From: Myxococcales bacterium
GTDB lineage: Bacteria > Myxococcota_A > Polyangia > Polyangiales > Houyiibacteriaceae
DNA length: 64,000 nucleotides
Direction: 5' to 3'
Assembly (NCBI GenBank): GCA_029861865.1
Contig: JAOTYL010000012.1
Span: 62,001-126,000 of the forward strand
Shown piece after piece: positions 1 to 64,000 of the stretch (position 1 is the first letter of the stretch; every line of letters begins with the position of its first letter). Below the pieces are notes generated by a model that did not search any database, was not told the DNA's origin, and worked only from the letters and a program-made list of their open reading frames with translations. The position numbers were made by a program, and so were the translations under genes.

Positions 1-604
1 ACTGAGAAGACTCCACTACGTACTCGGTGTTCGGAGTGACGAAGGTCGCGCCATGGTCGCTTTGAATCAACTGCGAAGTGACGATTTGCTTGGTGACGAA
101 GTCGTGGAGGTCGATGACGGCGATCCGGGCATTGGCCTTATCGTTCACGAAAAGGAACTTGCCATCATATTCGCCGCCGGTTTCGCTCAGCGCCGGGTGG
201 TGCATGTCGCCCCAAGTCATCGTCTTGCCGAACCGCTTGCCGCCGCCGAGAACTTCGTTGCTCTGATCGCCGTAGCCATAGCCCTGCCAGGGCTCCGGTG
301 TGAACACGCCGACGTACTTCAAGATGCGCATCGATGGCACGCCGATCACGATCAGGTTTCCACCGTGACCGCCGGACGCGAACGTGTAGTACTCGTCCTT
401 CTTGCCGGTCGGCGTATAGGTCTGGAGCGCAGCGCTTACATCCGCTTCGCTCAGTCCACGCTGCTTCATCAGGTTGGCGACTGACCCCGAAGGTGCAGAC
501 GACAGCTGCCCCTTGGGTTGTGAGCTGCAACCGAAGCTGACGGCAGCGGCCAACAAGAGAGCCAAACCGGATACGCCCTGCACACCAATCCTGATAAAAT
601 TCAT
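1..604 (-). CDS. nosZ: nitrous-oxide reductase NosZ, N-terminal part (runs off left edge)
   Basis: Reduces N2O to N2 outside the cytoplasmic membrane; a multicopper enzyme of the last denitrification step. An open frame starts at ATG 604 and continues without a stop to base 1, about 201 residues. Residues 1-26 form a Sec-type signal ending in the lipobox SFGC, with no twin-arginine motif, as in Sec-dependent (clade II) NosZ. Recognisable NosZ blocks follow: GDMHHPALSET with the CuZ histidine pair, YDGKFLFVNDKANARIAVID, and HGATFVTPNTEYV near the edge. A Shine-Dalgarno stretch (GGAGGGA) precedes the ATG. The cytochrome c gene ends 79 bases upstream on the same strand and is a plausible electron donor. 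The C-terminal CuA domain and the nosD/F/Y/L genes would lie outside the window. Family assignment is firm from the motifs; lipid anchoring and clade are inferred from the signal peptide. Confidence 0.92.
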   Translation of the reverse strand, partial: MNFIRIGVQGVSGLALLLAAAVSFGCSSQPKGQLSSAPSGSVANLMKQRGLSEADVSAALQTYTPTGKKDEYYTFASGGHGGNLIVIGVPSMRILKYVGVFTPEPWQGYGYGDQSNEVLGGGKRFGKTMTWGDMHHPALSETGGEYDGKFLFVNDKANARIAVIDLHDFVTKQIVTSQLIQSDHGATFVTPNTEYVVESSQ

Positions 605-683
605 CACTACTCCCTCCGTCCCCTCGAAAAAGGGGATCGTCACGAAGACCCTACGTGCAATAAGCAAGCCAGCCCGTCAATCA

Positions 684-1109
684 CTACTTGGCGAGATTTC
701 GGACGTACAAGACGATCTCTTGGACCACCTCGGGCTTCGCGTCGAGGTCTGGATTCGCGGGCATCGTGGCGCTCTTCCCCACGCCGGTCCCGCCGTAAAC
801 GATGATCTTTCTTATGTGTTCGTCGGTTACCGAGTCCTGCCATTCTGCAAGAGTGAAGTCGCGCGGTTTCGGATCGAGGGCCGCCGAGCCTTCACCGTCG
901 CCCTTGCCCAACTTGCCATGGCAAACCGTGCAGCGGTTTTCGTAGATCTCGATGGCTTCTGCCTTGGGGTCTGCCACGGCTACTTCGGCTACCTCGGCCA
1001 CGGGTGTAGGCGCCGTCTCTTCTGCGGGTGCAGCCTCTTCCTTTGGGGTGCAGCCGAGCGCCACAACACCGATCCCGAACATGATGAGCGCTACGTACCT
1101 GATGCGCAT
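684..1109 (-). CDS. monohaem cytochrome c lipoprotein upstream of nosZ
   Basis: Small periplasmic electron-transfer protein of 141 residues. The ATG at 1109 is chosen because AGGGAGGG lies just before it and a signal peptide begins there; a longer frame to 1148 adds only untypical sequence. The signal ends in the lipobox ALGC (Cys20), followed by a Glu/Ala/Pro/Val-rich linker to about residue 48, then the haem motif CTVCH at 60-64. ATMPANP near residue 115 supplies the likely Met axial ligand. It is co-oriented with and directly upstream of nosZ. In clade II nos clusters c-type cytochromes commonly accompany NosZ, so a role in passing electrons from the quinol/bc1 level to NosZ is likely but inferred. 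Confidence 0.85.
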   Translation of the reverse strand: MRIRYVALIMFGIGVVALGCTPKEEAAPAEETAPTPVAEVAEVAVADPKAEAIEIYENRCTVCHGKLGKGDGEGSAALDPKPRDFTLAEWQDSVTDEHIRKIIVYGGTGVGKSATMPANPDLDAKPEVVQEIVLYVRNLAK

Positions 1110-1284
1110 AAGCCCTCCCTTGGCGGCTGGAGTGTAGGCTAGGGGCACGAATATTCAACCGCGGAAGCCGTGGCAGAATATGCGTTCTCAAAGGAACAGG
1201 CGAATGATCTGCGCGCTATGTTTTCGAGCGCTTTTTGAGTCTATACTGCGCGGCGCACGATGGTGTTTCTCACGGGAGGGTGTG

Positions 1285-1833
1285 ATGAAGAAAAGTCTAC
1301 TGGCAGTCACGATTATGGCCGGACTGGTCACGGCAGGTTGCGAGAAGCAGGAAGCCACCGCTCCTGATGCACCTCCTGCGCCTGCTGCCAAAGAAGTATC
1401 GAATATTCCTCCGCTCGATGAGAACAACATCGTGAGCCTGGCGATCGCGTCGAAAGATCACACGACCTTGGTCGCCGCGATCAAAGCGGCGGACTACGTC
1501 ACTTCGGTTGCTGCCTCAGGTCCGTTGACGGTGTTCGCGCCAACCAACGCGGCCTTCGACAAGCTGCCCGAAGGCACCGTGGATGATCTCCTCAAGCCGG
1601 AGAACGTGGGCCAGTTGAGGAAGATCCTGCAGTACCACGTCACGACTTCCGCGCTCGCGGCAGATAGCTTCACCGACGGACAGAGCCTCAGCATGGCCAG
1701 CGGCAAGAAAGCGACGATGCACGTGAAGGACGGCAAGGTATCGATCAACGACGCCAGCATTATCGCGTCGGCCCCTGCGTCGAACGGCATGCTGCACATC
1801 GTCGATGTCGTGTTGCTCCCGCCGGAGAGCTGA
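1285..1833 (+). CDS. fasciclin-domain lipoprotein
   Basis: Predicted surface or periplasmic lipoprotein of 182 residues with one FAS1 (fasciclin/beta-Ig-H3) domain, a fold used for adhesion or matrix contacts. The start at ATG 1285 follows GGGAGGG and gives a normal signal peptide with lipobox VTAGC (Cys19); the frame is open further upstream to 1180 but that part does not look like a leader. An Ala/Pro-rich linker leads into FAS1 from about residue 55. Typical H1 and H2 blocks are visible: GPLTVFAPTNAAFDKLP and the closing GMLHIVDVVLLP. It stands alone on the plus strand, divergent from the cytochrome c gene with about 175 bases between. The binding partner is unknown. Confidence 0.85.
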   Translation: MKKSLLAVTIMAGLVTAGCEKQEATAPDAPPAPAAKEVSNIPPLDENNIVSLAIASKDHTTLVAAIKAADYVTSVAASGPLTVFAPTNAAFDKLPEGTVDDLLKPENVGQLRKILQYHVTTSALAADSFTDGQSLSMASGKKATMHVKDGKVSINDASIIASAPASNGMLHIVDVVLLPPES

Positions 1834-1845
1834 GTCCACAGTTTC

Positions 1846-1887
1846 GGCGCCGGTGCCAGTGCCAGCGCCAACGCCAGCGCCAGCGGG
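1846..1887. repeat. short GCCAGY hexamer repeat, intergenic
   Basis: About seven imperfect copies of the hexamer GCCAGC/GCCAGT/GCCAAC directly after the fasciclin gene. The same hexamer family in the opposite orientation fills the gap at 12162-12300. No promoter or coding signal is seen here. Confidence 0.6.
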
Positions 1888-1984
1888 TTCTTGAGCGGCG
1901 GCGCCGTGAGTGGGCGATGCTCATTTTCGCTTTGCCGAGTTAGGCCGATAAGGATAGTGTCGAGCTCCGGAGTTCGCCCGTCCG

Positions 1985-3640
1985 ATGAGCTGGTTTTCAC
2001 GAGACTTGATGGCAGCCGTCCTCGCGGTCGCGATCGTCGGCTGTAGTAGTGAGGACGGTGGCAGCGGATCCGACGCACCCGCCGTCGACGGAGGACCCGT
2101 TGCACTCCGACGACTCACGACGGAGCAGTTCGCCCGCAGCATTCATGACGTACTGGGCAAGCACATCACGGTGCCGACTCGGATCGATCCCGATGAACGA
2201 CGTTCTGGGCTTCTCGCGGTCGGCTCCTCGTTCGCAGGCGTGACACCATCAGGCTTCGAAAAGTATGAGGCGGCGGCGGCCGCGGTTGCAGAGCAGGCGC
2301 TCGACGCCGACCATCGCGCCGAGCTGGTCTCATGCGAACCCGCATCCGCATCGTCGAGCGATGATGTCTGCGCCGGGCAATTCATCGAGCAGGTTGGGCG
2401 TCGCTTGTTCCGCCGCTCCCTCAGTCAAGCGGAGATCGATCGCAGGGTCGAAGTGGCTCGGAACGCGACGGCCGTCTTGGGAGACTTCTATGAAGGGCTC
2501 GAGCTCGCACTTTCGAGCCTTCTGGTGTCGCCCGACTTTCTGTTCCGTGTCGAAAGAGCCGAGCCGGATCCGAGTGACCCCAACCGACTGCGTCTCACGG
2601 CCGCCTCGATCGCATCTCGATTGAGCTTTCTGTTGTGGAACACGAGCCCGGATGACGCGCTGCTCGACGCTGCAGAGAGCGGCAACTTGCTCGACCACGA
2701 CGTGTTGGCCGCGCAGGTCGATAGGCTCGTCTCCTCGCCGCGCGCCGAGATCGGTCTTCGGTCTCTCTTTTCCGATTTCTACGACTTCCGGCAATTCGAC
2801 GACGGCCTCGTCCGCAAGGATGCGGCGTTGTTCCCCGCGTATACCCAAACCATTGCAGAAAATGCGAAAGAGCAAACCTTGCGCACGATCGTCGCTCACC
2901 TGACCAACGGCGGAGATTACCGGGACCTCTTTACGACGCGAAACACGTTTCTGACCAGGAACCTCGGTTTGGTGTATCGCGTCCCTGTCGTCGAAGCGAA
3001 CGGCTGGGAAGCCCACACTTTCGACCAGGACAGTCCTCGCGCTGGCCTCCTGTCGCACGTCAGCATGATGGCGCTCTACTCACACCCGGGTCGCAGCTCT
3101 CCCACTCTACGCGGCAAGTTCGTCCGCGAGGTGTTGCTCTGCCAGAACGTTCCTACCCCTCCAGCGAACATCGACTTCTCGATCGTCGAAGATACGATGG
3201 GGGAGCTTCGGACGGCTCGGGACCGTCTCGAGGCACACGTAACCAGCGACAGCTGTGCCGGTTGTCACAACTTGATGGATCCGATCGGCCTCGCATTCGA
3301 GAACTTCGACGCGGTCGGAGCCTTCCGCGAGCAGGAGAACGGCGTGACGATCGACGCTTCGGGAGAGCTCGATGGTGTGGCCTACGATGGGCCCATCGGA
3401 GTCGGCGAAGCTTTGCGCGACCACCCGGAGGTCGGCCCGTGCCTGGTTCGCACCTTGTTCCGCTACTCCGTTGGGCGTGACGCGACGCTCGAGGAGTGGC
3501 CGCTTCTCGATTTTCTGGGGGAACGCTTCGCAGAGTCGGGATTTCGCGTAGCAGACCTGGTGCGCGAGATGGTCTTGAGCGACGGCTTCCTGACCACGTC
3601 AGGGCCCCGTGAAGCAGAAATGGTGGGAGCCGAGCCATGA
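1985..3640 (+). CDS. DUF1592/DUF1588-type cytochrome lipoprotein (module 1)
   Basis: A 551-residue exported protein of the 'planctomycete cytochrome' architecture. The lipobox AIVGC (Cys20) is followed by a Ser/Gly/Asp-rich linker; a DUF1587-like block (LRRLTTEQFARSIHDVLG) begins at about residue 41; a DUF1595-like block contains RRLFRRSLSQAEIDRR; a DUF1592 block contains LSSLLVSPDFLFRVE; the DUF1588 block carries a single CAGCH haem motif followed by NLMDPIGLAFENFDAVG; and a DUF1585-like tail ends the protein. The stop overlaps the next start by four bases (ATGA), so it is translationally coupled to the DUF1552 gene at 3637. The module is repeated at 5089-8141. Its substrate is unknown; the family is usually discussed as extracytoplasmic redox or polymer-degradation machinery, which is not shown by sequence. 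Confidence 0.85.
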   Translation: MSWFSRDLMAAVLAVAIVGCSSEDGGSGSDAPAVDGGPVALRRLTTEQFARSIHDVLGKHITVPTRIDPDERRSGLLAVGSSFAGVTPSGFEKYEAAAAAVAEQALDADHRAELVSCEPASASSSDDVCAGQFIEQVGRRLFRRSLSQAEIDRRVEVARNATAVLGDFYEGLELALSSLLVSPDFLFRVERAEPDPSDPNRLRLTAASIASRLSFLLWNTSPDDALLDAAESGNLLDHDVLAAQVDRLVSSPRAEIGLRSLFSDFYDFRQFDDGLVRKDAALFPAYTQTIAENAKEQTLRTIVAHLTNGGDYRDLFTTRNTFLTRNLGLVYRVPVVEANGWEAHTFDQDSPRAGLLSHVSMMALYSHPGRSSPTLRGKFVREVLLCQNVPTPPANIDFSIVEDTMGELRTARDRLEAHVTSDSCAGCHNLMDPIGLAFENFDAVGAFREQENGVTIDASGELDGVAYDGPIGVGEALRDHPEVGPCLVRTLFRYSVGRDATLEEWPLLDFLGERFAESGFRVADLVREMVLSDGFLTTSGPREAEMVGAEP

Positions 3641-4995
3641 AGAGGCGCTTCGACCGACGAACTATGCTGCGCGGCACGCTCGCCGGGGGCGCTGTTTCGA
3701 TGGGGCTGCCCCTGCTCGACTGTTTCCTCAACGACAACGGCACGGCGCTCGCTCAAGGGGCGCCTCTCCCGTTGCGGTTTGGCGCGTGGATGTGGGGTTG
3801 CGGCATGAACCCAGACCGATGGGCACCGACGACGACAGGCGAGGGATGGGCACTGCCGCCAGAGCTCATCGCCCTCGACCGCGACCTCTCGGCGGGCGGC
3901 AAGGTTCGCGATTACGTCAGTGTCCTGAGCGGCTTCGATGTGACGCTCGACGGCCGCCCAAACTTCCCGCACAGCGGCGGCCTGGTGACGACCCTAACCG
4001 GCAGGGTGCCCGAGCAAGATGGTGTCTTCGTCGAGCCGACTTTGGACTCGGTCATCGCCAGTGAGATAGGCGGCGCTACGCGATTTCGTTCGATCGAGAT
4101 GTCGGCCACCGGTAACCCGAACCAAGCCTACAGCCGTGAGGCCCAAGGTTTACCGAATGCGCCGGAGCTGTCACCGGCTGCGCTCTACGATCGCGTGTTC
4201 GGACCGGAGTTCGCCGATCCAAGCGCTGGCCCGTTCATACCCGACCCACGACTGATGCTTCGCCAGAGCGTGCTGTCGGTCGTCAAAGAAGACGGCGACC
4301 GGTTGATGCAAGAGGTCGGTACGCATGACAAGCAGCGGCTCGATCAGTACTTCACGTCGGTGAGACAGCTCGAACGGCAGATCGAAGTTCTGTTGGACGG
4401 CCCCCCTGATCTCGAGGCGTGTATGAGAGCGCCTCAGCGGAGCGGAGAGAGTTTGGGCACCGAGGTCGGCCAATCGAAGCGTACCAACGAGCTCATGGCA
4501 GAGCTGCTGTCCTTTGCGCTCGCCTGCGACCAGACGCGTGTCTTCAGCATGATGTTCTCAGCTCCGATTTCGGGTCTCAGGCAAGCCGGGTCGAGCTCGC
4601 AGCACCATCAGCTCACCCATGACGAGGCGATCGATCCCGCCCTCGGATACCAGCCCGAGGCGACGGCATTCGTGCTCGATTCGATGGAGGCTTGGGCAGA
4701 TTTCGTCGAAAAGCTTGCCGAGATTCCAGAAGGCGACGGGACGCTCCTCGACAACTGCCTCGTGTTTGCCCACTCCGACGTTTCGTTCGCCAAGGTCCAC
4801 GGCATCATCGGCATCCCCATGATGGTAGCCGGGCGCGCAGGCGGACGCGTCAAGCCTGGCGTGCACGTGAACGGCAACGCAGCTCCCACCACCCGGGTCG
4901 GACTCACCCTTCAACAGGTGATGGGCTTGAACGTCGAGAGCTGGGGCGCGCTGTCGATGAAAGCGACCCTCCCGGTCAGCGAGATCCTCGTATAG
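3637..4995 (+). CDS. DUF1552 family exported protein (module 1)
   Basis: A 452-residue protein typical of DUF1552, which accompanies DUF1592 cytochromes in myxobacteria and planctomycetes. The N-terminus MKRRFDRRTMLRG followed by a hydrophobic stretch resembles a Tat signal, so it probably folds, perhaps with a cofactor, before export. Conserved-looking stretches include FGAWMWGCGMNPDRW near the N-terminus and LLDNCLVFAHSDVS about 90 residues before the C-terminus. The family resembles sulfatase/DUF1501-like secreted proteins with Asp/His/Ser clusters, but no catalytic set can be assigned with confidence. Its start overlaps the upstream cytochrome gene, implying fixed stoichiometry. Function unknown; the family call is strong from the layout and N-terminus. 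Confidence 0.8.
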   Translation: MKRRFDRRTMLRGTLAGGAVSMGLPLLDCFLNDNGTALAQGAPLPLRFGAWMWGCGMNPDRWAPTTTGEGWALPPELIALDRDLSAGGKVRDYVSVLSGFDVTLDGRPNFPHSGGLVTTLTGRVPEQDGVFVEPTLDSVIASEIGGATRFRSIEMSATGNPNQAYSREAQGLPNAPELSPAALYDRVFGPEFADPSAGPFIPDPRLMLRQSVLSVVKEDGDRLMQEVGTHDKQRLDQYFTSVRQLERQIEVLLDGPPDLEACMRAPQRSGESLGTEVGQSKRTNELMAELLSFALACDQTRVFSMMFSAPISGLRQAGSSSQHHQLTHDEAIDPALGYQPEATAFVLDSMEAWADFVEKLAEIPEGDGTLLDNCLVFAHSDVSFAKVHGIIGIPMMVAGRAGGRVKPGVHVNGNAAPTTRVGLTLQQVMGLNVESWGALSMKATLPVSEILV

Positions 4996-5088
4996 CGGGT
5001 CGCGCATAAGTCTCCAGAATCACGCCTCAAAAGCGATTCTCACCCAAAAGGGCTGCAAACCGTTCAGTGATCCTTTAGGCTGTAATGT

Positions 5089-6774
5089 ATGCGCCCCCTA
5101 CGCCTAGGTCGCCACGGTCAGCTGTCAGCGGCGCTCGGCGCAGTCCTCATCTGCGGCTGTACCGGCCTGATCGGGAGCGGCGGTGACGGGTCGGCCGATG
5201 ATGCGGTCGCGAAGGAGCTCTGCGTCGTCGACACGCCGATCCGGCGAATGACGCGTTTCGAGTACAACAATACGGTCCGCGACCTCCTCGGCGATGACAC
5301 CAATCCGGCCGACGTGCTTCCTCCCGAGGAAGAGGTGGCCGGCTTCAACAACCAAGCAGGCGCATTGAGCACCAGCGACCTGCTCATCGAGCAGTACGCG
5401 AACGTCGCTGAAACGGTGAGTGCCCGGGCCATCACCAACATGGGCGCGTTGATGAACGGGTGTGACCCGGCGACTCAAGGAAATGACGCGTGCGCGCTGT
5501 CCTTCATCGAACGTTGGGGTCAGCGCGCTTATCGCCGGCCGCTCGAGCAAGAAGAGATCGACCGACTCAAGGGTGTGTTCGACTGGGCAGTCGCCGATCC
5601 CGACCTAGGGACCTTCGAAGACGGCATTCAGATCTTGATCGAGGTGGTGCTTCAGTCTCCGAACTTCCTCTATCGACCGGAGTTTGGCTCCGACACACCG
5701 ATCGAGGGTGACGTGGTGCCGTTCACCAGTTGGGAAATGGCAACCAAGCTCTCGTACATGCTCTGGAATACCATGCCCGACGATCAGCTCTTCGAAGCAG
5801 CGGCGAACGATGCGCTGTTGACCCGAGAACAAGTTGGAGCGCAGGCCGTCCGCATGCTCGCAGACGACCGGGCCAGGGACACCATTCGGAATTTCCACAA
5901 GCAGTGGTTGCTCCTCACGCAGTTGGAAAACGTCACCAAGGATACGTCGATCTACCCCGCCTTCGACGCTTCTCTGCGCCCGCTTTGGGAGCAGGAGATC
6001 CAGACGTTCATCGAGCGGGTGATTCTCGAAGGCGACGGATCTCTAGAAACACTCTTGACCGGCAACTACAGCTTCATGAATGAGGAGCTCGCAAGCTTCT
6101 ACGGCGACGACGTGGTCGAACCGGTGACCGGGAGCGAGTTCCGACAGGTTCAGCTCGACCCGACGAGACGGGCGGGTTTCTTGACCAGCGCCGCACTGAT
6201 GGCCACGCATGCGAACCTCAATCAAAGCTCCCCGGTCTTCCGCGGAAAGTTCGTGCGCGAGCAGTTGATGTGCAACACGCTGCCGCTTCCACCGAATGAC
6301 CTCGTCATCGAGCCGCCAGAGCTGGACCCGAACAAGACGACGAAGGAGCAATTCGAGGAGATTGGGGCCGACCCGGCCTGCGCGTCATGCCACAGCCTGA
6401 TGAACCCCATCGGTTTCATCTTCGAGCACTACGATGGCGTTGGGCAGTGGCGCGACCAGCAGAACGGCAAAGACATCGATGCGGTGGGCGAGGTCGTGCA
6501 AACCGACGACATCGACGGGACCTACGACGGTGCCATCGAGCTAGCCCAGGCCCTCGCAGCAAGCACGCAGGTGCAGGAGTGTGTCTCCTCGCAGTGGTTC
6601 CGTTTCGCCTACAACCGTTCGGTGACTCAGCTCGACAGCTGCAGCATCGAGCAGATCAACGAGAGGTTCGCGGCCTCTAATTTCAATGTTCGGGAGCTCT
6701 TGGTCGAGCTGACGCAAACCAATGCGTTCCTATACCGTCGTGCAGTGGTCGCGGAGCAAGGGAGTGCGCAGTGA
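5089..6774 (+). CDS. DUF1592/DUF1588-type cytochrome lipoprotein (module 2)
   Basis: Paralogue of the 1985 gene, 561 residues. The export signal has a probable lipobox ending at Cys24 (ICGC). The domain order matches module 1: DUF1587-like block with RMTRFEYNNTVRDLLGDD, DUF1595-like block with RWGQRAYRRPLEQEEIDRL, DUF1592 block with VVLQSPNFLYRPEF, DUF1588 block with the haem motif CASCH and SLMNPIGFIFEHYDGVG, and a DUF1585-like tail ending in LVELTQTNAFLYRR. The 93-base gap before it, against the four-base overlap inside each pair, suggests a second transcription or translation unit. The two copies differ widely in sequence while keeping the motifs, so the duplication is old or the modules were acquired separately. 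Confidence 0.85.
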   Translation: MRPLRLGRHGQLSAALGAVLICGCTGLIGSGGDGSADDAVAKELCVVDTPIRRMTRFEYNNTVRDLLGDDTNPADVLPPEEEVAGFNNQAGALSTSDLLIEQYANVAETVSARAITNMGALMNGCDPATQGNDACALSFIERWGQRAYRRPLEQEEIDRLKGVFDWAVADPDLGTFEDGIQILIEVVLQSPNFLYRPEFGSDTPIEGDVVPFTSWEMATKLSYMLWNTMPDDQLFEAAANDALLTREQVGAQAVRMLADDRARDTIRNFHKQWLLLTQLENVTKDTSIYPAFDASLRPLWEQEIQTFIERVILEGDGSLETLLTGNYSFMNEELASFYGDDVVEPVTGSEFRQVQLDPTRRAGFLTSAALMATHANLNQSSPVFRGKFVREQLMCNTLPLPPNDLVIEPPELDPNKTTKEQFEEIGADPACASCHSLMNPIGFIFEHYDGVGQWRDQQNGKDIDAVGEVVQTDDIDGTYDGAIELAQALAASTQVQECVSSQWFRFAYNRSVTQLDSCSIEQINERFAASNFNVRELLVELTQTNAFLYRRAVVAEQGSAQ

Positions 6775-8141
6775 AACGGATCAGTCGTCGTAGAATGCTA
6801 AGAGGAACGCTGTTTGGCGGCACAGTCGCGATCGGGCTACCGATGCTCGATGCCATGTTGCCCGCGCGTAGCTCGGCACAGGCTGGTGTTGCGCCCAAGC
6901 GAATCGTCTTTTGGTTCACGGCGAATGGCACACGTCAAGACGTGTGGTCCCCGCCGGCAAGCATGGACCTCTCCGGCCATCCAATGCACGCATCGCTCGC
7001 ACCGTTCTCGCAGAAGCTTCTCTTCCTCGACGGCGTCGACCAGGACGTGGCTTACGATTCGATCGGTGACGGCCACCAGACCGGAATGGCCTGCCTGCTG
7101 ACCAACGCCGAGATCTTACCTGGCAGCCTCTTTTGTGAGGGCTCGTGCGACGGCCCGACGCCGCAGTACGTCGGTTGGGGCGGGGGGCAGTCGGTCGACC
7201 AGTACTTGGCGGACGAAATCGCCAATGACATCGTGACCAAGTTCCGCTCTCTCGAGTTTGGCGTTCAGGTTCGAAGCTCCACGGTCTGGTCGCGGATGTC
7301 GTACACCGGCCCCGACCAACCGGTTCCGCACCGAGAGGACCCCAATCAGAACTTCAATGACCTCTTTGGAGACCTCGACACGGATCCGTTCGAGCTTGCG
7401 CTGATTCGAAAGCGACGCCGAAGCGTGCTCGACGCGGTCATGGTGGACCACGAGGCGTTCAACCGATCCCTCGGCTACGAGGACAAGCAGACGCTCGACA
7501 AGCATCTTCAATCGATTCGAGACCTGGAAGCGCGTTTGGACGTGGCGGGCAGCATTGGCGAGGCCTGTCAGGAGCCGACCCTAACGCTCCCCGGCAGCAG
7601 CTTTCAACAGAACGACCAGTACCCGGTGACTGGAAGGGCCCAGATGGACATGCTTGTGATGGCGCTTGCATGCGACATGACACGGGTGGCATCGATTCAG
7701 TGGTCGCGCTCGGTGAGCAACGTGCAACACAACTGGGTGCCGCTTCGTCTTGGGGAGGGCCACCACGACCTTTCGCACTACGACGACGGCAATGCCGACT
7801 CACAGGCTGATCTACTCGAGATCAACAAATGGTACTCCGAGCAGTTCGCCTACATGCTCGGCTTGATGGACGGCATTCAAGAAGGGGAGAACACCCTTCT
7901 CGACAACAGCGTGGTCGTGTGGGTCAACGAGCTCGGCAAGGGCAACAGTCACACCCGACGCGACATCCCCTTCATGCTCGCCGGCAGCGCGCAGGGCTAC
8001 TTCAACACCGGCCGACACATCGATTTTGGGGGCGAGCCCCACGGTAAGCTCCTGGTGTCCCTCACCCATGCCATGGACAAGCCGGTCAGCACCTTTGGGC
8101 TTCCCCAGTACAGTCAGGGCCCACTCAGCGGGCTGACCTGA
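6771..8141 (+). CDS. DUF1552 family exported protein (module 2)
   Basis: A 456-residue paralogue of the 3637 gene, overlapping its DUF1592 partner by four bases. The N-terminus SRRRMLRGTLFGG followed by a hydrophobic stretch is a better Tat motif than in copy 1. RIVFWFTANGTRQDVW and LLDNSVVVWVNELGKGNSHTRRDIPF align by eye with the equivalent parts of copy 1. The C-terminal half has several His and Asp residues (GEGHHDLSHYDDGN) that could bind metal. Pairing with the cytochrome suggests a shared extracytoplasmic complex. The reaction is unknown. Confidence 0.8.
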   Translation: MKRISRRRMLRGTLFGGTVAIGLPMLDAMLPARSSAQAGVAPKRIVFWFTANGTRQDVWSPPASMDLSGHPMHASLAPFSQKLLFLDGVDQDVAYDSIGDGHQTGMACLLTNAEILPGSLFCEGSCDGPTPQYVGWGGGQSVDQYLADEIANDIVTKFRSLEFGVQVRSSTVWSRMSYTGPDQPVPHREDPNQNFNDLFGDLDTDPFELALIRKRRRSVLDAVMVDHEAFNRSLGYEDKQTLDKHLQSIRDLEARLDVAGSIGEACQEPTLTLPGSSFQQNDQYPVTGRAQMDMLVMALACDMTRVASIQWSRSVSNVQHNWVPLRLGEGHHDLSHYDDGNADSQADLLEINKWYSEQFAYMLGLMDGIQEGENTLLDNSVVVWVNELGKGNSHTRRDIPFMLAGSAQGYFNTGRHIDFGGEPHGKLLVSLTHAMDKPVSTFGLPQYSQGPLSGLT

Positions 8142-8201
8142 TATCGCGAATGCGTAGAGCGGTGCCTTTCGCGGATGCGGATTTCGTGAGATACCACTCC
8201 G

Positions 8202-9071
8202 ATGTCCTTCCGGAATGCTGTATTCGCAGGCGGAGGCAGCCGGTGCTTCTGGCAGCTGGGCTTCTGGGAAGGGGCGATCCAGTCCGGGCTCGATCTACGA
8301 AGCTCGGTTGAATTCGTCGGCTCGACGAGTGCAGGATGCGCGATTGCAAGTGCCGCGGTGCTCGATCGTTCCGCGGTCGCCCTAAATTTGTTCAAGGACC
8401 TAACCACCAGGAATCCGAGGAACATTCATTGGCGAAACCTCAACCCGTTGCGCAAAGCACCGTTGCTGCCGCACGCGCAGATGTACCGAGAGGCGCTCGA
8501 GCTCTTCATCAGACCTGAGGATCTTGCGACGTTCAACCAGGTCTCGATGCATTTCCTGATGAGCGGTGCGCCGAAATGGTTGAGCAGAGCCGCGAGCGCC
8601 ATGATCGGAGCGTCGATCTACGGTCTCGAGCGGATGCTCAGGAATCCGCTTCATCCGAAGTGGCCCAAGCGCGCCGGCTTTAGACCGATCGTGGGAAGGG
8701 CCAATGAGTGCCGGACCGTAGGCGAGTACGTCGATCTCGTCCTTGCCGCTTCATGCATCCCGCCTGTGTTGCCCGAGGGAAAGCACGCAAACGAGAGCGT
8801 GCTCGATGGGGGCCTGATCGACAATGTGCCGACGCTGCTCGCCAAGGATGAGCCAGGCGAGACGTTGGTGTTGCTGAGCAGCAGGTACGCGAGCCTTCCA
8901 ACCCGTCCCCGCATGACGTACGTTCAGCCCTCCGAACCGATCAGAATCGACAAGTTCGACTATGCCAATCCCGATGGACTGCAGGAGACCTTCGAGCTTG
9001 GATTCGTCGATGGAACGCAGTTTGCTCGGGAGAAGCGAGTCACGGCTCGCACGACAGACCCGCGAGGGTAG
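8202..9071 (+). CDS. patatin-like phospholipase
   Basis: A 289-residue patatin-family acyl hydrolase. The oxyanion-type glycine loop AGGGSRCF is at residues 9-16, the nucleophile elbow STSAG has Ser43 (the family's usual first Gly of GxSxG is Ser here), and the DGGLIDNVP block supplies the Asp of the Ser-Asp dyad. No signal peptide is seen, so it is probably cytosolic or membrane-associated and would act on phospholipid or other acyl esters. The 3' end overlaps the convergent glycosyltransferase gene by 32 bases. There is no obvious partner; the preceding gene is 60 bases away. The substrate cannot be told from sequence. Confidence 0.82.
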   Translation: MSFRNAVFAGGGSRCFWQLGFWEGAIQSGLDLRSSVEFVGSTSAGCAIASAAVLDRSAVALNLFKDLTTRNPRNIHWRNLNPLRKAPLLPHAQMYREALELFIRPEDLATFNQVSMHFLMSGAPKWLSRAASAMIGASIYGLERMLRNPLHPKWPKRAGFRPIVGRANECRTVGEYVDLVLAASCIPPVLPEGKHANESVLDGGLIDNVPTLLAKDEPGETLVLLSSRYASLPTRPRMTYVQPSEPIRIDKFDYANPDGLQETFELGFVDGTQFAREKRVTARTTDPRG

Positions 9072-10620
9072 CGGTCAAAGCGTCGGTGGTAGCTTCGTCG
9101 GGGGCACGGCCGCGCCAGATTTCGAGTTGATGTTGGACTTTGGCGCAAGGCACGCCATCGTTCTGGGAAGCCACCAAGGCATCGATCGCTTGATGCGCTC
9201 TTGGAATGTCCGACACCTTGGCGGCCAGCTCGTATGTAGGGACGATGATCGGTCTCGGCCAGGGAGGTGGCGGCATCGCGGAAAGCCGCTCCTTGAGACC
9301 CTCCATGTCTCCGGCTCGATCAGCGGCACGAGCGAGGTAATAGTGGGTCGTCGGGTCGTCGGGATGGTCTCTGAGCAGCGCTACATCGTAGGTGTCCTGG
9401 CTGGCATACGCCTTACTGGCGTGGTGAGTCTGGATTGCGGCGACGACGAGCAAGGATAGCCAAAGCGCTGCGATCGTGAGGGTGTGGCCTCGCGTTCCCC
9501 GGACAAACCCGTGCAGCACGTACGGGACGACCGCGAGGAACAGCAAGATCGAGGGCATGTAGATGTACCGGTCGAAGCCCATCCAGAACGAGCGTGAAAC
9601 CACGGCGACTGGCGCCAGCGTCAAGAAGGCCCCGATGGAATAGATCAAACCAGGCCAGTCGCGACGTCGCACAAGACCGAAAAGCGCGAAAGCAATCACG
9701 ATGAGACCGACCCAATCGTAGAACGACCATGGGCCGAACAGAACCCAGGAGAGCGACTGCATCGCCTCGGCTCGTAGCGCCATCAACGACGCGATGGCTT
9801 GCGCGGAGAGCCTCGGAAGCGCCAACCAAACGCCGGTGTCGAGCAGGATATCGTCGGAGGTGCCGAGCTGACCGCGAAAAGGCGCGAACACCAACCTGAG
9901 AACGACATGCGCACCGACCCCAAAGGCGATGATGGCGCCATAGATCCCGCGAACGGGAGACCGATCGCGAACGGCCCACGCAAGCCAAACTGCCGCGGCC
10001 GCAATCGCGAAGGGAAGCTTCGAGCTCGCCCCGAGGAATGCGACGAGGCCGATCACCAGTTCAGAACCGATTCGACGCGACGACCCGTTCCCTTCCCTGT
10101 TCAATAAGAATGCAAGAGCAACGAGCCAGAACCCCCCAAGCAGATCCGACCGACCGTTGATCCAGACATAGGACTCGACGTGGACCGGATGGAGGAAGAA
10201 GAGGCCAGCGAAGAGCGCGGAAACAGCGTCGACGAGGCGGGTCGACGCATCGTCATCACGACTCAGCTGCTGCCGAAGAACGACGAAGAGCATAAACGCC
10301 GTCAACGCATGCAATACCCAGCTGACCGCGTGGTGAAGCCAAGCCGCGGGAGCCAACAGATGCGTCGCGAGCAGGGTCAACATCGTCACCGGCCGATAGG
10401 GCCCAACTTTGTCATCGGTGAACAAGTAATAGGCGGCGTTGCGTTTGAACACCGCCCCGAGCTCGGCCCAGTCCGCATAGAGGTAGTTGTCGACCATGTG
10501 CCAGTCGTCGGCGACCCAACTCCCCGACAGCCCAATCCAGGTGGCCAGCAACGAAACCAACGCCAACACCAGGGCGAAACCTGCTAGGCGAATCCAATGC
10601 TGTCGTTTGGTCGGCTCCAT
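9040..10620 (-). CDS. Tmtc-like polytopic glycosyltransferase (GT-C fold)
   Basis: A 526-residue membrane protein with about ten hydrophobic segments. After the first membrane span a DDWHMVDN acidic motif stands where GT-C enzymes keep catalytic acids, and a later loop reads HPVHVESYVWINGRSDLLGG, very close to the HPVH...GR(A/S)D block of eukaryotic Tmtc O-mannosyltransferases and their bacterial relatives. The C-terminal 120 residues are soluble and may hold weak TPR-like helices (DDPTTHYYLARAADRAGD). It would transfer sugar from a polyprenyl-phosphate donor on the periplasmic side. A related gene with clear TPRs is at 51538. The glycan acceptor is unknown. Confidence 0.75.
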   Translation of the reverse strand: MEPTKRQHWIRLAGFALVLALVSLLATWIGLSGSWVADDWHMVDNYLYADWAELGAVFKRNAAYYLFTDDKVGPYRPVTMLTLLATHLLAPAAWLHHAVSWVLHALTAFMLFVVLRQQLSRDDDASTRLVDAVSALFAGLFFLHPVHVESYVWINGRSDLLGGFWLVALAFLLNREGNGSSRRIGSELVIGLVAFLGASSKLPFAIAAAAVWLAWAVRDRSPVRGIYGAIIAFGVGAHVVLRLVFAPFRGQLGTSDDILLDTGVWLALPRLSAQAIASLMALRAEAMQSLSWVLFGPWSFYDWVGLIVIAFALFGLVRRRDWPGLIYSIGAFLTLAPVAVVSRSFWMGFDRYIYMPSILLFLAVVPYVLHGFVRGTRGHTLTIAALWLSLLVVAAIQTHHASKAYASQDTYDVALLRDHPDDPTTHYYLARAADRAGDMEGLKERLSAMPPPPWPRPIIVPTYELAAKVSDIPRAHQAIDALVASQNDGVPCAKVQHQLEIWRGRAPDEATTDALTATLAGLSCEP

Positions 10621-10682
10621 CCCCAGCTCTGCCGACGAAATCGTAGTATGGATGCGGCCTAGGACGCGAAGATCCTGATCTC

Positions 10683-11444
10683 ATGTTTGGCTCGAAAAAG
10701 AAGCGTCGGCGCAAGCTCATGCAAAAGCGCCTTTCGGCGGAGTGGCTCGAGATGGTGCGCGAGAACGTGCCGTACTTCGCCAAGCTCACGCCCGAGGACC
10801 AATCTGAGCTCCAAGGCTTGATGCAGGTCTTCCTCGACGAGAAGCGGTTCGAGGGCTGTGGGGGGCTTCAGATCACCGACGAGATTCGAGTGACGATCGC
10901 GGCGCAGGCGTGTGTGCTGCTCCTTCATCGAGAGACCGACTTCTACCCGAAGCTTCGGTCGATCCTGGTCTACCCTCACACCTACGTCGCCAAGGGCCTT
11001 CACGCCGATGACGAGCACATCATGACCGAGGGTCCCGAGGCGCGTCTTGGTGAGTCGTGGGGACACGGGAGCATCGTGTTGTCGTGGGACGACGTGCGTC
11101 GGGGCGCGTTCGACGTCCGGGATGGTCACAACGTCGTCTTCCACGAGTTCGCCCATCAGCTCGACGAGGAGAGCTCCGCTGGGCCTGGAGCGCCGACGCT
11201 CCCAAAGCGTTCGATGTACCTCGCGTGGGCACAGGTTCTCGGAGACGAGTACGAAGCGCTTCTCGACGCTCTAGATCACCACCGCCGAACACTGATCGAC
11301 CCCTACGGCGCGACCAACCCCGCGGAGTTCTTTGCGGTGGTCACCGAGCTCTTCTTCGAAAAACCGCATCAGCTCAAGGAACGCCATCCGGAGCTCTACG
11401 ATCAGCTGAGCAACTTCTACCGGCAAGACCCAGCGCAGAGCTAG
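10683..11444 (+). CDS. mtfA: MtfA-like zinc peptidase (M90 family)
   Basis: A 253-residue soluble protein, close to the ~265 residues of E. coli MtfA, which binds Mlc and has aminopeptidase activity. The metal site HEFAHQLD (His154, Glu155, His158) is intact, and NPAEFFAVVTELFFEKP downstream supplies the third-ligand region. The N-terminal basic stretch KKKRRRKLMQKRL and the block LTPEDQSELQGLMQVFLDEKRFEG are typical of the family. It is divergent from the glycosyltransferase gene with 62 bases between. The regulatory partner in this organism is unknown, since no Mlc homologue is present in the window. Confidence 0.88.
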   Translation: MFGSKKKRRRKLMQKRLSAEWLEMVRENVPYFAKLTPEDQSELQGLMQVFLDEKRFEGCGGLQITDEIRVTIAAQACVLLLHRETDFYPKLRSILVYPHTYVAKGLHADDEHIMTEGPEARLGESWGHGSIVLSWDDVRRGAFDVRDGHNVVFHEFAHQLDEESSAGPGAPTLPKRSMYLAWAQVLGDEYEALLDALDHHRRTLIDPYGATNPAEFFAVVTELFFEKPHQLKERHPELYDQLSNFYRQDPAQS

Positions 11445-11494
11445 CCAGGCTCTTCAGGGTGCCTCAGTGGGCCGCGTTTGCTAGCCTCCCCTAG

Positions 11495-12124
11495 ATGAAT
11501 CTGCTTCGCCTGCTCGGCCTGGTCATTCTGATAGCGTCGCTGGCAGCCTGTGGAGACGCAGCACCCGCAGCGCCAGGCACCGGCGGCACCACCGGCACAG
11601 GCGCAACCCCAGGCACAGGCGCAACCGGCGGCACAGGCGCAACCGGCGGCACAGGCGGAATCGGCGGGTCGGGCGGAACCGGCGGGTCAGGGGGGATGTC
11701 AGGCGCAGGCGGCATGGGCGGCCTCACAACCGTGGACGCCTGCAACACGGACCCGGGTGATCTCGAGGTTATCCAAATGACGATTCCGAACTTGCGCTAC
11801 TGGGCCGCCAGATGCGCAACGGTTAGGTGCGACCATCTGATTTTCGTCGACCGAGAGATGTTCGTCGAGTGCGTGACCTCATGTGTACAGCGAGACGCGA
11901 CGCCATCGGACCAACTCTCATCCGACTGTGCAAACTGCTACGGGGAGCTGGCGTGGTGCGCAGGATTCGACTGCAACACCCTATGCGCCAGCACACTCGT
12001 GGCGATATGCGGTAACGTCGCCTGTATCGGTGGCACAACCGGTATGGTCTGCGAGGACTACGACGTTTGTCTGAACGAGCTGAGCGTTTGTGCGGGGCGC
12101 GACTCACTCGATTGCTTCATGTGA
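11495..12124 (+). CDS. Gly/Thr-rich lipoprotein with Cys-rich domain
   Basis: A 209-residue secreted lipoprotein of unknown function. Signal peptide with lipobox SLAAC (Cys19), then about 55 residues of near-pure Gly, Thr, Ala and Ser (GTGATGGTGG-type) as a flexible linker, then a compact domain of about 135 residues with some fourteen cysteines, very likely disulfide-bonded. The linker is encoded by short tandem repeats of the GGCACAGGCGCAACC kind, so its length probably varies between strains. The layout of lipobox, Gly-rich spacer and Cys-rich head is common in myxobacterial surface proteins. No enzyme motif is seen. Confidence 0.75.
   Translation: MNLLRLLGLVILIASLAACGDAAPAAPGTGGTTGTGATPGTGATGGTGATGGTGGIGGSGGTGGSGGMSGAGGMGGLTTVDACNTDPGDLEVIQMTIPNLRYWAARCATVRCDHLIFVDREMFVECVTSCVQRDATPSDQLSSDCANCYGELAWCAGFDCNTLCASTLVAICGNVACIGGTTGMVCEDYDVCLNELSVCAGRDSLDCFM
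11571..11720 (+). repeat. tandem 9-15 bp coding repeat in Gly-rich linker
   Basis: Direct repeats of GGCACAGGCGCAACC and shorter GGCGGC units inside the lipoprotein gene at 11495. They encode the Gly/Thr/Ala spacer. Unit lengths are multiples of three, so copy-number change would keep the frame. Confidence 0.7.
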
Positions 12125-12161
12125 GCCCATACAATCATTCGCACGACACTACCGCCGTCGC

Positions 12162-12300
12162 AGGCACTGCCACTGACGCCGTCACTGGCACTGTCCCTGG
12201 CGCTGGCACTGGCACTGGCGCTGGCACTGACGCTGGCACTGCCACTGCCGCTGGCACTGTGCCTGACACTGTCACTGGCACTGCCGCTGTCACTGTCCTC
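12162..12300. repeat. GGCACT/GGCGCT hexamer array, intergenic
   Basis: About 23 degenerate hexamers (GGCACT, GGCGCT, GACACT, GCCACT) fill this gap between two genes. The 12125-12488 gap holds only this array and about 180 bases of nondescript GC-rich sequence with no credible gene. The reverse complement is the GCCAGY repeat seen at 1846-1887. The open frame on the minus strand through it is a product of the stop-free hexamer, not a gene. Confidence 0.75.
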
Positions 12301-12488
12301 GAGGAGTAGGTGCCCCGGGCCGCGCTGCAGGCATGTCCTCGAGCGCGAGTTCCGCAGGCGCCGGTCCATCGTGCCGAGGCCAACAGCCAACAGGGCGTCG
12401 AAATCGGTTCCTCGCATCCCCGCCGAGGATGTCTGAGCGGGCGAGGGCGTGCCTGCGGCGCGGTCCGGGGCACCGGTTGACACAGAGT

Positions 12489-14183
12489 CTACGGACTCAT
12501 CTCGTATTCGTCTTTGAGCTCGTACACCTGCTGCCAGACCCGCTGGTAGCGTCCTTCGTCGAATACCGGCTTGCGGACCATTTCGAGACAGCACTCCATC
12601 TGCTTCTCGTTGCTCGAGGGCTTCGAATACAAATTGAGAGCATGGCGTGAGAAATCTCGAACCATGAAATCGAAGATCTGATCGACCACGTCGTCCGAGA
12701 CATCGTAGATGTTCGCGTTCTCCAAGATCAGTTGCCCGTAGACGACCAACGCGAAGATCTCCCCTCCAGCCAGAAGAAAATCGATGTCCTTGCGCTGCCC
12801 CTCGTCGGGCGGCGAAGCAAGCATCATCTTCTTGAAGGCGGCGATCTGCTCCCTGAACACTGCCAAGTTCGCGGTGTCCCGGCTCGAGTAGGCGATCTCG
12901 TAATCGTGAAAGCGAATCTTGCTGAGCCCCTTGGTCGGGCCCTGGTCGAAGAGGAAATCGTCGTTAGCAGCCTGGTCCTGGCGTGCCACTTCGGTGTAGT
13001 CGCCCGGCGCGAAGAAGTAGTTCGCCATAAACTTCACGATGAGCGCGATATTGACGTGCACCGTGCCTTCGAGCTTCGGCAAAGCGCGAATGTCGACCGC
13101 AGCTTGCTCGAAGAACATGTCCTTCTCGAAGCCCTTGGCCGCGATGACATCCCACAAGAGGTTGATGACATCCTCGCCCTGCGTGGTGACTTTCATCTTC
13201 ACCATCGGGTTGTAGAGGAGATATCGACGGTCTTCAGGTGACGCGACCCGCATGTAGTCGGCTGCCCGAAGCGCAAACAGTTTCATCGCCACCAATCGCG
13301 CATACGCATCGATAAACATCTGCTTCACGTGCGGAAAGTCGGTGACATGCATGTTGTAGAGGCGTCGGTTGGCCGCGTGATCGATCGCTTCGTAGAGCGC
13401 GTGCGTGCACATCCCGATCGAAGCCCACCCGAGGTTGTACTTCCCGATGTTGACCGTGTTGAGCGCGCTGTTCCACGCGTGGTCTCCCCTGGCGATGATG
13501 TCGGCGTCGGTGACTGGATAGTCCTCGAGCTCGTACTGCGAGACGTAGTTCTGGCTCGCGCACACGTTCTTCACCAAGTTGTACTTCTCGTGCTGCGAAT
13601 CTACGCCGAAAAACACGTACTCTCCCGAGTCAGCAAGCTTACCGAATGTCGAGACGATCGCGGCCTTGTTGCCGTTTCCGATGTAGTACTTCCCGCCGCG
13701 CGCCGTGTAGCGGCCGTCACCCTTCGGTGTGAGGGTCATCTCGGTGGAGTAGACGTCTGCGCCGTGCTCTTTTTCCGACAACCCAAAGGCGAAGATGCCG
13801 CCCTGCTCGAGCGCCTTGGCCGCTCGCTTCTTGATGTCATCGTTTTCGCTCATCCAGATCGGCCCGAGACCGAGGACGGTGACCTGCCAGGTGTACCAAT
13901 ACTGAAGCCCATAGAAACCGAGGATCTCGGCAAACTCGCAGACCCGCCACGTGTCCCAACGCGAGTCGGCAGCGCCATACCCCTCGGGGGTGCACATCGT
14001 CGCGAAGATCTGCTCCTCTTTGACGAAATCGAGGAAGTCGGCGTACCAAACCCGGGCGTGATAGTCCTCTTTGATTCGGCCCTTGCCCTTGCGCTCGAAG
14101 AACTCGATCGTCTTGAGCATTACTTCGCGTGTTCGTTCGTCGGGATAAGGTCGCTGATGCTTTTTCGGATTGAGGAGAATCAT
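12489..14183 (-). CDS. acyl-CoA dehydrogenase family protein
   Basis: A 564-residue flavoprotein of the acyl-CoA dehydrogenase superfamily, longer than the usual 380-400 residues and therefore of the long bacterial class. The FAD and substrate-binding middle domain shows FGLSEKEHGADVYSTEMTL and ARGGKYYIGNGNKAAIVST, a clear match to the family block around the beta domain. The helical C-terminal half follows, with an extra ~130-residue extension ending in KQMECCLEMVRKPVFDEG. It would oxidise an acyl-CoA alpha-beta bond and pass electrons to ETF. It stands alone between the hexamer array and the hydrolase operon. The substrate chain is unknown. Confidence 0.85.
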   Translation of the reverse strand: MILLNPKKHQRPYPDERTREVMLKTIEFFERKGKGRIKEDYHARVWYADFLDFVKEEQIFATMCTPEGYGAADSRWDTWRVCEFAEILGFYGLQYWYTWQVTVLGLGPIWMSENDDIKKRAAKALEQGGIFAFGLSEKEHGADVYSTEMTLTPKGDGRYTARGGKYYIGNGNKAAIVSTFGKLADSGEYVFFGVDSQHEKYNLVKNVCASQNYVSQYELEDYPVTDADIIARGDHAWNSALNTVNIGKYNLGWASIGMCTHALYEAIDHAANRRLYNMHVTDFPHVKQMFIDAYARLVAMKLFALRAADYMRVASPEDRRYLLYNPMVKMKVTTQGEDVINLLWDVIAAKGFEKDMFFEQAAVDIRALPKLEGTVHVNIALIVKFMANYFFAPGDYTEVARQDQAANDDFLFDQGPTKGLSKIRFHDYEIAYSSRDTANLAVFREQIAAFKKMMLASPPDEGQRKDIDFLLAGGEIFALVVYGQLILENANIYDVSDDVVDQIFDFMVRDFSRHALNLYSKPSSNEKQMECCLEMVRKPVFDEGRYQRVWQQVYELKDEYEMSP

Positions 14184-14304
14184 AACCCTACTTTGATAGC
14201 ACGGGCGCGCCGGAAACCATACCTCGCAAAATCGGCAAAGGTTTAGCCAAAAGCAAAAAGGGCGACCCGCTGTGAGTCCACCCTCTCCGCGCTTGGAAAT
14301 GACC

Positions 14305-15411
14305 TCAATCTCGACGCGCCGATGGTCGGCGTCTCTTCCGCGACTTGGAGGTCAGGAAGCTGCGGATCTCCTGCGCGATGGCATCGCCGTCTTCCTCCAG
14401 GGCGAAATGCCCGGTGTCGAATAGGTAGAATTCGAGATTCTTGAGATCTCGCTTGTACGGGTGCGCGCCGGCCACTGGGAAGATCTCGTCATTCGCGCCC
14501 CAGACGATGAGCGTCCGCGGTTGATGTTGGCGAAGGTACGCCTGCCAGTCTGGATAGAGAGGTGGGTTGCTCCCGTAGTCGTAGAACAGCTGGAGTTGAA
14601 TCTCCGCATTTCCGGGGCGGTCCAGGAGCCTCTGCGTGACATGCCAATTGTCGGGGCTGATCGTCTCCGTGTTGCGAACCCCATTAGTGTACTGCCACTG
14701 CGTCGCACCCAAAGTCACCAGGAACCGAAGGGCGTCTTCGTTCGCCATGTTCGGCTGCTTGTACGCGGCCTTGACGTTCTTCCAGAAGTCGCTGTCGAGG
14801 CCCTTGTTGATGGCGGCGCGGTCTTTCCAATACTCCTTGATGGGCTCCCAGAAATCGTTGTCGATTCCTTCTACGTACGCGTTGCCGTTCTGTATGATCA
14901 GAGCATCGACACGCTCGGGGTGTTTTGCGGCCAGACGGAAACCGATCGGCGCCCCGTAGTCCATCAGATACAAGGTGTAACTCTTGAGCCCGAGCTTCAC
15001 CGTGAGTTTCTCGATGATCTCGCTGAAGTTGTCGAACGTGTACTCAAACTCGTCGACGGGAGGCATCGAGCTGTTCCCGTAGCCGGGGTAGTCTGGAGCC
15101 ACCAAGTGAAACCGGCCCGCCAGAGCGGGAATGAGATTACGGAACATGTGCGAGGAGGTCGGGAAACCGTGCAGCAGCAAGATGGTTGGCGCGTTTGGCG
15201 AACCGGCCTCGCGATAGAAGATCGATTGCCCGTCGATTTCGACCGTGCGGTACATGACCTGGGTCGTGTCGACCTTTGAAGTATGGGCTTTGTCGGCAAC
15301 CTTGGCTTGGGTCGTATCGGCGACCGTGGCCAGGGCTACCCCGCAGGCTACGACCAGCGTGATGGCGGCGAGCTTCGTGGGACTGTGATCGATGTTGTTC
15401 GATAGATTCAT
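14305..15411 (-). CDS. alpha/beta hydrolase, haloalkane dehalogenase/epoxide hydrolase-like
   Basis: A 368-residue alpha/beta-fold hydrolase with an N-terminal hydrophobic leader (residues 1-35), suggesting export or anchoring. The oxyanion block [13 protein letters not shown], the nucleophile elbow LMDYGAP with Asp rather than Ser, and the catalytic His in FDTGHFAL are visible. An Asp nucleophile is the mark of haloalkane dehalogenases and epoxide hydrolases, though the substrate is not settled. It is the last gene of a three-gene minus-strand operon, overlapping the PNPOx-fold gene by four bases, downstream of a predicted sigma-54 promoter. Expression is therefore probably induced through the PAS activator at 16908. 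Confidence 0.82.
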
Positions 15412-16061
15412 GATTCTCTTCCTTGTTCGCGTCCGCGCTCTTGCGCGTTGCGTTGTTCGATGGCCATGAGAGCGGCGAGCTCTCCCTCTAGCTCGGTGAT
15501 TCGCCGTCCGAGCTTTTCGATGACCGGATTGATCTCTTCTTCGGTGAAACGCGGCCGGATGTGTTGGGGGCAGTTCGTGTCCCAGGCCTCGACGTGAAAC
15601 ACGAACACGCGTTCGGGGCGGGCCTCGTAACCCGGATCGACGAGACGCTCGAGGAGAGCCGGATCGTCGTCGACCACCTCGGCACGGCCCCAGATCTTGA
15701 CTCGGCGCCGGTTCGGGTAATCCATGAGAAAGATGTAGGCCCGGTCATTCTCGGAAAGATTGCCCATCGAGATGTACTGCCGATTTCCGGCGTAGTCGGC
15801 GAAGGCGAGGGTCGATGCGTCAAGCACCTTGAGAAAGCCTTTGGGGCCGCCACGGTGCTGGATGTAGGGCCGCCCGTCGGCACTCGCCGTTCCCAAGTAG
15901 AACGAATCACGCTCCGCAATGAAGGTCTTGAGGTCGTTGTCGATTCGGTCGCTCCATCCGCCCCGTTCTTCCATTCGTGCGTAACTACGACGCGAACCGT
16001 TGAGTGCCTGCAGGGCCTTCACGGCTGGAGTGAATGCGATATCGCTGATTGCAGTAGACAT
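15408..16061 (-). CDS. pyridoxamine 5'-phosphate oxidase-fold flavoprotein
   Basis: A 217-residue protein of the PNPOx-like split-barrel family. [31 protein letters not shown] is the canonical flavin-binding beginning, and [21 protein letters not shown]-like sequence follows. A C-terminal coiled extension ([19 protein letters not shown]) lies beyond the barrel. These proteins bind FMN or F420 and reduce or sense small molecules; this one is not the vitamin B6 enzyme by context. GGAGAGAATC precedes the ATG at 16061. It is the middle gene of the operon between the isochorismatase-fold and alpha/beta hydrolase genes. Confidence 0.83.
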
Positions 16062-16077
16062 GATTCTCTCCCGTTCG

Positions 16078-16755
16078 TTAGTTGGCCGTCGCTGCGATGG
16101 CCGCGAGCGCCTCTTGGGTCGTCCAGACTGCGTTTGCGAGGAAGCGGAAGTTTACGACGGCCGACTGATAGCCGTTCCCTTCCTCGACGATAGCCGCGGC
16201 GGTGGCGTCCTTTGCAACGGCCACCTCGAACCCTTGCTCGAGGAGCTCCCGGAGGTGCGATTCGGTGCAAAGGTTCGCTGACATCCCGGCGAGAATCACT
16301 TTGTCGATGCCGCGCTTGCGAAGCTGAAGAACGAGATCGTTGCTTTCGGGCCCGTACACCTTGTGCGGGCTGGTAATGATGGTTTCTCCATCCTGGATGT
16401 ACCGCTTGTATTGCTCGAGCCAGTCGGCGCCAGAGCCTTCGAAGCCCTCGAGACTCAACGCGTTCGGACGATCGAACATACCGATTTGGTGCATCAGCGC
16501 CTCGAGCGCCCCCTCGAAGTGCCAACGGTGGTCGGTCGCGTAGTAGTAGTGCGGGGAGACGAAGACCGGCAGCTTGGTTTCCTTGGCTGCCTTGAACAGC
16601 GATTCGATGTTCTCTACCGTCTTGTTTTCCGTCACGCTCTTGCCGACGACCCCCCAGGTCACGCCGCTAGGGCTGAGGAAGTCGTTTTGTGGGTCGGTGA
16701 CGACGAGCGCTGTGCGTGCGGGGTCGATGGTCATTCCGGGGTTGGGCAGTGCCAT
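16078..16755 (-). CDS. isochorismatase-family cysteine hydrolase
   Basis: A 225-residue cysteine hydrolase. The catalytic Asp is in VVTDPQNDF (Asp21), the Lys is probably in TSPHKVYGPES, and the nucleophile Cys is in GMSANLCTESHLR, giving the Asp-Lys-Cys triad of the fold. Members hydrolyse isochorismate, N-carbamoyl amides or nicotinamide; which one here is unknown. A strong ribosome site AGGAGGA lies nine bases before ATG 16755. It is the first gene of the operon, with a -24/-12 promoter at 16795-16810 and a palindrome at 16875-16902, so it should be controlled by the activator encoded directly upstream. Confidence 0.85.
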   Translation of the reverse strand: MALPNPGMTIDPARTALVVTDPQNDFLSPSGVTWGVVGKSVTENKTVENIESLFKAAKETKLPVFVSPHYYYATDHRWHFEGALEALMHQIGMFDRPNALSLEGFEGSGADWLEQYKRYIQDGETIITSPHKVYGPESNDLVLQLRKRGIDKVILAGMSANLCTESHLRELLEQGFEVAVAKDATAAAIVEEGNGYQSAVVNFRFLANAVWTTQEALAAIAATAN

Positions 16756-16794
16756 GGTGTCCTCCTGCAGACAAAGTCGGATGCCGATCCCGTT

Positions 16795-16810
16795 TGCAAA
16801 GGGCGTGCCG
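16795..16810 (-). promoter_or_regulatory. sigma-54 (RpoN) -24/-12 promoter
   Basis: On the minus strand the sequence reads CGGCACGCCCTTTGCA. It matches the RpoN consensus TGGCACG-N4-TTGC at every position but the first T, with exact GG-to-GC spacing (GG at 16809-16808, GC at 16797-16796). Transcription would begin near 16784, leaving about 30 untranslated bases before the start at 16755. The adjacent gene encodes a sigma-54 activator, which supports the call. Confidence 0.8.
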
Positions 16811-16874
16811 CGGCGTGCGCCGCTCTCTGGAGCGAAAAGAGAGGTCGATCAGCCAGCAAGACGACGAACACCCA

Positions 16875-16902
16875 CGACATCTCGTAGAACTACGAAATGT
16901 CG
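16875..16902. promoter_or_regulatory. 28-bp palindrome, probable activator upstream site
   Basis: Outer arms CGACAT...ATGTCG and inner arms TCGTAG-AA-CTACGA form an almost perfect 28-base inverted repeat. It begins six bases after the activator stop codon and its centre is about 85 bases upstream of the -24 element, a usual distance for an enhancer-binding protein site. It could instead form an RNA hairpin after the activator gene, but no U tract follows on the minus strand, so an operator reading is favoured. Confidence 0.65.
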
Positions 16903-16907
16903 GCCGT

Positions 16908-18401
16908 CTAGGCAGCGCCGGTTTTCTTGGCGATGCCGAGCTTCTTCATACGAGATCGAAGCGTATTGGGATGCAGGCCAAGGACCACGGCGGCCCCTCG
17001 ATCGCCCTCCATGCGCCATCCCGTTTGCTCTAAGACGCTTACGATGTGATCGCGTTCGACCTGATCGAGGGTACGTCGATCCGAAGACGCGCCAGAAGCA
17101 CCAGACGCGCCTGGCACCGGCGGTCGAGCCTCGAGCGCCTCATCCACGCGAAGGGTCGAGTCCGTCGAAAGGATGACCGCTCGCTCGATGACATTTTCGA
17201 GTTCACGCACATTTCCCGGCCAATCGTAGCTTTGAAGCGCCTGCTGAACTTGTTGCGGAATGTGGTCGATCCTTTTCCCTAGCTTGACCGAGAATTTCCG
17301 CACGAAGTGCGTGACCAAGCGGGGGATGTCTTCCTTGCGATCACGAAGCGGAGGCACTGTCACGGGAAAGACGTTCAACCGATAGTAGAGATCGTCGCGG
17401 AAGTCTCCGGCCCATACCGCTTTGGTAAGGTCACGATTCGTTGCAGCGACGATGCGTATGTCCACTTGGATGGTGCGCGAGCCGCCGAGCCGCTCGAACT
17501 CCCCTTCCTGGATCACCCTGAGCAGCTTCGCTTGTAGCTCTAGCGGCAGCTCGCCGATTTCATCGAGGAAGATCGTGCCACCGTGAGCGAGCTCGAAACG
17601 ACCCACTCTCTGGGCAGTTGCGCCCGTGTAAGCACCCTTTTCGTGGCCAAACAGCTCACTTTCGATCAACGTTGAGGGCAACGATGCGCAGTTGACTTTG
17701 ACGAGAGGCCGCTCGCTCCTCGGGCTCAAGTTGTGTATCGCCCTCGCAATCAGCTCCTTGCCCACGCCGGTCTCTCCGAGCACCAGAACCGTGGCATCGG
17801 TCGCCGCAACCTGTTCGATGCGACCCTTCGTCTCTGCGAGGGCACCGCTCTCTCCAATCATTTCCTCGAAGTTGTGGCTGCCCTTGATTTCCTCCCGCAG
17901 GTAGAGATTTTCGGCCTGGAGGCGCTCCTTGAGCTGCTCGACCTCGGTGAGGGCGCGTTCGAGTGCGTCCTGCTGGCGTTTTCGGTCCGTGATGTCGTTG
18001 AAGGTAACGACCGCGCCTGCTAGCTCGCCTGCCTCATCACGAATGGGAGTGCTCACGTACTCCACGGCCATGCTGGTTCCGTCCTTGCGCCAAAACACTT
18101 CGTCGTCGACGCGGTGGACCTTTCCGTCCTTGAAAGCACTATAGATGGGACACTCTTCGCGCGGATAAGTCGACCCGTCCGGTTTGGTGTGATGGATGAC
18201 TGCGTGCTGCGGCTTGCCAATGAGCTCGTCGATGGTCCAACCGAGCATCTCCGCCGCAGCCGGGTTGACGAACGTGGTCTGGCCTTCGCGATCTAAGCCG
18301 TAAATGCCTTCGCCTGCGCATCGCAATATGAGCTCGTTCTGGCGTTCGAGCGCCTCGATCGTGAGGGAAGGCTTCGGTTCGCTTGAACGTCGTCGCGGCA
18401 T
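16908..18401 (-). CDS. PAS-domain sigma-54-dependent transcriptional activator
   Basis: A 497-residue enhancer-binding protein. A PAS sensor domain occupies about residues 20-140 (ending [14 protein letters not shown]), followed by a short coiled coil, then the AAA+ domain with Walker A GETGVGKE at 209-216, the sigma-54 contact loop GAYTGA at 256-261, Walker B FLDE at 278-281 and a [12 protein letters not shown] block. A Fis-type HTH at the C-terminus includes [22 protein letters not shown]. There is no receiver domain, so it probably senses a ligand or redox state directly through PAS. The operon with an RpoN promoter lies immediately downstream and is the obvious target. Confidence 0.93.
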
Positions 18402-18496
18402 GGTTTGTGCTTGAAGTGAAGCGGACTGAGATCGACAAGCCTAGTGCTTCATTGCCGCAAAGACTACCCTCGCAGCCGAGGGAGCAAGGAGCCGAT

Positions 18497-18931
18497 ATGA
18501 CTCAGGAACAAGCCAAGCCTCCATTCCCGCCCTTCACCTTGGAAACGGCAAAAGCCAAGGTGCAGGCTGCGCAGGACGCCTGGAACACTCGGGACCCGCA
18601 CCGTGTGGCGCTTGCCTACACGGTCGGCTCTCAATGGCGCAATCGGTCCGAGTTTATCGATGGCCGCGAAGCGATTCGGCAGTTCTTGAAGCGAAAATGG
18701 GAACAGGAGCTCGACTATCGCCTCGAGAAGGAGCTCTGGTGCCATGACGGGAACCGCATTGCCGTCACGTTTCGCTACGAATGGCACGATGACGCGGGAC
18801 GATGGGTCCGGTCTTACGGAAACGAGCTGTGGGAATTTGCGGACAATGGTTTGATGCGGAGGCGAATCGCGAGCATCAACGACATCGCGATCCAAGAAAG
18901 AGAACGTCAGTTTCGTTGGCCGCGCACTTGA
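18497..18931 (+). CDS. DUF1348 / NTF2-like protein
   Basis: A 144-residue protein of the DUF1348 family (NTF2-like, SnoaL-type cone fold). ATG 18497 is preceded by [24 protein letters not shown] and the stretch [23 protein letters not shown] are hallmark sequences of the family, and the end ([16 protein letters not shown]) is also typical. Members are small cytosolic proteins without a proven common reaction. It is divergent from the PAS activator with about 95 bases between and could share its regulation, though nothing proves this. Confidence 0.85.
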
Positions 18932-18937
18932 CTCCGT

Positions 18938-20071
18938 TCAAAATGCGTTGACGCCGAGGCCTGCCATCATAGCGAAGTAGGGATTGTCGACCATCCAGTT
19001 AGCCGGGAACGCGTACCCGACGCGCGCATAGACCTGCCAGATCCCCCAACGAAGGTCGGTAGTGATCGCCACGCCGCCGATCCCGCCAAACTGTTTGAGA
19101 TCGCCGACCCGGAAGGGGTCGTTCACCGTGCCACCGGAGATCAAAAGCCCGAGCTCTTGTGGCTTGTTCTTCTTCACGCGAACGTTGCCGCTCACCTGCG
19201 CGACGAACAGGCGCTCGGAAAGGATCGCCGACCACGGCAGGCCGGGCACCACGACCACGTAAGGGTTCATGCCTGCCACGCGCATGCGAGTGATGTCATC
19301 TTGGCCTTCGCCCCAGTTGGCGGTGTCCCCGAGCTCGAGGCGAAAGCGATCGCCAAAACGCCACCCCGCCTTGAGCCATTGGTTGATCGTCAAGATCCCT
19401 TTGGACGGGTCGTTGCGCCCGTCGGGGAGGCCCCAGGGGGTGATGTTCGAGCGCACATCGACCCCGATCCACGCGCCGACTGCAACCCCTTCGATCCGCG
19501 GGAACAAGCGGTCGGCGCCCCACTCCTCGGAGGGCGAAGTCACATTCCAATAGATGTAGCCGAGTCGTGGCTCGAACACCCAGCTGTTCCTGGGGAGCAG
19601 ATACGTCGGGTCGGTGTTGTTGCTCCCGAAGAACCAGTAGCGGACGTTGGTCAGGAGCTCGAGCGTGTGGTGGTCGCCAGCGTGCCACTGAATTTTGGGC
19701 AAGAGCACCACGTAGCTTGCGTTGAAGCCGAGCCCATCGACGCGCTTGCCCTGCTGGTAGTAGTAACGAAGCAACCCAGCGAAAATGAACTCTGCCCGCA
19801 ACGCCACCGAAAACTCGAAGTTCTTGCCGAACGATAGACGATCGAGCCCGACCTCGACGGTGTCGGTGTTGTAGTAGAGGCGAAGGTCCGCATCGCGGGC
19901 AATGTCCGCCCGCGTTGCTTGGAACAGAACCCACCCAAACCCGACGACCTCGGGCGCTAGCCCAAAGTCACCTCCACCTGCGACTTGCCCATGCCACTTC
20001 GTGTCGGCGTCGGCCTGGGCAACCGAAGATGCAAACATTACGGCGCAACAAAGGACCACGATGGTTCGCAT
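18938..20071 (-). CDS. predicted outer-membrane beta-barrel protein
   Basis: A 377-residue protein with a cleavable signal peptide (first 20 residues, ending AQA) and a mature part of alternating-polarity strands rich in Gly, Tyr and Trp. The C-terminus ends in aromatic Phe (AGLGVNAF), as outer-membrane barrels do. Segments such as LLRYYYQQGKRVDGLGFNASYVV and LRWGIWQVYARVGYAF read as transmembrane strands. I do not recognise a named family; a transport or structural role at the outer membrane is inferred. Convergent with the DUF1348 gene, six bases apart. Confidence 0.7.
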   Translation of the reverse strand: MRTIVVLCCAVMFASSVAQADADTKWHGQVAGGGDFGLAPEVVGFGWVLFQATRADIARDADLRLYYNTDTVEVGLDRLSFGKNFEFSVALRAEFIFAGLLRYYYQQGKRVDGLGFNASYVVLLPKIQWHAGDHHTLELLTNVRYWFFGSNNTDPTYLLPRNSWVFEPRLGYIYWNVTSPSEEWGADRLFPRIEGVAVGAWIGVDVRSNITPWGLPDGRNDPSKGILTINQWLKAGWRFGDRFRLELGDTANWGEGQDDITRMRVAGMNPYVVVVPGLPWSAILSERLFVAQVSGNVRVKKNKPQELGLLISGGTVNDPFRVGDLKQFGGIGGVAITTDLRWGIWQVYARVGYAFPANWMVDNPYFAMMAGLGVNAF

Positions 20072-20189
20072 CGGACGAGGATATCACGGACGAAGTTCAC
20101 GCAATACGTGATCGAGTGCCCACACTCCGCCCCGTCAGGAGCGAACGGCACGGTAGCCTCTCCTCGGACCGAGCAGTAGTATTGCTCTG

Positions 20190-20516
20190 ATGCCGGACCA
20201 CTCCGAGATGGAAGTACTGGTCGCCGCGCGTGATTGGAAGCTCGCGAGCCACGGTGTTGCGCTGGCCACAGTGGTCAAGACCTGGGGTTCCTCTCCGCGA
20301 CCCGCCGGGAGCCACCTCGCGGTTCGGGATGACGGCTTCTTCTTAGGGTCGGTCTCCGGGGGTTGTGTCGAAAGCGCTGTCGTTGAGGAGGCCCTCGACG
20401 TCATGAAGTCGGGGCATTGCAAGGTTTTGGAGTTCGGCGTCACCAACGAGCGAGCATGGGAGGTGGGCCTGGCCTGCGGGGGCACCGTCCGCATCTTCGT
20501 GGAGCCTTTGCAATGA
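20190..20516 (+). CDS. XdhC/CoxI family protein, N-terminal domain only
   Basis: A 108-residue protein equal to the XdhC_CoxI Pfam domain standing alone. ALATVVKTWGSSPRPAGSHLAV and GSVSGGCVESAVVEEAL are the family's conserved blocks. XdhC-type proteins bind molybdenum cofactor and help sulfurate or insert it into xanthine dehydrogenase-family enzymes, including CO dehydrogenase. It overlaps by four bases with the gene for the C-terminal Rossmann half, so the usual single chain is split in two here. It lies on the plus strand, converging on coxF. Confidence 0.85.
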   Translation: MPDHSEMEVLVAARDWKLASHGVALATVVKTWGSSPRPAGSHLAVRDDGFFLGSVSGGCVESAVVEEALDVMKSGHCKVLEFGVTNERAWEVGLACGGTVRIFVEPLQ

Positions 20517-21193
20517 AGACCGGGACTCTCGAGAAGGTGCTGGCCGATGTCGAAGCCAAGAGACCCATCGTATTGGCGACCGATCTCGAAACCGGCGAGC
20601 AGCGTCTGCTCCGCCGGGGTAATGGTGACTCCGAATTCGAACGCGCCAATGTCGAACGAGCTTTGCGAGTGGATACTTGCATCACCACAGACGCTGAAGG
20701 GGCTCCGCAGGTCTTCTACCAACCCTTCAACCCACCGCTTCGCATGATCTTGGTCGGCGCCGTGCACATCGCCCAACCGCTATCGGCGATGGCTACGCTC
20801 ACCGGTTACGAAGTCACCATCGTCGATCCCCGCGAGTCGTTTGCGGCGACCGAGCGCTTCCCGGGCGTTGCCTTGAACCTCGAATGGCCCGACGAGGCTT
20901 TGGAGGCACTCTCGTTGGATGAGCGCTGCGCCGTGGTCACGCTCACCCACGACCCAAAGCTCGACGACCCGGCCCTTCAAGTCGCGCTTCGGAGCGACGC
21001 CTTCTTCATCGGCTGCCTCGGAAGCAAGAAAACCCACGCTTCACGTCTACGCCGGCTCGAAAAGGCTGGGTTCTCCGAGTCTGAGCTCGCCCGCATCAAA
21101 GGCCCGGTCGGCCTCCCGATCGGCTCCCGCTCCCCCGCAGAGATCGCCGTCTCCGTCCTAGCCCAGGTCACCGAAACCCTTCGAAAGCCATAA
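20513..21193 (+). CDS. XdhC C-terminal Rossmann-domain protein
   Basis: A 226-residue protein; ATG 20513 overlaps the stop of the upstream gene. The first 80 residues carry a short partial CoxI-like part (RPIVLATDLETGEQRLL). Then the XdhC_C Rossmann domain begins with MILVGAVHIAQPLSAMATLTGYEVTIVDPR, includes VVTLTHDPKLDDPAL and FFIGCLGSKKTH, and ends with GLPIGSRSPAEIAVSVLAQVTE. These are typical of full XdhC. Role: maturation of the molybdenum cofactor for CO dehydrogenase, with the coxI-like partner. Convergent with coxF, which is a second full-length XdhC. Confidence 0.87.
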   Translation: MKTGTLEKVLADVEAKRPIVLATDLETGEQRLLRRGNGDSEFERANVERALRVDTCITTDAEGAPQVFYQPFNPPLRMILVGAVHIAQPLSAMATLTGYEVTIVDPRESFAATERFPGVALNLEWPDEALEALSLDERCAVVTLTHDPKLDDPALQVALRSDAFFIGCLGSKKTHASRLRRLEKAGFSESELARIKGPVGLPIGSRSPAEIAVSVLAQVTETLRKP

Positions 21194-21254
21194 AGGGGAC
21201 AGTCCCCTTTTTCGAAGGGTTAACCGATGCAAGAAGGGGACTGCCCTCTTTTAC
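21191..21254. terminator. bidirectional hairpins between convergent xdhC genes
   Basis: AAAGGGGA-CAG-TCCCCTTT with following T residues forms an eight-pair hairpin at about 21192-21212. An inverted imperfect copy (GAAGGGGACTGCCCTCTTTT) stands at 21233-21252. The position between two convergent genes and the T/A runs suit terminators for both. The same GGGGACAGTCCCC palindrome is known to me as a common dispersed intergenic motif in related genomes, so a repeat element is also possible. Confidence 0.6.
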
Positions 21255-22114
21255 TCGTCGTGGCAGCAGGAGCTTTGGGCTTCGGTGCCGGTCGCTGTTG
21301 CCTCTTGTTGGGGTGCCTTCGAAGGGCGCTCGGTCGTCACTGCGATCGATTCGCGCTGCGCGGTGATCGCGGCGATGATGCTGACGGCGATCTCTTCTGG
21401 GGTTTTGGCACCGATGTCGATCCCCGCGGGGCCATCCACGCGACTCCACGCCTCACGAGACACGCCCCGGCGCTCCATGGATCCGTGAAGAGAAGAGAAA
21501 CGCTTCGGGCTCGCGACGACGCCGAGGTAAGCCGGAGCAAGCTCGACAGCCTTGGCGATCGCGTCTTCGTCGAACACCCCGTGGGTCGCGACGACGATGG
21601 CGGCTTCGTCCGAACGTCTGAGCTCGACCTCATCGAGGGAAGTGAGCACAGTCGCGCCTTCGAGCGGAGGGCGCTCAGTCATGTCGACCACCGTGACCAT
21701 GTAGCCCACCGCGACGCCGAGCTCGACAAGCGCTTGGGCGACCGGCGAGTTGCCGAACACCACCAACTCTCGCTTCGCCCGATGTGGCTCGAGGTAGATC
21801 TCGAGCTCACCGCCGCTGTAGCAAGTCATGGGGACGACGACGAGGCCCTCCCGGTCGTTGGGAAGGCCTTGATCGGGCGTGATCTGAACAACGCGACAGG
21901 CGCCATCCGAGAGCGCAAGCTCGGCTTCCTTCTTGATGGTCGGCTCTGCACAGCTTCCACCGATCCATCCGTGCACTACTCCCTCCTCGGTGACCACGGC
22001 CTTGTCGCCTGGCTTTGCGGAGGTGGGTGCGACCGCGCGGATAACCGTCGCCAAGACATAGCCCTCGCCCTTGGCCTCGAGCTCCTTCGCCGTCCGATAC
22101 CAGCGGTCCATCAT
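21251..22114 (-). CDS. coxF: XdhC family CO-dehydrogenase maturation factor (CoxF-like)
   Basis: A full-length 287-residue XdhC protein, the last gene of the cox operon, 20 bases after coxL. The N-terminal CoxI domain shows GYVLATVIRAVAPTSAKPGDKAVV and GWIGGSCAEPTIKKEA; the Rossmann domain shows RELVVFGNSPVAQALVELGV and ends with GIDIGAKTPEEIAVSIIAAI. A tail of about 30 residues ends in CCHDE, a possible metal or cofactor ligand. In Oligotropha, CoxF is needed to complete the Cu/Mo active site. Mature function here is inferred from that. Confidence 0.85.
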   Translation of the reverse strand: MMDRWYRTAKELEAKGEGYVLATVIRAVAPTSAKPGDKAVVTEEGVVHGWIGGSCAEPTIKKEAELALSDGACRVVQITPDQGLPNDREGLVVVPMTCYSGGELEIYLEPHRAKRELVVFGNSPVAQALVELGVAVGYMVTVVDMTERPPLEGATVLTSLDEVELRRSDEAAIVVATHGVFDEDAIAKAVELAPAYLGVVASPKRFSSLHGSMERRGVSREAWSRVDGPAGIDIGAKTPEEIAVSIIAAITAQRESIAVTTERPSKAPQQEATATGTEAQSSCCHDE

Positions 22115-22134
22115 TCCATTCTAGTGACGCGGGC

Positions 22135-24570
22135 TCAGTCTGTAACCCCATTATCCCGAAGCAATTTCCATACTTTCGGCGGGGTGATGGGGATGTCGAT
22201 GTGCCGGACGCCCAAATGCCAGAGGGCATCAACCACCGCGTTCGCAATGGCAGGTGGGGCGCCCACGGTCGGTGATTCTCCGACGCCTTTGGCGCCGATC
22301 GGATGGTGAGGAGACGGGGTGATGGTCTTACCGAGCTCCCACTTGGGCGACTCCACCGCGGTCGGCACGAGATAGTCGGCCAGGGTGCCGGTTAGGTTCT
22401 GACCATTCTCGTCGTAGACGATCTCCTCGTACAAAGCTGGGGCGAGTCCCATGGTGAGGCCGCCGTGAATCTGACCTTCGACGATCATCGGGTTGATGAT
22501 GTGCCCGCAGTCGTCGACCGCCACGAAGCGACGGATCGCAACCTCGCCGGTGCCTTTGTCGATGTCGACGACGCAGATGTAGCTGCCGAACGGGAACGTC
22601 AGATTGGGCGGGTCGTAGTAGTCGACCGCTTCGAGGCCGGCCTCCATCCCCTGCGGATGATTCGTGTACGCGGCAAATGCGATCTCTTGAATCGTCTTCG
22701 CCTGGTCGGGCGATCCCTTCACTTGAAAACGATCGATGCTCCACTCGAGGTCGTCTTCCCCGACTTCGAGCAAATGTGCGGCGATCTTCTTGGCTTTGGC
22801 CTTGATCTTCCGCGACGCCATCACTGCGGCGGCACCTGCCGTGGGAGTAGAGCGGCTCGCGTAGGTGCCGAGACCGTAGGGCGCGGTGTCGGTGTCGCCC
22901 TCTTCCACTTCGATGTCGTCGGAAGGAAGGCCGAGCTCTTCTGCGATGATTTGAGCATACGTCGTCTCGTGGCCCTGACCCTGAGACTTCGTCCCGAAGC
23001 GCGCCATCGCCTTGCCCGTCGGATGGATTCGAATTTCGGCAGAGTCGAACATCTTGATGCCCAAGATGTCATAGTCTTTCGAGGGACCCGCGCCGACCAC
23101 CTCGGTGAAGCTCGAGATGCCGATACCCATCAGTTCGCCGTTGGCGCGCTTTTGCTTTTGCTCTTCGCGAAGCGCGCGGTAGTCGATCATGTCCATCGCC
23201 TTCTTCAAGGCCGCTTCATAGTTCCCGCTGTCGTATTCCCAACCGGTTGGCGACTTATAGGGGAACTGGTCCGGACGAATGAAGTTTTTGAGCCGGTAGT
23301 CTGCTGGGTCTTCGCCGAGCTCGTGCGCCATGATGTCTGTCATGCGCTCGATCATGTGAACCGCCTCGGTGACCCGGAACGAGCAACGGTAGGCGACGCC
23401 CCCGGGCGGCTTTGTCGTATAGACGCCATCGACTTCGACGTGGGCTGCCTTCATGTCGTACGACCCTGTGCAAATGCTGTAGAGCCCCGCCGGGAACTTC
23501 GACGGGTTGGCGGCGGCGTCCGCGGCGCCGCAGTCGGACAAGGTCTTCACGCGGAGCCCCGTGATCTTGCCGTTCTTATCCGCGGCCATTTCAGCCTCGA
23601 TGTGATAGTCGCGCGCAAAGCTGTCAGCCTGGAGGTTCTCGCTTCGGTCCTCGATCCACTTCACCGGCTTGCCGGTCACCAAGCTGGCCACCGCACAGAT
23701 CACGTATCCTGGATAGACAGGCACCTTGCCGCCGAAGCCTCCACCGATATCCGGAGATATGATCTGAATCTTATGCTCCGGTAGGCCGCTCACGAGCGCA
23801 AAGACGGTTCGGTGGGCGTGCGGTGCCTGAGAGGTCATGTAGATTTGCATGTGCGACCGCGCTTTGTTGTAGTTCGCGACCATGCCGCAGGTCTCGATTG
23901 ACGAGACGTGAATGCGCGGGATGTAGAGCTTTTCTTTGACCACCGTGGCGGCGTCTTTGAAGACCGCATCGGTCGCTGCTTTGTCCCCCGCTTCCCAGTG
24001 CCAGATGTGATTGGTCTTCTTTTCTTTGTCGTCCCGAACGATGACGTTGTCGTTCATAGCCTCGAAAGGGTCGACGACCGCGTCGAGTGGCTCGTAGTCG
24101 ACGTACACCTGCTCGATCGCATCAGCTGCGACGTAACGACTCGTCGCGATCACCGCGCAAACTTCTTGCGCGTAGTAGACGACCTTGTCGATCGGCAACA
24201 CCATCTGCGTGTCCGACATCAGAGTCGGCATCCAGTGGAGATCACCGGCCGCCTTGAGGTCTTCACCTGTGATGACCGCAAGAACACCATCCATCTCGAG
24301 CGCCGCGCTGGCATCGATACTGTTGATCTTCGCATGGGCATACGGGCTTCGAACGATGTCCATGTAGAGCATCCCGGGAAGCTTCACGTCGTCGACGTAG
24401 TTGCCCTTGCCCTGAATGAAGCGCGGATCCTCTTTGCGCTTCTTGCGGTGACCCATCCCGCAGATCTTTTCGGGAGTCTTGATCTGAACTTCGTCAGTCG
24501 TGGGAACCTTCGCGGAAACGCCCGCTTTTTGCTCGCTGTGGTGCTCTTTGCGATCGTCGAGCTGAGGCAT
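22135..24570 (-). CDS. coxL: aerobic CO dehydrogenase large subunit, form I
   Basis: An 811-residue molybdenum subunit, oxidising CO with water to CO2 plus electrons. The form I signature AYRCSFR is at 393-399, with Cys396 equivalent to the Cu-bearing Cys388 of Oligotropha; form II enzymes carry AYRGAGR instead. ISPDIGGGFGGKV, MGTKSQGQGHETTYAQ-type sequence (here FGTKSQGQGHETTYAQ) and GAKGVGESP with the catalytic Glu are intact. The start ATG 24570 overlaps the coxS stop (TGATG); a GTG one codon earlier is possible. It is flanked by coxM, coxS, coxG, coxE and xdhC-type genes. This is a true CO dehydrogenase rather than a xanthine or aldehyde oxidase. Confidence 0.96.
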   Translation of the reverse strand: MPQLDDRKEHHSEQKAGVSAKVPTTDEVQIKTPEKICGMGHRKKRKEDPRFIQGKGNYVDDVKLPGMLYMDIVRSPYAHAKINSIDASAALEMDGVLAVITGEDLKAAGDLHWMPTLMSDTQMVLPIDKVVYYAQEVCAVIATSRYVAADAIEQVYVDYEPLDAVVDPFEAMNDNVIVRDDKEKKTNHIWHWEAGDKAATDAVFKDAATVVKEKLYIPRIHVSSIETCGMVANYNKARSHMQIYMTSQAPHAHRTVFALVSGLPEHKIQIISPDIGGGFGGKVPVYPGYVICAVASLVTGKPVKWIEDRSENLQADSFARDYHIEAEMAADKNGKITGLRVKTLSDCGAADAAANPSKFPAGLYSICTGSYDMKAAHVEVDGVYTTKPPGGVAYRCSFRVTEAVHMIERMTDIMAHELGEDPADYRLKNFIRPDQFPYKSPTGWEYDSGNYEAALKKAMDMIDYRALREEQKQKRANGELMGIGISSFTEVVGAGPSKDYDILGIKMFDSAEIRIHPTGKAMARFGTKSQGQGHETTYAQIIAEELGLPSDDIEVEEGDTDTAPYGLGTYASRSTPTAGAAAVMASRKIKAKAKKIAAHLLEVGEDDLEWSIDRFQVKGSPDQAKTIQEIAFAAYTNHPQGMEAGLEAVDYYDPPNLTFPFGSYICVVDIDKGTGEVAIRRFVAVDDCGHIINPMIVEGQIHGGLTMGLAPALYEEIVYDENGQNLTGTLADYLVPTAVESPKWELGKTITPSPHHPIGAKGVGESPTVGAPPAIANAVVDALWHLGVRHIDIPITPPKVWKLLRDNGVTD

Positions 24571-25061
24571 CACTCACCTCCCGCGTTGGCGGCTTCAAGT
24601 TTTTCGGCTGCAAATTGTATGGCCTCGACGATCTTGTTGTAGCCGGTGCATCGACACAGGTTTCCCGAGATCCCGTGGCGAATCTCGTCCTCGGTCGGGT
24701 TGGGGTTTTCGGCCAAGAAACCCTTGGCGCTCATGATCATCCCCGGCGTGCAATACCCACATTGAAGGCCATGTTTCTCCCAGAATCCTTCTTGGAGGGG
24801 ATGAAGCTCTCCGCCCGCCGCCAAGCTCTCGATCGTCTCGATTTCGGCGCCGTCCGCCTGCACCGCAAACATGGTGCAGCTCTTGATCGGTTTCCCGCAG
24901 ATGAGCACCGTGCAAGCGCCGCAGCTCGTGGTGTCGCATCCGATATGGGTACCAGTGAGCGACAAGTCTTCTCGGATGAAGTGTACGAGAAGCGTCCGCG
25001 CCTCGACCGAGCGAGTCACCTTCTCGCCGTTGATGGTCAAAGTTACTTCGTGCTCGCTCAT
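24570..25061 (-). CDS. coxS: aerobic CO dehydrogenase small (2Fe-2S) subunit
   Basis: A 163-residue iron-sulfur subunit. ATG 25061 overlaps the coxM stop; the longer open frame to 25175 is in-frame read-through inside coxM. The plant-type 2Fe-2S motif [13 protein letters not shown] with a downstream Cys (KSCTMFAVQ) and the second cluster [11 protein letters not shown] with NLCRCTGY are all present. It takes electrons from the Mo site in CoxL and passes them to the FAD of CoxM. Translationally coupled on both sides (coxM and coxL). Confidence 0.95.
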
Positions 25062-25933
25062 CACTTGCCTCCCTTGGCCCGCGCCACGGCCCGCTGAATG
25101 GAGCGTTTCACCATGACCCGGGTGATGTCGCGCTTGTAATCGACGCCGCCTCGCAGGTCCGGCGACGGATCGCATTCGGCTGCAGCGGCCTTGCCCGCGG
25201 CTTCGACGACCACATCGCTGATCGACTTGCCGACCAACTCGGCTTCCGCGCCCTTGGCTCGCATGGGTACGGCGCTCACGTTCGTCAAACCGATTCGTGC
25301 CTCGGCAACCTTGTCTCCATCGAGTCGCACCTGAACCGCCGCAGCCGAGATCGCGTAGTCGCCCACCTTGCGTTCGAGCTTCGTGTAAGCGCCCCCACTC
25401 TTGGCAGCCGGCTTTGGAATCCGAATCTCGGTGAGAATCTCGTCGTCGGCCATCGCGTTTTCGAATAGACCAGTGAAGAAATCATCGATGGCGATGGTCC
25501 GTTCACCCTTCGGCCCCTTGGCTACCACTGTCGCGTTGTATGCCAACATCGTCGCAGGGTGGTCGTTCGCCGGGTCGGCATGCGCAATGTTCCCTCCCAC
25601 GGTTGCTTGGTTTCGCACCAAGGGATCCGCGATCACCACTGCCGTGTCGTGCAGCAAGGGATACGAGCTCTTGACGATCGATGAGTCCTCGAGCGAGTGC
25701 TCTCGCGTCATGGCTCCAATGGCGAGATGGTCACCTCGCTCCTCGACATAACGAAGGTCGTTCAAGCGATTGATGTCGATCAGAATCGCCGGCATGGCGA
25801 GCCTAAACCGCATCGCTGGAATGAGACTCTGTCCGCCGGCGAGGATCTTCGCGTCGCCCGCATGCTGTTTGAGCAGGGACAATGCTTCGTCCAACGACCG
25901 CGGAGAATGATAGTCAAACGCTCCTGGTATCAC
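25061..25933 (-). CDS. coxM: aerobic CO dehydrogenase medium (FAD) subunit
   Basis: A 290-residue flavoprotein subunit. A GTG start at 25933 is preceded by AGGAGA about eight bases away and gives [18 protein letters not shown], the usual CoxM beginning. FAD-binding motifs [15 protein letters not shown] at about 32-46 and [21 protein letters not shown] at about 112-132 are intact. It hands electrons to the respiratory chain. In transcription order it precedes coxS and coxL, the classic M-S-L order. The gap to coxG is 30 bases. Confidence 0.95.
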
Positions 25934-25963
25934 AGGTCTTCTCCTGACAAGCGGTGATTCTGG

Positions 25964-26572
25964 TTAACGAAGTAGAAGGTATATCACCACGCCCACGCCG
26001 ACTAGAGCCAATACGACGAGCGCGACGCGTACCGGGGGTGGAATCAGATCTTTGGCGACTTCCTTGGCCACTTTGGTCGCGAATTGGGTTTGGCTCGCCT
26101 TGATGACCTCGGCGACTTCGCCCTCGGCAACGTTCGCGCGTGCCTTTACGTTGGCGTTCAAACCTTCGAGGCTCTCTTTAATGATGGCCTTCGCAGAGGC
26201 GTCGATCAGACGCTGTCCGACGCTGGCGATCCGGCCTCCGACTTGGGCGTCAGCGTCGTACTCCATTTTGGTTTCGTCGCCCTCGGGGGTGAGTTTGACG
26301 GCAGCAGTGGCTTTCACGAATCCAGGCGCGCCGCGGCCGTCGACCTTCATCGTGTACCCCCTTTCCTCTTCGACATCGCTCAGGTTCACTTTTCCATGGA
26401 ATAAGCCCTGCACGGGCCCGACTTTGATGTTGAGGTCGCCGACGTAGGTGTCATCGACCAACTCCAACTTCTCGCACCCAGGCATGACGGCAGCGAGGAC
26501 GACCGGATCGAGCAGCGCGTTCCAGACGTCGGCGATCGGAGCTTCGAACTTATAGTCTCCTGCTAGCTTCAC
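25964..26572 (-). CDS. coxG: CoxG, CO-dehydrogenase membrane-anchoring SRPBCC protein
   Basis: A 202-residue protein: an SRPBCC (START-like) domain over about residues 1-145 beginning MKLAGDYKFEAPIADVWNALLDP, an Ala/Lys/Glu-rich amphipathic linker, and a C-terminal membrane helix (VRVALVVLALVGVGVVIYLLLR region). CoxG recruits CO dehydrogenase to the membrane in Oligotropha and is thought to carry quinone in other aerobic CO oxidisers. The start is GTG 26572 with AGGGAGG five bases before it. It overlaps the coxE 3' end by 23 bases. Confidence 0.92.
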   Translation of the reverse strand: MKLAGDYKFEAPIADVWNALLDPVVLAAVMPGCEKLELVDDTYVGDLNIKVGPVQGLFHGKVNLSDVEEERGYTMKVDGRGAPGFVKATAAVKLTPEGDETKMEYDADAQVGGRIASVGQRLIDASAKAIIKESLEGLNANVKARANVAEGEVAEVIKASQTQFATKVAKEVAKDLIPPPVRVALVVLALVGVGVVIYLLLR

Positions 26573-27710
26573 TCGAACCTCCCTTTCGCTTCGGCAACCG
26601 GGCTAGATGATCTCTGAGCTGCCGAAGTGACTCGAAATCGTGAATCGGTAAGAAATCATCGACATAGGGCAGAACGGCCGCCATGCCACGAACTCTAGGC
26701 TGGTACCGGCGCTGTCCCAGCCGCGGATTGAGCCAGATCAACCGGTAGCAGCTGCGTTGAAGCGCCTGTGCCTCGCGCCTCAAGTGCTCGACGTCACCGG
26801 TCTCGCATCCATCCGAAATCACGATCACGACGGCGCCTCGGCGAAGCACTTTCTGCCCCCACAACCGCCGGAACGTATGCAGGCTTTCGGCGATCCGAGT
26901 GCCCCCGGAGAAGTCGAGCACTTGCTGTGAGACGTCATCGAGGGAGGCGTCGACGTCGCTGAGCCGCAACGCATCGGTAACTCGAGTCAGGCGAGTGCCG
27001 AATACGAACGCCTCGGTATCGTCGAGCTGCTGGCTGACGCCGTGAAAGAACTGAAGCACGATTCGACTGTAGAGCTCCATCGAGCCGCTGATGTCGGCGA
27101 TCAAGACGAGGGGGCGCGTCTTTTCCTTCCGACGCTTTCGCGGAAGCTCGACGATCGTGCCTCCGCGCCTCGCCGCCCGCCGGAGAGCCTCGCGGTGGTC
27201 GAGCAGGCGGCCACGATCGCTCTTCATGAGACGGTGCGTTCGGCGTCGGCTGAAATCCCACTGGATCCCCGCCATCGCTCGACGAATCGCACGGAGCTCG
27301 TCGTCGGTGAGCTTCGAAAAGTCCTTCCGCCGAAGCCACTCGACCTCGGTAGCGGTTTCGGTTCGATCGGTGATCTCGATCTCTTTGTTTTGTCGCGCAG
27401 CTTTTTCGGCCATGAACGAGACGAGGCTTGGACGCTGAAAGTCTTCCGGGCGATGGCGTGGGGCCTGCGGTGTTTTCTGGGGTTCAGCCACATCACGCCG
27501 TCGCTCCCAGTATCGAGCAAAAGCGCGATCGAACACTGCGAGGTACTCGTGCCGGTTCATCAAGGTAGCCCGCGCCGCGTTGTACACTTCCTCACGGCTC
27601 AAAGGCTGGATCCAGGTGAACGACTCGCCGAAGCTCACGCTCTGGTCGACTCCGATCGGCAAACCCAGGCCCCGGAGCTCTTGAACGAACTCGACGACTC
27701 GCCACTGCAT
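26550..27710 (-). CDS. coxE: CoxE, VWA-domain CO-dehydrogenase maturation protein
   Basis: A 386-residue protein with an N-terminal CoxE region (MQWRVVEFVQELRGLGLPIG) and a C-terminal von Willebrand A domain whose MIDAS motif is DISGSME, followed by FVFGTRLTR and VIVISDGCETGD. CoxE works with the AAA+ protein CoxD to build the Cu-S-Mo centre of CoxL. The ATG at 27710 is preferred over a GTG at 27728, since family members start near MxWR. First gene of the minus-strand cox operon visible here; coxD is separated from it by an opposite-strand amidohydrolase. Confidence 0.92.
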   Translation of the reverse strand: MQWRVVEFVQELRGLGLPIGVDQSVSFGESFTWIQPLSREEVYNAARATLMNRHEYLAVFDRAFARYWERRRDVAEPQKTPQAPRHRPEDFQRPSLVSFMAEKAARQNKEIEITDRTETATEVEWLRRKDFSKLTDDELRAIRRAMAGIQWDFSRRRTHRLMKSDRGRLLDHREALRRAARRGGTIVELPRKRRKEKTRPLVLIADISGSMELYSRIVLQFFHGVSQQLDDTEAFVFGTRLTRVTDALRLSDVDASLDDVSQQVLDFSGGTRIAESLHTFRRLWGQKVLRRGAVVIVISDGCETGDVEHLRREAQALQRSCYRLIWLNPRLGQRRYQPRVRGMAAVLPYVDDFLPIHDFESLRQLRDHLARLPKRKGGSSEASRRL

Positions 27711-27798
27711 GGGGGGAGCGCCCGGCACGAAGGGAGAGCCTAACCTCTTTCATCAGTGGTTCCTAGGATGGCCGAGCCGTGCGAGTATCGGTGCTCCC

Positions 27799-29253
27799 GT
27801 GCGGAAAGTCGCGATCGGTATGGCCCTGGTTCTGGTCCTCCTTGGAGGTTGGGTGTTCCAGCGACTCCAGCCGCCGAAATCCGCGAGGGCCGCCGCTGAC
27901 GACTTCGTTCTCACCGACGTCACGGTCATCGAGCCCACCCTCAGCCGCGGCGCCGCGGCGACGCTGCGGGTAGTCAACGGACGCATTCAACGCGGCACCG
28001 ATCGAATCGATGGCGCCATGAAACTCCCTGACCTGAGTCACACGTACGTGCTTCCAGGTCTCGTCGACATGCACGCGCATCTTCCCCCCGATACACCGCT
28101 CAAGCTGAGCGGTTACTACTCTTTGCTGTTCTTGGCGCACGGCGTAACGACGATCCGCGACGCGGGCGATCCAGATGGCACGGCGGTCCCGGCCGCGCGA
28201 AAAGGGATCGAGGATCACGAGTTCCCGGGGCCACGGATCTTCAGCTGCGGACCGTTCGTTGCAGGCGCTGAGCCACGCCGGTGGGCGAATACCGAGATCG
28301 TCGAGAAGCCGGAGGATGCGGAGCGCATTGCGAGCGCGCTCGTGGAGGCCGGACATAGCTGCATCAAAGTGTACGAAGATCTTTCGGTTGAAAAGATCGT
28401 GGCGTTGAAAGCCGCTGGAGAACGGCACGGTCTGCAGGTGATGGGTCATGTGCCTTCGCAGCTTTCTTTCGAAGAAGCGTTGGTCCCCGACGTTCAGCAT
28501 TTCTTCGGGGTGCCCCAAGCAGAGAGCCTCAAGAGAGACCACGTCCTCAACCGCATCGCGGATTGGCAAGACGTCGACGACGCCCGCCTCGAGCTCATCG
28601 TCCAAACGACGCTCGAGCACGGGATCATCAACACACCGACGCTCGTATCGTCTCACCGCCTGATGCTCTATCGAGACTACGAGGCGGCCAAGAGCGACCC
28701 CGCCGTCGTTCTGCTGCCACGGATTTTCTCCGATGTCGTGTGGAATCCGGTGTCCGGCATTCCTTACTGGAGAGAGATCGACGGGTTCTTACCAAGCATC
28801 GAAGACGCGTTCAGGAAAAAGCTCGATCTGGCCGGCCAGCTCCACCAGGCAGGGGCAACGCTTCAGCTCGGAACCGATACGCAACAGCCGTTCGTCGTCC
28901 CCGGTGCCAGCTTGCACGAAGAAATGATGCTCTTCATGCAGGCCGGCATTCCTTTGGAAGAGGTCTGGGCCATGGCCACGTGGAAACAGGGACAAACGCT
29001 GATGCCCGACCTCGGCCGACTCACCGACGGCGCACCGGCGGACCTCCTGGTTTTTCGAGAAGACCCTACGCAGAGTCCCGAGGCCCTCGGCACCCTCGTG
29101 GCCGTGGTCGCCCAGGGTAAGTTGTATTTCAGCGATGAGATCGAACGCACCGTCGAACGGTACCGCGCACACTTCCGGGAAGGCCTGGTCGACGAGATCT
29201 CCCTTCCGATCGCACGACGCAAGGTCAAGCAATCGGTTCTGCGCGACTACTGA
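27799..29253 (+). CDS. membrane-anchored amidohydrolase
   Basis: About 484 residues from GTG 27799 (an ATG at 27709 is also in frame, but would overlap coxE). An N-terminal hydrophobic anchor (VAIGMALVLVLLGGWVF) places the enzyme outside the membrane. Metal-site motifs of the imidazolonepropionase-like amidohydrolases are intact: VDMHAHLP, the Lys of CIKVYED, MGHVPSQ and QHFFG histidines, and the Asp of LGTDTQQPF. It probably cleaves a cyclic amide or dipeptide-like bond. It sits between coxE and coxD on the opposite strand, overlapping the coxD 3' end by seven bases; no link to CO oxidation is evident. Confidence 0.83.
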   Translation: MRKVAIGMALVLVLLGGWVFQRLQPPKSARAAADDFVLTDVTVIEPTLSRGAAATLRVVNGRIQRGTDRIDGAMKLPDLSHTYVLPGLVDMHAHLPPDTPLKLSGYYSLLFLAHGVTTIRDAGDPDGTAVPAARKGIEDHEFPGPRIFSCGPFVAGAEPRRWANTEIVEKPEDAERIASALVEAGHSCIKVYEDLSVEKIVALKAAGERHGLQVMGHVPSQLSFEEALVPDVQHFFGVPQAESLKRDHVLNRIADWQDVDDARLELIVQTTLEHGIINTPTLVSSHRLMLYRDYEAAKSDPAVVLLPRIFSDVVWNPVSGIPYWREIDGFLPSIEDAFRKKLDLAGQLHQAGATLQLGTDTQQPFVVPGASLHEEMMLFMQAGIPLEEVWAMATWKQGQTLMPDLGRLTDGAPADLLVFREDPTQSPEALGTLVAVVAQGKLYFSDEIERTVERYRAHFREGLVDEISLPIARRKVKQSVLRDY

Positions 29254-30104
29254 TACGACGGGTCGTTGACCAGCGCCTCCACGACCGAGATGTCTTCTTG
29301 GTTCTTCAACACGACACCGAGGGTCTTGTGAACCTCGGTCGTTTCGAGCTCAGCGACGCCTAGGTGCATCAGCGCCTCTGCCCAGTCGAGCGTTTCTGCA
29401 ATACCAGGAGGCTTAAGGAGATCTTCCTGGCGCAGCTTTTGGATGAACGCCACCGCTTGACGCTGCACGTGCTTGGAAAGGCCGGGAACTTTCATCGAAA
29501 CGATTGCAAGCTCCTTGTCGAAGCTCGGGTAGTCGATCCAACAGTAGATGCAGCGTCGTTTGAGGGCATCGTGGATCTCGCGGGTGCGGTTCGAGGTGAG
29601 CACCACGATGGGCCGATGCACCGCTTCGATCCTTCCGATCTCCGGGATCGTGACCTGAAAGTCGCCAAGCAACTCGAGGAGAAAGCTCTCGAACTCGTCG
29701 TCGGCACGGTCGATCTCGTCTATCAATAGAACTGCGGGTTTGTCGCGCTCCGGATCGATGGCCTGCAGCAACGGACGTTTCAACAGATACTCGTCGGAGT
29801 AGATCTCGCCGAGGTCTTCTTTCTGGCCCGCCTGCAAACGCAACAGTTGCTTCTGGTAGTTCCACTCGTAGAGCGCGTGATGAACGTCGAGCCCTTCGTA
29901 GCACTGCAAGCGAATGAGCTCCGTATCAAAGGCCTTACTCAAGACCCGCGCAACTTCGGTCTTCCCGACGCCCGGGGCCCCCTCCAAGAACAACGGCCGG
30001 CGCATCTTGAGCGCCAGAAAGAGGCTCATCGAAAGGTTGGGGTCCGACACATAGCCCTGCTCCTGCAGGACTGCCGTCACCTCTTCTTGGGAATCTAGGC
30101 TCAC
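29247..30104 (-). CDS. coxD: CoxD, MoxR-type AAA+ ATPase for CO-dehydrogenase maturation
   Basis: A 285-residue MoxR-family ATPase. Walker A GAPGVGKTEV is at about 40-49 and Walker B LLIDEIDRADDEFESFLLE follows. CYEGLDVHHALYEWNYQKQLL and VLTSNRTREIHDALKRRCIYCWIDYPS are characteristic of CoxD-like members. CoxD is a chaperone needed for the sulfurated Cu/Mo site. The gene is separated from coxE by the amidohydrolase, and the divergent DUF1244 gene starts 88 bases upstream. It would need its own promoter in that gap. Confidence 0.9.
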   Translation of the reverse strand: MSLDSQEEVTAVLQEQGYVSDPNLSMSLFLALKMRRPLFLEGAPGVGKTEVARVLSKAFDTELIRLQCYEGLDVHHALYEWNYQKQLLRLQAGQKEDLGEIYSDEYLLKRPLLQAIDPERDKPAVLLIDEIDRADDEFESFLLELLGDFQVTIPEIGRIEAVHRPIVVLTSNRTREIHDALKRRCIYCWIDYPSFDKELAIVSMKVPGLSKHVQRQAVAFIQKLRQEDLLKPPGIAETLDWAEALMHLGVAELETTEVHKTLGVVLKNQEDISVVEALVNDPSYQ

Positions 30105-30192
30105 GGCAGAGATTCTAATCCCCGTCCGTCATGAGCGGTAGATCTAGAATTCGCGTTGCGAACGTCCTAGGGTTTCGGTTAGCAGGGAGTGC

Positions 30193-30495
30193 ATGGCAAT
30201 GGAGATCGACGATCATACCCGAACGGAGCTCGAAGCCGCCGCCTTTCGACAACTGGTTGGGCATCTCCGGGGAAGAACGGACGTGCAAAACATCGCGATG
30301 ATGGACCTCGCGGGATTTTGCCGAAATTGCTTGTCGCGCTGGTACCAAGAAGCCGCCGAGGCCAAGGGCATCGACCTCGACAAAGAGGGTGCGCGGGAGC
30401 TGATCTACGGGATGCCGTACGCCGAGTGGAAAGCGAAGTATCAGACCGACGCGACTCCCGAGCAGAAGGCGGCGTTTGAAAAGAGTCACAAGTAG
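30193..30495 (+). CDS. DUF1244 family protein
   Basis: A 100-residue (or 98 from the second Met) cytosolic protein of DUF1244. VQNIAMMDLAGFCRNCLSRWY and KEGARELIYGMPYAEWKAKYQ are the family's two conserved blocks; the FCRNC pair of cysteines may bind a metal. Function unknown in any organism to my knowledge. It leads toward the moeA-mocA fusion gene 24 bases downstream and may be co-transcribed with it. Confidence 0.88.
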   Translation: MAMEIDDHTRTELEAAAFRQLVGHLRGRTDVQNIAMMDLAGFCRNCLSRWYQEAAEAKGIDLDKEGARELIYGMPYAEWKAKYQTDATPEQKAAFEKSHK

Positions 30496-30519
30496 GCGCT
30501 CGACCATGCGCTTGGGTCT

Positions 30520-32154
30520 ATGAGGTTTGGCACAGTCGACATCGATGCCGACGGGTTGGAGGGGGCGATTCTTGCGCACACCCTCCGACTCGGAAACGGC
30601 GCGGGCGCTATCAAGAAGGGCGCCGTGCTCACTGCGAACACCATCGAACGACTGCGAAAGGCAGGCTACCGCCAAGTCATGGTCGCTCAGTTGGAGCCAG
30701 GCGACGTGCGCGAAGATGCAGCGGCAGCGAGCCTTGCAGAGCACTTGATAGGCCCCTCGGTCACCGCCTCCCAAGCGTCCACCGGTCGATGCAACCTTTA
30801 TTCAAATTATCTTGGGCTGCTGATGGTCGACCGGGATCGAGTCGACGCGGGCAACCGGATCTCCGAATCGATCACGGTTGCGACGTTGCCCGCGTACTCG
30901 TTGGTTCCCCCAAGTTCGATGATCGCCACGATCAAGATCATCCCCTTCGCCGTTTCCGAGGACGATCTCGAAGCATGGGCGGCTGTCTTGTCCGATGGTC
31001 CCGCGATCCGCGTCGCCCCATTCAAGCGCTTCGACGCCGGTCTCATACTCACCGAGCTACCGGGCGTCGGCCAATCGTTGCTCGAACGCGCGAGTCGAGC
31101 ACAACGGGCGCGCCTGAGCGCCCTTGGCTCTCAGGTACGGCGGGAAGTCCGCTGCGAGCATTCGATCGACGCGGTGGCTCGAGCGATCGCAAATCTGCAG
31201 GAAGAAGGGTGCAACCCGATCCTGCTGTTGGGCGCCTCCGCAATCGTGGATCGCGGGGATGTGATCCCGTCCGGGTTGCAGAAGGTCGGCGGCGCGGTGG
31301 TTCACCTGGGGATGCCCGTCGACCCTGGCAATCTATTGATGGTTGGAACGCTCGACGAGACCACCGTGTTTGGTTTGCCGGGCTGCGCACGTTCTCTCAA
31401 TCCGAGCGGGTTCGACCACGTGCTGAGGCGATTCTTGGTCGGCGAGCCCGTCGATTCGACGCTGATCAGTGGCCTCGGTGTCGGCGGTCTGCTCAAAGAG
31501 GTGCCCGATCGACCCATGCCACGAAACCTCAGCAGTACCAGGGACGCCAAGAAGAACATCGTGGCGGTAGTTCTCGCCGCGGGGGCGTCGCGCCGAATGG
31601 GCCAGGCCAACAAGCTCACAGTTCCCGTAGACGGGACGCCGATGGTCGCACGCGTCGTCGATGCGCTTCGACAAAGCGGAATCAAAAAAACGTTCGTCGT
31701 GACGGGTCATGCTCCCGAAGCGATCCGGGACGCACTCGGAGACCGCGACGTCGAGCTCGTCCATAACCCCGACTACGAAGAAGGGATGGGTTCATCGGTT
31801 CGAACCGGCGTCGCGGCAGTTGGAGACGAGGTCGATGGAGTCCTGATCGCCCTAGGAGACATGCCCTGGGTCAGCACGGACGTGATCGGTCGACTGATAG
31901 ATGCCTTCAGCAGAGGTGGGGACCTCAGCATTTACATCCCGATGTTCGGCAGAAAGCGTGGCAATCCGGTTCTATGGAGCTCGCGACACTTCCCTGAGCT
32001 TCGTCAGCTGTCCGGCGATGTCGGTGGCAAGGCACTCTTTCACGCGCATGCGGCAGCGATCTGTTACGTCGACGTCGAAAGTGCCTCGGTAAACATCGAC
32101 GTGGACACCCCCGAGGCCCTCCACCAGCTCGGAATCGACTCACATGACGAGTGA
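30520..32154 (+). CDS. MoeA/MogA-like domain fused to MocA-like cytidylyltransferase
   Basis: A 544-residue fusion. The N-terminal ~340 residues match the molybdopterin-binding half (FGTVDIDADGLEGAILAHTLRLG at the start, ILLLGASAIVDRGDVIPSGLQKVGG later). After a short linker a MobA/MocA nucleotidyltransferase begins at about 347 with VVLAAGASRRMGQANKL, then VHNPDYEEGMGSSVRTGV, GDMPW and FGRKRGNPVLW. MocA makes molybdopterin cytosine dinucleotide, the cofactor of CO dehydrogenase, so its place by the cox locus fits. Which nucleotide is used is inferred from context. Confidence 0.88.
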   Translation: MRFGTVDIDADGLEGAILAHTLRLGNGAGAIKKGAVLTANTIERLRKAGYRQVMVAQLEPGDVREDAAAASLAEHLIGPSVTASQASTGRCNLYSNYLGLLMVDRDRVDAGNRISESITVATLPAYSLVPPSSMIATIKIIPFAVSEDDLEAWAAVLSDGPAIRVAPFKRFDAGLILTELPGVGQSLLERASRAQRARLSALGSQVRREVRCEHSIDAVARAIANLQEEGCNPILLLGASAIVDRGDVIPSGLQKVGGAVVHLGMPVDPGNLLMVGTLDETTVFGLPGCARSLNPSGFDHVLRRFLVGEPVDSTLISGLGVGGLLKEVPDRPMPRNLSSTRDAKKNIVAVVLAAGASRRMGQANKLTVPVDGTPMVARVVDALRQSGIKKTFVVTGHAPEAIRDALGDRDVELVHNPDYEEGMGSSVRTGVAAVGDEVDGVLIALGDMPWVSTDVIGRLIDAFSRGGDLSIYIPMFGRKRGNPVLWSSRHFPELRQLSGDVGGKALFHAHAAAICYVDVESASVNIDVDTPEALHQLGIDSHDE

Positions 32155-32196
32155 CGAAAGGGTTTTCGACCCGTCCGCGCTGCGATAGGGTTGCTC

Positions 32197-33435
32197 ATGC
32201 GCTCGCGAATTGCGTGGACTTGGCGGATTGCATTGGCGGTCTCCGCTTTCGGGTTGGCCCTCTACGCATTTCGGAGCGGCGTGGTCGTGTCGGATCGTCC
32301 GGAGGTGCTGGGCGCGGGAATCCTAACACACGTCTACTACTCGCTCGGCTTGTTCGTGTTGGGTGGGCTCGACTTGGGTGTCCCGGTCCAGGGCCCTGAC
32401 GGTGCTCGGATCGCGCTCTGGTTCGCATACTTCCTCGCCCCGCTCGTGACAGCGGGCGTGTTGGTGGAAAGTGCGCTGCGCTTGCTGAGGCCTGCATGGA
32501 TCCAACGGCAGAGCCTGCGCGATCACATCATCGTCGTCGGCGTAGGCCAGCTCGGAGAGCTCTTTCTCGAAAGCCTCTACGCGGTCGACAAGAACCCGCG
32601 TGTCCTCTTGGTCGACACGCAGGAAAGCCAGCGACTCCTCGCGAAAGCACGCAATCAGTACGGCGCGCCCTACGTGTGTGCCGATATCCGAAGCGCATCG
32701 ACATTGGACGCCTTCAATCTGAGCCGCGCAAAAGGCGTCGCACTGCTGACGGGTGACGACCTGGTCAATCTCGAGGCGGCATGGGCCGTGCTCGAAGCCG
32801 AGCCTGACATGTCGATCGTCGCCCACATCGACGACATTCAAATGAAGCGGGAGATGGACCGGTTAATGGGCGACGCCGAGGGTCAACGAATCCGCGCGTT
32901 CAACATGCATCACATGGCTGCCGATCGGCTCTACGACCACCATCTCGCTCCCCGCTTCGAGGAAACCTCGGCTCGTGACGTCGTCGTCCTCGTCGGTTTC
33001 GGGCGCTTTGGTCAGACCATGCTCGAACACCTACGACGCGAGGCGAGCGATGAGCTCGAACGGGTGGTCATCGTCGACAGAACCGCCAAGAACGCCGTGG
33101 CGGCCTTCAACATGCAGACTCAGAAAACCGCCTTCCCAGTCGATGTAGTCGATGGAGACGCCGAAGATCCCACGGTCTGGGACCAGCTCGACGCGCTCCT
33201 CAAGAATGTAGCTCACCCCCCGGTCTTCATCTTCGGCACCGACAACGACTCTTTGAACTTCCGATTGGCGATGCTGCTTCGAAAGCGCTCACGGAGCCTC
33301 GAAATCTTCGTCCGCTGCTTCCACGAGTCCCGGTTCTCGGCCCAAATCTCCGAGCACTACAGGATCCACGTGATGGCGCTCGAGCAAATGATGCACGAAG
33401 CCCTCGAAGAACAGCAAAAGGAATGGTTCGCTTAG
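32197..33435 (+). CDS. membrane protein with tandem TrkA-N (RCK) domains
   Basis: About 412 residues from ATG 32197. Two or three membrane segments occupy the first ~95 residues. A first Rossmann domain starts at DHIIVVGVGQLGELFLESLY and a second at DVVVLVGFGRFGQTMLEHL, both with the GxGxxG-type NAD fold of K+-channel RCK/TrkA proteins. The loop where a K+ channel keeps its TVGYG filter reads GGLDLG, so it may not be a K+-selective pore. A redox- or NAD-gated channel relative is likely, but its ion is unknown. Confidence 0.75.
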   Translation: MRSRIAWTWRIALAVSAFGLALYAFRSGVVVSDRPEVLGAGILTHVYYSLGLFVLGGLDLGVPVQGPDGARIALWFAYFLAPLVTAGVLVESALRLLRPAWIQRQSLRDHIIVVGVGQLGELFLESLYAVDKNPRVLLVDTQESQRLLAKARNQYGAPYVCADIRSASTLDAFNLSRAKGVALLTGDDLVNLEAAWAVLEAEPDMSIVAHIDDIQMKREMDRLMGDAEGQRIRAFNMHHMAADRLYDHHLAPRFEETSARDVVVLVGFGRFGQTMLEHLRREASDELERVVIVDRTAKNAVAAFNMQTQKTAFPVDVVDGDAEDPTVWDQLDALLKNVAHPPVFIFGTDNDSLNFRLAMLLRKRSRSLEIFVRCFHESRFSAQISEHYRIHVMALEQMMHEALEEQQKEWFA

Positions 33436-33482
33436 CTTCCTAAAGGTGGATGGGGGCCTCTTTTCAGCTACGATCGGGGTCG

Positions 33483-34409
33483 ATGGGTCAGGGGCATTCA
33501 CATGCAAGTTCGGCGGAGATGGCGGCGGGAAATCGCAAGCGCCTGGCTTTCGCGTTGGCGCTCACGGCCCTCTACATGGTGGCCGAGGTCGTAGGCGGAT
33601 ACCTATCCAATTCGCTCGCCCTTCTTGCAGACGCCGGGCACATGTTCTCCGATGTCGCGGCCCTCGGACTGTCACTCGCCGCCTTGGGTTGGTCCCAGAG
33701 GCCTGCGACTGCTGCACGCACGTTCGGCTTCCATCGCGCGGAGATCCTAGCCGCGTTCATCAACGGCGCGGCGCTTCTCGCGGTTGCGGTTCTCATCGCG
33801 ATCGAAGCATGGGAGCGAATCTCCAAACCCGAGGAAATCAACGCGAGTTTGATGCTCGCTATCGCCGCCGGCGGGCTCGCCATCAATTTGATCAACCTGA
33901 GAATCCTCAGCGGCGGCAAAAAAGAAAGCCTCAACGTCAGAGGCGCCTGGCTTCACGTCATGGCGGACACGCTCGGAAGTGTAGGCGCGATCATCGCTGG
34001 CCTTTCGATTCTGATCTTCGGTTGGGTGTGGGCAGACCCAATCGCCTCGCTGCTGATCACCGCTTTGGTGGTCTATTCGGCTTGGGGACTGCTCCGCGAA
34101 ACGCTCGATGTATTGATGCAGAGCGTGCCGAGGCACATCGCCTTAGAGGACGTGATCGGAGCACTGGAGGAGCAGCCTGGGGTTGTCGACGTCCACGATC
34201 TGCACATTTGGTCGCTCACCAGCGGTCGGCACATCGCGACCACTCATCTCGTCGTCACGGGGACGATCGATCCGCAGGCCGTGATCAGCGCGGCGCGGAG
34301 GCTGCTTTCCGAGCGCTTCGACATCGATCACACCACCATCCAAGTCGAGAGCAGCGACTCGCGGATCTCGTGCAACCCCTGCGATCCACCAGCGCGCGCG
34401 GCGAGCTGA
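33483..34409 (+). CDS. cation diffusion facilitator metal exporter
   Basis: A 308-residue CDF transporter (Zn/Co/Cd type) of the CzcD/ZitB group. ATG 33483 begins with the His-containing MGQGHSHASS leader; an earlier ATG at 33450 lacks such a leader. Six membrane helices are visible. Metal-site motifs LLADAGHMFSD (helix II) and HVMADTLGSVG (helix V) carry the His-Asp set, and the C-terminal ferredoxin-like domain shows VHDLHIWSLTSGRHIATTHLV. It exports excess metal by proton exchange. Downstream it converges on the PMT-type glycosyltransferase. Confidence 0.9.
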   Translation: MGQGHSHASSAEMAAGNRKRLAFALALTALYMVAEVVGGYLSNSLALLADAGHMFSDVAALGLSLAALGWSQRPATAARTFGFHRAEILAAFINGAALLAVAVLIAIEAWERISKPEEINASLMLAIAAGGLAINLINLRILSGGKKESLNVRGAWLHVMADTLGSVGAIIAGLSILIFGWVWADPIASLLITALVVYSAWGLLRETLDVLMQSVPRHIALEDVIGALEEQPGVVDVHDLHIWSLTSGRHIATTHLVVTGTIDPQAVISAARRLLSERFDIDHTTIQVESSDSRISCNPCDPPARAAS

Positions 34410-34414
34410 GTCGA

Positions 34415-35971
34415 TTACTGGGCGTCGTATCCGGCTCGGCCGTGGTGGTAGCGCGCGAGCTTGGGCCATAGCGTTCCGAGTGGCACGTGGTCTCGGCAGA
34501 CGTATATGGGAATGTTTGATTCCATCGCGTCTGGGTTCATGATGCGACCGGCTTCGTGGGGCCCCTCACACAACATCGCAAGGTCCTCGCTGGACAACCC
34601 GACCACGATTAGCGGCCCGGGACGCGATGGATCGGGCCCCCATAAATGATGATTCATGTGCCCAGAGGTCGCGCGCGGCAGGCCATGGGCGGGGCCGTGA
34701 AGGTTCAACGCCGAGGCTTGCCCGTAGTTCGCGGTGAAGATCGTCGCAGTCTGTCGTTCGTGCGGCGAAAGGCCGGCGAAGACTGTCTCGACGGCCGCGG
34801 CCTGCTCGGCCCACCCGAACTCGTCGTGCATGTCGTGCGTCAGATCGACAGGTCGGACGACCCAGCCAAGAGCGCGCTCGAGGGTTGCGTCCACCTTGGA
34901 AAGCGGAAACACCGGAAGCGTGATCGCGCCGAGGGCAAGACCGGAGACGATAAGCGCTGCGATGAACGCGTTACGCAGAACGTGGCGTGACTCAAACCAG
35001 CGCCCCAGCCATGCTCCTCCCGCCGCAAAAACCATCGGGTAGGCCGGAGCCGAGTAGTACGGCTTCGCGTGCATCACGGTAAGCGCGAAGAGGACGGTAA
35101 CGAACAACCACCCGAACAGTCGGTAGCGTTTCCCCGCGTCGGTGAAGAAGTAAACTAGCCCACAAAGCCAGATCGGCAGCGCGAGAGGGCCCATGTAGAG
35201 GATCTGCCCCGCCGCAAAGAGGTGGCGAGGTACCTCTGCGAGCGTCATCTCGCGCATGTTTTGAATGAACTGGAGAGTAGGCCAGCCATGTTGGGCCTGC
35301 CACACCAGGTTGGGCGTAAAGATCCCGAATGCAATCGCAGCTCCCAACCAAGGCCATCTGGTCCTGAGGTGCGCACGAAGCGGAGTCGCGAGAACGCCCA
35401 CACCAACCCCGAGTCCCCAGAGGAGCATCGTGTGCTTGTTCATCAGACCGAGGCCGACGACCGCACCGATCAGCAACCAGCGTCTTCGATCGGCACCATC
35501 GATTAGATCGGCTAGCAGCAACGCCGCCACGGTCCAGAACAAGGGCTCGAATGCCGGAAGGTCGAGCATCCCGTGCATGCGGAGATAGGCGGGCGCGAAA
35601 AGAACGGCCAGGCCGGCAAGTGCCTGCCCATACACATTCGCGCCAAACCGACGAGAGAGCAGGATCGCGAGCCAAACGGTTCCGGCTCCAGCGAGGATCG
35701 ATGGAAAACGCAGCATCAACAGACTGTCACCGAAGAGGGCCGTCGACAGACCGGCAAGCCAAGGCACCAGAGGAGCGTGGTCCACGTACCCAAAGGCGAG
35801 GTTTTGCCCGCAGTCGATGAAATAGTACTCGTCACGGTGTCGGCCGTATCGGGTGGCGAGGGCCAAGTGGATCCCGAGCTTCGCGACGACGAGGGTCATA
35901 GCGACGATCACCTCGTCAGCAAGGCCTCGTCGGTCGGTGATCGCTTCTCGCCCAGTTGCCGCGTAACTCAT
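34415..35971 (-). CDS. PMT/ArnT-type glycosyltransferase 39 family membrane protein
   Basis: About 518 residues from ATG 35971, overlapping the TetR stop by four bases (ATGA). An N-terminal periplasmic loop HRDEYYFIDCGQNLAFGYVDHAPLVPWLA is the typical GT-C catalytic Asp/Glu region of ArnT and PMT_2 enzymes, and about ten helices follow. A soluble C-terminal third lies outside the membrane. It would move sugar from a lipid-linked donor to lipid A or protein. Coupling to a TetR gene is unusual for this family and suggests regulated cell-surface modification. Confidence 0.82.
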   Translation of the reverse strand: MSYAATGREAITDRRGLADEVIVAMTLVVAKLGIHLALATRYGRHRDEYYFIDCGQNLAFGYVDHAPLVPWLAGLSTALFGDSLLMLRFPSILAGAGTVWLAILLSRRFGANVYGQALAGLAVLFAPAYLRMHGMLDLPAFEPLFWTVAALLLADLIDGADRRRWLLIGAVVGLGLMNKHTMLLWGLGVGVGVLATPLRAHLRTRWPWLGAAIAFGIFTPNLVWQAQHGWPTLQFIQNMREMTLAEVPRHLFAAGQILYMGPLALPIWLCGLVYFFTDAGKRYRLFGWLFVTVLFALTVMHAKPYYSAPAYPMVFAAGGAWLGRWFESRHVLRNAFIAALIVSGLALGAITLPVFPLSKVDATLERALGWVVRPVDLTHDMHDEFGWAEQAAAVETVFAGLSPHERQTATIFTANYGQASALNLHGPAHGLPRATSGHMNHHLWGPDPSRPGPLIVVGLSSEDLAMLCEGPHEAGRIMNPDAMESNIPIYVCRDHVPLGTLWPKLARYHHGRAGYDAQ

Positions 35972-36651
35972 CTGCCGAGCGCTCCTAACGCGAACCGGAC
36001 GGCGGCGGCCTCGGACGCCTCTTCTTGGACTGGCGTCGGTGCCGGATCCCAATGTCGATGGATCGCCCAGAATGCGATCACTTCGACGACACCGCGTGCG
36101 ATCGCGGTCAAGGGCACGCCGTCGCGTCGATCTCTGGGGAGTCGCGCATCGAGATATGTCTCGAGCAACTTTGGTATTGCTTGACGGGCGATCGCAAAGT
36201 AGATGGCGGCAAGCTCCGGGTACTGCGCGGCATTTCGATCGATCAGCTTGAGAGCGACCCTGCGTTGATGCATCAAGGCATAGAGCTCACGCACGATTCC
36301 TTCGAGCTCGGCACACACGTCGGTCGGGCATGGCCTGCCGAGCGCCGCTTCGAGCTTGGGCAAACGCGCTTCGTTCGCGAGGGCGTCTTTGACGTAGCGG
36401 ATGGTTACCCCTGGCTTTGGTGTCGCGACCGGTAACTTCTTTGGCTCGGCAAGATCGTCGTTGGCAGCCCTCACGGCCAGATCAAAAAGTGCTTCTTTGC
36501 TTTCGACGTAGAGGTAGATCGTCCCCTTGGCGACGCCCATGGCGTCGGCCACGTCCTTCATCTGGGTGCGGCGGTAACCGCGCTCGATGAACACATCGGT
36601 GGCGACAGAGACGAGCCGGGAAAAGCGCGCGGGGTCGCGAACGCGAGGCAT
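35968..36651 (-). CDS. TetR family transcriptional regulator
   Basis: A 227-residue repressor from ATG 36651 (an ATG at 36660 falls inside the -10 box and is less likely). The N-terminal HTH reads MKDVADAMGVAKGTIYLYVESKEALF, a clean TetR motif, and the ligand domain is divergent. A 15-bp palindrome at 36667-36681 sits inside its own promoter, suggesting autorepression. Because the -10 box ends seven bases before the ATG, the transcript should be leaderless or nearly so. It shares an operon with the glycosyltransferase gene downstream. Confidence 0.9.
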   Translation of the reverse strand: MPRVRDPARFSRLVSVATDVFIERGYRRTQMKDVADAMGVAKGTIYLYVESKEALFDLAVRAANDDLAEPKKLPVATPKPGVTIRYVKDALANEARLPKLEAALGRPCPTDVCAELEGIVRELYALMHQRRVALKLIDRNAAQYPELAAIYFAIARQAIPKLLETYLDARLPRDRRDGVPLTAIARGVVEVIAFWAIHRHWDPAPTPVQEEASEAAAVRFALGALGR

Positions 36652-36658
36652 GAGAAGC

Positions 36659-36686
36659 ATTATAAATGACTGAGCCAGTCAGTCAA
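36659..36686 (-). promoter_or_regulatory. sigma-70-type promoter of the TetR gene
   Basis: Minus-strand -35 TTGACT (36686-36681) and -10 TATAAT (36664-36659), spacer 16 bases (17 if the -35 is read as TTTGAC). The -10 box is a perfect match. Transcription should begin at or beside the A of the start codon at 36651, giving a leaderless messenger. Confidence 0.75.
36667..36681. promoter_or_regulatory. TetR operator palindrome in the promoter spacer
   Basis: A perfect inverted repeat TGACTG-AGC-CAGTCA lies between the -35 and -10 boxes of the TetR promoter. Binding there would block RNA polymerase. TetR-type sites of similar TGACTGA...TCAGTCA form are common in this lineage. Confidence 0.75.
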
Positions 36687-36690
36687 ATAT

Positions 36691-37731
36691 TTAAGTCGTG
36701 GCCCGAATTACTCCACTATTTCGAAGGTTTAGGCCGTCTAGGCATCCTGAGATCTCATCGAGAACCTTGGGAACAGCCGACGGATCCGCGAGCGGATTGA
36801 TCACGCAAACGTCGATCCCCGCTTCGGCATAAGCGCGCACCCGCGCACGAATCGTTTCGGCAGGCCCGGCGATGGCCATGGCATCGCAGAGTCGGTCGGT
36901 CACCCCTGCTGCCACACCGGCTCGATCGCGCTTCGCAAACGACTCACGAATCTGTCTCGCTTCCTTCTCGAACCCGAGCCACTCGAAGCACTTGTTGTAC
37001 CCTGGGGTAGCCGCATACGCGCCGAAGACCGTTCGGATCATATTTCGCCCCATCGATGGGTCGTCGATCAACATGACGTGAAGGCGCGCGACCACCTCGA
37101 TCGCGTTGGGATCGCGCCCTGCCTCTTCGGCGCCCGCACGCACCTCGCGGAGCACCTGGGGAAGCGCGGACTCCGGGACCATGTTGAGGCAAATACCGTC
37201 GCAGAGGGCACCGGTGAGCCGCAACATCATTTTGTTGAGCGCTCCAAGATAAATGGGAACCTCTCCGACGGGAGAGCTTCCGAGCCTGAAACCCTTGACC
37301 GATAGGGTTTTGCCCTCGTAAGTCGTCTTCGCACCCGTCAGCATTTGCCGAAGCACCTCGACGTGCTCGCGCATGCGCGTGAGCGGTTTGTCGTAGGGTT
37401 GGCCACCCCAATCATGGACGATGTTGGGTGACGAAAGGCCGAGTCCGAGGATGAAGTTCCCATCGGTCAACTGGCTCAATGTCATTGCAGCCATTGCATG
37501 CATCATCGGCGTGCGTGTCTGCGCGGGAACCACGGCGGTTCCTAGTCGCAATCCTGGAAGACCCTGCGCCACTGCCCCAGCTAGCGCGTACGAATCGCCT
37601 CCATTGACCTCGGCCATCCATACTTCTTCGTACCCGAGGTCGCGGGCGCCTTTGGCGAGCTCCACTGCCTTGTCGGCGCTGCCGATGGGCAAGGTGAATC
37701 CGAGCCGGACGTTCTTCTCCGTGCGTTCCAT
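36691..37731 (-). CDS. LLM class (F420-type) oxidoreductase
   Basis: A 346-residue luciferase-like monooxygenase/F420-dependent oxidoreductase. ATG 37731, preceded by GAGAGG, gives MERTEKNVRLGFTLPIGSADKAVELAKGARDLGYEEVWMAEVNGGD, the usual TIM-barrel start; the longer frame to 37911 lacks such sequence. LRLGTAVVPAQTRTPMMHAMAAMTL and GNFILGLGLSSP are cofactor-site blocks. It could reduce or oxidise a ketone, alcohol or methylene-type substrate, with F420 or FMN as carrier. The thioesterase gene lies 31 bases upstream on the same strand. Confidence 0.88.
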   Translation of the reverse strand: MERTEKNVRLGFTLPIGSADKAVELAKGARDLGYEEVWMAEVNGGDSYALAGAVAQGLPGLRLGTAVVPAQTRTPMMHAMAAMTLSQLTDGNFILGLGLSSPNIVHDWGGQPYDKPLTRMREHVEVLRQMLTGAKTTYEGKTLSVKGFRLGSSPVGEVPIYLGALNKMMLRLTGALCDGICLNMVPESALPQVLREVRAGAEEAGRDPNAIEVVARLHVMLIDDPSMGRNMIRTVFGAYAATPGYNKCFEWLGFEKEARQIRESFAKRDRAGVAAGVTDRLCDAMAIAGPAETIRARVRAYAEAGIDVCVINPLADPSAVPKVLDEISGCLDGLNLRNSGVIRATT

Positions 37732-37762
37732 CGCTATACCTCTCTCTTGCACCGCTGCTTGC

Positions 37763-38233
37763 TCATGACGATCCTTTCGCGGCGAGCCGGCGCTTGCGGC
37801 GATGAACGGCCTCTGCAGCAAGACGACGATCTTCGTCGGTTTCTGCCAAAAGCGGCGGCACGGGACATGGCTTGCCGTCATCACCGATGTTGACGAATGT
37901 CGTCCGCGCATCCGCGCACAGAGCCCGGTCTCCTGTCTCGGCGTGCTCGCGCTCGACGCGCACGCCGATCTCCATCGATGTCTTGAAGGCGGCGTTCAAG
38001 CGAGCCGTCAATCGAACCACGTCGCCGACCTTGATCGGCGCTTTGAACTCGAGCGCATCGACCCGAGCCGTGACCGATACGTGTCCGCAGTGGCGCTTTG
38101 CGGCGATCGAGCTGCAGATGTCGATCCAACTCATGATCACCCCCCCAAAAGCAGTTCCAATGGCGTTGGTGTGCTGAGGGAGGACGAGCTCCGTCATCTC
38201 GGTGAACGAATCAGAGGGTCGCTTCGCTTCCAC
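37763..38233 (-). CDS. hotdog-fold acyl-CoA thioesterase
   Basis: About 156 residues from GTG 38233 (the frame is open up to 38320, overlapping the sulfotransferase). NAIGTAFGGVIMSWIDICSSIAAKRHC is the YciA/acyl-CoA hydrolase signature with the catalytic Asp in the hotdog helix. LEFKAPIKVGDVVRLTARLN follows. It hydrolyses acyl-CoA thioesters, clearing CoA-bound intermediates. Exact start uncertain. It sits between the LLM oxidoreductase and the sulfotransferase, all on the minus strand, possibly one operon. Confidence 0.85.
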   Translation of the reverse strand: MEAKRPSDSFTEMTELVLPQHTNAIGTAFGGVIMSWIDICSSIAAKRHCGHVSVTARVDALEFKAPIKVGDVVRLTARLNAAFKTSMEIGVRVEREHAETGDRALCADARTTFVNIGDDGKPCPVPPLLAETDEDRRLAAEAVHRRKRRLAAKGSS

Positions 38234-38292
38234 CGGGGGAGCATACCCTTTCCGTCGACCATCGGATCCGTCTTTTTCGGGCTCGGTCGCGC

Positions 38293-39609
38293 TCAAGCCA
38301 TCAAGTCGAAGCGGTCGCAATAGTCTGCAAACCGCTCCCGGATGGCGCCGGGCTCCAAGCCGAATCCCTGCGCCCCGTGAATGTGTCGCGGACTCGCATT
38401 TTCACGCTTCGCGCGGATGAACGCTTGCATCGCAGTACTCGCGTCCTCGCTGAGATCCATCCCGAGCTCGCGGTAAGCCGCAACTACTGTCCCTAGAGGG
38501 TCGCGGCTCAGGTCCGGCGACCGGACGTGGGCGAAACGGTTTGCCGGCAACCGGTCCACCGCAGCCACCGCCGACTCGAGCATCGACATCATGTAGCTCT
38601 CGGGAAGCTCCTGCCCGAGGGCTTTGGCGTCGACATCGCTGCTGAAGACCGAACGCGCATAGCCGTGCAAACTGCAGATCGAGCTCAACGTGTCGACGGG
38701 ATCGCGATGAATGAACACGAAGCGGGCACTTGGGAAGATGTCGACGATGGTGTCGACGAAGAACGTGTGCGTCGGATCTTTGAGTACGAGCCGTTTTCCA
38801 AAGGGCCGATGATGGTGAATCAACTGAAGCTGTCGGCGGTAGTGTCGATAAGCTATCCGCGAGTCTTGGTGGAGCAACCAATCGACGTAGCCCGAAGCGC
38901 GATATTGAACGTTGAACTGTAACGTCCGAAAGACGTTGGTGAAGAGAGCCCGGCACTCGTCGGTCTGATGCGCATCCATCGGATGGATCGCCTTGATGTT
39001 GGGCGATAGGATATCGGCCAGCCCTAGTGTAAATGTGAGCTTTCGTTGCCGAGCCTCGGGACCCTCGGCCGTGTGCACCGGGTCGAAGCTCTCCCAATGG
39101 GGAAGCGTCCGGCTATCCGGATCCTGGGCAAGCAACCGATGAAGAAAAGTCGTCCCGCTTCGAAAGAGCCCCAAGACGAAAACAGGCGGCGGAAGCTCGA
39201 CGCCCTCCACGGCTGGATTCTCGCGGAAGGCTTTTTCTACGCGAAGGTGCGTCGTCGCCATACGCGTGCAGTCGATCCGTGCGGCGATTTTGCCGATGAA
39301 GTTGAGGGCGGCGTCCTGATTCAACGACTCGACGAGCGCTCGAAGCGCCGTCTGCGTGTCCGGGGTAGGGTCACCGGCGTCGGGTTGCCGTCGCTGCGCG
39401 ATTTCCCAGTACCCGTCGGCGTCGGGTCGTCCGAATGGCTCCCACCGTCCGCCAATTCGGTTCGCTGCGCGTACCCAGCGGGCATGCGACTCGCACGCCT
39501 GCGTGAACTGGGGAACGCAGATCTCCGGTGTTTTCCGAGCTTGAATCGAAGCGCCAAGCTCGAGATCGAGAGCCACTGGAGGGGGCGGATACGTCGATTG
39601 CCGGCCCAT
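38293..39609 (-). CDS. PAPS-dependent sulfotransferase family protein
   Basis: A 438-residue protein of the sulfotransferase_3-like class. The 5'-phosphosulfate loop FVLGLFRSGTTFLHRLLAQD is at about 142-161, and the 3'-phosphate strand RFVFIHRDPVDTLSSICSLHGYA is intact. It transfers sulfate from PAPS to a hydroxyl or amine acceptor, perhaps a lipid or polyketide. The 140-residue N-terminal extension is typical of this bacterial subgroup. Start at ATG 39609; no strong ribosome site seen. Acceptor unknown. Confidence 0.85.
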   Translation of the reverse strand: MGRQSTYPPPPVALDLELGASIQARKTPEICVPQFTQACESHARWVRAANRIGGRWEPFGRPDADGYWEIAQRRQPDAGDPTPDTQTALRALVESLNQDAALNFIGKIAARIDCTRMATTHLRVEKAFRENPAVEGVELPPPVFVLGLFRSGTTFLHRLLAQDPDSRTLPHWESFDPVHTAEGPEARQRKLTFTLGLADILSPNIKAIHPMDAHQTDECRALFTNVFRTLQFNVQYRASGYVDWLLHQDSRIAYRHYRRQLQLIHHHRPFGKRLVLKDPTHTFFVDTIVDIFPSARFVFIHRDPVDTLSSICSLHGYARSVFSSDVDAKALGQELPESYMMSMLESAVAAVDRLPANRFAHVRSPDLSRDPLGTVVAAYRELGMDLSEDASTAMQAFIRAKRENASPRHIHGAQGFGLEPGAIRERFADYCDRFDLMA

Positions 39610-39739
39610 GAGGTACCGCTACAAAACCATGATCGAGGCGCCGGACGTAGTTTTCGGCAGGAAATGACCCGGAAATCGGTGTCGTGACAGCTCGAGGAAT
39701 CGCCAACCCCCTCTTTGAGCCCTGTGCCGGCTTCCCCGT

Positions 39740-40090
39740 TCAATGAAGCTTTTCCAAATGCGCCTTCAACAGCTGAGCATGGTTGTGAGCTACGGCTTTC
39801 GATGCATAGAGGAACGTCGCCTTTCGTAGACCGATCTGCTTTCGGAGCTCGATCGCGGCGTCCTTGTGCGCCAATAGCTCGCGGTGATACCGCTTCTTGA
39901 ACTCCGTCCAGGTTCCGGCATCGCTATGAAACCAGCGGCGAAGCTCGGTCGAAGGTGCGAGGTCTTTGACCCATAGATCGATCTCGGCATCTTCTTTAGA
40001 AAGCCCGCGCGGCCAAAGGCGATCGACCAGAACACGAAGTCCGTCTCCGCGCTCGACTGGATCGTAAACGCGCTTGATCTGCACGTTCAT
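39740..40090 (-). CDS. DUF488 family protein
   Basis: A 116-residue cytosolic protein. VQIKRVYDPVERGDGLRVLVDRLWPRGLSKEDAEIDLWVKDLAPS is the DUF488 core, and LRRWFHSD follows. Its function is not established; members are widespread and often sit near catabolic genes. The TauD-like gene is nine bases upstream on the same strand. The 130-base gap downstream to the sulfotransferase start holds nothing recognised. Confidence 0.9.
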   Translation of the reverse strand: MNVQIKRVYDPVERGDGLRVLVDRLWPRGLSKEDAEIDLWVKDLAPSTELRRWFHSDAGTWTEFKKRYHRELLAHKDAAIELRKQIGLRKATFLYASKAVAHNHAQLLKAHLEKLH

Positions 40091-40099
40091 CGCTGCGCC

Positions 40100-41176
40100 C
40101 TAGGCCCACGCAACGGCGATCATTCGGGGCCCGAGAAAAGGCAACCGCCCGTGGCCGGTGGAGTCGTTGTCGATCGCGAGGACGTCCCCGTTCTTCCAAG
40201 GTGTGATCACCAGGTTCTTCCAGATCGCATCCCGAACGGCTTCCATGTCCGAGTCTGGAATGATGGTCCCGTCCCCATAAGTACAATGCATGGGCAGGTC
40301 GTCGGAGTTCCTGAGGCGCCGCTGGGCCACGGTATAAGTCTTCCCAGCGATCCAGGCGAGAAAGCTTCGCAGCGAGGGCCTCAGGAGAAAGATTCGGCGA
40401 AGCTCTCCGTCCCCATTCGAAGTGTGAAAGACAGCAGCGTGATTGAACCAGACCATCTCGCCGGTCCTCGGGTGGGCTTTGGCTGCGGGCTGAAAGCTGA
40501 GCAGCTTGAGTGAGTTGTCTTCGCCCCAAATCGGCGTGAAGTTCTCTCTCGCACACTTCTCCTCGACGATCGCGTGGTCAGTCGTTTGAAACATGTCGGC
40601 CCACGGTTTGAGCTGCGTGAGGTCCCATGGCCTTTGTTTACCCGGCGCCCGATAGTTTCGCACGATCCGAATGCCTCGCCTCTCGAAGCGTTCCCTCACT
40701 TCGGGGTCGAGATCTTTGTAGACATTCCGCATGTCGACCAAGGGCGTCTCGCCACTCCCCGCGGCGGGCTCGGACTTGCACCAAAAGAATACGCTTCGCG
40801 GAGGATGGGCGACGAAGCTCATCTCGTTGTGCTCTGGGATCGGGAACAAGCTTGGGATCTCGCTCGCCGTAAAGACGTAATCGGTGAGGGCATTGCGTGG
40901 CGAGAGCCCGAGGTACTCGCTCTGAAGGCCGTCATCGATCGCGCGCGCGATGCGTTCGAAGTCGTTCGCCTCGGTGACGTCGAAGCCTCGAAAAAGGATC
41001 GCCCCATGTCGAGTGAGCTGGTCGCGGACGTAGTCCGCTTGGCCGGTGAGCCAGGATATCAGCCCCTCGACGCCGGGATTGCCATCGGCATGAATCACCC
41101 TTGGGAGCTCGCCTTGGGATCGGTAGGTGCTCGGCTGGGTCGGCCCCGTCGCCGGTTCGGCCATTTCCATTTTCAT
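40100..41176 (-). CDS. TauD/TfdA-family Fe(II)/2-oxoglutarate dioxygenase
   Basis: A 358-residue dioxygenase. The core begins RHGAILFRGFDVTEANDFERIA. The metal pair is visible in PIPEHNEMSF (His-x-Glu in place of the commoner His-x-Asp, in TauD-like sequence) and the distal His in STGHGRLPFLGPR, with the 2-oxoglutarate Arg nearby. It hydroxylates a substrate with 2-oxoglutarate and O2. Divergent from the Rieske oxygenase gene with about 50-135 bases between, so they may share control. Substrate unknown. Confidence 0.85.
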   Translation of the reverse strand: MKMEMAEPATGPTQPSTYRSQGELPRVIHADGNPGVEGLISWLTGQADYVRDQLTRHGAILFRGFDVTEANDFERIARAIDDGLQSEYLGLSPRNALTDYVFTASEIPSLFPIPEHNEMSFVAHPPRSVFFWCKSEPAAGSGETPLVDMRNVYKDLDPEVRERFERRGIRIVRNYRAPGKQRPWDLTQLKPWADMFQTTDHAIVEEKCARENFTPIWGEDNSLKLLSFQPAAKAHPRTGEMVWFNHAAVFHTSNGDGELRRIFLLRPSLRSFLAWIAGKTYTVAQRRLRNSDDLPMHCTYGDGTIIPDSDMEAVRDAIWKNLVITPWKNGDVLAIDNDSTGHGRLPFLGPRMIAVAWA

Positions 41177-41313
41177 TGCGGTTCGGCCATCTTACCCATC
41201 AAACGGGCCAGTGAAACCCTCTTGTTTTGACCGCGCATCCAAACACCACCAAATACGGGGTGCAGGGAGGTGCGGCATTTGCGCATGCGGCCTTGGGTGT
41301 AAGCTCTCATTGG

Positions 41314-42462
41314 GTGTCTAGGAATCCCCCGACTTACGATCGCCTTCTTCGAGAGCTCACCGCGGTCTACCAAGGGCGGCTGAAGCCACCTGTCGCAGAG
41401 TTCCAGATTCCGACGAAGTCCTACACTAACGAGGCGCTTTTCGAAGCGGAACAGCGACTACTGCGTCGGCTTCCCATCGTGGTGGCGCACGTCTCGCAGC
41501 TCGCGGCGCCAGGGGCCTGCCTGGTACACGATGCGCTAGGCACGCCACTCATGATCCTACGCAACCGCGAGGGCAAGCTCCACGCGATGTTCAATGTCTG
41601 TCGCCATCGCGGAACGCGGCTGCTCGAAGACGAAGGGTTCTGCGAAGTCCGAAAGGGCTTCCATTGCCGCTATCACGGCTGGACCTACGACATCGACGGC
41701 AAGCTGGTGAACGTCCCTAAACAAGAGCTCTTCCCCTCGCTAAAGAAGGAAGCGCACAATCTCGTCTCGGTGCCAGTCCAAGAGAGGTTTGGCTTCGTTT
41801 GGGTCGTGGCCACTCCTGGCGACGACTACGACTTCGACTCCTTCCTCGATCCGCTCGAAGCCGACCTGGCACCACTGGAGCTCGAGAACCACGTCGTGTT
41901 CCGGCGCGGCACTGCGACCAGGCGCACCAACTGGAAGATCGTGATGGAAGCCTTCCTCGATGGCTACCATGTCCGCCACCTCCACAAGAGCACGGTCGGC
42001 CCGTACTTCCAAGACCACCAGAGCTTCACCGAAGCTGCTGGTCCGCACGTGCGCTCTATCGTAGGCCGAAGCGGCTTTGCCGAAGCCATCAAGAACGACG
42101 CGACCGAAAACATCCGTGACATCGCGACACCGACCTATGTGTTCTTCCCCAACACGATCTTCGTCGTGCAGCCAGATTTCGTCAGCAGAGCAACTGTCTA
42201 TCCGCTGTCGATCGACGAGATTTACTGGGAGCACGATCTGATCATTCCCGAGGCTCCAGGAACCGAAAAGGCGCTGGCACACTGGGAGCTCAACTACGAG
42301 CTCATCCAAAACGGCGTGTTCGACAAAGAGGATCTCTGGGTCTGCGAGCAGATCCAAAAAGGCATAGGGAGCGGAGCCAACGAGTTTCTGACCTGTGGCA
42401 CCGAGGAAGCGCCGATCTATTGGTGGCACGAAGAGCTGTCCAAGCGTCTCCGGGCCACGTAG
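41314..42462 (+). CDS. Rieske non-haem iron oxygenase, alpha subunit
   Basis: About 382 residues if the GTG at 41314 is the start; TTG 41227 extends the frame with unlikely sequence. The Rieske motif CRHRG...CRYHGW binds the 2Fe-2S cluster; the mononuclear iron motif is DGYHVRHLH (Asp-x2-His-x4-His). Length and layout match aromatic-ring or quaternary-amine oxygenase alpha subunits. It adds O2 to a substrate using electrons from an external reductase, which is not in the window. Convergent with the giant repeat gene, 24 bases apart. Confidence 0.87.
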   Translation: MSRNPPTYDRLLRELTAVYQGRLKPPVAEFQIPTKSYTNEALFEAEQRLLRRLPIVVAHVSQLAAPGACLVHDALGTPLMILRNREGKLHAMFNVCRHRGTRLLEDEGFCEVRKGFHCRYHGWTYDIDGKLVNVPKQELFPSLKKEAHNLVSVPVQERFGFVWVVATPGDDYDFDSFLDPLEADLAPLELENHVVFRRGTATRRTNWKIVMEAFLDGYHVRHLHKSTVGPYFQDHQSFTEAAGPHVRSIVGRSGFAEAIKNDATENIRDIATPTYVFFPNTIFVVQPDFVSRATVYPLSIDEIYWEHDLIIPEAPGTEKALAHWELNYELIQNGVFDKEDLWVCEQIQKGIGSGANEFLTCGTEEAPIYWWHEELSKRLRAT

Positions 42463-42486
42463 AAAGTCGTCGCTGCGCTACACGGA

Positions 42487-45400
42487 CTAAGGCAACACAC
42501 AGGCGGGAAGACAGCCGAGCGGTCCACTGCCGTTGTTGACGCCGTCATCGCAACCCTCGGTTCCTTGGATCAAGGCATCACCGCAGCTCTGGATCGTGAA
42601 GCAGAACCAACACAGCCCCTCGCCACCGGTATTGATGCCGTCGTCACAGATCTCCGGAGCCACGGGCGTGCTGTCGCCACAGGTCGCCGGTCCGATGATA
42701 CAGCCTGGGAAACATCCGAGTGGACCGGTGCCGCCTATGTCGTTGACGCCGTCGTCGCATCGCTCGGTGCCTTCGATCACGGCGTCGCCACAGCTCTGAA
42801 TGAAAGCGCAGGCCACGCACTGCCCATCACCGCCGTCGTTGAAGCCATCATCGCACGCTTCGGTGCCGTCTGCGGTTCCATCGCCGCACACTTGCAGCTT
42901 GTTGCAGCCGGCCAGACATTCGCCGGGTCCGCCGTCGTTGGTACCGTCGTCGCAAACCTCGGTGCCTTCAGCGATCGCGTTGCCGCAGTTCTGAATGCCG
43001 AGACAACCGGGCAAGCATTCTCCCTGACCACCATCATTGAGCCCGTCGTCGCAGATCTCGGTGCCCTCGACCGCGCCATCACCACAGACCTGGACCAGGC
43101 TGCAGCCGAAGCACTCGTTGTCGCCACCGTCGTTGACCCCGTCGTCGCAGACCTCACTGCCCTCGACCGTTCCGTTACCGCACGCGGCAGGCGGGTTGCA
43201 GCCCGGGAGGCACTGGCGTGGACCCGTGCCATCGTTGACGCCGTCATCGCAAAGCTCGGTGCCCTCGGTGACGTTGTCGCCACAGAACTGAACCTTCAGA
43301 CACCCACCGAGGCACTCGCCCTCGCCGCCGTCGTTGGTGCCGTCGTCGCAGACCTCGGTGCCATTCGGCACGCCATCGCCACAAACTTGAATTCCCACGC
43401 AGCCGGCCACGCACTGACCTGGGCCACCGTCGTTGACGCCATCGTCACAAACCTCGGTCCCTTGGACCAGCGTGTCACCACAGGTCTGCACGCCGGTGCA
43501 ACCGGGCAGGCACTCGTTGTTGCCGCCGTCGTTGACCCCGTCGTCGCAAACCTCGGGGGGTTCGGGGATGCCGTCACCACAGCTCGCAGGCGCCGTGCAC
43601 CCAGGCAAGCAGTTGAGCGGCCCGGTCCCGTTGTTCACGCCGTCGTCGCAGGCCTCGGTGCCGTTGGTGACCGCGTCACCGCAGCTCTGAATGGCGAAGC
43701 ATCCGGAGACACACTCACCCTCGCCGCCGTCATTGACCCCATCGTCGCAGGCTTCGGTGCCGTTGGTCACGGTGTCACCACAGTTTTGAAGGCCGCCACA
43801 GCCGCCAAGGCACTCGCCCTCGCCGCCGTCATTGGTGCCGTCGTCACAGACCTCTAGGCCCTCGACCACGCTGTCGCCGCACACCGACGGCGGCTGGCAA
43901 CCCGCAAGGCAGAGCAACGGTCCGGTGCCGTCGTTCACACCGTCGTCACAGGCCTCGGTGCCCTCGGTGACCGCGTTACCGCAGGTCTGAATGACCGTGC
44001 ATGCGAAGCATTCGAGATCGCCGCCGTCGTTGATACCGTCATCGCAGACCTCAGGCGGCTCCGTGACACTGTCGCCGCAGTTTGCTGGTGGGGCGCAACC
44101 CGGGAGACAGAGGCCGGGCCCGGTGCCGTTGTTCACGCCGTCATCGCAGGCTTCGGTGCCCTCGGTGACCGCATCACCGCAGACCTGGACCCTCGTGCAA
44201 CCAGCCAGACACTCGTTGTCACCGCCGTCATTGGTGCCGTCGTCGCACACCTCGGTCCCATTGGCCACGCCGTCGCCGCAGTTCTGGAGGCTCAGACATC
44301 CGGCCACGCACTCTCCGGCGCCGCCGTCATTGAAGCCATCATCGCAGAATTCCGTGCCCTGCGTGATGTTGTCGCCACAGCTCTGAAGACCAGTGCAGCC
44401 CGGGAGACACTCGCCTTCGCCGCCGTCGTTGACGCCGTCGTCGCAGACCTCCGGAACTTCGGGAATCCCATTGCCGCAGTTTGCCGCGGCGGTGCAGCCA
44501 GCGAGACAACCGAGCGGACCGGTGCCGTCGTTGACACCGTCATCGCACTGCTCCGTACCTTCGGTGATCGCATCACCGCAGCTCTGAATCACGGTGCAGC
44601 CGAGGCACTCGCCCTCACCGCCGTCATTGGTGCCGTCGTCGCATAGCTCAGTGCCCTCAACCGTGTTGTCACCGCAGGCCTGAATTGTGAGGCAGCCCGG
44701 CGCGCACTGACCCTGACCGCCGTCGTTGGTGCCGTCATCGCACACCTCGGTTCCCTCAGCGACGCTGTCCCCACAGCTCTGGAGCTTCGCGCAGCCGGGC
44801 AGGCACTCGCCTTCATCACCATTGTTGATGCCGTCATCGCAGAGCTCCGGCGGCTCGGCCACGCCATCTCCACACGCCGCTGGCGAAAGGCAGCCCGGCA
44901 GGCAACCAAGGAGGCCCGTGCCATCATTCGTGCCATCGTCGCACTGCTCGGTCCCCTCGGTGACCGCGTCGCCGCAGCTCTGGATCTTCTGGCAGGTCGG
45001 AAGGCATTCGCCCTCACCGCCGTCGTTGGTGCCGTCATCGCAGAGCTCGGTGCCCTCAATGACGTTGTCGCCGCAGGTCTGAATCGTGAGACAGCCCGGC
45101 GCGCATTGTCCCTGACCGCCGTCATTCACCCCATCGTCGCAAAGCTCGGTGCCTTGCGTGAGGCTATCGCCACAGCTCTGAAGGCCGGTACAGCCAGGCA
45201 AGCACTCGGCTTCGCCACCGTCGTTGACGCCATCGTCGCAGACCTCCGGCACCTCGACCACGCCGTTGCCGCACGCTGCGGGCGAAGTGCAGCCGGGGAG
45301 ACAGCCGAGGAGGCCCGTGCCATCGTTGGTGCCGTCGTCGCATTGCTCGGTCCCTTCGGTCACCGCGTCGCCACAGCTCTGGATCTTCTGGCAGGTCGGA

Positions 45401-48400
45401 AGGCATTCGCCCTCACCGCCGTCGTTGGTGCCGTCATCGCAGAGCTCGGTGCCCTCGATGACGCCGTCGCCGCAGGTCTGTATCGTGAGACAGCCTGGCG
45501 CGCATTGTCCCTGACCGCCGTCGTTCACCCCATCGTCGCAAAGCTCGGTGCCCTCCGCGATGCTGTCGCCGCAGAACTGGAGCTTCGCGCAGCCCGGAAG
45601 GCACTGACCCTCATCGCCATTGTTGACGCCGTCATCGCAGAGCTCGGGCGGTTCGACCACGCCGTCGCCGCAAGAGGCCGGCGAAAGGCAGCCTGGGAGG
45701 CAACCGAGGAGGCCCGTGCCATCGTTGGTGCCGTCGTCGCACTGCTCGGTCCCCTCGGTCACCGCGTCACCGCAGCTCTGGATGCCGAAACACGTGGCAA
45801 GGCACTCGCCCTCGCCGCCGTCGTTGATGCCATCATCACAGACCTCGGTACCCTCGATGACACCGTCGCCGCAAGTCTGTATCGAGAGACACCCTGGCGC
45901 GCACTGGCCTGGATCCCCGTTGTTGACGCCATCGTCGCAGAGCTCGGTGCCCTCCGCGATGCTGTCGCCGCAGAACTGGAGCTTCGCGCAGCCCGGAAGG
46001 CACTGACCCTCATCGCCGTTGTTGACGCCGTCATCGCAGAGCTCGGGCGGTTCGACCACGCCGTCGCCGCAAGAAGCCGGCGCCAGGCAACCAGCGAGGC
46101 AGCCCAATGGGCCGACACCGTTGTTGACGCCGTCGTCGCACTGCTCGGTCCCCTCGGTCACCGCGTCGCCACAGCTCTGAAGCTTCTGACAGGTCGCGAG
46201 GCACTCGCCTTCGCCTCCGTCGTTGATGCCGTCGTCGCAGACCTCGGTGCCCTCAACCACCGCATCGCCGCAGGTCTGGATCGTGAGACACCCTGGCGCG
46301 CACTGACCCTGCCCGCCGTCGTTGACCCCATCGTCGCAAAGCTCGGTGCCTTGGGTGAGGCTATCGCCGCACGATTGGATCCCGACGCAACCGGCCAGGC
46401 ACTCGCCTTCGCCTCCGTCGTTGAAACCGTCGTCACAGATTTCGGGGGCTTCGACCACACCGTCGCCGCAGGCTGCCGGCGCGAGACAACCCGGGAGACA
46501 ACCGAGGAGACCCGTGCCGTCGTTGACGCCGTCGTCGCACTGCTCGGTACCCTCGGTAACCGCATCGCCGCAGGTCTGGATCGTGAAGCAACCCGGCGCA
46601 CACTCGCCTTCGCCACCGTCGTTGAAGCCGTCATCGCAGAGCTCGGTGCCCTCGGCGACGCCGTCGCCGCAGGTCTGAATCGTGAGACACCCTGGCGCGC
46701 ATTGGCCTGGGTCCCCGTTGTTGACGCCGTCGTCGCAGAGCTCGGTGCCTTGGCGCAGATTGTCGCCGCAGACCTGGATGCCGACGCAGTTGGCGAGGCA
46801 CTCGCCTTCGCCGCCATCGTTGGTGCCATCGTCACAAACCTCCGGCACCTCGACCACGCCGTTGCCGCAAGCGGCCGGTGACAAACATCCCGCCAAACAG
46901 CCGAGCGGACCGAGGCCATTGTTGACCCCGTCGTCACACTCTTCGGTGCCTTCAGTGACCGCGTCACCGCAAGTCTGAATCGTCACACAACCCGGCGCGC
47001 ACTCGCCCTCGCCACCGTCATTGAGGCCGTCGTCGCAAAGCTCTTTGCCCTCGGCAACTCCGTCGCCACAGGTTTCGAAGGTCAGGCAACCTGGGGCACA
47101 CTGGCCTGGGTCACCATCGTTGACGCCGTCGTCACAAAGCTCGGTGCCTTGGCGGAGGTTGTCGCCGCAGCTCTGGATGCCGATGCAGCCGGAGAGACAC
47201 TCGCCTTCGCCACCGTCGTTGAAACCGTCGTCGCAGGCTTCGGGAACCTCGATCGTGCCGTTGCCACAGCTCGCAGGCGCTAGACAGCCTGCCAGACAAC
47301 CGAGGGGACCGAGGCCGTTGTTGAGGCCGTCGTCGCATTCCTCGGTGCCTTCGGTGACCGCGTCGCCGCAGGTCTGAATCGAAGTACAACCCGGCGCGCA
47401 CTGGCCCTCGCCGCCATCGTTGAAGCTGTCGTCGCAAAGCTCCGTGCCTTCGACCACGCCGTCGCCGCAATTCTGGAACGTGAGGCAGCCCGGGGCACAT
47501 TGTCCGGGATCACCATTGTTGACCCCGTCGTCGCAAAGCTCCGTGCCCTCGGTGACGTTGTCGCCGCAGCTCTGCACGTCGAAGCACCCTGGAAGACACT
47601 GACCTTCGTCACCATTGTTCACAGCGTCGTCGCAGAACTCGGTGCCGTTGGTGATGCCGTCACCGCACACCTGAATGGCAAGGCAGCCGGCGGTGCACTG
47701 ACCGGAACCGCCGTCGTTGACGCCGTCGTCGCAGACCTCGGTGCCCTGGGTCAAACTGTCGCCACAGCTCTGGACGAGCAAGCACCCGAGGCACTCGCCT
47801 TCGCCACCGTCGTTGACGCCGTCGTCACAGATCTCGGGAACCTCCACGGTGCCGTTGCCGCAGCTCGCGGGAGAGAGACAACCGGGCAGACACCCGAGTG
47901 GACCCGTGCCGTTGTTGACGCCGTCGTCGCACTCTTCGGTGCCCTGGGTCAAGACGTCGCCGCAGACCTGGAAGCCGACGCAATTGGCGAGGCACTCTCC
48001 CTCACCGCCATCGTTGAACCCGTCATCGCAGAACTCGGTGCCCTCGCTGATCCCGTCGCCGCATGTCTGGACACTCGTGCAAGTCAGGCATTCGAGCTCG
48101 CCGCCGTTGTTGACCCCGTCGTCACAAACCTCGGGCGGCTCGGTGATGCCATCGCCACAGCTCGCGGGGAACAAACAACCTGGAAGACAACCAAGCGTAC
48201 CAACGCCATCGTTCTGCCCGTCGTCGCACTCTTCGGTGCCATCGGTGACCGCGTCGCCGCAAAGCTGGAGCTTGAGGCACCCGGGAAGACATTCGTCCTC
48301 GCCACCATTGTTCTGACCGTCGTCGCAGACCTCGGTGCCGTCGGTGATGGCGTCACCACAGGCCTGAACCTTCAAACACCCAGGAAGGCACTCGCCCTCG

Positions 48401-49158
48401 CCACCGTCGTTGGTGCCATCGTCACACACCTCTTGGCGCTCGGCCACGCCGTCGCCGCACAAGGGGCTTGGAAGGCAGGTGACCAAGAATTGCCTGTCCT
48501 GGTCGCAAGCCACGTCGGTGTCGCTGACGTTGAGCAAGATCACATCGGTGCCCACCGAAGTGCAGGTATAGGTCGTCACTGCTGCGCTCGGGGCGGCGAT
48601 CGAACCGAGGGGCGCGCTCCAGTTGATCTGAAGAGGAGCGGTGCCGTCCGGATCGGTCGCCACGACGCTGAGATCGATCGTGTCGCCGAGGAACGCGCTT
48701 GCGCCGACGTCGACATCCTCGATGACCGGACAATAGTTGAGCTGGAACGTGATGTTGACCCCGATGTCGCCTTCCGGAGGATTGTTCACGCTCGTCGAGC
48801 AGGTGAGAATCATGGCCAGGAGAGTCGTCTCGCCCTCGAGGATGTCGAAGTTCGCCGACCCGTCGCAGAAGCGCTCGCCTGTATCCCGGTAGACGCCCAA
48901 CGACAGAGTGTAGTTGGTGGCGGCTGGAAGGGATGTGAGACTGAAGGTTGTCGTATCGCTGGTGACCTCGAGGTTACCAACGATGAAGTCGGGCAACTCG
49001 GTCGGATGCGAGATGATGTATTCGAGCCGATCCGCGCCAATTTCTTCGGCGGACAACTCCACCGTGACACGGACGGAGGTCTGCTGTTGCTCCCCCCCTT
49101 CGGCGCACGCGCTAAGCACGAATGTTAAAGCGACCAAAGCTATGAAGCGTGGACCCAT
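42487..49158 (-). CDS. giant Cys-rich-repeat lipoprotein (60 DUF4215-type repeats)
   Basis: A 2,223-residue surface lipoprotein from ATG 49158 (the frame extends nine codons further). Lipobox VLSAC (Cys18) precedes an N-terminal domain of about 215 residues with an Ig/cadherin-like stretch (LSVVATDPDGTAPLQINWSAP). Then 60 head-to-tail repeats of 31-37 residues follow, each near CGDGVVEGTEVCDDGxNDGG...C..GC with four Cys, the Myxococcus Cys-rich disulfide repeat. Every fourth unit from 12 to 44 is a GTGPLGC variant, so the array has a higher-order period of about 133 residues. It ends on a repeat without a membrane anchor. A rigid, disulfide-stapled, Asp-rich stalk is inferred, perhaps Ca-binding. 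Confidence 0.9.
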   Translation of the reverse strand: MGPRFIALVALTFVLSACAEGGEQQQTSVRVTVELSAEEIGADRLEYIISHPTELPDFIVGNLEVTSDTTTFSLTSLPAATNYTLSLGVYRDTGERFCDGSANFDILEGETTLLAMILTCSTSVNNPPEGDIGVNITFQLNYCPVIEDVDVGASAFLGDTIDLSVVATDPDGTAPLQINWSAPLGSIAAPSAAVTTYTCTSVGTDVILLNVSDTDVACDQDRQFLVTCLPSPLCGDGVAERQEVCDDGTNDGGEGECLPGCLKVQACGDAITDGTEVCDDGQNNGGEDECLPGCLKLQLCGDAVTDGTEECDDGQNDGVGTLGCLPGCLFPASCGDGITEPPEVCDDGVNNGGELECLTCTSVQTCGDGISEGTEFCDDGFNDGGEGECLANCVGFQVCGDVLTQGTEECDDGVNNGTGPLGCLPGCLSPASCGNGTVEVPEICDDGVNDGGEGECLGCLLVQSCGDSLTQGTEVCDDGVNDGGSGQCTAGCLAIQVCGDGITNGTEFCDDAVNNGDEGQCLPGCFDVQSCGDNVTEGTELCDDGVNNGDPGQCAPGCLTFQNCGDGVVEGTELCDDSFNDGGEGQCAPGCTSIQTCGDAVTEGTEECDDGLNNGLGPLGCLAGCLAPASCGNGTIEVPEACDDGFNDGGEGECLSGCIGIQSCGDNLRQGTELCDDGVNDGDPGQCAPGCLTFETCGDGVAEGKELCDDGLNDGGEGECAPGCVTIQTCGDAVTEGTEECDDGVNNGLGPLGCLAGCLSPAACGNGVVEVPEVCDDGTNDGGEGECLANCVGIQVCGDNLRQGTELCDDGVNNGDPGQCAPGCLTIQTCGDGVAEGTELCDDGFNDGGEGECAPGCFTIQTCGDAVTEGTEQCDDGVNDGTGLLGCLPGCLAPAACGDGVVEAPEICDDGFNDGGEGECLAGCVGIQSCGDSLTQGTELCDDGVNDGGQGQCAPGCLTIQTCGDAVVEGTEVCDDGINDGGEGECLATCQKLQSCGDAVTEGTEQCDDGVNNGVGPLGCLAGCLAPASCGDGVVEPPELCDDGVNNGDEGQCLPGCAKLQFCGDSIAEGTELCDDGVNNGDPGQCAPGCLSIQTCGDGVIEGTEVCDDGINDGGEGECLATCFGIQSCGDAVTEGTEQCDDGTNDGTGLLGCLPGCLSPASCGDGVVEPPELCDDGVNNGDEGQCLPGCAKLQFCGDSIAEGTELCDDGVNDGGQGQCAPGCLTIQTCGDGVIEGTELCDDGTNDGGEGECLPTCQKIQSCGDAVTEGTEQCDDGTNDGTGLLGCLPGCTSPAACGNGVVEVPEVCDDGVNDGGEAECLPGCTGLQSCGDSLTQGTELCDDGVNDGGQGQCAPGCLTIQTCGDNVIEGTELCDDGTNDGGEGECLPTCQKIQSCGDAVTEGTEQCDDGTNDGTGLLGCLPGCLSPAACGDGVAEPPELCDDGINNGDEGECLPGCAKLQSCGDSVAEGTEVCDDGTNDGGQGQCAPGCLTIQACGDNTVEGTELCDDGTNDGGEGECLGCTVIQSCGDAITEGTEQCDDGVNDGTGPLGCLAGCTAAANCGNGIPEVPEVCDDGVNDGGEGECLPGCTGLQSCGDNITQGTEFCDDGFNDGGAGECVAGCLSLQNCGDGVANGTEVCDDGTNDGGDNECLAGCTRVQVCGDAVTEGTEACDDGVNNGTGPGLCLPGCAPPANCGDSVTEPPEVCDDGINDGGDLECFACTVIQTCGNAVTEGTEACDDGVNDGTGPLLCLAGCQPPSVCGDSVVEGLEVCDDGTNDGGEGECLGGCGGLQNCGDTVTNGTEACDDGVNDGGEGECVSGCFAIQSCGDAVTNGTEACDDGVNNGTGPLNCLPGCTAPASCGDGIPEPPEVCDDGVNDGGNNECLPGCTGVQTCGDTLVQGTEVCDDGVNDGGPGQCVAGCVGIQVCGDGVPNGTEVCDDGTNDGGEGECLGGCLKVQFCGDNVTEGTELCDDGVNDGTGPRQCLPGCNPPAACGNGTVEGSEVCDDGVNDGGDNECFGCSLVQVCGDGAVEGTEICDDGLNDGGQGECLPGCLGIQNCGNAIAEGTEVCDDGTNDGGPGECLAGCNKLQVCGDGTADGTEACDDGFNDGGDGQCVACAFIQSCGDAVIEGTERCDDGVNDIGGTGPLGCFPGCIIGPATCGDSTPVAPEICDDGINTGGEGLCWFCFTIQSCGDALIQGTEGCDDGVNNGSGPLGCLPACVLP
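42490..48459 (-). repeat. 60-copy ~99-bp coding repeat with 399-bp higher-order period
   Basis: I counted 60 CGD/CGN-starting units in the encoded protein, from base 48459 down to 42490. Blocks of four units recur with 399-base spacing; for example the tract starting at 45571 recurs at 45970 with about one mismatch in 110 bases. This argues for recent segmental duplication of four-unit blocks. Such an array is prone to collapse in short-read assembly, so the true copy number may differ. Confidence 0.85.
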
Positions 49159-49532
49159 AGACGAACCGACACAGATAACGGGCAATACCAGAGCGGGTAC
49201 TCAGGCAAACGGGGACCCCGTTTATCGCAGCAACCGGGGGGTTTTGCCAAGCGCAAAGTCGTCGCAACAGACGACTCTTTGCCCAGTTCAAAGATGTGCG
49301 ATCTTTCTACAGGTACAGCCAACCACTTTCCCTTACACGCGCGTCGCCGGGAAACGAGGTTCACCAACGGTGGGATTGTGACCCACATCACACGTGGTGG
49401 AAATCACGCTACAGCCTGAATGCTTTGTTTTGGTGGCTTGACCGAAGTGGGGAACACCGACCAAGGTTTCGTGCAGGCGCTGGTTCCATGCGCCGACTGG
49501 CCATTTTTGGACATCCTACGGAGTTACGGATC
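49159..49532. other. 374-bp divergent regulatory gap
   Basis: No gene is seen between the giant lipoprotein and the lipoprotein at 49533. The gap holds an AAACGGGG-A-CCCCGTTT perfect palindrome at 49207-49223 and a hairpin with arms GTCGTC/GACGAC (49254-49281), both in the leader of the giant gene. They could be an operator and a structured 5' leader. Open frames in the plus strand reach into the gap but lack coding character. Confidence 0.5.
49207..49223. promoter_or_regulatory. 17-bp perfect palindrome upstream of giant lipoprotein gene
   Basis: AAACGGGG-A-CCCCGTTT. It lies 49-65 bases upstream of the start codon at 49158. The one-base centre makes it a poor RNA hairpin but a good dimer-binding site; an operator is a reasonable reading, without a known regulator. 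Confidence 0.5.
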
Positions 49533-50183
49533 GTGAAGTGTAGTGAGCTTTGTTTGGTGGCGGCTCTCGGCGCCATTGCTGCTTGTGGAGGGGCCAATGC
49601 GGGCCCTCTGATCCCAGCCGGAGAAGGCGGTGCGGGAGGCGCACCTCCGACCGGACAGGGCGTCTTTCGTTTGAATTGTGAGTTCGAGACAGAGGAGCTC
49701 AACCTCCCGATCGAGCTGTTCATCGAGATCGAGCTGTTCATCGAGCTCATGGAACCGTTCTCCCGGACGGACTCTACCGAAGCCACGTTTTCAGCGAGCG
49801 TGACACTTGATAAAGAATCTGTCGCGTCGCTGATCGAGGCGCTGATCGACGCTGGCTTGCCCACCGTGATCGACATCGTATCCGCGTCGGTGACTACAAA
49901 TGTGACCGGCGCAACCCCCGCGACGATGACGGCATCCCTTGGCGGAACTCCGATCAGGTTCGACCTCCAGGCAGACCCCGACGACGACGGGTTGCCCGGA
50001 CCTCATCGATTCGACTTCGACCCTGTGACGGTTACGGCCAACGCGACATCCGAAGCCACAGAGGTCTTCTTTGGGCTCGACTTTGGCGGGATCTCGCTCT
50101 CCCTGGGCAACTTCAACGTCCCCGCGAACTGCGACGATTCCTCGCTGGGTGGGGTCGCGCTGAGGTTCCCGGTCGGACGCTGA
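49533..50183 (+). CDS. predicted lipoprotein of unknown function
   Basis: A 216-residue secreted lipoprotein. GTG 49533 is preceded at nine bases by GGAG and gives a signal peptide ending in AIAAC (Cys18). A short Gly-rich spacer (EGGAGGAPPTG) follows, then a mostly beta-type domain with an acidic amphipathic stretch (LPIELFIEIELFIELMEPF) and Thr/Ala-rich strands. Ends in LGGVALRFPVGR. I recognise no named family. Its last 181 bases overlap, antisense, the 3' end of the membrane-protein gene at 50003. Confidence 0.7.
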   Translation: MKCSELCLVAALGAIAACGGANAGPLIPAGEGGAGGAPPTGQGVFRLNCEFETEELNLPIELFIEIELFIELMEPFSRTDSTEATFSASVTLDKESVASLIEALIDAGLPTVIDIVSASVTTNVTGATPATMTASLGGTPIRFDLQADPDDDGLPGPHRFDFDPVTVTANATSEATEVFFGLDFGGISLSLGNFNVPANCDDSSLGGVALRFPVGR

Positions 50184-51541
50184 CTAAACGTTCGATCGAC
50201 GCAGTACGCGAACGGTCCCTGCGGGCTGTCGACGATCCCCGGCCAACCTTCGGGGAGCGGGCGCAGAGAGGCAGCAACGACGGAGTCCGTGATTGACCAG
50301 ACGGCGGCGGGTCGCTCGTCGACGTTGACGCGCAGATCCCATTTGCGTGGGTCGTAGCGGTACAAGCCGATCAGACCAACCGCGATCGTGAGGATCGCCG
50401 CCAATGCAGCGAGTCGCCTCGAGACCGCGGTCGGGGCGACCAAGCCAAACAGGACAAAACACGAAGCCCACGTCGGGATCGCGGCAAGACGGGGACCAAA
50501 CGCGACGCCTCCCCACCACTTGTAGAACGCGGCGTAGACCACGAGCTGCACGAGGAGCGCAGCCGAGAGGAATTTAGCTCGATTCGTGGAGCGGGCCCCG
50601 GCAACGACCGCGACGATCACGATCGGAGCGAACACCAGGAGACCCCGGTTCGGGCTCACGAAGAGCGCCGCGAAGGCCAGGCCCAAATCCCCTAGGTCGG
50701 AGTGAAACAACCCCTCGCTCCCGGCGTGCGTGATCGATTGGCCGACGGGCCACGGCGTTCCGAACTGTCGAAGGTTCCAGACGACAAACATGCCACACAC
50801 GATCGCCCCCAAGGCGACTGCTGCCGCAACCCCAACTGGCTGGCGCCTTCGGAGCAAGGCCCGACCACAAAGCGCAAAGCCCGCGATCGCGAGAATGCCG
50901 TCCGCGGGACGCAGCAAGCCGGCACTTAGAGAAAGAGCCGCCCCGGCGGCAAGCCAGAGGACGCTGGTCGACTCCTTCGTGCCGCGCGCAAGCGCCAGCC
51001 AAGACGCGGTGAATGCCACACAGGCGACGGTTTGTTGCCAGAGGGCCTGACCGAGGAGACCAGCCCCGCCGAATGAAAGCGCGGCCGTCGCTGCCCCAGC
51101 CAGCGCAATGAGAGGAGGGGCTCGTTGCGCGATCGCCAAGAACAGAAAAAGGCTCGCAAGCGCCACCGCAAGCGCGGCCGACCTTCGCGCGCGCCGCGCC
51201 AAAGTCGCGTCATCGACCACCGACCCGGAATCGAGGGGAAGAGAGGTCAGGGCGCCCCACACGGCCGGTCCGGGGCCCCAGGTCGAAACGAGGCGACTGC
51301 GGTCGGCGGTGACGACGGCGTAGTAAGGGCGCTTTCCGGCCAGCACCTGATCTCGAAGCCAGCCGGCGCCCGCAAGGTCGAAGGAGCGTTCGCATTGGAG
51401 CACGTGCATGCCGACCTTTGCCGGAACCGTATCGCCCCCTTGGGGTCGAAGCGGCGCCGTGAGCGCAAGGCCGAACGGGAGGGCAAAGCTCAGGAACGCC
51501 AAGCCGATGGTGGCTCGAAGCCCTGTGGCGGCCCTAGTCAT
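50003..51541 (-). CDS. polytopic membrane protein, GT-C-like
   Basis: A 512-residue membrane protein with about ten to twelve helices and a conserved-looking N-terminal extracytoplasmic loop (RPQGGDTVPAKVGMHVLQCERSFDLAG). It resembles membrane glycosyltransferases of unknown acceptor. The last ~60 residues (after RTFSQRPTGNLS) are hydrophilic and lie antisense to the 49533 gene, so the original stop may have been lost or the tail is a neutral extension. It overlaps the Tmtc-TPR gene upstream by four bases, implying translational coupling. Confidence 0.65.
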   Translation of the reverse strand: MTRAATGLRATIGLAFLSFALPFGLALTAPLRPQGGDTVPAKVGMHVLQCERSFDLAGAGWLRDQVLAGKRPYYAVVTADRSRLVSTWGPGPAVWGALTSLPLDSGSVVDDATLARRARRSAALAVALASLFLFLAIAQRAPPLIALAGAATAALSFGGAGLLGQALWQQTVACVAFTASWLALARGTKESTSVLWLAAGAALSLSAGLLRPADGILAIAGFALCGRALLRRRQPVGVAAAVALGAIVCGMFVVWNLRQFGTPWPVGQSITHAGSEGLFHSDLGDLGLAFAALFVSPNRGLLVFAPIVIVAVVAGARSTNRAKFLSAALLVQLVVYAAFYKWWGGVAFGPRLAAIPTWASCFVLFGLVAPTAVSRRLAALAAILTIAVGLIGLYRYDPRKWDLRVNVDERPAAVWSITDSVVAASLRPLPEGWPGIVDSPQGPFAYCVDRTFSQRPTGNLSATPPSEESSQFAGTLKLPRESEIPPKSSPKKTSVASDVALAVTVTGSKSNR

Positions 51542-53349
51542 CGCGGAGCCGATCGCCGCGCTCGATCGACCTGATCAACCAGATTCGGCCGAAGTTCGAG
51601 AGCTTGCTCGAACGCCGCTTCGCTTGCCGGGTCGTCACCACGGCGCAGCTCGCAGAGTCCGAGGTTGAAGTGATTGTCGGCGTTGAACGGCTCGAGCGCA
51701 CGAGCTTCTGCGAACGCAGCGCATGCCTCTTCGACTTCACCCGCCTCGAGCGCGACGATCCCGCGCGCGCGTTGGTTGTGTGCCGAGCGGGGCTGATATT
51801 CGCACGCTTTGCGAACTTGCTCGAGACCATCTCGGATCTCACCGCGTCTGGCGAGTAAGAGCCCGAGGTTGGCGTAGGCCTTATGCGCCTCGGGCCGACT
51901 CGCAGCCACGCGCAGCCAGCGGATCGCTTCATCGATACGGCCTTGCTTCTGCAAAATGAGGGCACGTCGATGGTAGAGCCGCCAACGGTCCGTGGCGTTG
52001 GCGGAGCGCTCGAGCCCTTGCGCGACGTGCGCTTCTGCCTGATCGTATTCGCCTTCCTCTTCGGCTTGTGACGCAAGTCGGTGCCATGATTCGACGTGGG
52101 ACGGATGCACAGAGACCGCATGCAAGCGAAGGGCGCGCGATGATTCCCAATGGCCGAGCTGAGTGACGCTCCAGACCGTGCTCGCCACCAACCAACTCAA
52201 ACCGACGACCCACGCGCTACGCCGGGGAAGCCGGACCACGCCAAGCCCCAAGACGAGCAGCAAACCCCAACTCCCAACGAGCAGATAGCGGTCGGCAAGG
52301 AGGTTTTGAAGGGGAAAGACGATGTGACTCACGGGAGCAAGAAAAAGCAACCACCAGCCGAGCCCGAAGTTGGCTGCGTTTCGCCGAGAGCTCTGAAAGA
52401 CTGCGCAGACCGTCAAGAATGAAAAGACCAGCAAACCAAGCAACCCGAGGCCCAGGAGCCCAAAATTCGTAAAGTCGGGGCCCACCGGGTAGGCGATCGA
52501 ATACGGACCGCCGAGCATCATCAGTAAGAGGTACTTACCGTGCACGGTGCACGAGAGGGCGAGCGTCTCAAGAAACCCCCCACCGTGATAGGGCTGCACC
52601 ATGCCGACTGACTGCCCGGCCACATAGATCGGCACGAATACGAGAGCGCCGATGCCCAATGCGCTCGATCCGAGCGTCCAACGACGTCGCGGCACGGCAT
52701 CCGCGGACCATAGTGCGCACATTGCCAGGGCCCCAGCGCCGGCGAGCATGTGGCCCTTGGCAAGCGCCGAAGCGGCTAAGAGGACCAGACAGCCGACGAG
52801 CCGCGCGACGCCGCCCACACGAAGGTAGCGAACCCCGAGGCAGGCTGCGCCAAAGAAAAGCAAGGCTCCGAGGACGCCCTTGCGCTCGGAAAGCCAGGCC
52901 ACCGCCTCGACGTGGACGGGGTGAAGAGCAAACGCCGCACCGACCCACCACGCTAGGCCTCGGTTCTCCAACAACCGGAGCACGAGCGTTGCGGCCAGCG
53001 CACAGACGCCGGCGTAGAGAAGCACTTGGGTCAGGTGATGCCCGGCGAACCGATCGCCCCAAATCGCGAAGTCGAACATCACGGACAGGTCGCGCACCGG
53101 AAGATACTCTGCACCGAGTTGGAGCCGCTGCTCGACGGAAAGATCGAAGAAGACGCGACGAATGCCATCCCAGGTGAGACGGTGCAGGAGGGCATTGTCC
53201 CGGATGAGCCAGGGGTCGTCGTAGCGAATCAACCCGTAACGCGCGGTCGGAAGATAGAGAAGCGCCCCCAACACCCCGACCCAGGCAGGGTGCAAACGAC
53301 CTGCGATCGCCCAAACCTTCGAATCCCCCGATCCGTCGAGCATCCCCAC
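51538..53349 (-). CDS. Tmtc-like glycosyltransferase with C-terminal TPR repeats
   Basis: A 603-residue protein (or 601 from the second Met). About ten N-terminal membrane helices with the Tmtc/GT-C motif HPVHVEAVAWLSERKGVLGALLFF, preceded by an acidic RYDDPWLIRDN loop. The C-terminal ~200 residues contain at least four TPR units (AEEEGEYDQAEAHVAQGLERS, GEVEEACAAFAEARALEPFNADNHFNLGLCELRRGDDPASEAAFEQALELRPN). It probably O-glycosylates secreted proteins or builds an envelope glycan. Coupled by ATGA to the 50003 gene. A shorter paralogue is at 9040. Confidence 0.8.
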   Translation of the reverse strand: MGMLDGSGDSKVWAIAGRLHPAWVGVLGALLYLPTARYGLIRYDDPWLIRDNALLHRLTWDGIRRVFFDLSVEQRLQLGAEYLPVRDLSVMFDFAIWGDRFAGHHLTQVLLYAGVCALAATLVLRLLENRGLAWWVGAAFALHPVHVEAVAWLSERKGVLGALLFFGAACLGVRYLRVGGVARLVGCLVLLAASALAKGHMLAGAGALAMCALWSADAVPRRRWTLGSSALGIGALVFVPIYVAGQSVGMVQPYHGGGFLETLALSCTVHGKYLLLMMLGGPYSIAYPVGPDFTNFGLLGLGLLGLLVFSFLTVCAVFQSSRRNAANFGLGWWLLFLAPVSHIVFPLQNLLADRYLLVGSWGLLLVLGLGVVRLPRRSAWVVGLSWLVASTVWSVTQLGHWESSRALRLHAVSVHPSHVESWHRLASQAEEEGEYDQAEAHVAQGLERSANATDRWRLYHRRALILQKQGRIDEAIRWLRVAASRPEAHKAYANLGLLLARRGEIRDGLEQVRKACEYQPRSAHNQRARGIVALEAGEVEEACAAFAEARALEPFNADNHFNLGLCELRRGDDPASEAAFEQALELRPNLVDQVDRARRSAPR

Positions 53350-53441
53350 GGCTATCCATGTACCGCAGTGCGCGCAGATTCTCTATTACTCTTGGCCCCG
53401 AGCCGGACTCATTGTAGGGTCGCGCGAAGCTAAGGGGGACG

Positions 53442-54137
53442 ATGGGGGGCAAAGATGGAGCAACGTGGGCTTTGCTCACAGTAGTGTTGGCCACGTCGAG
53501 TGCGGTCGCGCAGGACTACTCGTACCCGACCCCTCCCCCTCAGCGTCAGCCCTACAGCACAGAGCCCGCATATCCCTCCCCACCGTCCGAGAAAACGAGC
53601 TCGCACCGTGGCTTCCAAGGTGGCTTCAACATCGGCGTACCCATCTGGCTCGATGTCGATAGAGATGTCGTTCGGCCAGGTGCCGACCTTCACTTCTTTG
53701 GTGGATACGACATCGGGTACGCGGTGTTCGGGCTGGACCTCGGCGCCATGTGGACACCCCTCGATTTGAACGAGATCACCGGCCTGCCAACCGGGGTCAG
53801 TCCAGGGCGCAGTCCGGTCACACGCCTTTACTTCGCCCCGGAAGTTCGGGTGCAGGTCCCCAACAAGAGCCCTATTCTTCCCTACGTCGGCATGACCTTC
53901 GACGTCAACTGGTGGCGCTTTCGCGAAACTGCGATCGGATGCAATTTTTGGTACTGCACACAGGTTGCCGTCTTTCGCTTCACGCCCGGCTTCACGGCGA
54001 AGGCAGGGGTCGCGTTTCGCGTGAAGCAGGGCGTCCACATCGATCTCGGCGTGAAGTACTCTTTGTCTGGCCCTGGTGATTTTTTTGTCCGAAGAGAACA
54101 GTGGGCAACCCCGTATCTCGGCGTTTTGGTCCGGTGA
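53442..54137 (+). CDS. outer-membrane beta-barrel protein
   Basis: A 231-residue secreted protein with a signal peptide cut after AVA (about residue 23), a Pro/Tyr-rich linker to about residue 52, and a barrel of about eight strands alternating aromatic and polar residues (LYFAPEVRVQVPNKSPILPYVGMTFDVNWWRF). It resembles OmpA-like or OmpW-like small barrels without the C-terminal peptidoglycan domain. An internal Cys pair (GCNFWYC) may form a disulfide loop. It is followed by an NlpE-like lipoprotein gene, 19 bases apart, perhaps one transcript. Substrate unknown. Confidence 0.72.
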   Translation: MGGKDGATWALLTVVLATSSAVAQDYSYPTPPPQRQPYSTEPAYPSPPSEKTSSHRGFQGGFNIGVPIWLDVDRDVVRPGADLHFFGGYDIGYAVFGLDLGAMWTPLDLNEITGLPTGVSPGRSPVTRLYFAPEVRVQVPNKSPILPYVGMTFDVNWWRFRETAIGCNFWYCTQVAVFRFTPGFTAKAGVAFRVKQGVHIDLGVKYSLSGPGDFFVRREQWATPYLGVLVR

Positions 54138-54156
54138 GCGCTCAGGAGACGACCCG

Positions 54157-54564
54157 ATGAAAAGACCGACTGAGATTGTGTTGTTGACCCTACTCGCGTT
54201 GGTGCTTGGGCTGACTGGGTGTAAGAAGGGGAAGGAAGTCGAAACCGCGGCCGACGCAGAACCGGGTCGCCCTCTCTCTCCTTCGGGCACGATGAGCCTG
54301 ACGGGGAACTACTCTCAAGTAGGCGCCATCGGGACATTCCAAGATTGTACGACCCGAGAGCAATGGCGGGTGGCACATGAAGGCGACAATGAGGCGCTCG
54401 AGAAGGCGTACCTCGACTCCAACGTGCCACTCGGGTCTCCGTTACTGGTAATCGTCGAAGGGGGGATCGATCTGCGGCCAAGCCTCGATGAACGTGGTCA
54501 GGAGACGGTGTTGATCGTGGCGCGATTCGTAGCGACCCGACCTGGCGAGGCCTGTCCGCATTAG
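54157..54564 (+). CDS. NlpE-like lipoprotein
   Basis: A 135-residue lipoprotein. ATG 54157 follows AGGAG and yields a signal with lipobox GLTGC (Cys22). The domain with IGTFQDCTTREQWRVAHEGDNEALEKAYL and GSPLLVIVEGGIDLRPSLDERG...LIVARFVA matches the OB-like/NlpE copper-homeostasis fold, in which the DC motif is typical. In E. coli NlpE senses envelope stress and copper. A copper exporter lies 4.5 kb away, but nothing links the two. Overlaps the desaturase stop by four bases, convergent. Confidence 0.72.
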   Translation: MKRPTEIVLLTLLALVLGLTGCKKGKEVETAADAEPGRPLSPSGTMSLTGNYSQVGAIGTFQDCTTREQWRVAHEGDNEALEKAYLDSNVPLGSPLLVIVEGGIDLRPSLDERGQETVLIVARFVATRPGEACPH

Positions 54565-55514
54565 GCGACCATCCTGCGGAAAACGCGGGCGTAACCCTTT
54601 TCGATGCAGGCGCCGTCGAGCATGCCGCGCTCCTCAAGCATCCGATGGAAGCGTTCGAGCTTGTACTGCGGGATCGTGATGACCAGATGGTGCTCCAAGT
54701 GGAAGCCAACGTTGTGTGGAGCAATGAAGAGTCGCTCCCACCAGCGGGTCAGAGTCGTGCGGGTGTTTCCGAATGGATCGCCAGGGTCTGGTGTCGGCAC
54801 GAGGGCGTGCTCGGCCATCGAACGCAGTCGAACCACCAATTTACCGGTGGTCATCCAAGCGCCAAACCACAGTAGATACAACATCGGGTGACCGAGTACC
54901 CACAGCAAACCAAAGAAGATGGCATTGGTGACGAGAGTGCCGATCACCGTTTTGATCATCCGCTCGCGGTTGAGGCGAAGGGGAAGTGTCCCCTTGTTGA
55001 CCTGTTCGCGGCGAATCACTTTGTAGGCGACATAGCTCGTTCCGATCAGCTGCTTCAAGCCCGTGAGTCCCAGCAAGTCGCGAAGCACTTTTCGAGTCAT
55101 GCTCATCTTCGAGACCGGAAAACCTTCCGCGAGGATGCGGTCGGGATCGGTATCGCCCCACGTCTTTCCGTGATGGTCGAGATGGTGCGAACGGTACATG
55201 TCGGCGCAGAGGTAGATCGGGTAAGCGGCGAGCCAGTTACCGACCCAGTCATTGAGCTTTCGGTTGTTGAAGAGAGTCCGGTGTGCAGCCTCGTGCATCA
55301 CGATGGCCAAGCCGAGCTGTCGGCCCCCGATCACGATGAGCGCGAAAACGACCGTAACGACGTTCGGATAGAAGGCGACCAAGGTCATGACGGTCGCGAT
55401 CATCCCGTAGTCGGTGATCAACATCCGCCAACCTTGCCAGTCACTGTGCCGACGAAGCTCGGCGACCTCTTCGTCGGTGAACACCTTCCGCCAGTCTGTA
55501 GTCGAGCTGCTCAT
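54561..55514 (-). CDS. fatty acid desaturase
   Basis: A 317-residue membrane di-iron desaturase. Histidine boxes HEAAH, HHLDHH and HLEHH (in GFHLEHHLVI) supply the iron ligands, spaced as in the acyl-lipid desaturases. Four membrane helices lie between. It introduces a cis double bond into fatty acyl chains, using reduced ferredoxin or cytochrome b5-like donors not in the window. Start at ATG 55514, 39 bases after the glnS stop on the same strand. Confidence 0.9.
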   Translation of the reverse strand: MSSSTTDWRKVFTDEEVAELRRHSDWQGWRMLITDYGMIATVMTLVAFYPNVVTVVFALIVIGGRQLGLAIVMHEAAHRTLFNNRKLNDWVGNWLAAYPIYLCADMYRSHHLDHHGKTWGDTDPDRILAEGFPVSKMSMTRKVLRDLLGLTGLKQLIGTSYVAYKVIRREQVNKGTLPLRLNRERMIKTVIGTLVTNAIFFGLLWVLGHPMLYLLWFGAWMTTGKLVVRLRSMAEHALVPTPDPGDPFGNTRTTLTRWWERLFIAPHNVGFHLEHHLVITIPQYKLERFHRMLEERGMLDGACIEKGYARVFRRMVA

Positions 55515-55553
55515 GCTGTTTCGTCTCGTGCGACATACAGATATCGTCGTCTG

Positions 55554-57260
55554 CTATGCCTTCTTCGCGAGCTTGGCCCACGAATCTTTGAGTTGGATCG
55601 TCCGGTTGTAGACCGGCCGTTCGAGTGTACTGTCAGGATCGACGACGAAATAGCCGAGACGCTCGAACTGCACTCGCTCTTCGGGTGCCCGCACCGCAAG
55701 GCCTGGCTCGAGCTTCGCGTCGTCGATGACTTCGAGTGACGTCGGGTTGATGCGTTTGGTGAAATCCGCGTCGTGTGCATCATCGAGAGGATTTTCTTCG
55801 TTGAAAAGCCGGTCATAGAGGCGCACCTCCCCGTCGACGGCATGGGCGGCGCTCACCCAGTGTATCGTCCCGCGCACTTTTCGCCCATCGGCGGCGTTTC
55901 CGCCTTTCGAAGCCGGATCCCACGTGCACCGGAGCTCGACGATATCGCCCGCGTCGTTCTTGACCACTCGATTACAAACCACCAAGGCCGCGTAGCGCAG
56001 GCGGACTTCCTTTCCTGGTGCGAGTCGAAACCATTTCTTCATCGGCTGTTCCATGAAGTCGTCGCGCTCTATGTAGACCTTGCGAGTCAGATGAAGCTTT
56101 CGCGAGCCAAAGCTCGGGTCGCTGGGGTTGTATGGTGCATCGAGCTCGATCTCTTCGCCGTCCGGGAAGTTTTCGATCACGAGCTTGAGCGGGCGCAGAA
56201 CGGCCATCGTTCGCGGGCTGGTCGCGTTCAAGTCCTCCCGAAGGGCATGCTCTAGAAGCCCGACGTCGACGATACCGTCCCGACGGGAAACCCCAATCCG
56301 TTCGGCAAAGCGCCGAAGAGCGGCCGGCGTGTAGCCGCGCCGTCGCATCCCCGCAATGGTTGGCATGCGAGGATCGTCCCAGCCGCTGACATGCCCCTGC
56401 TCGACGAGCCGCTTGAGCAATCTCTTGCTCATCACCGTGAAGGTCAGGTTCAGCCGCGCGAATTCGATCTGCCTCGGGATGGGATCGAAGTCGAAGTGTG
56501 ACACGAACCATTGGTAGAGGGGATTGTGGTGAGCAAACTCCAAAGTGCAGATCGAATGGGTGATTCCTTCGAACGCATCGGACATCGGATGCGCATAGTC
56601 GTACATTGGATAGATACACCAATCGTCTCCGGTGCGGTGATGGCTCACCTTTCGAATTCGATACATCAGAGGATCGCGGAGGTTTACGTCTTTAGACGCC
56701 ATGTCGATCTTGGCTCGAAGAACGTGCGCCCCCTCATCGAACTCTCCGCCGCGCATGCGCGAGAACAAGTCGAGATTCTCCTCGACGCTGCGCTCGCGGA
56801 ATGGGCCGTTGACACCAGGCTTGTAGAAATCGCCCCGGCCCGCGCGGATTTCCTCGAGGCTCTGACTGTCGACATAGGCCAAGCCACGCCGAATTAGATC
56901 TACCGCGCACTCGTAGAGCCGTTCGAAGTAATCCGACGCGAAGTACTCGTGGCTGCCCCAGTCAAAGCCGAGCCAGCGGACGTCCTCACGGATCGACTCG
57001 ACGTACTCGGTGTCTTCTGCTTCCGGATTGGTGTCATCGAAGCGCAAGTGGCAGCGCCCTCGATCCGAGATCTGGGCGGTCGTGAAGTTCAGGCAGATCG
57101 ACTTGGCGTGACCGATGTGGAGATAGCCGTTGGGCTCTGGAGGGAAACGCGTCACGATGACGCCCCCGTACATCCCCTCTTGAGCTTCTCTCTTGACCAA
57201 TTCGTGGATGAAGTTGGGCGCGTTTTCTTGGCTCGCCGCGTTGTCCTTCGGGGCCTTCAT
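55554..57260 (-). CDS. glnS: glutaminyl-tRNA synthetase
   Basis: A 568-residue class I synthetase charging tRNA-Gln directly. ATG 57260 begins MKAPKDNAASQENAPNFIHELVKR; the longer frame to 57392 has no GlnRS sequence. The HIGH motif region VTRFPPEPNGYLHIGHAKS and the KMSKS-equivalent VMSKRLL are intact, with LRFDDTNPEAED between. The C-terminal anticodon-binding beta barrels end with RTIQLKDSWAKLAKKA. Housekeeping gene. Its presence means Gln-tRNA does not depend solely on the transamidation route. Confidence 0.95.
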   Translation of the reverse strand: MKAPKDNAASQENAPNFIHELVKREAQEGMYGGVIVTRFPPEPNGYLHIGHAKSICLNFTTAQISDRGRCHLRFDDTNPEAEDTEYVESIREDVRWLGFDWGSHEYFASDYFERLYECAVDLIRRGLAYVDSQSLEEIRAGRGDFYKPGVNGPFRERSVEENLDLFSRMRGGEFDEGAHVLRAKIDMASKDVNLRDPLMYRIRKVSHHRTGDDWCIYPMYDYAHPMSDAFEGITHSICTLEFAHHNPLYQWFVSHFDFDPIPRQIEFARLNLTFTVMSKRLLKRLVEQGHVSGWDDPRMPTIAGMRRRGYTPAALRRFAERIGVSRRDGIVDVGLLEHALREDLNATSPRTMAVLRPLKLVIENFPDGEEIELDAPYNPSDPSFGSRKLHLTRKVYIERDDFMEQPMKKWFRLAPGKEVRLRYAALVVCNRVVKNDAGDIVELRCTWDPASKGGNAADGRKVRGTIHWVSAAHAVDGEVRLYDRLFNEENPLDDAHDADFTKRINPTSLEVIDDAKLEPGLAVRAPEERVQFERLGYFVVDPDSTLERPVYNRTIQLKDSWAKLAKKA

Positions 57261-57302
57261 AGCGGTGGTGTAGCGCGTCTGGTGCAGGTATGCTCGCCCG
57301 AC

Positions 57303-57530
57303 ATGTCGGGGGACTACTACTGCGCCCACTGCGAGTATGAGTTCGTCGTCGGCGATGGAAGCGAGCAGCCACCGTGCCCGAAGTGCGGACAAACCGAGTC
57401 CGTTCGGTCGGTGGACACCTTCGGCTTGGTTAGGACCATCTGGCGTCAGTGGCTGGTGGCCTTCGTGATTCTTTTTCTCGCGGGAGTCGGCTTCATGCTG
57501 TACCAGTGGACACTCGGCAGCCCGTCCTAA
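57303..57530 (+). CDS. small zinc-ribbon membrane protein
   Basis: A 75-residue protein starting at ATG 57303. The N-terminal half has a CAHC...CPKC zinc ribbon (Cys7, Cys10, Cys25, Cys28); a single hydrophobic helix follows at about 50-69 (WLVAFVILFLAGVGFMLY). It lies divergent from glnS with 42 bases between. No function known. It would be membrane-anchored with the ribbon in the cytosol. Confidence 0.75.
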   Translation: MSGDYYCAHCEYEFVVGDGSEQPPCPKCGQTESVRSVDTFGLVRTIWRQWLVAFVILFLAGVGFMLYQWTLGSPS

Positions 57531-57561
57531 CCAGCTCCGAACGTTGCGTCGATGCCGTGCC

Positions 57562-58980
57562 TCAAGCTGCGCGGACGCTTGAGCTCTCCGTACCTAGTCG
57601 CACTGGGGCCCCTTCACGGAAACGCACCTTCATCGGCATACCTCGTTCCCCAGGGTTCAACGAGATCTCGGGAAGCATGTCGGGCACGAAGCCATCGAGA
57701 ATATTGATCTCGACGTTTTGAAGCAGTGTCCCGAGGATGATCCGCATTTCCATCATGGCGAACTGCTTGCCGAGACACACGCGGGGCCCCGCGGCGAATG
57801 GCACGTATGCCCCCCTTGGGAGCGCGCGCTCGAACTCACGTGTCCAACGCTCAGGTCGAAAGCCTTCGGGGTCGTCGAAGTACTTTGCATTACGGCCAGT
57901 GGCCAAGGGACTGATCGCCAGGATGGAGCCCTTTGGAAAGAAGTAGCCTCCCAGACGCAAATCCTCGCCAGCCTCACGTCCGTAGATCCATACGGCCGGC
58001 ATTCGCCGGAGAGATTCTTTGACGCACTTTTCGAGGTAGGGAAGCTTGGTGAGATCCTCGACAACGATCGGCTCGCCGTCGAGGGCTTGGTCGATCTCCT
58101 GTTGGGCCTTGGCAACCTTGTCGAGGTTGGTCGCCATGAGATACCAAGCCCAGGTCAAAGTGTGCGCCGTGGTCTCATGGCCGGCAAAGATCAGGGTCAT
58201 CAGCTCGTCGCGAAGCTGTTTGTCCGACATACCACCCTCTTCGTCGGTGGCGAACACCATGTGCGACATGAGGTCGCCGCGGTCTCTCATGTCGCGGCGC
58301 CGTGCAGCGATGAGTCGGGCGATGACGCCATCCATGGCATCGAGTGCCTTGACCATGCGGCGGTTGCGCTTCGAGGGCCACCACCGCGGCACTGGAATCG
58401 GAGTTTGCGCGTGATCGATCAGCGCCTCGACGATGTGTTCCATTGCGTCGTGAACGGTCTTTGAATCGTGTGCGAGGTCCGTGTCGAACAGAGTCTTTGC
58501 CACGACTCGCAGAGTCAGCGCTACCATCTCTTTCCGAAAGTCGCGTTGTTCACCCTCTACCCACCCGCGGACCATGTCGCGTGTGTACTCGGCCATGGTG
58601 GGGGCGTAAGCATCGACTCGACGCTTGTGAAAGCCTGGCATGATCAACTTGTGCTGGCGCCTCCATGATTCGCCATCATTGGGGACCAAGCCGTTCCCGA
58701 GAAACGGCTTCCACATCTGCTTGACCACCTTGGGCTTGCGAATGTGCTTGGCGTGGGTGACGTTGATCGCGTTGATCACCTCGGGATCGCGGATGAAGTA
58801 GGACTGGCCCGTCAACACTCGGGTAACGAACACGTCACCGTATTTCTCGTGGGCCTCGAGGAGGAACTCGGCCGGATTCCGTTGAAAGTCGAAGGTTCCG
58901 CCCCAAAGCCAGTGCCCCTCGTGGCGCGGGATCGGTTTGGGAGGCATCGAATCCTCCATGCTTTCCAGGCCCTTGGTCAT
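57562..58980 (-). CDS. cytochrome P450
   Basis: A 472-residue P450. The I-helix motif AGHETTAH (O2 activation), the K-helix ESLRR (ExxR) and the haem loop FAAGPRVCLGKQFA with the Cys thiolate are intact. Length and the GMPMKVRFREG end resemble the CYP102/CYP110-like or fatty-acid/terpene hydroxylating classes. It would hydroxylate a hydrophobic substrate using a separate ferredoxin and reductase, which are not in this window. The start at 58980 is followed upstream by a palindrome (58988-59003), so it may be repressor-controlled. Confidence 0.93.
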   Translation of the reverse strand: MTKGLESMEDSMPPKPIPRHEGHWLWGGTFDFQRNPAEFLLEAHEKYGDVFVTRVLTGQSYFIRDPEVINAINVTHAKHIRKPKVVKQMWKPFLGNGLVPNDGESWRRQHKLIMPGFHKRRVDAYAPTMAEYTRDMVRGWVEGEQRDFRKEMVALTLRVVAKTLFDTDLAHDSKTVHDAMEHIVEALIDHAQTPIPVPRWWPSKRNRRMVKALDAMDGVIARLIAARRRDMRDRGDLMSHMVFATDEEGGMSDKQLRDELMTLIFAGHETTAHTLTWAWYLMATNLDKVAKAQQEIDQALDGEPIVVEDLTKLPYLEKCVKESLRRMPAVWIYGREAGEDLRLGGYFFPKGSILAISPLATGRNAKYFDDPEGFRPERWTREFERALPRGAYVPFAAGPRVCLGKQFAMMEMRIILGTLLQNVEINILDGFVPDMLPEISLNPGERGMPMKVRFREGAPVRLGTESSSVRAA

Positions 58981-58987
58981 TATTTAA

Positions 58988-59003
58988 CTAAGTGTAAACT
59001 TAG
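58988..59003. promoter_or_regulatory. 16-bp palindrome upstream of P450, putative operator
   Basis: CTAAGT-GTAA-ACTTAG, eight bases upstream of the P450 start. Related half sites (CTAAGTTAAC, TTTGTAAC) recur at 59024-59042. The A/T-rich patch stands out in GC-rich DNA and is a good candidate repressor site, regulator unknown. Confidence 0.6.
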
Positions 59004-59066
59004 CTCGGGACCTCGAGCAAGCCCTAAGTTAACTATTTGTAACCTCCGGCGCGCCGGTGGCCAGAG

Positions 59067-61208
59067 CTAAACCTTGGCGCGTCGCAAGCGGAGTGAATTG
59101 GAGATCACCGACACCGAGCTGAAGCTCATCGCGGCTGCAGCGATCATCGGATTGAGAAGCAGGCCGAAGACTGGATAAAAGACGCCAGCGGCAATGGGAA
59201 TCCCAAGTGCATTGTAGACGAAGGCGAAGAACAGATTCTGACGGATGTTCTTCATCGTGGCTGCGCTGAGCCTTCGGGCGCGCACGATGCCGCGAAGATC
59301 CCCTTTGACGAGAGTGACCCCGGCGCTTTCCATCGCGACGTCGGTGCCCGTGCCCATTGCGATTCCGACGTGTGCCTGAGCCAGAGCGGGAGCATCGTTG
59401 ACGCCATCGCCCGCCATCGCCACGACGTGCCCCTCCTCTTGCATTTGCTTCACGACCTCTGCTTTTCGGTCGGGAAGCACGTCTGCAACGACTTCGTCTA
59501 TAGACAGCTTAGCGGCGACGGCTTCGGCGGTTATTACGTTGTCGCCGGTGAGCATGACGATGCGGATACCGGCCTCGTGAAGTGCCGCGATCGCTTCGGG
59601 GGTGCTCTTCTTGATCGGGTCCGCCACGCCGAGGGTTCCAGCAGCCTTACCATCGACTGCGACGAACATCGCCGTCTGACCATCGCCCCGCGCGACGCTG
59701 GCATCGGGCAGCAATGGCGTGACATCGATCCGATGGTCCTCGAGCAACGCGCGATTTCCGAGGACTACGTGACGACCGCGCACGCGGCCTTTCACCCCCT
59801 TCCCAGTCAAAGATTCGAATTGCTCGACCGATTCAAGCGTTGCACCTCGTTGCATCGCGCCGGTGACAATTGCCTCGGCCAATGGATGCTCGCTCGCCCG
59901 CTCGAGGCTCCCAGCGAGGCTTAGTAAGGTGGTTTCGTCGATGTCGCCAATCGCTTTCGTGGTGACGAGCGCCGGCTTTCCCTCGGTGAGCGTGCCTGTC
60001 TTGTCGACGACGAGCGTGTCGACCTGTCGCATGACCTCGATCGCCTCGGCGTTCTTGAAAAGCACCCCGACAGACGCTCCCTTGCCTGTGGCAACCATGA
60101 TCGACATCGGTGTAGCGAGACCGAGCGCGCAGGGGCAAGCGATGATCAGAACGGCAACCGAGCTTACGAGGGCGTGCGCCATCTTGGGATCCGGGCCAAC
60201 GATGCTCCACACGACGAAAGTCAGCACGGCGGCAGCGATCACGGCAGGAACGAAGTAACCAGCGACGACGTCGGCGAGCTTTTGGATCGGAGCCCGACTC
60301 CGCTGCGCCTCGGCCACCATCGCCACGATCCTGGAGAGCAAGGTGTCCGCGCCGACCGCTTCTGCCCGCATCAGGAATGTGCCAGTCCCGTTGACGGTCG
60401 CGCCGATGACCGTGTCTTTCGGTCCCTTCGAAACCGGCACCGGCTCCCCGCTCACCATCGATTCGTCGATCAAGCTCGTCCCTTCGAGCACGATGCCGTC
60501 CACGGGCACTTTTTCTCCCGGGCGGACACGGAGACGGTCTCCGACCTCAACCACCTCGAGCGGCACATCCTCCTCGAAACCTTCGGCAGAGACGCGCCGG
60601 GCGGTCTTGGACGCCAAGCCCAGCAACTCTTTGATCGCCGCTCCGGTACGACTTCGCGCGCGAAGCTCGAGCACCTGCCCGAGCAAGACCAACGTGACGA
60701 TCGTGGCGGCGGCCTCGAAATAGACCGCAACCTCGCCAGACTCGTGCCGAAACGACGAAGGGAAGATCTCCGGGACAATTGCCGCAACGACGCTGTATCC
60801 GTACGCGGCTCCCACGCCAAGGCCAATCAGCGTCCACATGTTGAGATGACGGTTTCGTAGCGAGTTGACGAACCGTACGTAGAAAGGCCAAGCGGACCAG
60901 AGGCACACCGGTGTGGCTAGCGCCAGCTCGACCCATACGCGGTTGCGCGCGCCGATGAGGCTCGAGATCGGATGCCCCGGCAGCATGTCACCCATGGCGA
61001 TGATGAGGAGAGGGACCGTCACCGCGACGGAAATCCAGAAGCGACGGGTCATGTTCCGGAGCTCGGGATTGGCGTCTTGGTCCTCCTCGAGACTCAACGT
61101 CCGGGGCTCGAGCGCCATCCCGCACTTCGGGCAATTGCCTGGCGCGCTCCTCACCACCTCCGGGTGCATCGGACACACCCATTGTCTACTTCCGCCGAGG
61201 ACTTCCAT
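59067..61208 (-). CDS. heavy-metal (copper) P1B-type ATPase
   Basis: A 713-residue copper-type transporter. ATG 61208 gives [35 protein letters not shown], a HMBD metal-binding motif with two Cys-containing clusters, in place of the usual MXCXXC domain. The ATPase motifs are intact: CPC in [14 protein letters not shown] in [22 protein letters not shown] and [10 protein letters not shown]. It pumps Cu+ (or possibly another soft metal) out of the cytoplasm. The NlpE-like lipoprotein lies about 5 kb away. Metal specificity is inferred from the CPC and HMBD motifs. Confidence 0.92.
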
Positions 61209-61265
61209 CGATGCGTGACCGCGTGCAGAGGATATCACGCTACCCCTGTTTCGCCCTGACCACGC

Positions 61266-61739
61266 TTAGTAACCGCCACCGCGTCTAAATCGCTTCCATG
61301 CAGCACACGGAGTTTGATACCGCTTGTCGATGTATTGAAGCCCCCAGGCGATCTGCGGCCACGGATTGCGACGGTAGTCGACCCCGTAGGTCTCGCCCCA
61401 TCTGGCCATTTTGTTGCAAGGGTAGGATTGCGGGATGCCGCACGCGCCCGTGCGCTTGTTCACTGCACGGTGATTCCAATGGCTCTCCTTTTGCCAAAGG
61501 TCATTGAGACACCGTAGTTCGCTCGAGCCGTTCCACTGCGGGTAGTTCTTGCGGATCAGGTAGCGAGCCAGCTCTTTGTTTTGCTCGGGTGTGTTGTTTG
61601 CGGCATCGCCTGGATTGCGAGCCCGGCTTTCGTTGACGGCACTCGTGGAAGCGTGATCTTTCGCTCCACTGCGATTGCACCCGATCACTGCCATGAGCGC
61701 GATCACGATTGCGTAGTTCGGTCCCATCCAGCGGATCAC
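61266..61739 (-). CDS. SLT/APF-like lytic transglycosylase lipoprotein
   Basis: A 157-residue lipoprotein: signal with lipobox AVIGC (Cys21), a short linker, then a small lysozyme-like domain. LNDLWQKESHWNHRAVNKRTGACGIPQSYPCNKM carries the catalytic Glu and the typical turn after it; NPWPQIAWGLQYIDKRYQTPCAAWK closes the fold. Such proteins cut peptidoglycan glycan strands at the envelope. An extra pair of Cys may disulfide-bond. It lies 27 bases downstream of the P-type ATPase start on the same strand. Confidence 0.8.
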   Translation of the reverse strand: MIRWMGPNYAIVIALMAVIGCNRSGAKDHASTSAVNESRARNPGDAANNTPEQNKELARYLIRKNYPQWNGSSELRCLNDLWQKESHWNHRAVNKRTGACGIPQSYPCNKMARWGETYGVDYRRNPWPQIAWGLQYIDKRYQTPCAAWKRFRRGGGY

Positions 61740-61784
61740 TCTACGCCACGATCACCGCGACATGCAGGTTTTTGAACCCCGGCG

Positions 61785-63050
61785 CTAGATGTGAAGGTCC
61801 TCGACCAACCATCGAGCGGGATCGGCGAAACGTTCGCGGGTGAGCGCAGTAATTGCGCCGGACGGACTGCCAAGATCGATCCATTCCGCCATGGCGGTCG
61901 CTATTCCGTAGCTCTGCATCACGCCTCGTCCAGTAAACGAATGGGCCTCGAAGAGGTTGGTGAAACCGCGCACCGGTCCTGCGATCCCACTGCGATCCGG
62001 AGTGACCGCATACAGCCCGGACCAACCGCGCACGTGCTTGCAACGCTCGAAAACCGACGAGCATTGAACCAGACGAGGCCAAACGTGCTCCATGAAGAAC
62101 CCCTCACCGTCGTAGCTGAAATCGAACCCCGGCGCTTCTTCCGGAATCGAGTAGCCGGCGAGGATGTCCTTGCCTTCCGGATGGAAGTAGAGGTCGCTCG
62201 GGTCGACCACCATCCCCATCGAGAGTAGCTCTCCAATGCGCTGCGCATCCTCGTGTTGGACGCTGACCATGCAAATCTGCCTTCGCGTCGGCTCTGTGAC
62301 GTCGCTGACGCCGATTTTCGCGGAAAAAACCGGCGACCATGCGCCCAGGCAGTTCACGACAACATCGCACTCGATGCGTTCGTGCGCTGCAGTCCGATCT
62401 GGCGGCACCACGTGAGTCGTCAGGATGTCTCGAATCGTTCCTTCCCGGTCTGTCGGATCACGCCCGATGATCTCCAGCACTTCCACCCAAGTTACGCGAC
62501 GCTTCGAGTCAGCCTGGCGCGTTGTGCTGACGCCGATCACGTAGTGCCGGTTCAGAAATCGAACCCCGAGGGATTCGGCCTCGCGCCGGTACCATTGTCG
62601 AACCGCGTTGGGGTTCACGAGCCCGTCGCGTGGCGAAAACGTAGCTCCCACCAGGCGCGCCGGATCGGGATCGAGAGTCCGGAAGCGCTCGACGACATCA
62701 GAGGGCGTCAAGAGCTCGACCCCCAAGCCGAAGTCGTTCTGCAGCTCGAGCTTCTCCTTTGCAATCTCGAAGAGCATCTGCTCCCCGTAAAGCCAGAGGT
62801 AGCCCCGTTCGCGGAACGAGAACGCATCGGCATGCTCACGAAAGAACTCGAGCGTGGCCGCGCACGTTTCCACATTGACGGGCTGCCACCAGGTAGCGCG
62901 GGCTCCGCCGGCGTTCAGCTCGGACGAGGCGTAAAGCCCTGTGAGGTCGAGGTCCACCACGGTCACATCCGACACTCCGCGCGCGGCGAGGGCCCACGCA
63001 ACCGCCGAGCCGATGATTCCTCCTCCGGCGATGAGAACGTTGGTCTTCAT
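61785..63050 (-). CDS. DAO-family FAD-dependent oxidoreductase
   Basis: A 421-residue glycine/D-amino-acid oxidase-family flavoprotein. The dinucleotide fold starts NVLIAGGGIIGSAVAWALAARGVSDVTVVD at residue 3. GLYAVTPDRSGIAGPV and the ending SFTGRGVMQSYGIATAMAEWI are typical of DAO enzymes and sarcosine or proline-like oxidases. It oxidises an amine or amino acid, giving H2O2 or passing electrons to a quinone. The pterin dehydratase gene is 12 bases upstream. Confidence 0.88.
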   Translation of the reverse strand: MKTNVLIAGGGIIGSAVAWALAARGVSDVTVVDLDLTGLYASSELNAGGARATWWQPVNVETCAATLEFFREHADAFSFRERGYLWLYGEQMLFEIAKEKLELQNDFGLGVELLTPSDVVERFRTLDPDPARLVGATFSPRDGLVNPNAVRQWYRREAESLGVRFLNRHYVIGVSTTRQADSKRRVTWVEVLEIIGRDPTDREGTIRDILTTHVVPPDRTAAHERIECDVVVNCLGAWSPVFSAKIGVSDVTEPTRRQICMVSVQHEDAQRIGELLSMGMVVDPSDLYFHPEGKDILAGYSIPEEAPGFDFSYDGEGFFMEHVWPRLVQCSSVFERCKHVRGWSGLYAVTPDRSGIAGPVRGFTNLFEAHSFTGRGVMQSYGIATAMAEWIDLGSPSGAITALTRERFADPARWLVEDLHI

Positions 63051-63062
63051 CGCGCGAGCATA

Positions 63063-63350
63063 TCAATCGAGCCGATTGAGCTCGTCCATTTTGGCGGCGA
63101 GCTTCATGTCGGCCTCGGTAAGCCCACCGGCATCGTGGGTGGTGAGCTCGACCTCGACGGTCGCCCATACGTTCCGCCATTCCGGATGGTGATTCATCCT
63201 CTCGGCTATGAGCGCAACACCCGTCATCCAGGCAAACGCCTCGACGAAGTCCTTGAAGCGATACTTGCGTAGGATGCGGTCCGTGCCGAGCTCCCAACCG
63301 GGGAGAGCTTTCATGTGCTCGGCGATTTGGGCTTCGGTCAGCTTCTTCAT
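63063..63350 (-). CDS. phhB: 4a-hydroxytetrahydrobiopterin dehydratase
   Basis: A 95-residue pterin-4a-carbinolamine dehydratase. The active-site block [34 protein letters not shown] is complete. It recycles tetrahydrobiopterin-4a-carbinolamine for aromatic amino-acid hydroxylases. No hydroxylase gene is visible in the window. Start [12 protein letters not shown]; located 12 bases upstream of the DAO-family gene. Confidence 0.94.
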
Positions 63351-63442
63351 TGTCGACCCTTTGCGAGCTGATGAAGTCTAGTCACAACGGCTGATAGATG
63401 AAAGCAGGTTCCGCTACGACGTCGGTTTGGCCGCAGCCCCGC

Positions 63443-64000
63443 CTATTTCTTCTTGGCGGCCTCGCGTTCGGCGACCTCAGCCTGGACCTTCTCGAGAATG
63501 TTGCGTGGCACCGGCGCGTAGTTGCTGAACTCCATCGAGAACTGGCCGCGACCCGACGTTGCCGAACGAAGATCGCCGATGTAACCAAACATCTCACTCA
63601 GAGGGACGTCGGCCTTGATACGAACACTGGTGTGCCCCTTTTCCTGCGAGCTGACGATGCCGCGTCGACGGTTGAGGTCACCGATGACGTCGCCCACGTT
63701 GGCGTCCGGCACGAAGACGTCGACTTTCATGATCGGCTCGAGGAGCTGCGGGCCTGCCTTCGACATGCTCTGACGAAAAGCCGCCTTCGCGGCGGTCTCG
63801 AATGCCAGTTGCGAGGAGTCGACCGGATGGAATGCCCCGTCGTTCAAGATCACTTTGAAGTCGAGCAGTGGGAACCCGCAGAGCGGTCCCGTCTCTTTCA
63901 TGAGCTTAAAACCCTTCTCGACGGCTGGAATGAACTCCTTGGGAATCTTGCCGCCGATGATCTTCGACTCGAATACGAAGCCCTCACCAGGCTCGGACGG
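63443..64000 (-). CDS. fusA: translation elongation factor G, C-terminal part (5' end beyond right edge)
   Basis: The frame is open from the right edge (base 64000) to its stop at 63443, 185 residues. It reads [79 protein letters not shown] and [17 protein letters not shown], the domain IV-V blocks of EF-G. The tail EREAAKKK is normal. EF-G drives ribosome translocation with GTP. The true start lies outside, so paralogue status cannot be judged. Confidence 0.92.

Follow-up and report, generated by a model that had tools for sequence, protein, structure and literature searches.

Comparative analysis of the 64-kb stretch of DNA given here (the window, 64,000 nucleotides) indicated that it very probably carries a self-contained sigma-54 switch, in which an activator gene, a pair of predicted enhancer dyads, a -24/-12 promoter and a target operon belonging to that activator are all arranged on the minus strand (Table 1). 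Dimers of the activator would very likely bind two adjacent 12-bp dyads just downstream of their own gene. On a signal received through its PAS domain, the activator would form an ATPase ring, and this ring would remodel the sigma-54 polymerase poised at the -24/-12 promoter some 64 bp further on, so that the isochorismatase/PPOX flavoprotein/hydrolase operon is switched on. Activator binding, ring assembly and the start site are expected from what is established for proteins of this kind. The switch is of an ordinary type, and its setting is unusual and informative.

Table 1. Positions of the parts of the predicted switch and of the genes around it (window coordinates)
Feature	Position	Strand	Basis or remark
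Sigma-54 enhancer-binding activator, 497 aa	18401-16908	-	PAS + AAA+ + Fis-type HTH (Pfam)
PAS sensor domain, residues 23-137	17991..18335	-	PF00989
Fis-type helix-turn-helix (HTH), residues 444-488	16938..17072	-	PF02954, 1.1e-10
Activator stop codon	16910-16908	-	
Palindrome CGACATTTCGTAG-TT-CTACGAGATGTCG	16902-16875	-	
Left dyad of predicted enhancer, CCGACATTTCGT	16903-16892	-	twin-dyad motif comparison
Spacer between left and right dyad, 6 bp	16886-16891		
Right dyad of predicted enhancer, ACGAGATGTCGT	16885-16874	-	twin-dyad motif comparison; single in genome
-24/-12 (RpoN) promoter CGGCACGCCCTTTGCA, CGGCACG-CCCT-TTGCA	16810-16795	-	one mismatch to consensus
AGGAGG ribosome-binding site	16766-16761	-	sequence; precedes first operon gene
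Isochorismatase-family cysteine hydrolase, 225 aa	16755-16078	-	PF00857, 9e-25
FMN-binding PNPOx/PPOX-type flavoprotein, 217 aa	16061-15408	-	PF01243
Alpha/beta hydrolase, haloalkane-dehalogenase-like	15411-14305	-	PF00561, 8e-36
DUF1348 (SnoaL-like) gene	18497..18931	+	PF07080, 2e-63; divergent from activator

Gene order, domains and promoter sequence were read directly from the locus. Between its PAS and Fis-type domains, the activator matched the AAA+ domain PF00158 (residues 181-347, 6.9e-73) and the lid PF25601, and its AAA+ loop, GAYTGA, is a one-residue variant of the GAFTGA type. The preliminary description had proposed a three-gene hydrolase/flavoprotein operon with a strong ribosome site, and the AGGAGG sequence, the tight packing of the three genes and their Pfam domains agreed with this. 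The closest solved structures to the isochorismatase-family hydrolase were a putative isochorismatase, YecD, biuret hydrolase and RutB. The flavoprotein scored under the cut-off of an MSMEG_1061-type model, and the alpha/beta hydrolase, which has a signal-like N terminus and a start that overlaps the flavoprotein stop, scored under the cut-offs of haloalkane dehalogenase models. An acyl-CoA dehydrogenase gene lies about 120 bp beyond the operon and was not taken as part of it. The divergent DUF1348 gene has no twin-dyad site of its own here and is linked to the activator in relatives. The genome encodes a single copy of rpoN, and an Rfam search over positions 12000-21000 gave no match.

The near-perfect palindrome that had been described six bases after the activator stop codon was present, with 12 of 13 pairs around a 2-nt centre, but it begins 5 bases past the stop. 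Allowing three mismatches or fewer, it was the sole match in the window (0 expected from shuffles), and its 22-bp core was the sole match across the 4.23-Mb genome. A genome search for further copies before other RpoN promoters, as had been suggested, thus returned a single site and none elsewhere; with one site only, a wider regulon that takes in more than one operon was unsupported here. Because related sites show the dyad pair, two 12-bp dyads in tandem, each of the form ACGA-N4-TCGT, describe the element better than one palindrome does. We scanned 81 loci (80 fetched loci encoding activator relatives and this one) with a template of two ACGA-N4-TCGT copies at any spacing of 0-19 and a threshold of at least 13/16. 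Pairs were found at 47 of the 81 homologous loci compared with 29 of 405 shuffled regions (7%), and among the loci with pairs the spacer was 5 bp in 25, 6 bp in 7 and 7 bp in 3. The four ACGA/TCGT tetramers were about equally conserved while the spacer varied in length, so that each 12-bp dyad, rather than half of a long palindrome, is probably the unit for one dimer. None of the papers searched described an ACGA-N4-TCGT twin-dyad site.

A clear twin-dyad site was missing in several relatives, for example L009, L023, L042 and L043. Two relatives from Bacteroidota, L005 (7448-7476) and L007 (7408-7431), carry a different palindrome just past the activator stop, and the motif is therefore not family-wide. 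Their recognition helix differs too, as would be expected if site and helix changed together, in two cases only.

The -24/-12 promoter differs from TGGCACG-N4-TTGCW only in its first base, which is C for T, and transcription is predicted to start near 16784. A one-mismatch RpoN promoter had been reported 65 bases after the palindrome; the sequence and its place were borne out, and the gap is 64 bases. By itself the -24/-12 sequence is weak evidence, because the window holds 10 RpoN-type sites at two mismatches or fewer and 10.4 are expected. Within the 119-bp gap, its score was reached by 0.07% of shuffles. When RpoN sites (score of at least 0.87) were searched 30-135 bp from the twin-dyad site, they were found on the target side at 27 of 37 loci, at 46-88 bp, versus 0 of 37 on the non-target side and 0.1% of shuffles; these counts and those of the dyad pairs are descriptive and not independent, as the loci are related and the motif and promoter score were derived from the same locus set with ad hoc weights.

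The same arrangement was found in the closest relatives. In L002, whose activator is 87% identical, the site reads CCGAAATTTCGT-GGGTCC-ACGAGATACCGT with the promoter CGGCACGCCCCTTGCA at 65 bp, and in L003 (activator 81% identical) it reads CCGAGATTTCGT-GGCTCC-ACGAGATACCGT with the promoter CGGCACACCGCTTGCA, also at 65 bp. The first gene after the promoter differs in these two loci, and the positions of site and promoter are kept. In the Gemmatimonadota loci L004 and L044, sites of the type GCGATATTTCAC-GTACCC-GTGAGATGTCGT lie 30-36 bp past the activator and precede isochorismatase, hydrolase and DUF1348 genes. The genes behind the promoter are remodelled in both of the closest relatives: in L002 an additional gene, its leader copied, precedes the isochorismatase gene (L002:2730-3630), and L003 has lost most of the isochorismatase gene, with just the first codons remaining before the PPOX gene (L003:6253-6560).

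The presence of the site was then surveyed with a strict site pattern in this genome and 56 relatives. Of these 57 genomes, four contained the pattern, namely this genome, G004, G009 and G034. At the genus level (19 genomes), the site was present in three, which were exactly the three with the activator. G034, a more distant relative, has three twin-dyad sites within 8.2 kb of one contig (L097:1-8300), and its activator is on another contig (L092). The three sites precede an isochorismatase gene (79% identical to ours), a DUF1348 gene (60%) and a glycosyltransferase-like gene, and each has a -24/-12-like sequence downstream. The site therefore accompanies the target genes as well as the activator gene. 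From these comparisons we infer the site, its pairing with the activator and the promoter. They gave strong support to the earlier proposals that the palindrome is the activator's site and that the -24/-12 sequence is its target promoter.

To place the activator among known regulators, its relatives were compared by target genes and by a tree built from 70 activators. Most alpha- and gammaproteobacterial relatives have a cyanate-type ABC transporter opposite the activator, and many of them a cyanase gene as well; annotated plasmid records likewise have cynS and the transporter adjoining such activators. In an Acinetobacter plasmid record, the genes opposite the activator form a nitrilase/radical-SAM (Nit1C-type) cluster, and a third activator group precedes CcoG-like genes. 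Related activators from several bacterial phyla have the predicted twin-dyad site and promoter next to them, regulators of cyanate and cyanide use among them. On the tree, the target classes changed 3 times, the minimum possible being 3. Our activator grouped with isochorismatase-linked activators of Myxococcota (100/96) and then with those of Gemmatimonadota (91/86), outside the CynF/NitA (CYN/NIT) clade. At the CcoG-linked loci, the site before the ccoG-like genes was seen in L050:7447-9962, L008:7728-9945 and L015:7459-9057; oxidase-subunit-like genes follow the ccoG-like gene in L050 and L008, and narHJI is near the L050 site.

Expression of cynABDS in Pseudomonas pseudoalcaligenes CECT5344 requires CynF (PMC6627978), and NitA of the Nit1C cyanide/nitrile cluster is a Fis-family sigma-54 regulator (PMC11049912). 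The gene order at the cyanate- and nitrilase-linked loci agrees with what has been published for these two regulators. CynF is likewise a Fis-type sigma-54 activator adjoining its target operon, and the CynF-type loci examined share the PAS subtype (mean identity of about 61% over the domain) and the twin-dyad site, with the -24/-12 promoter mostly 57-88 bp from that site. However, annotated CynF-type proteins carry a further PAS at the N terminus whereas ours has a single PAS (CECT5344 CynF itself being outside the comparison), and they are divergent from the cyanate transporter/cyanase operon whereas ours is in line with the isochorismatase operon. CynF/NitA-type proteins have 617-641 aa; of the three tested, two (L102 and L104) gave an N-terminal PAS match, and the third (L105) has an additional N-terminal stretch. 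The NitA-type protein of the Acinetobacter plasmid has the same domain core, with 59 of 120 PAS-subtype residues identical to ours, and a twin dyad too, weaker and with ATGA/TCAT ends, but it differs in its other target genes, its extra N-terminal PAS and its long separate branch. The neighbours of our activator include no cyanate (cynABDS) or nitrilase (nit1C) cluster. Cyanase was not found in the genome, a weak negative because the family search scored in just 1 of 14 control genomes. The identification of the activator as CynF or NitA was ruled out by the absence of the extra PAS, the position outside the clade and the absence of adjoining cyn/nit genes. By the features tested, our activator is related to CynF and NitA, would work like them and is not one of them.

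A DUF1348 gene lies in or beside the cyanate transporter/cyanase operon at about ten loci and also occurs in isochorismatase operons of relatives. DUF1348 or NTF2-family genes in or next to cyanate transporter/cyanase operons were noted in L018, L020, L039, L042, L043, L045, L059, L103 and L105. The comparison gives a concrete predicted DNA site that an entire branch of PAS-type sigma-54 activators would share, the cyanate- and cyanide-linked ones among them. It also ties DUF1348, a family of unknown function, and the isochorismatase operon to this branch, which suggests inducers.

With regard to the signal, the preliminary description had the PAS domain sensing the operon substrate. Ligand-gated PAS regulators are common, which counts for such sensing in a switch that is otherwise as proposed, and the activator adjoins its only target operon, with a single site in the genome. 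However, activators whose targets are unrelated share about 60% identity in the PAS domain, more than in the AAA+ domain: between isochorismatase-class and cyanate-class activators, identity was about 61% for PAS, about 56% for AAA+ and 37% for the HTH. The comparison of PAS with AAA+ gave a similar picture for the CcoG/oxidase-subunit class. Moreover, PAS/GAF sensor proteins with other outputs, including histidine kinases (Deinococcus, cyanobacteria), contain the same PAS subtype at 48-59% identity. On these grounds substrate sensing was not supported, and we consider it unlikely. A general rather than operon-tuned signal is favoured, because the PAS domain is conserved across unrelated targets and in other sensor proteins. 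A signal common to the regulators beside cyanate/cyanide clusters is at least as likely as the operon substrate and probably likelier, and this is only a lead; the case for one shared signal from the conservation of the PAS domain is weakened by the occurrence of the subtype in other sensor proteins.

In the PAS domain, 28 positions were invariant in 43 relatives, including His66, His70 and Cys84, and Pro85 was nearly so. An AlphaFold2 model of residues 12-156 (pLDDT 91.5) had heme, flavin and other PAS domains alike as its nearest solved folds, and the solved-structure and fold searches gave general PAS relatives only and no ligand. Binding of a metal or heme by the domain is conjecture. It could be imagined that the operon and DUF1348 form an unrecognised response to cyanate, cyanide or another C-N compound, with a metal/heme PAS acting through the His and Cys-Pro residues and the isochorismatase-family enzyme acting on carbamoyl- or nitrile-derived products, and we give this scenario a small probability. 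A literature search returned nothing relevant linking isochorismatase or DUF1348 to cyanate or cyanide.

The palindrome might instead act in the activator transcript, as a terminator or RNA hairpin, and not as a DNA-binding site. It lies 5 bases past the stop codon, and no shuffled sequence gave as good an RNA fold (z -3.24). Nevertheless, no T run follows it, a terminator scan did not report it, and in L002 (z -1.4) and L003 (z -1.0) the fold is barely above shuffles while most of the ACGA/TCGT letters are kept. The same site also stands upstream of genes in the divergent cyn loci and is unlinked in G034. With the T run absent and the hairpin not clearly kept in relatives, the terminator was rejected as very improbable. 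The palindrome might also be bound by a different regulator, with the adjacent activator acting elsewhere. The number of strong sigma-54 activator domains in the genome (at least 22) speaks for this, but it is the least credible reading, since site and activator are present or absent together in the genus and the target class tracks the tree of this activator. Binding of the dyads by the adjacent activator is thus the reading that we retain.

Among curated models, FhlA scored best for the activator (419 bits, against a cut-off of 830), and the activator HTH shares 22 of 40 residues with the E. coli FhlA DNA-binding domain. The E. coli FhlA enhancer, CATTTCGTACGAAATG (PMC4987338), has the same TCGT/ACGA letters as our dyads; however, it is one compact 16-bp palindrome, whereas ours are twin dyads. 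No twin dyad was found in the E. coli hyc/hyp gene surroundings. FhlA, at 692 aa, also has a much longer N-terminal region without a convincing match to our PAS. The activator was therefore not assigned to FhlA, which was ruled out by the missed model cut-off and the different form of the site.

Elsewhere in the window, low-complexity repeats of 6/18/24 bp occur at 12147-12295, between a lipoprotein-like gene and the end of the acyl-CoA dehydrogenase gene. Genes at 20190-22114 appeared XdhC/CoxI-like by eye. A long tandem array with periods of 399 bp and 99 bp spans 44125-48432 and possibly encodes a repetitive cysteine-rich protein.
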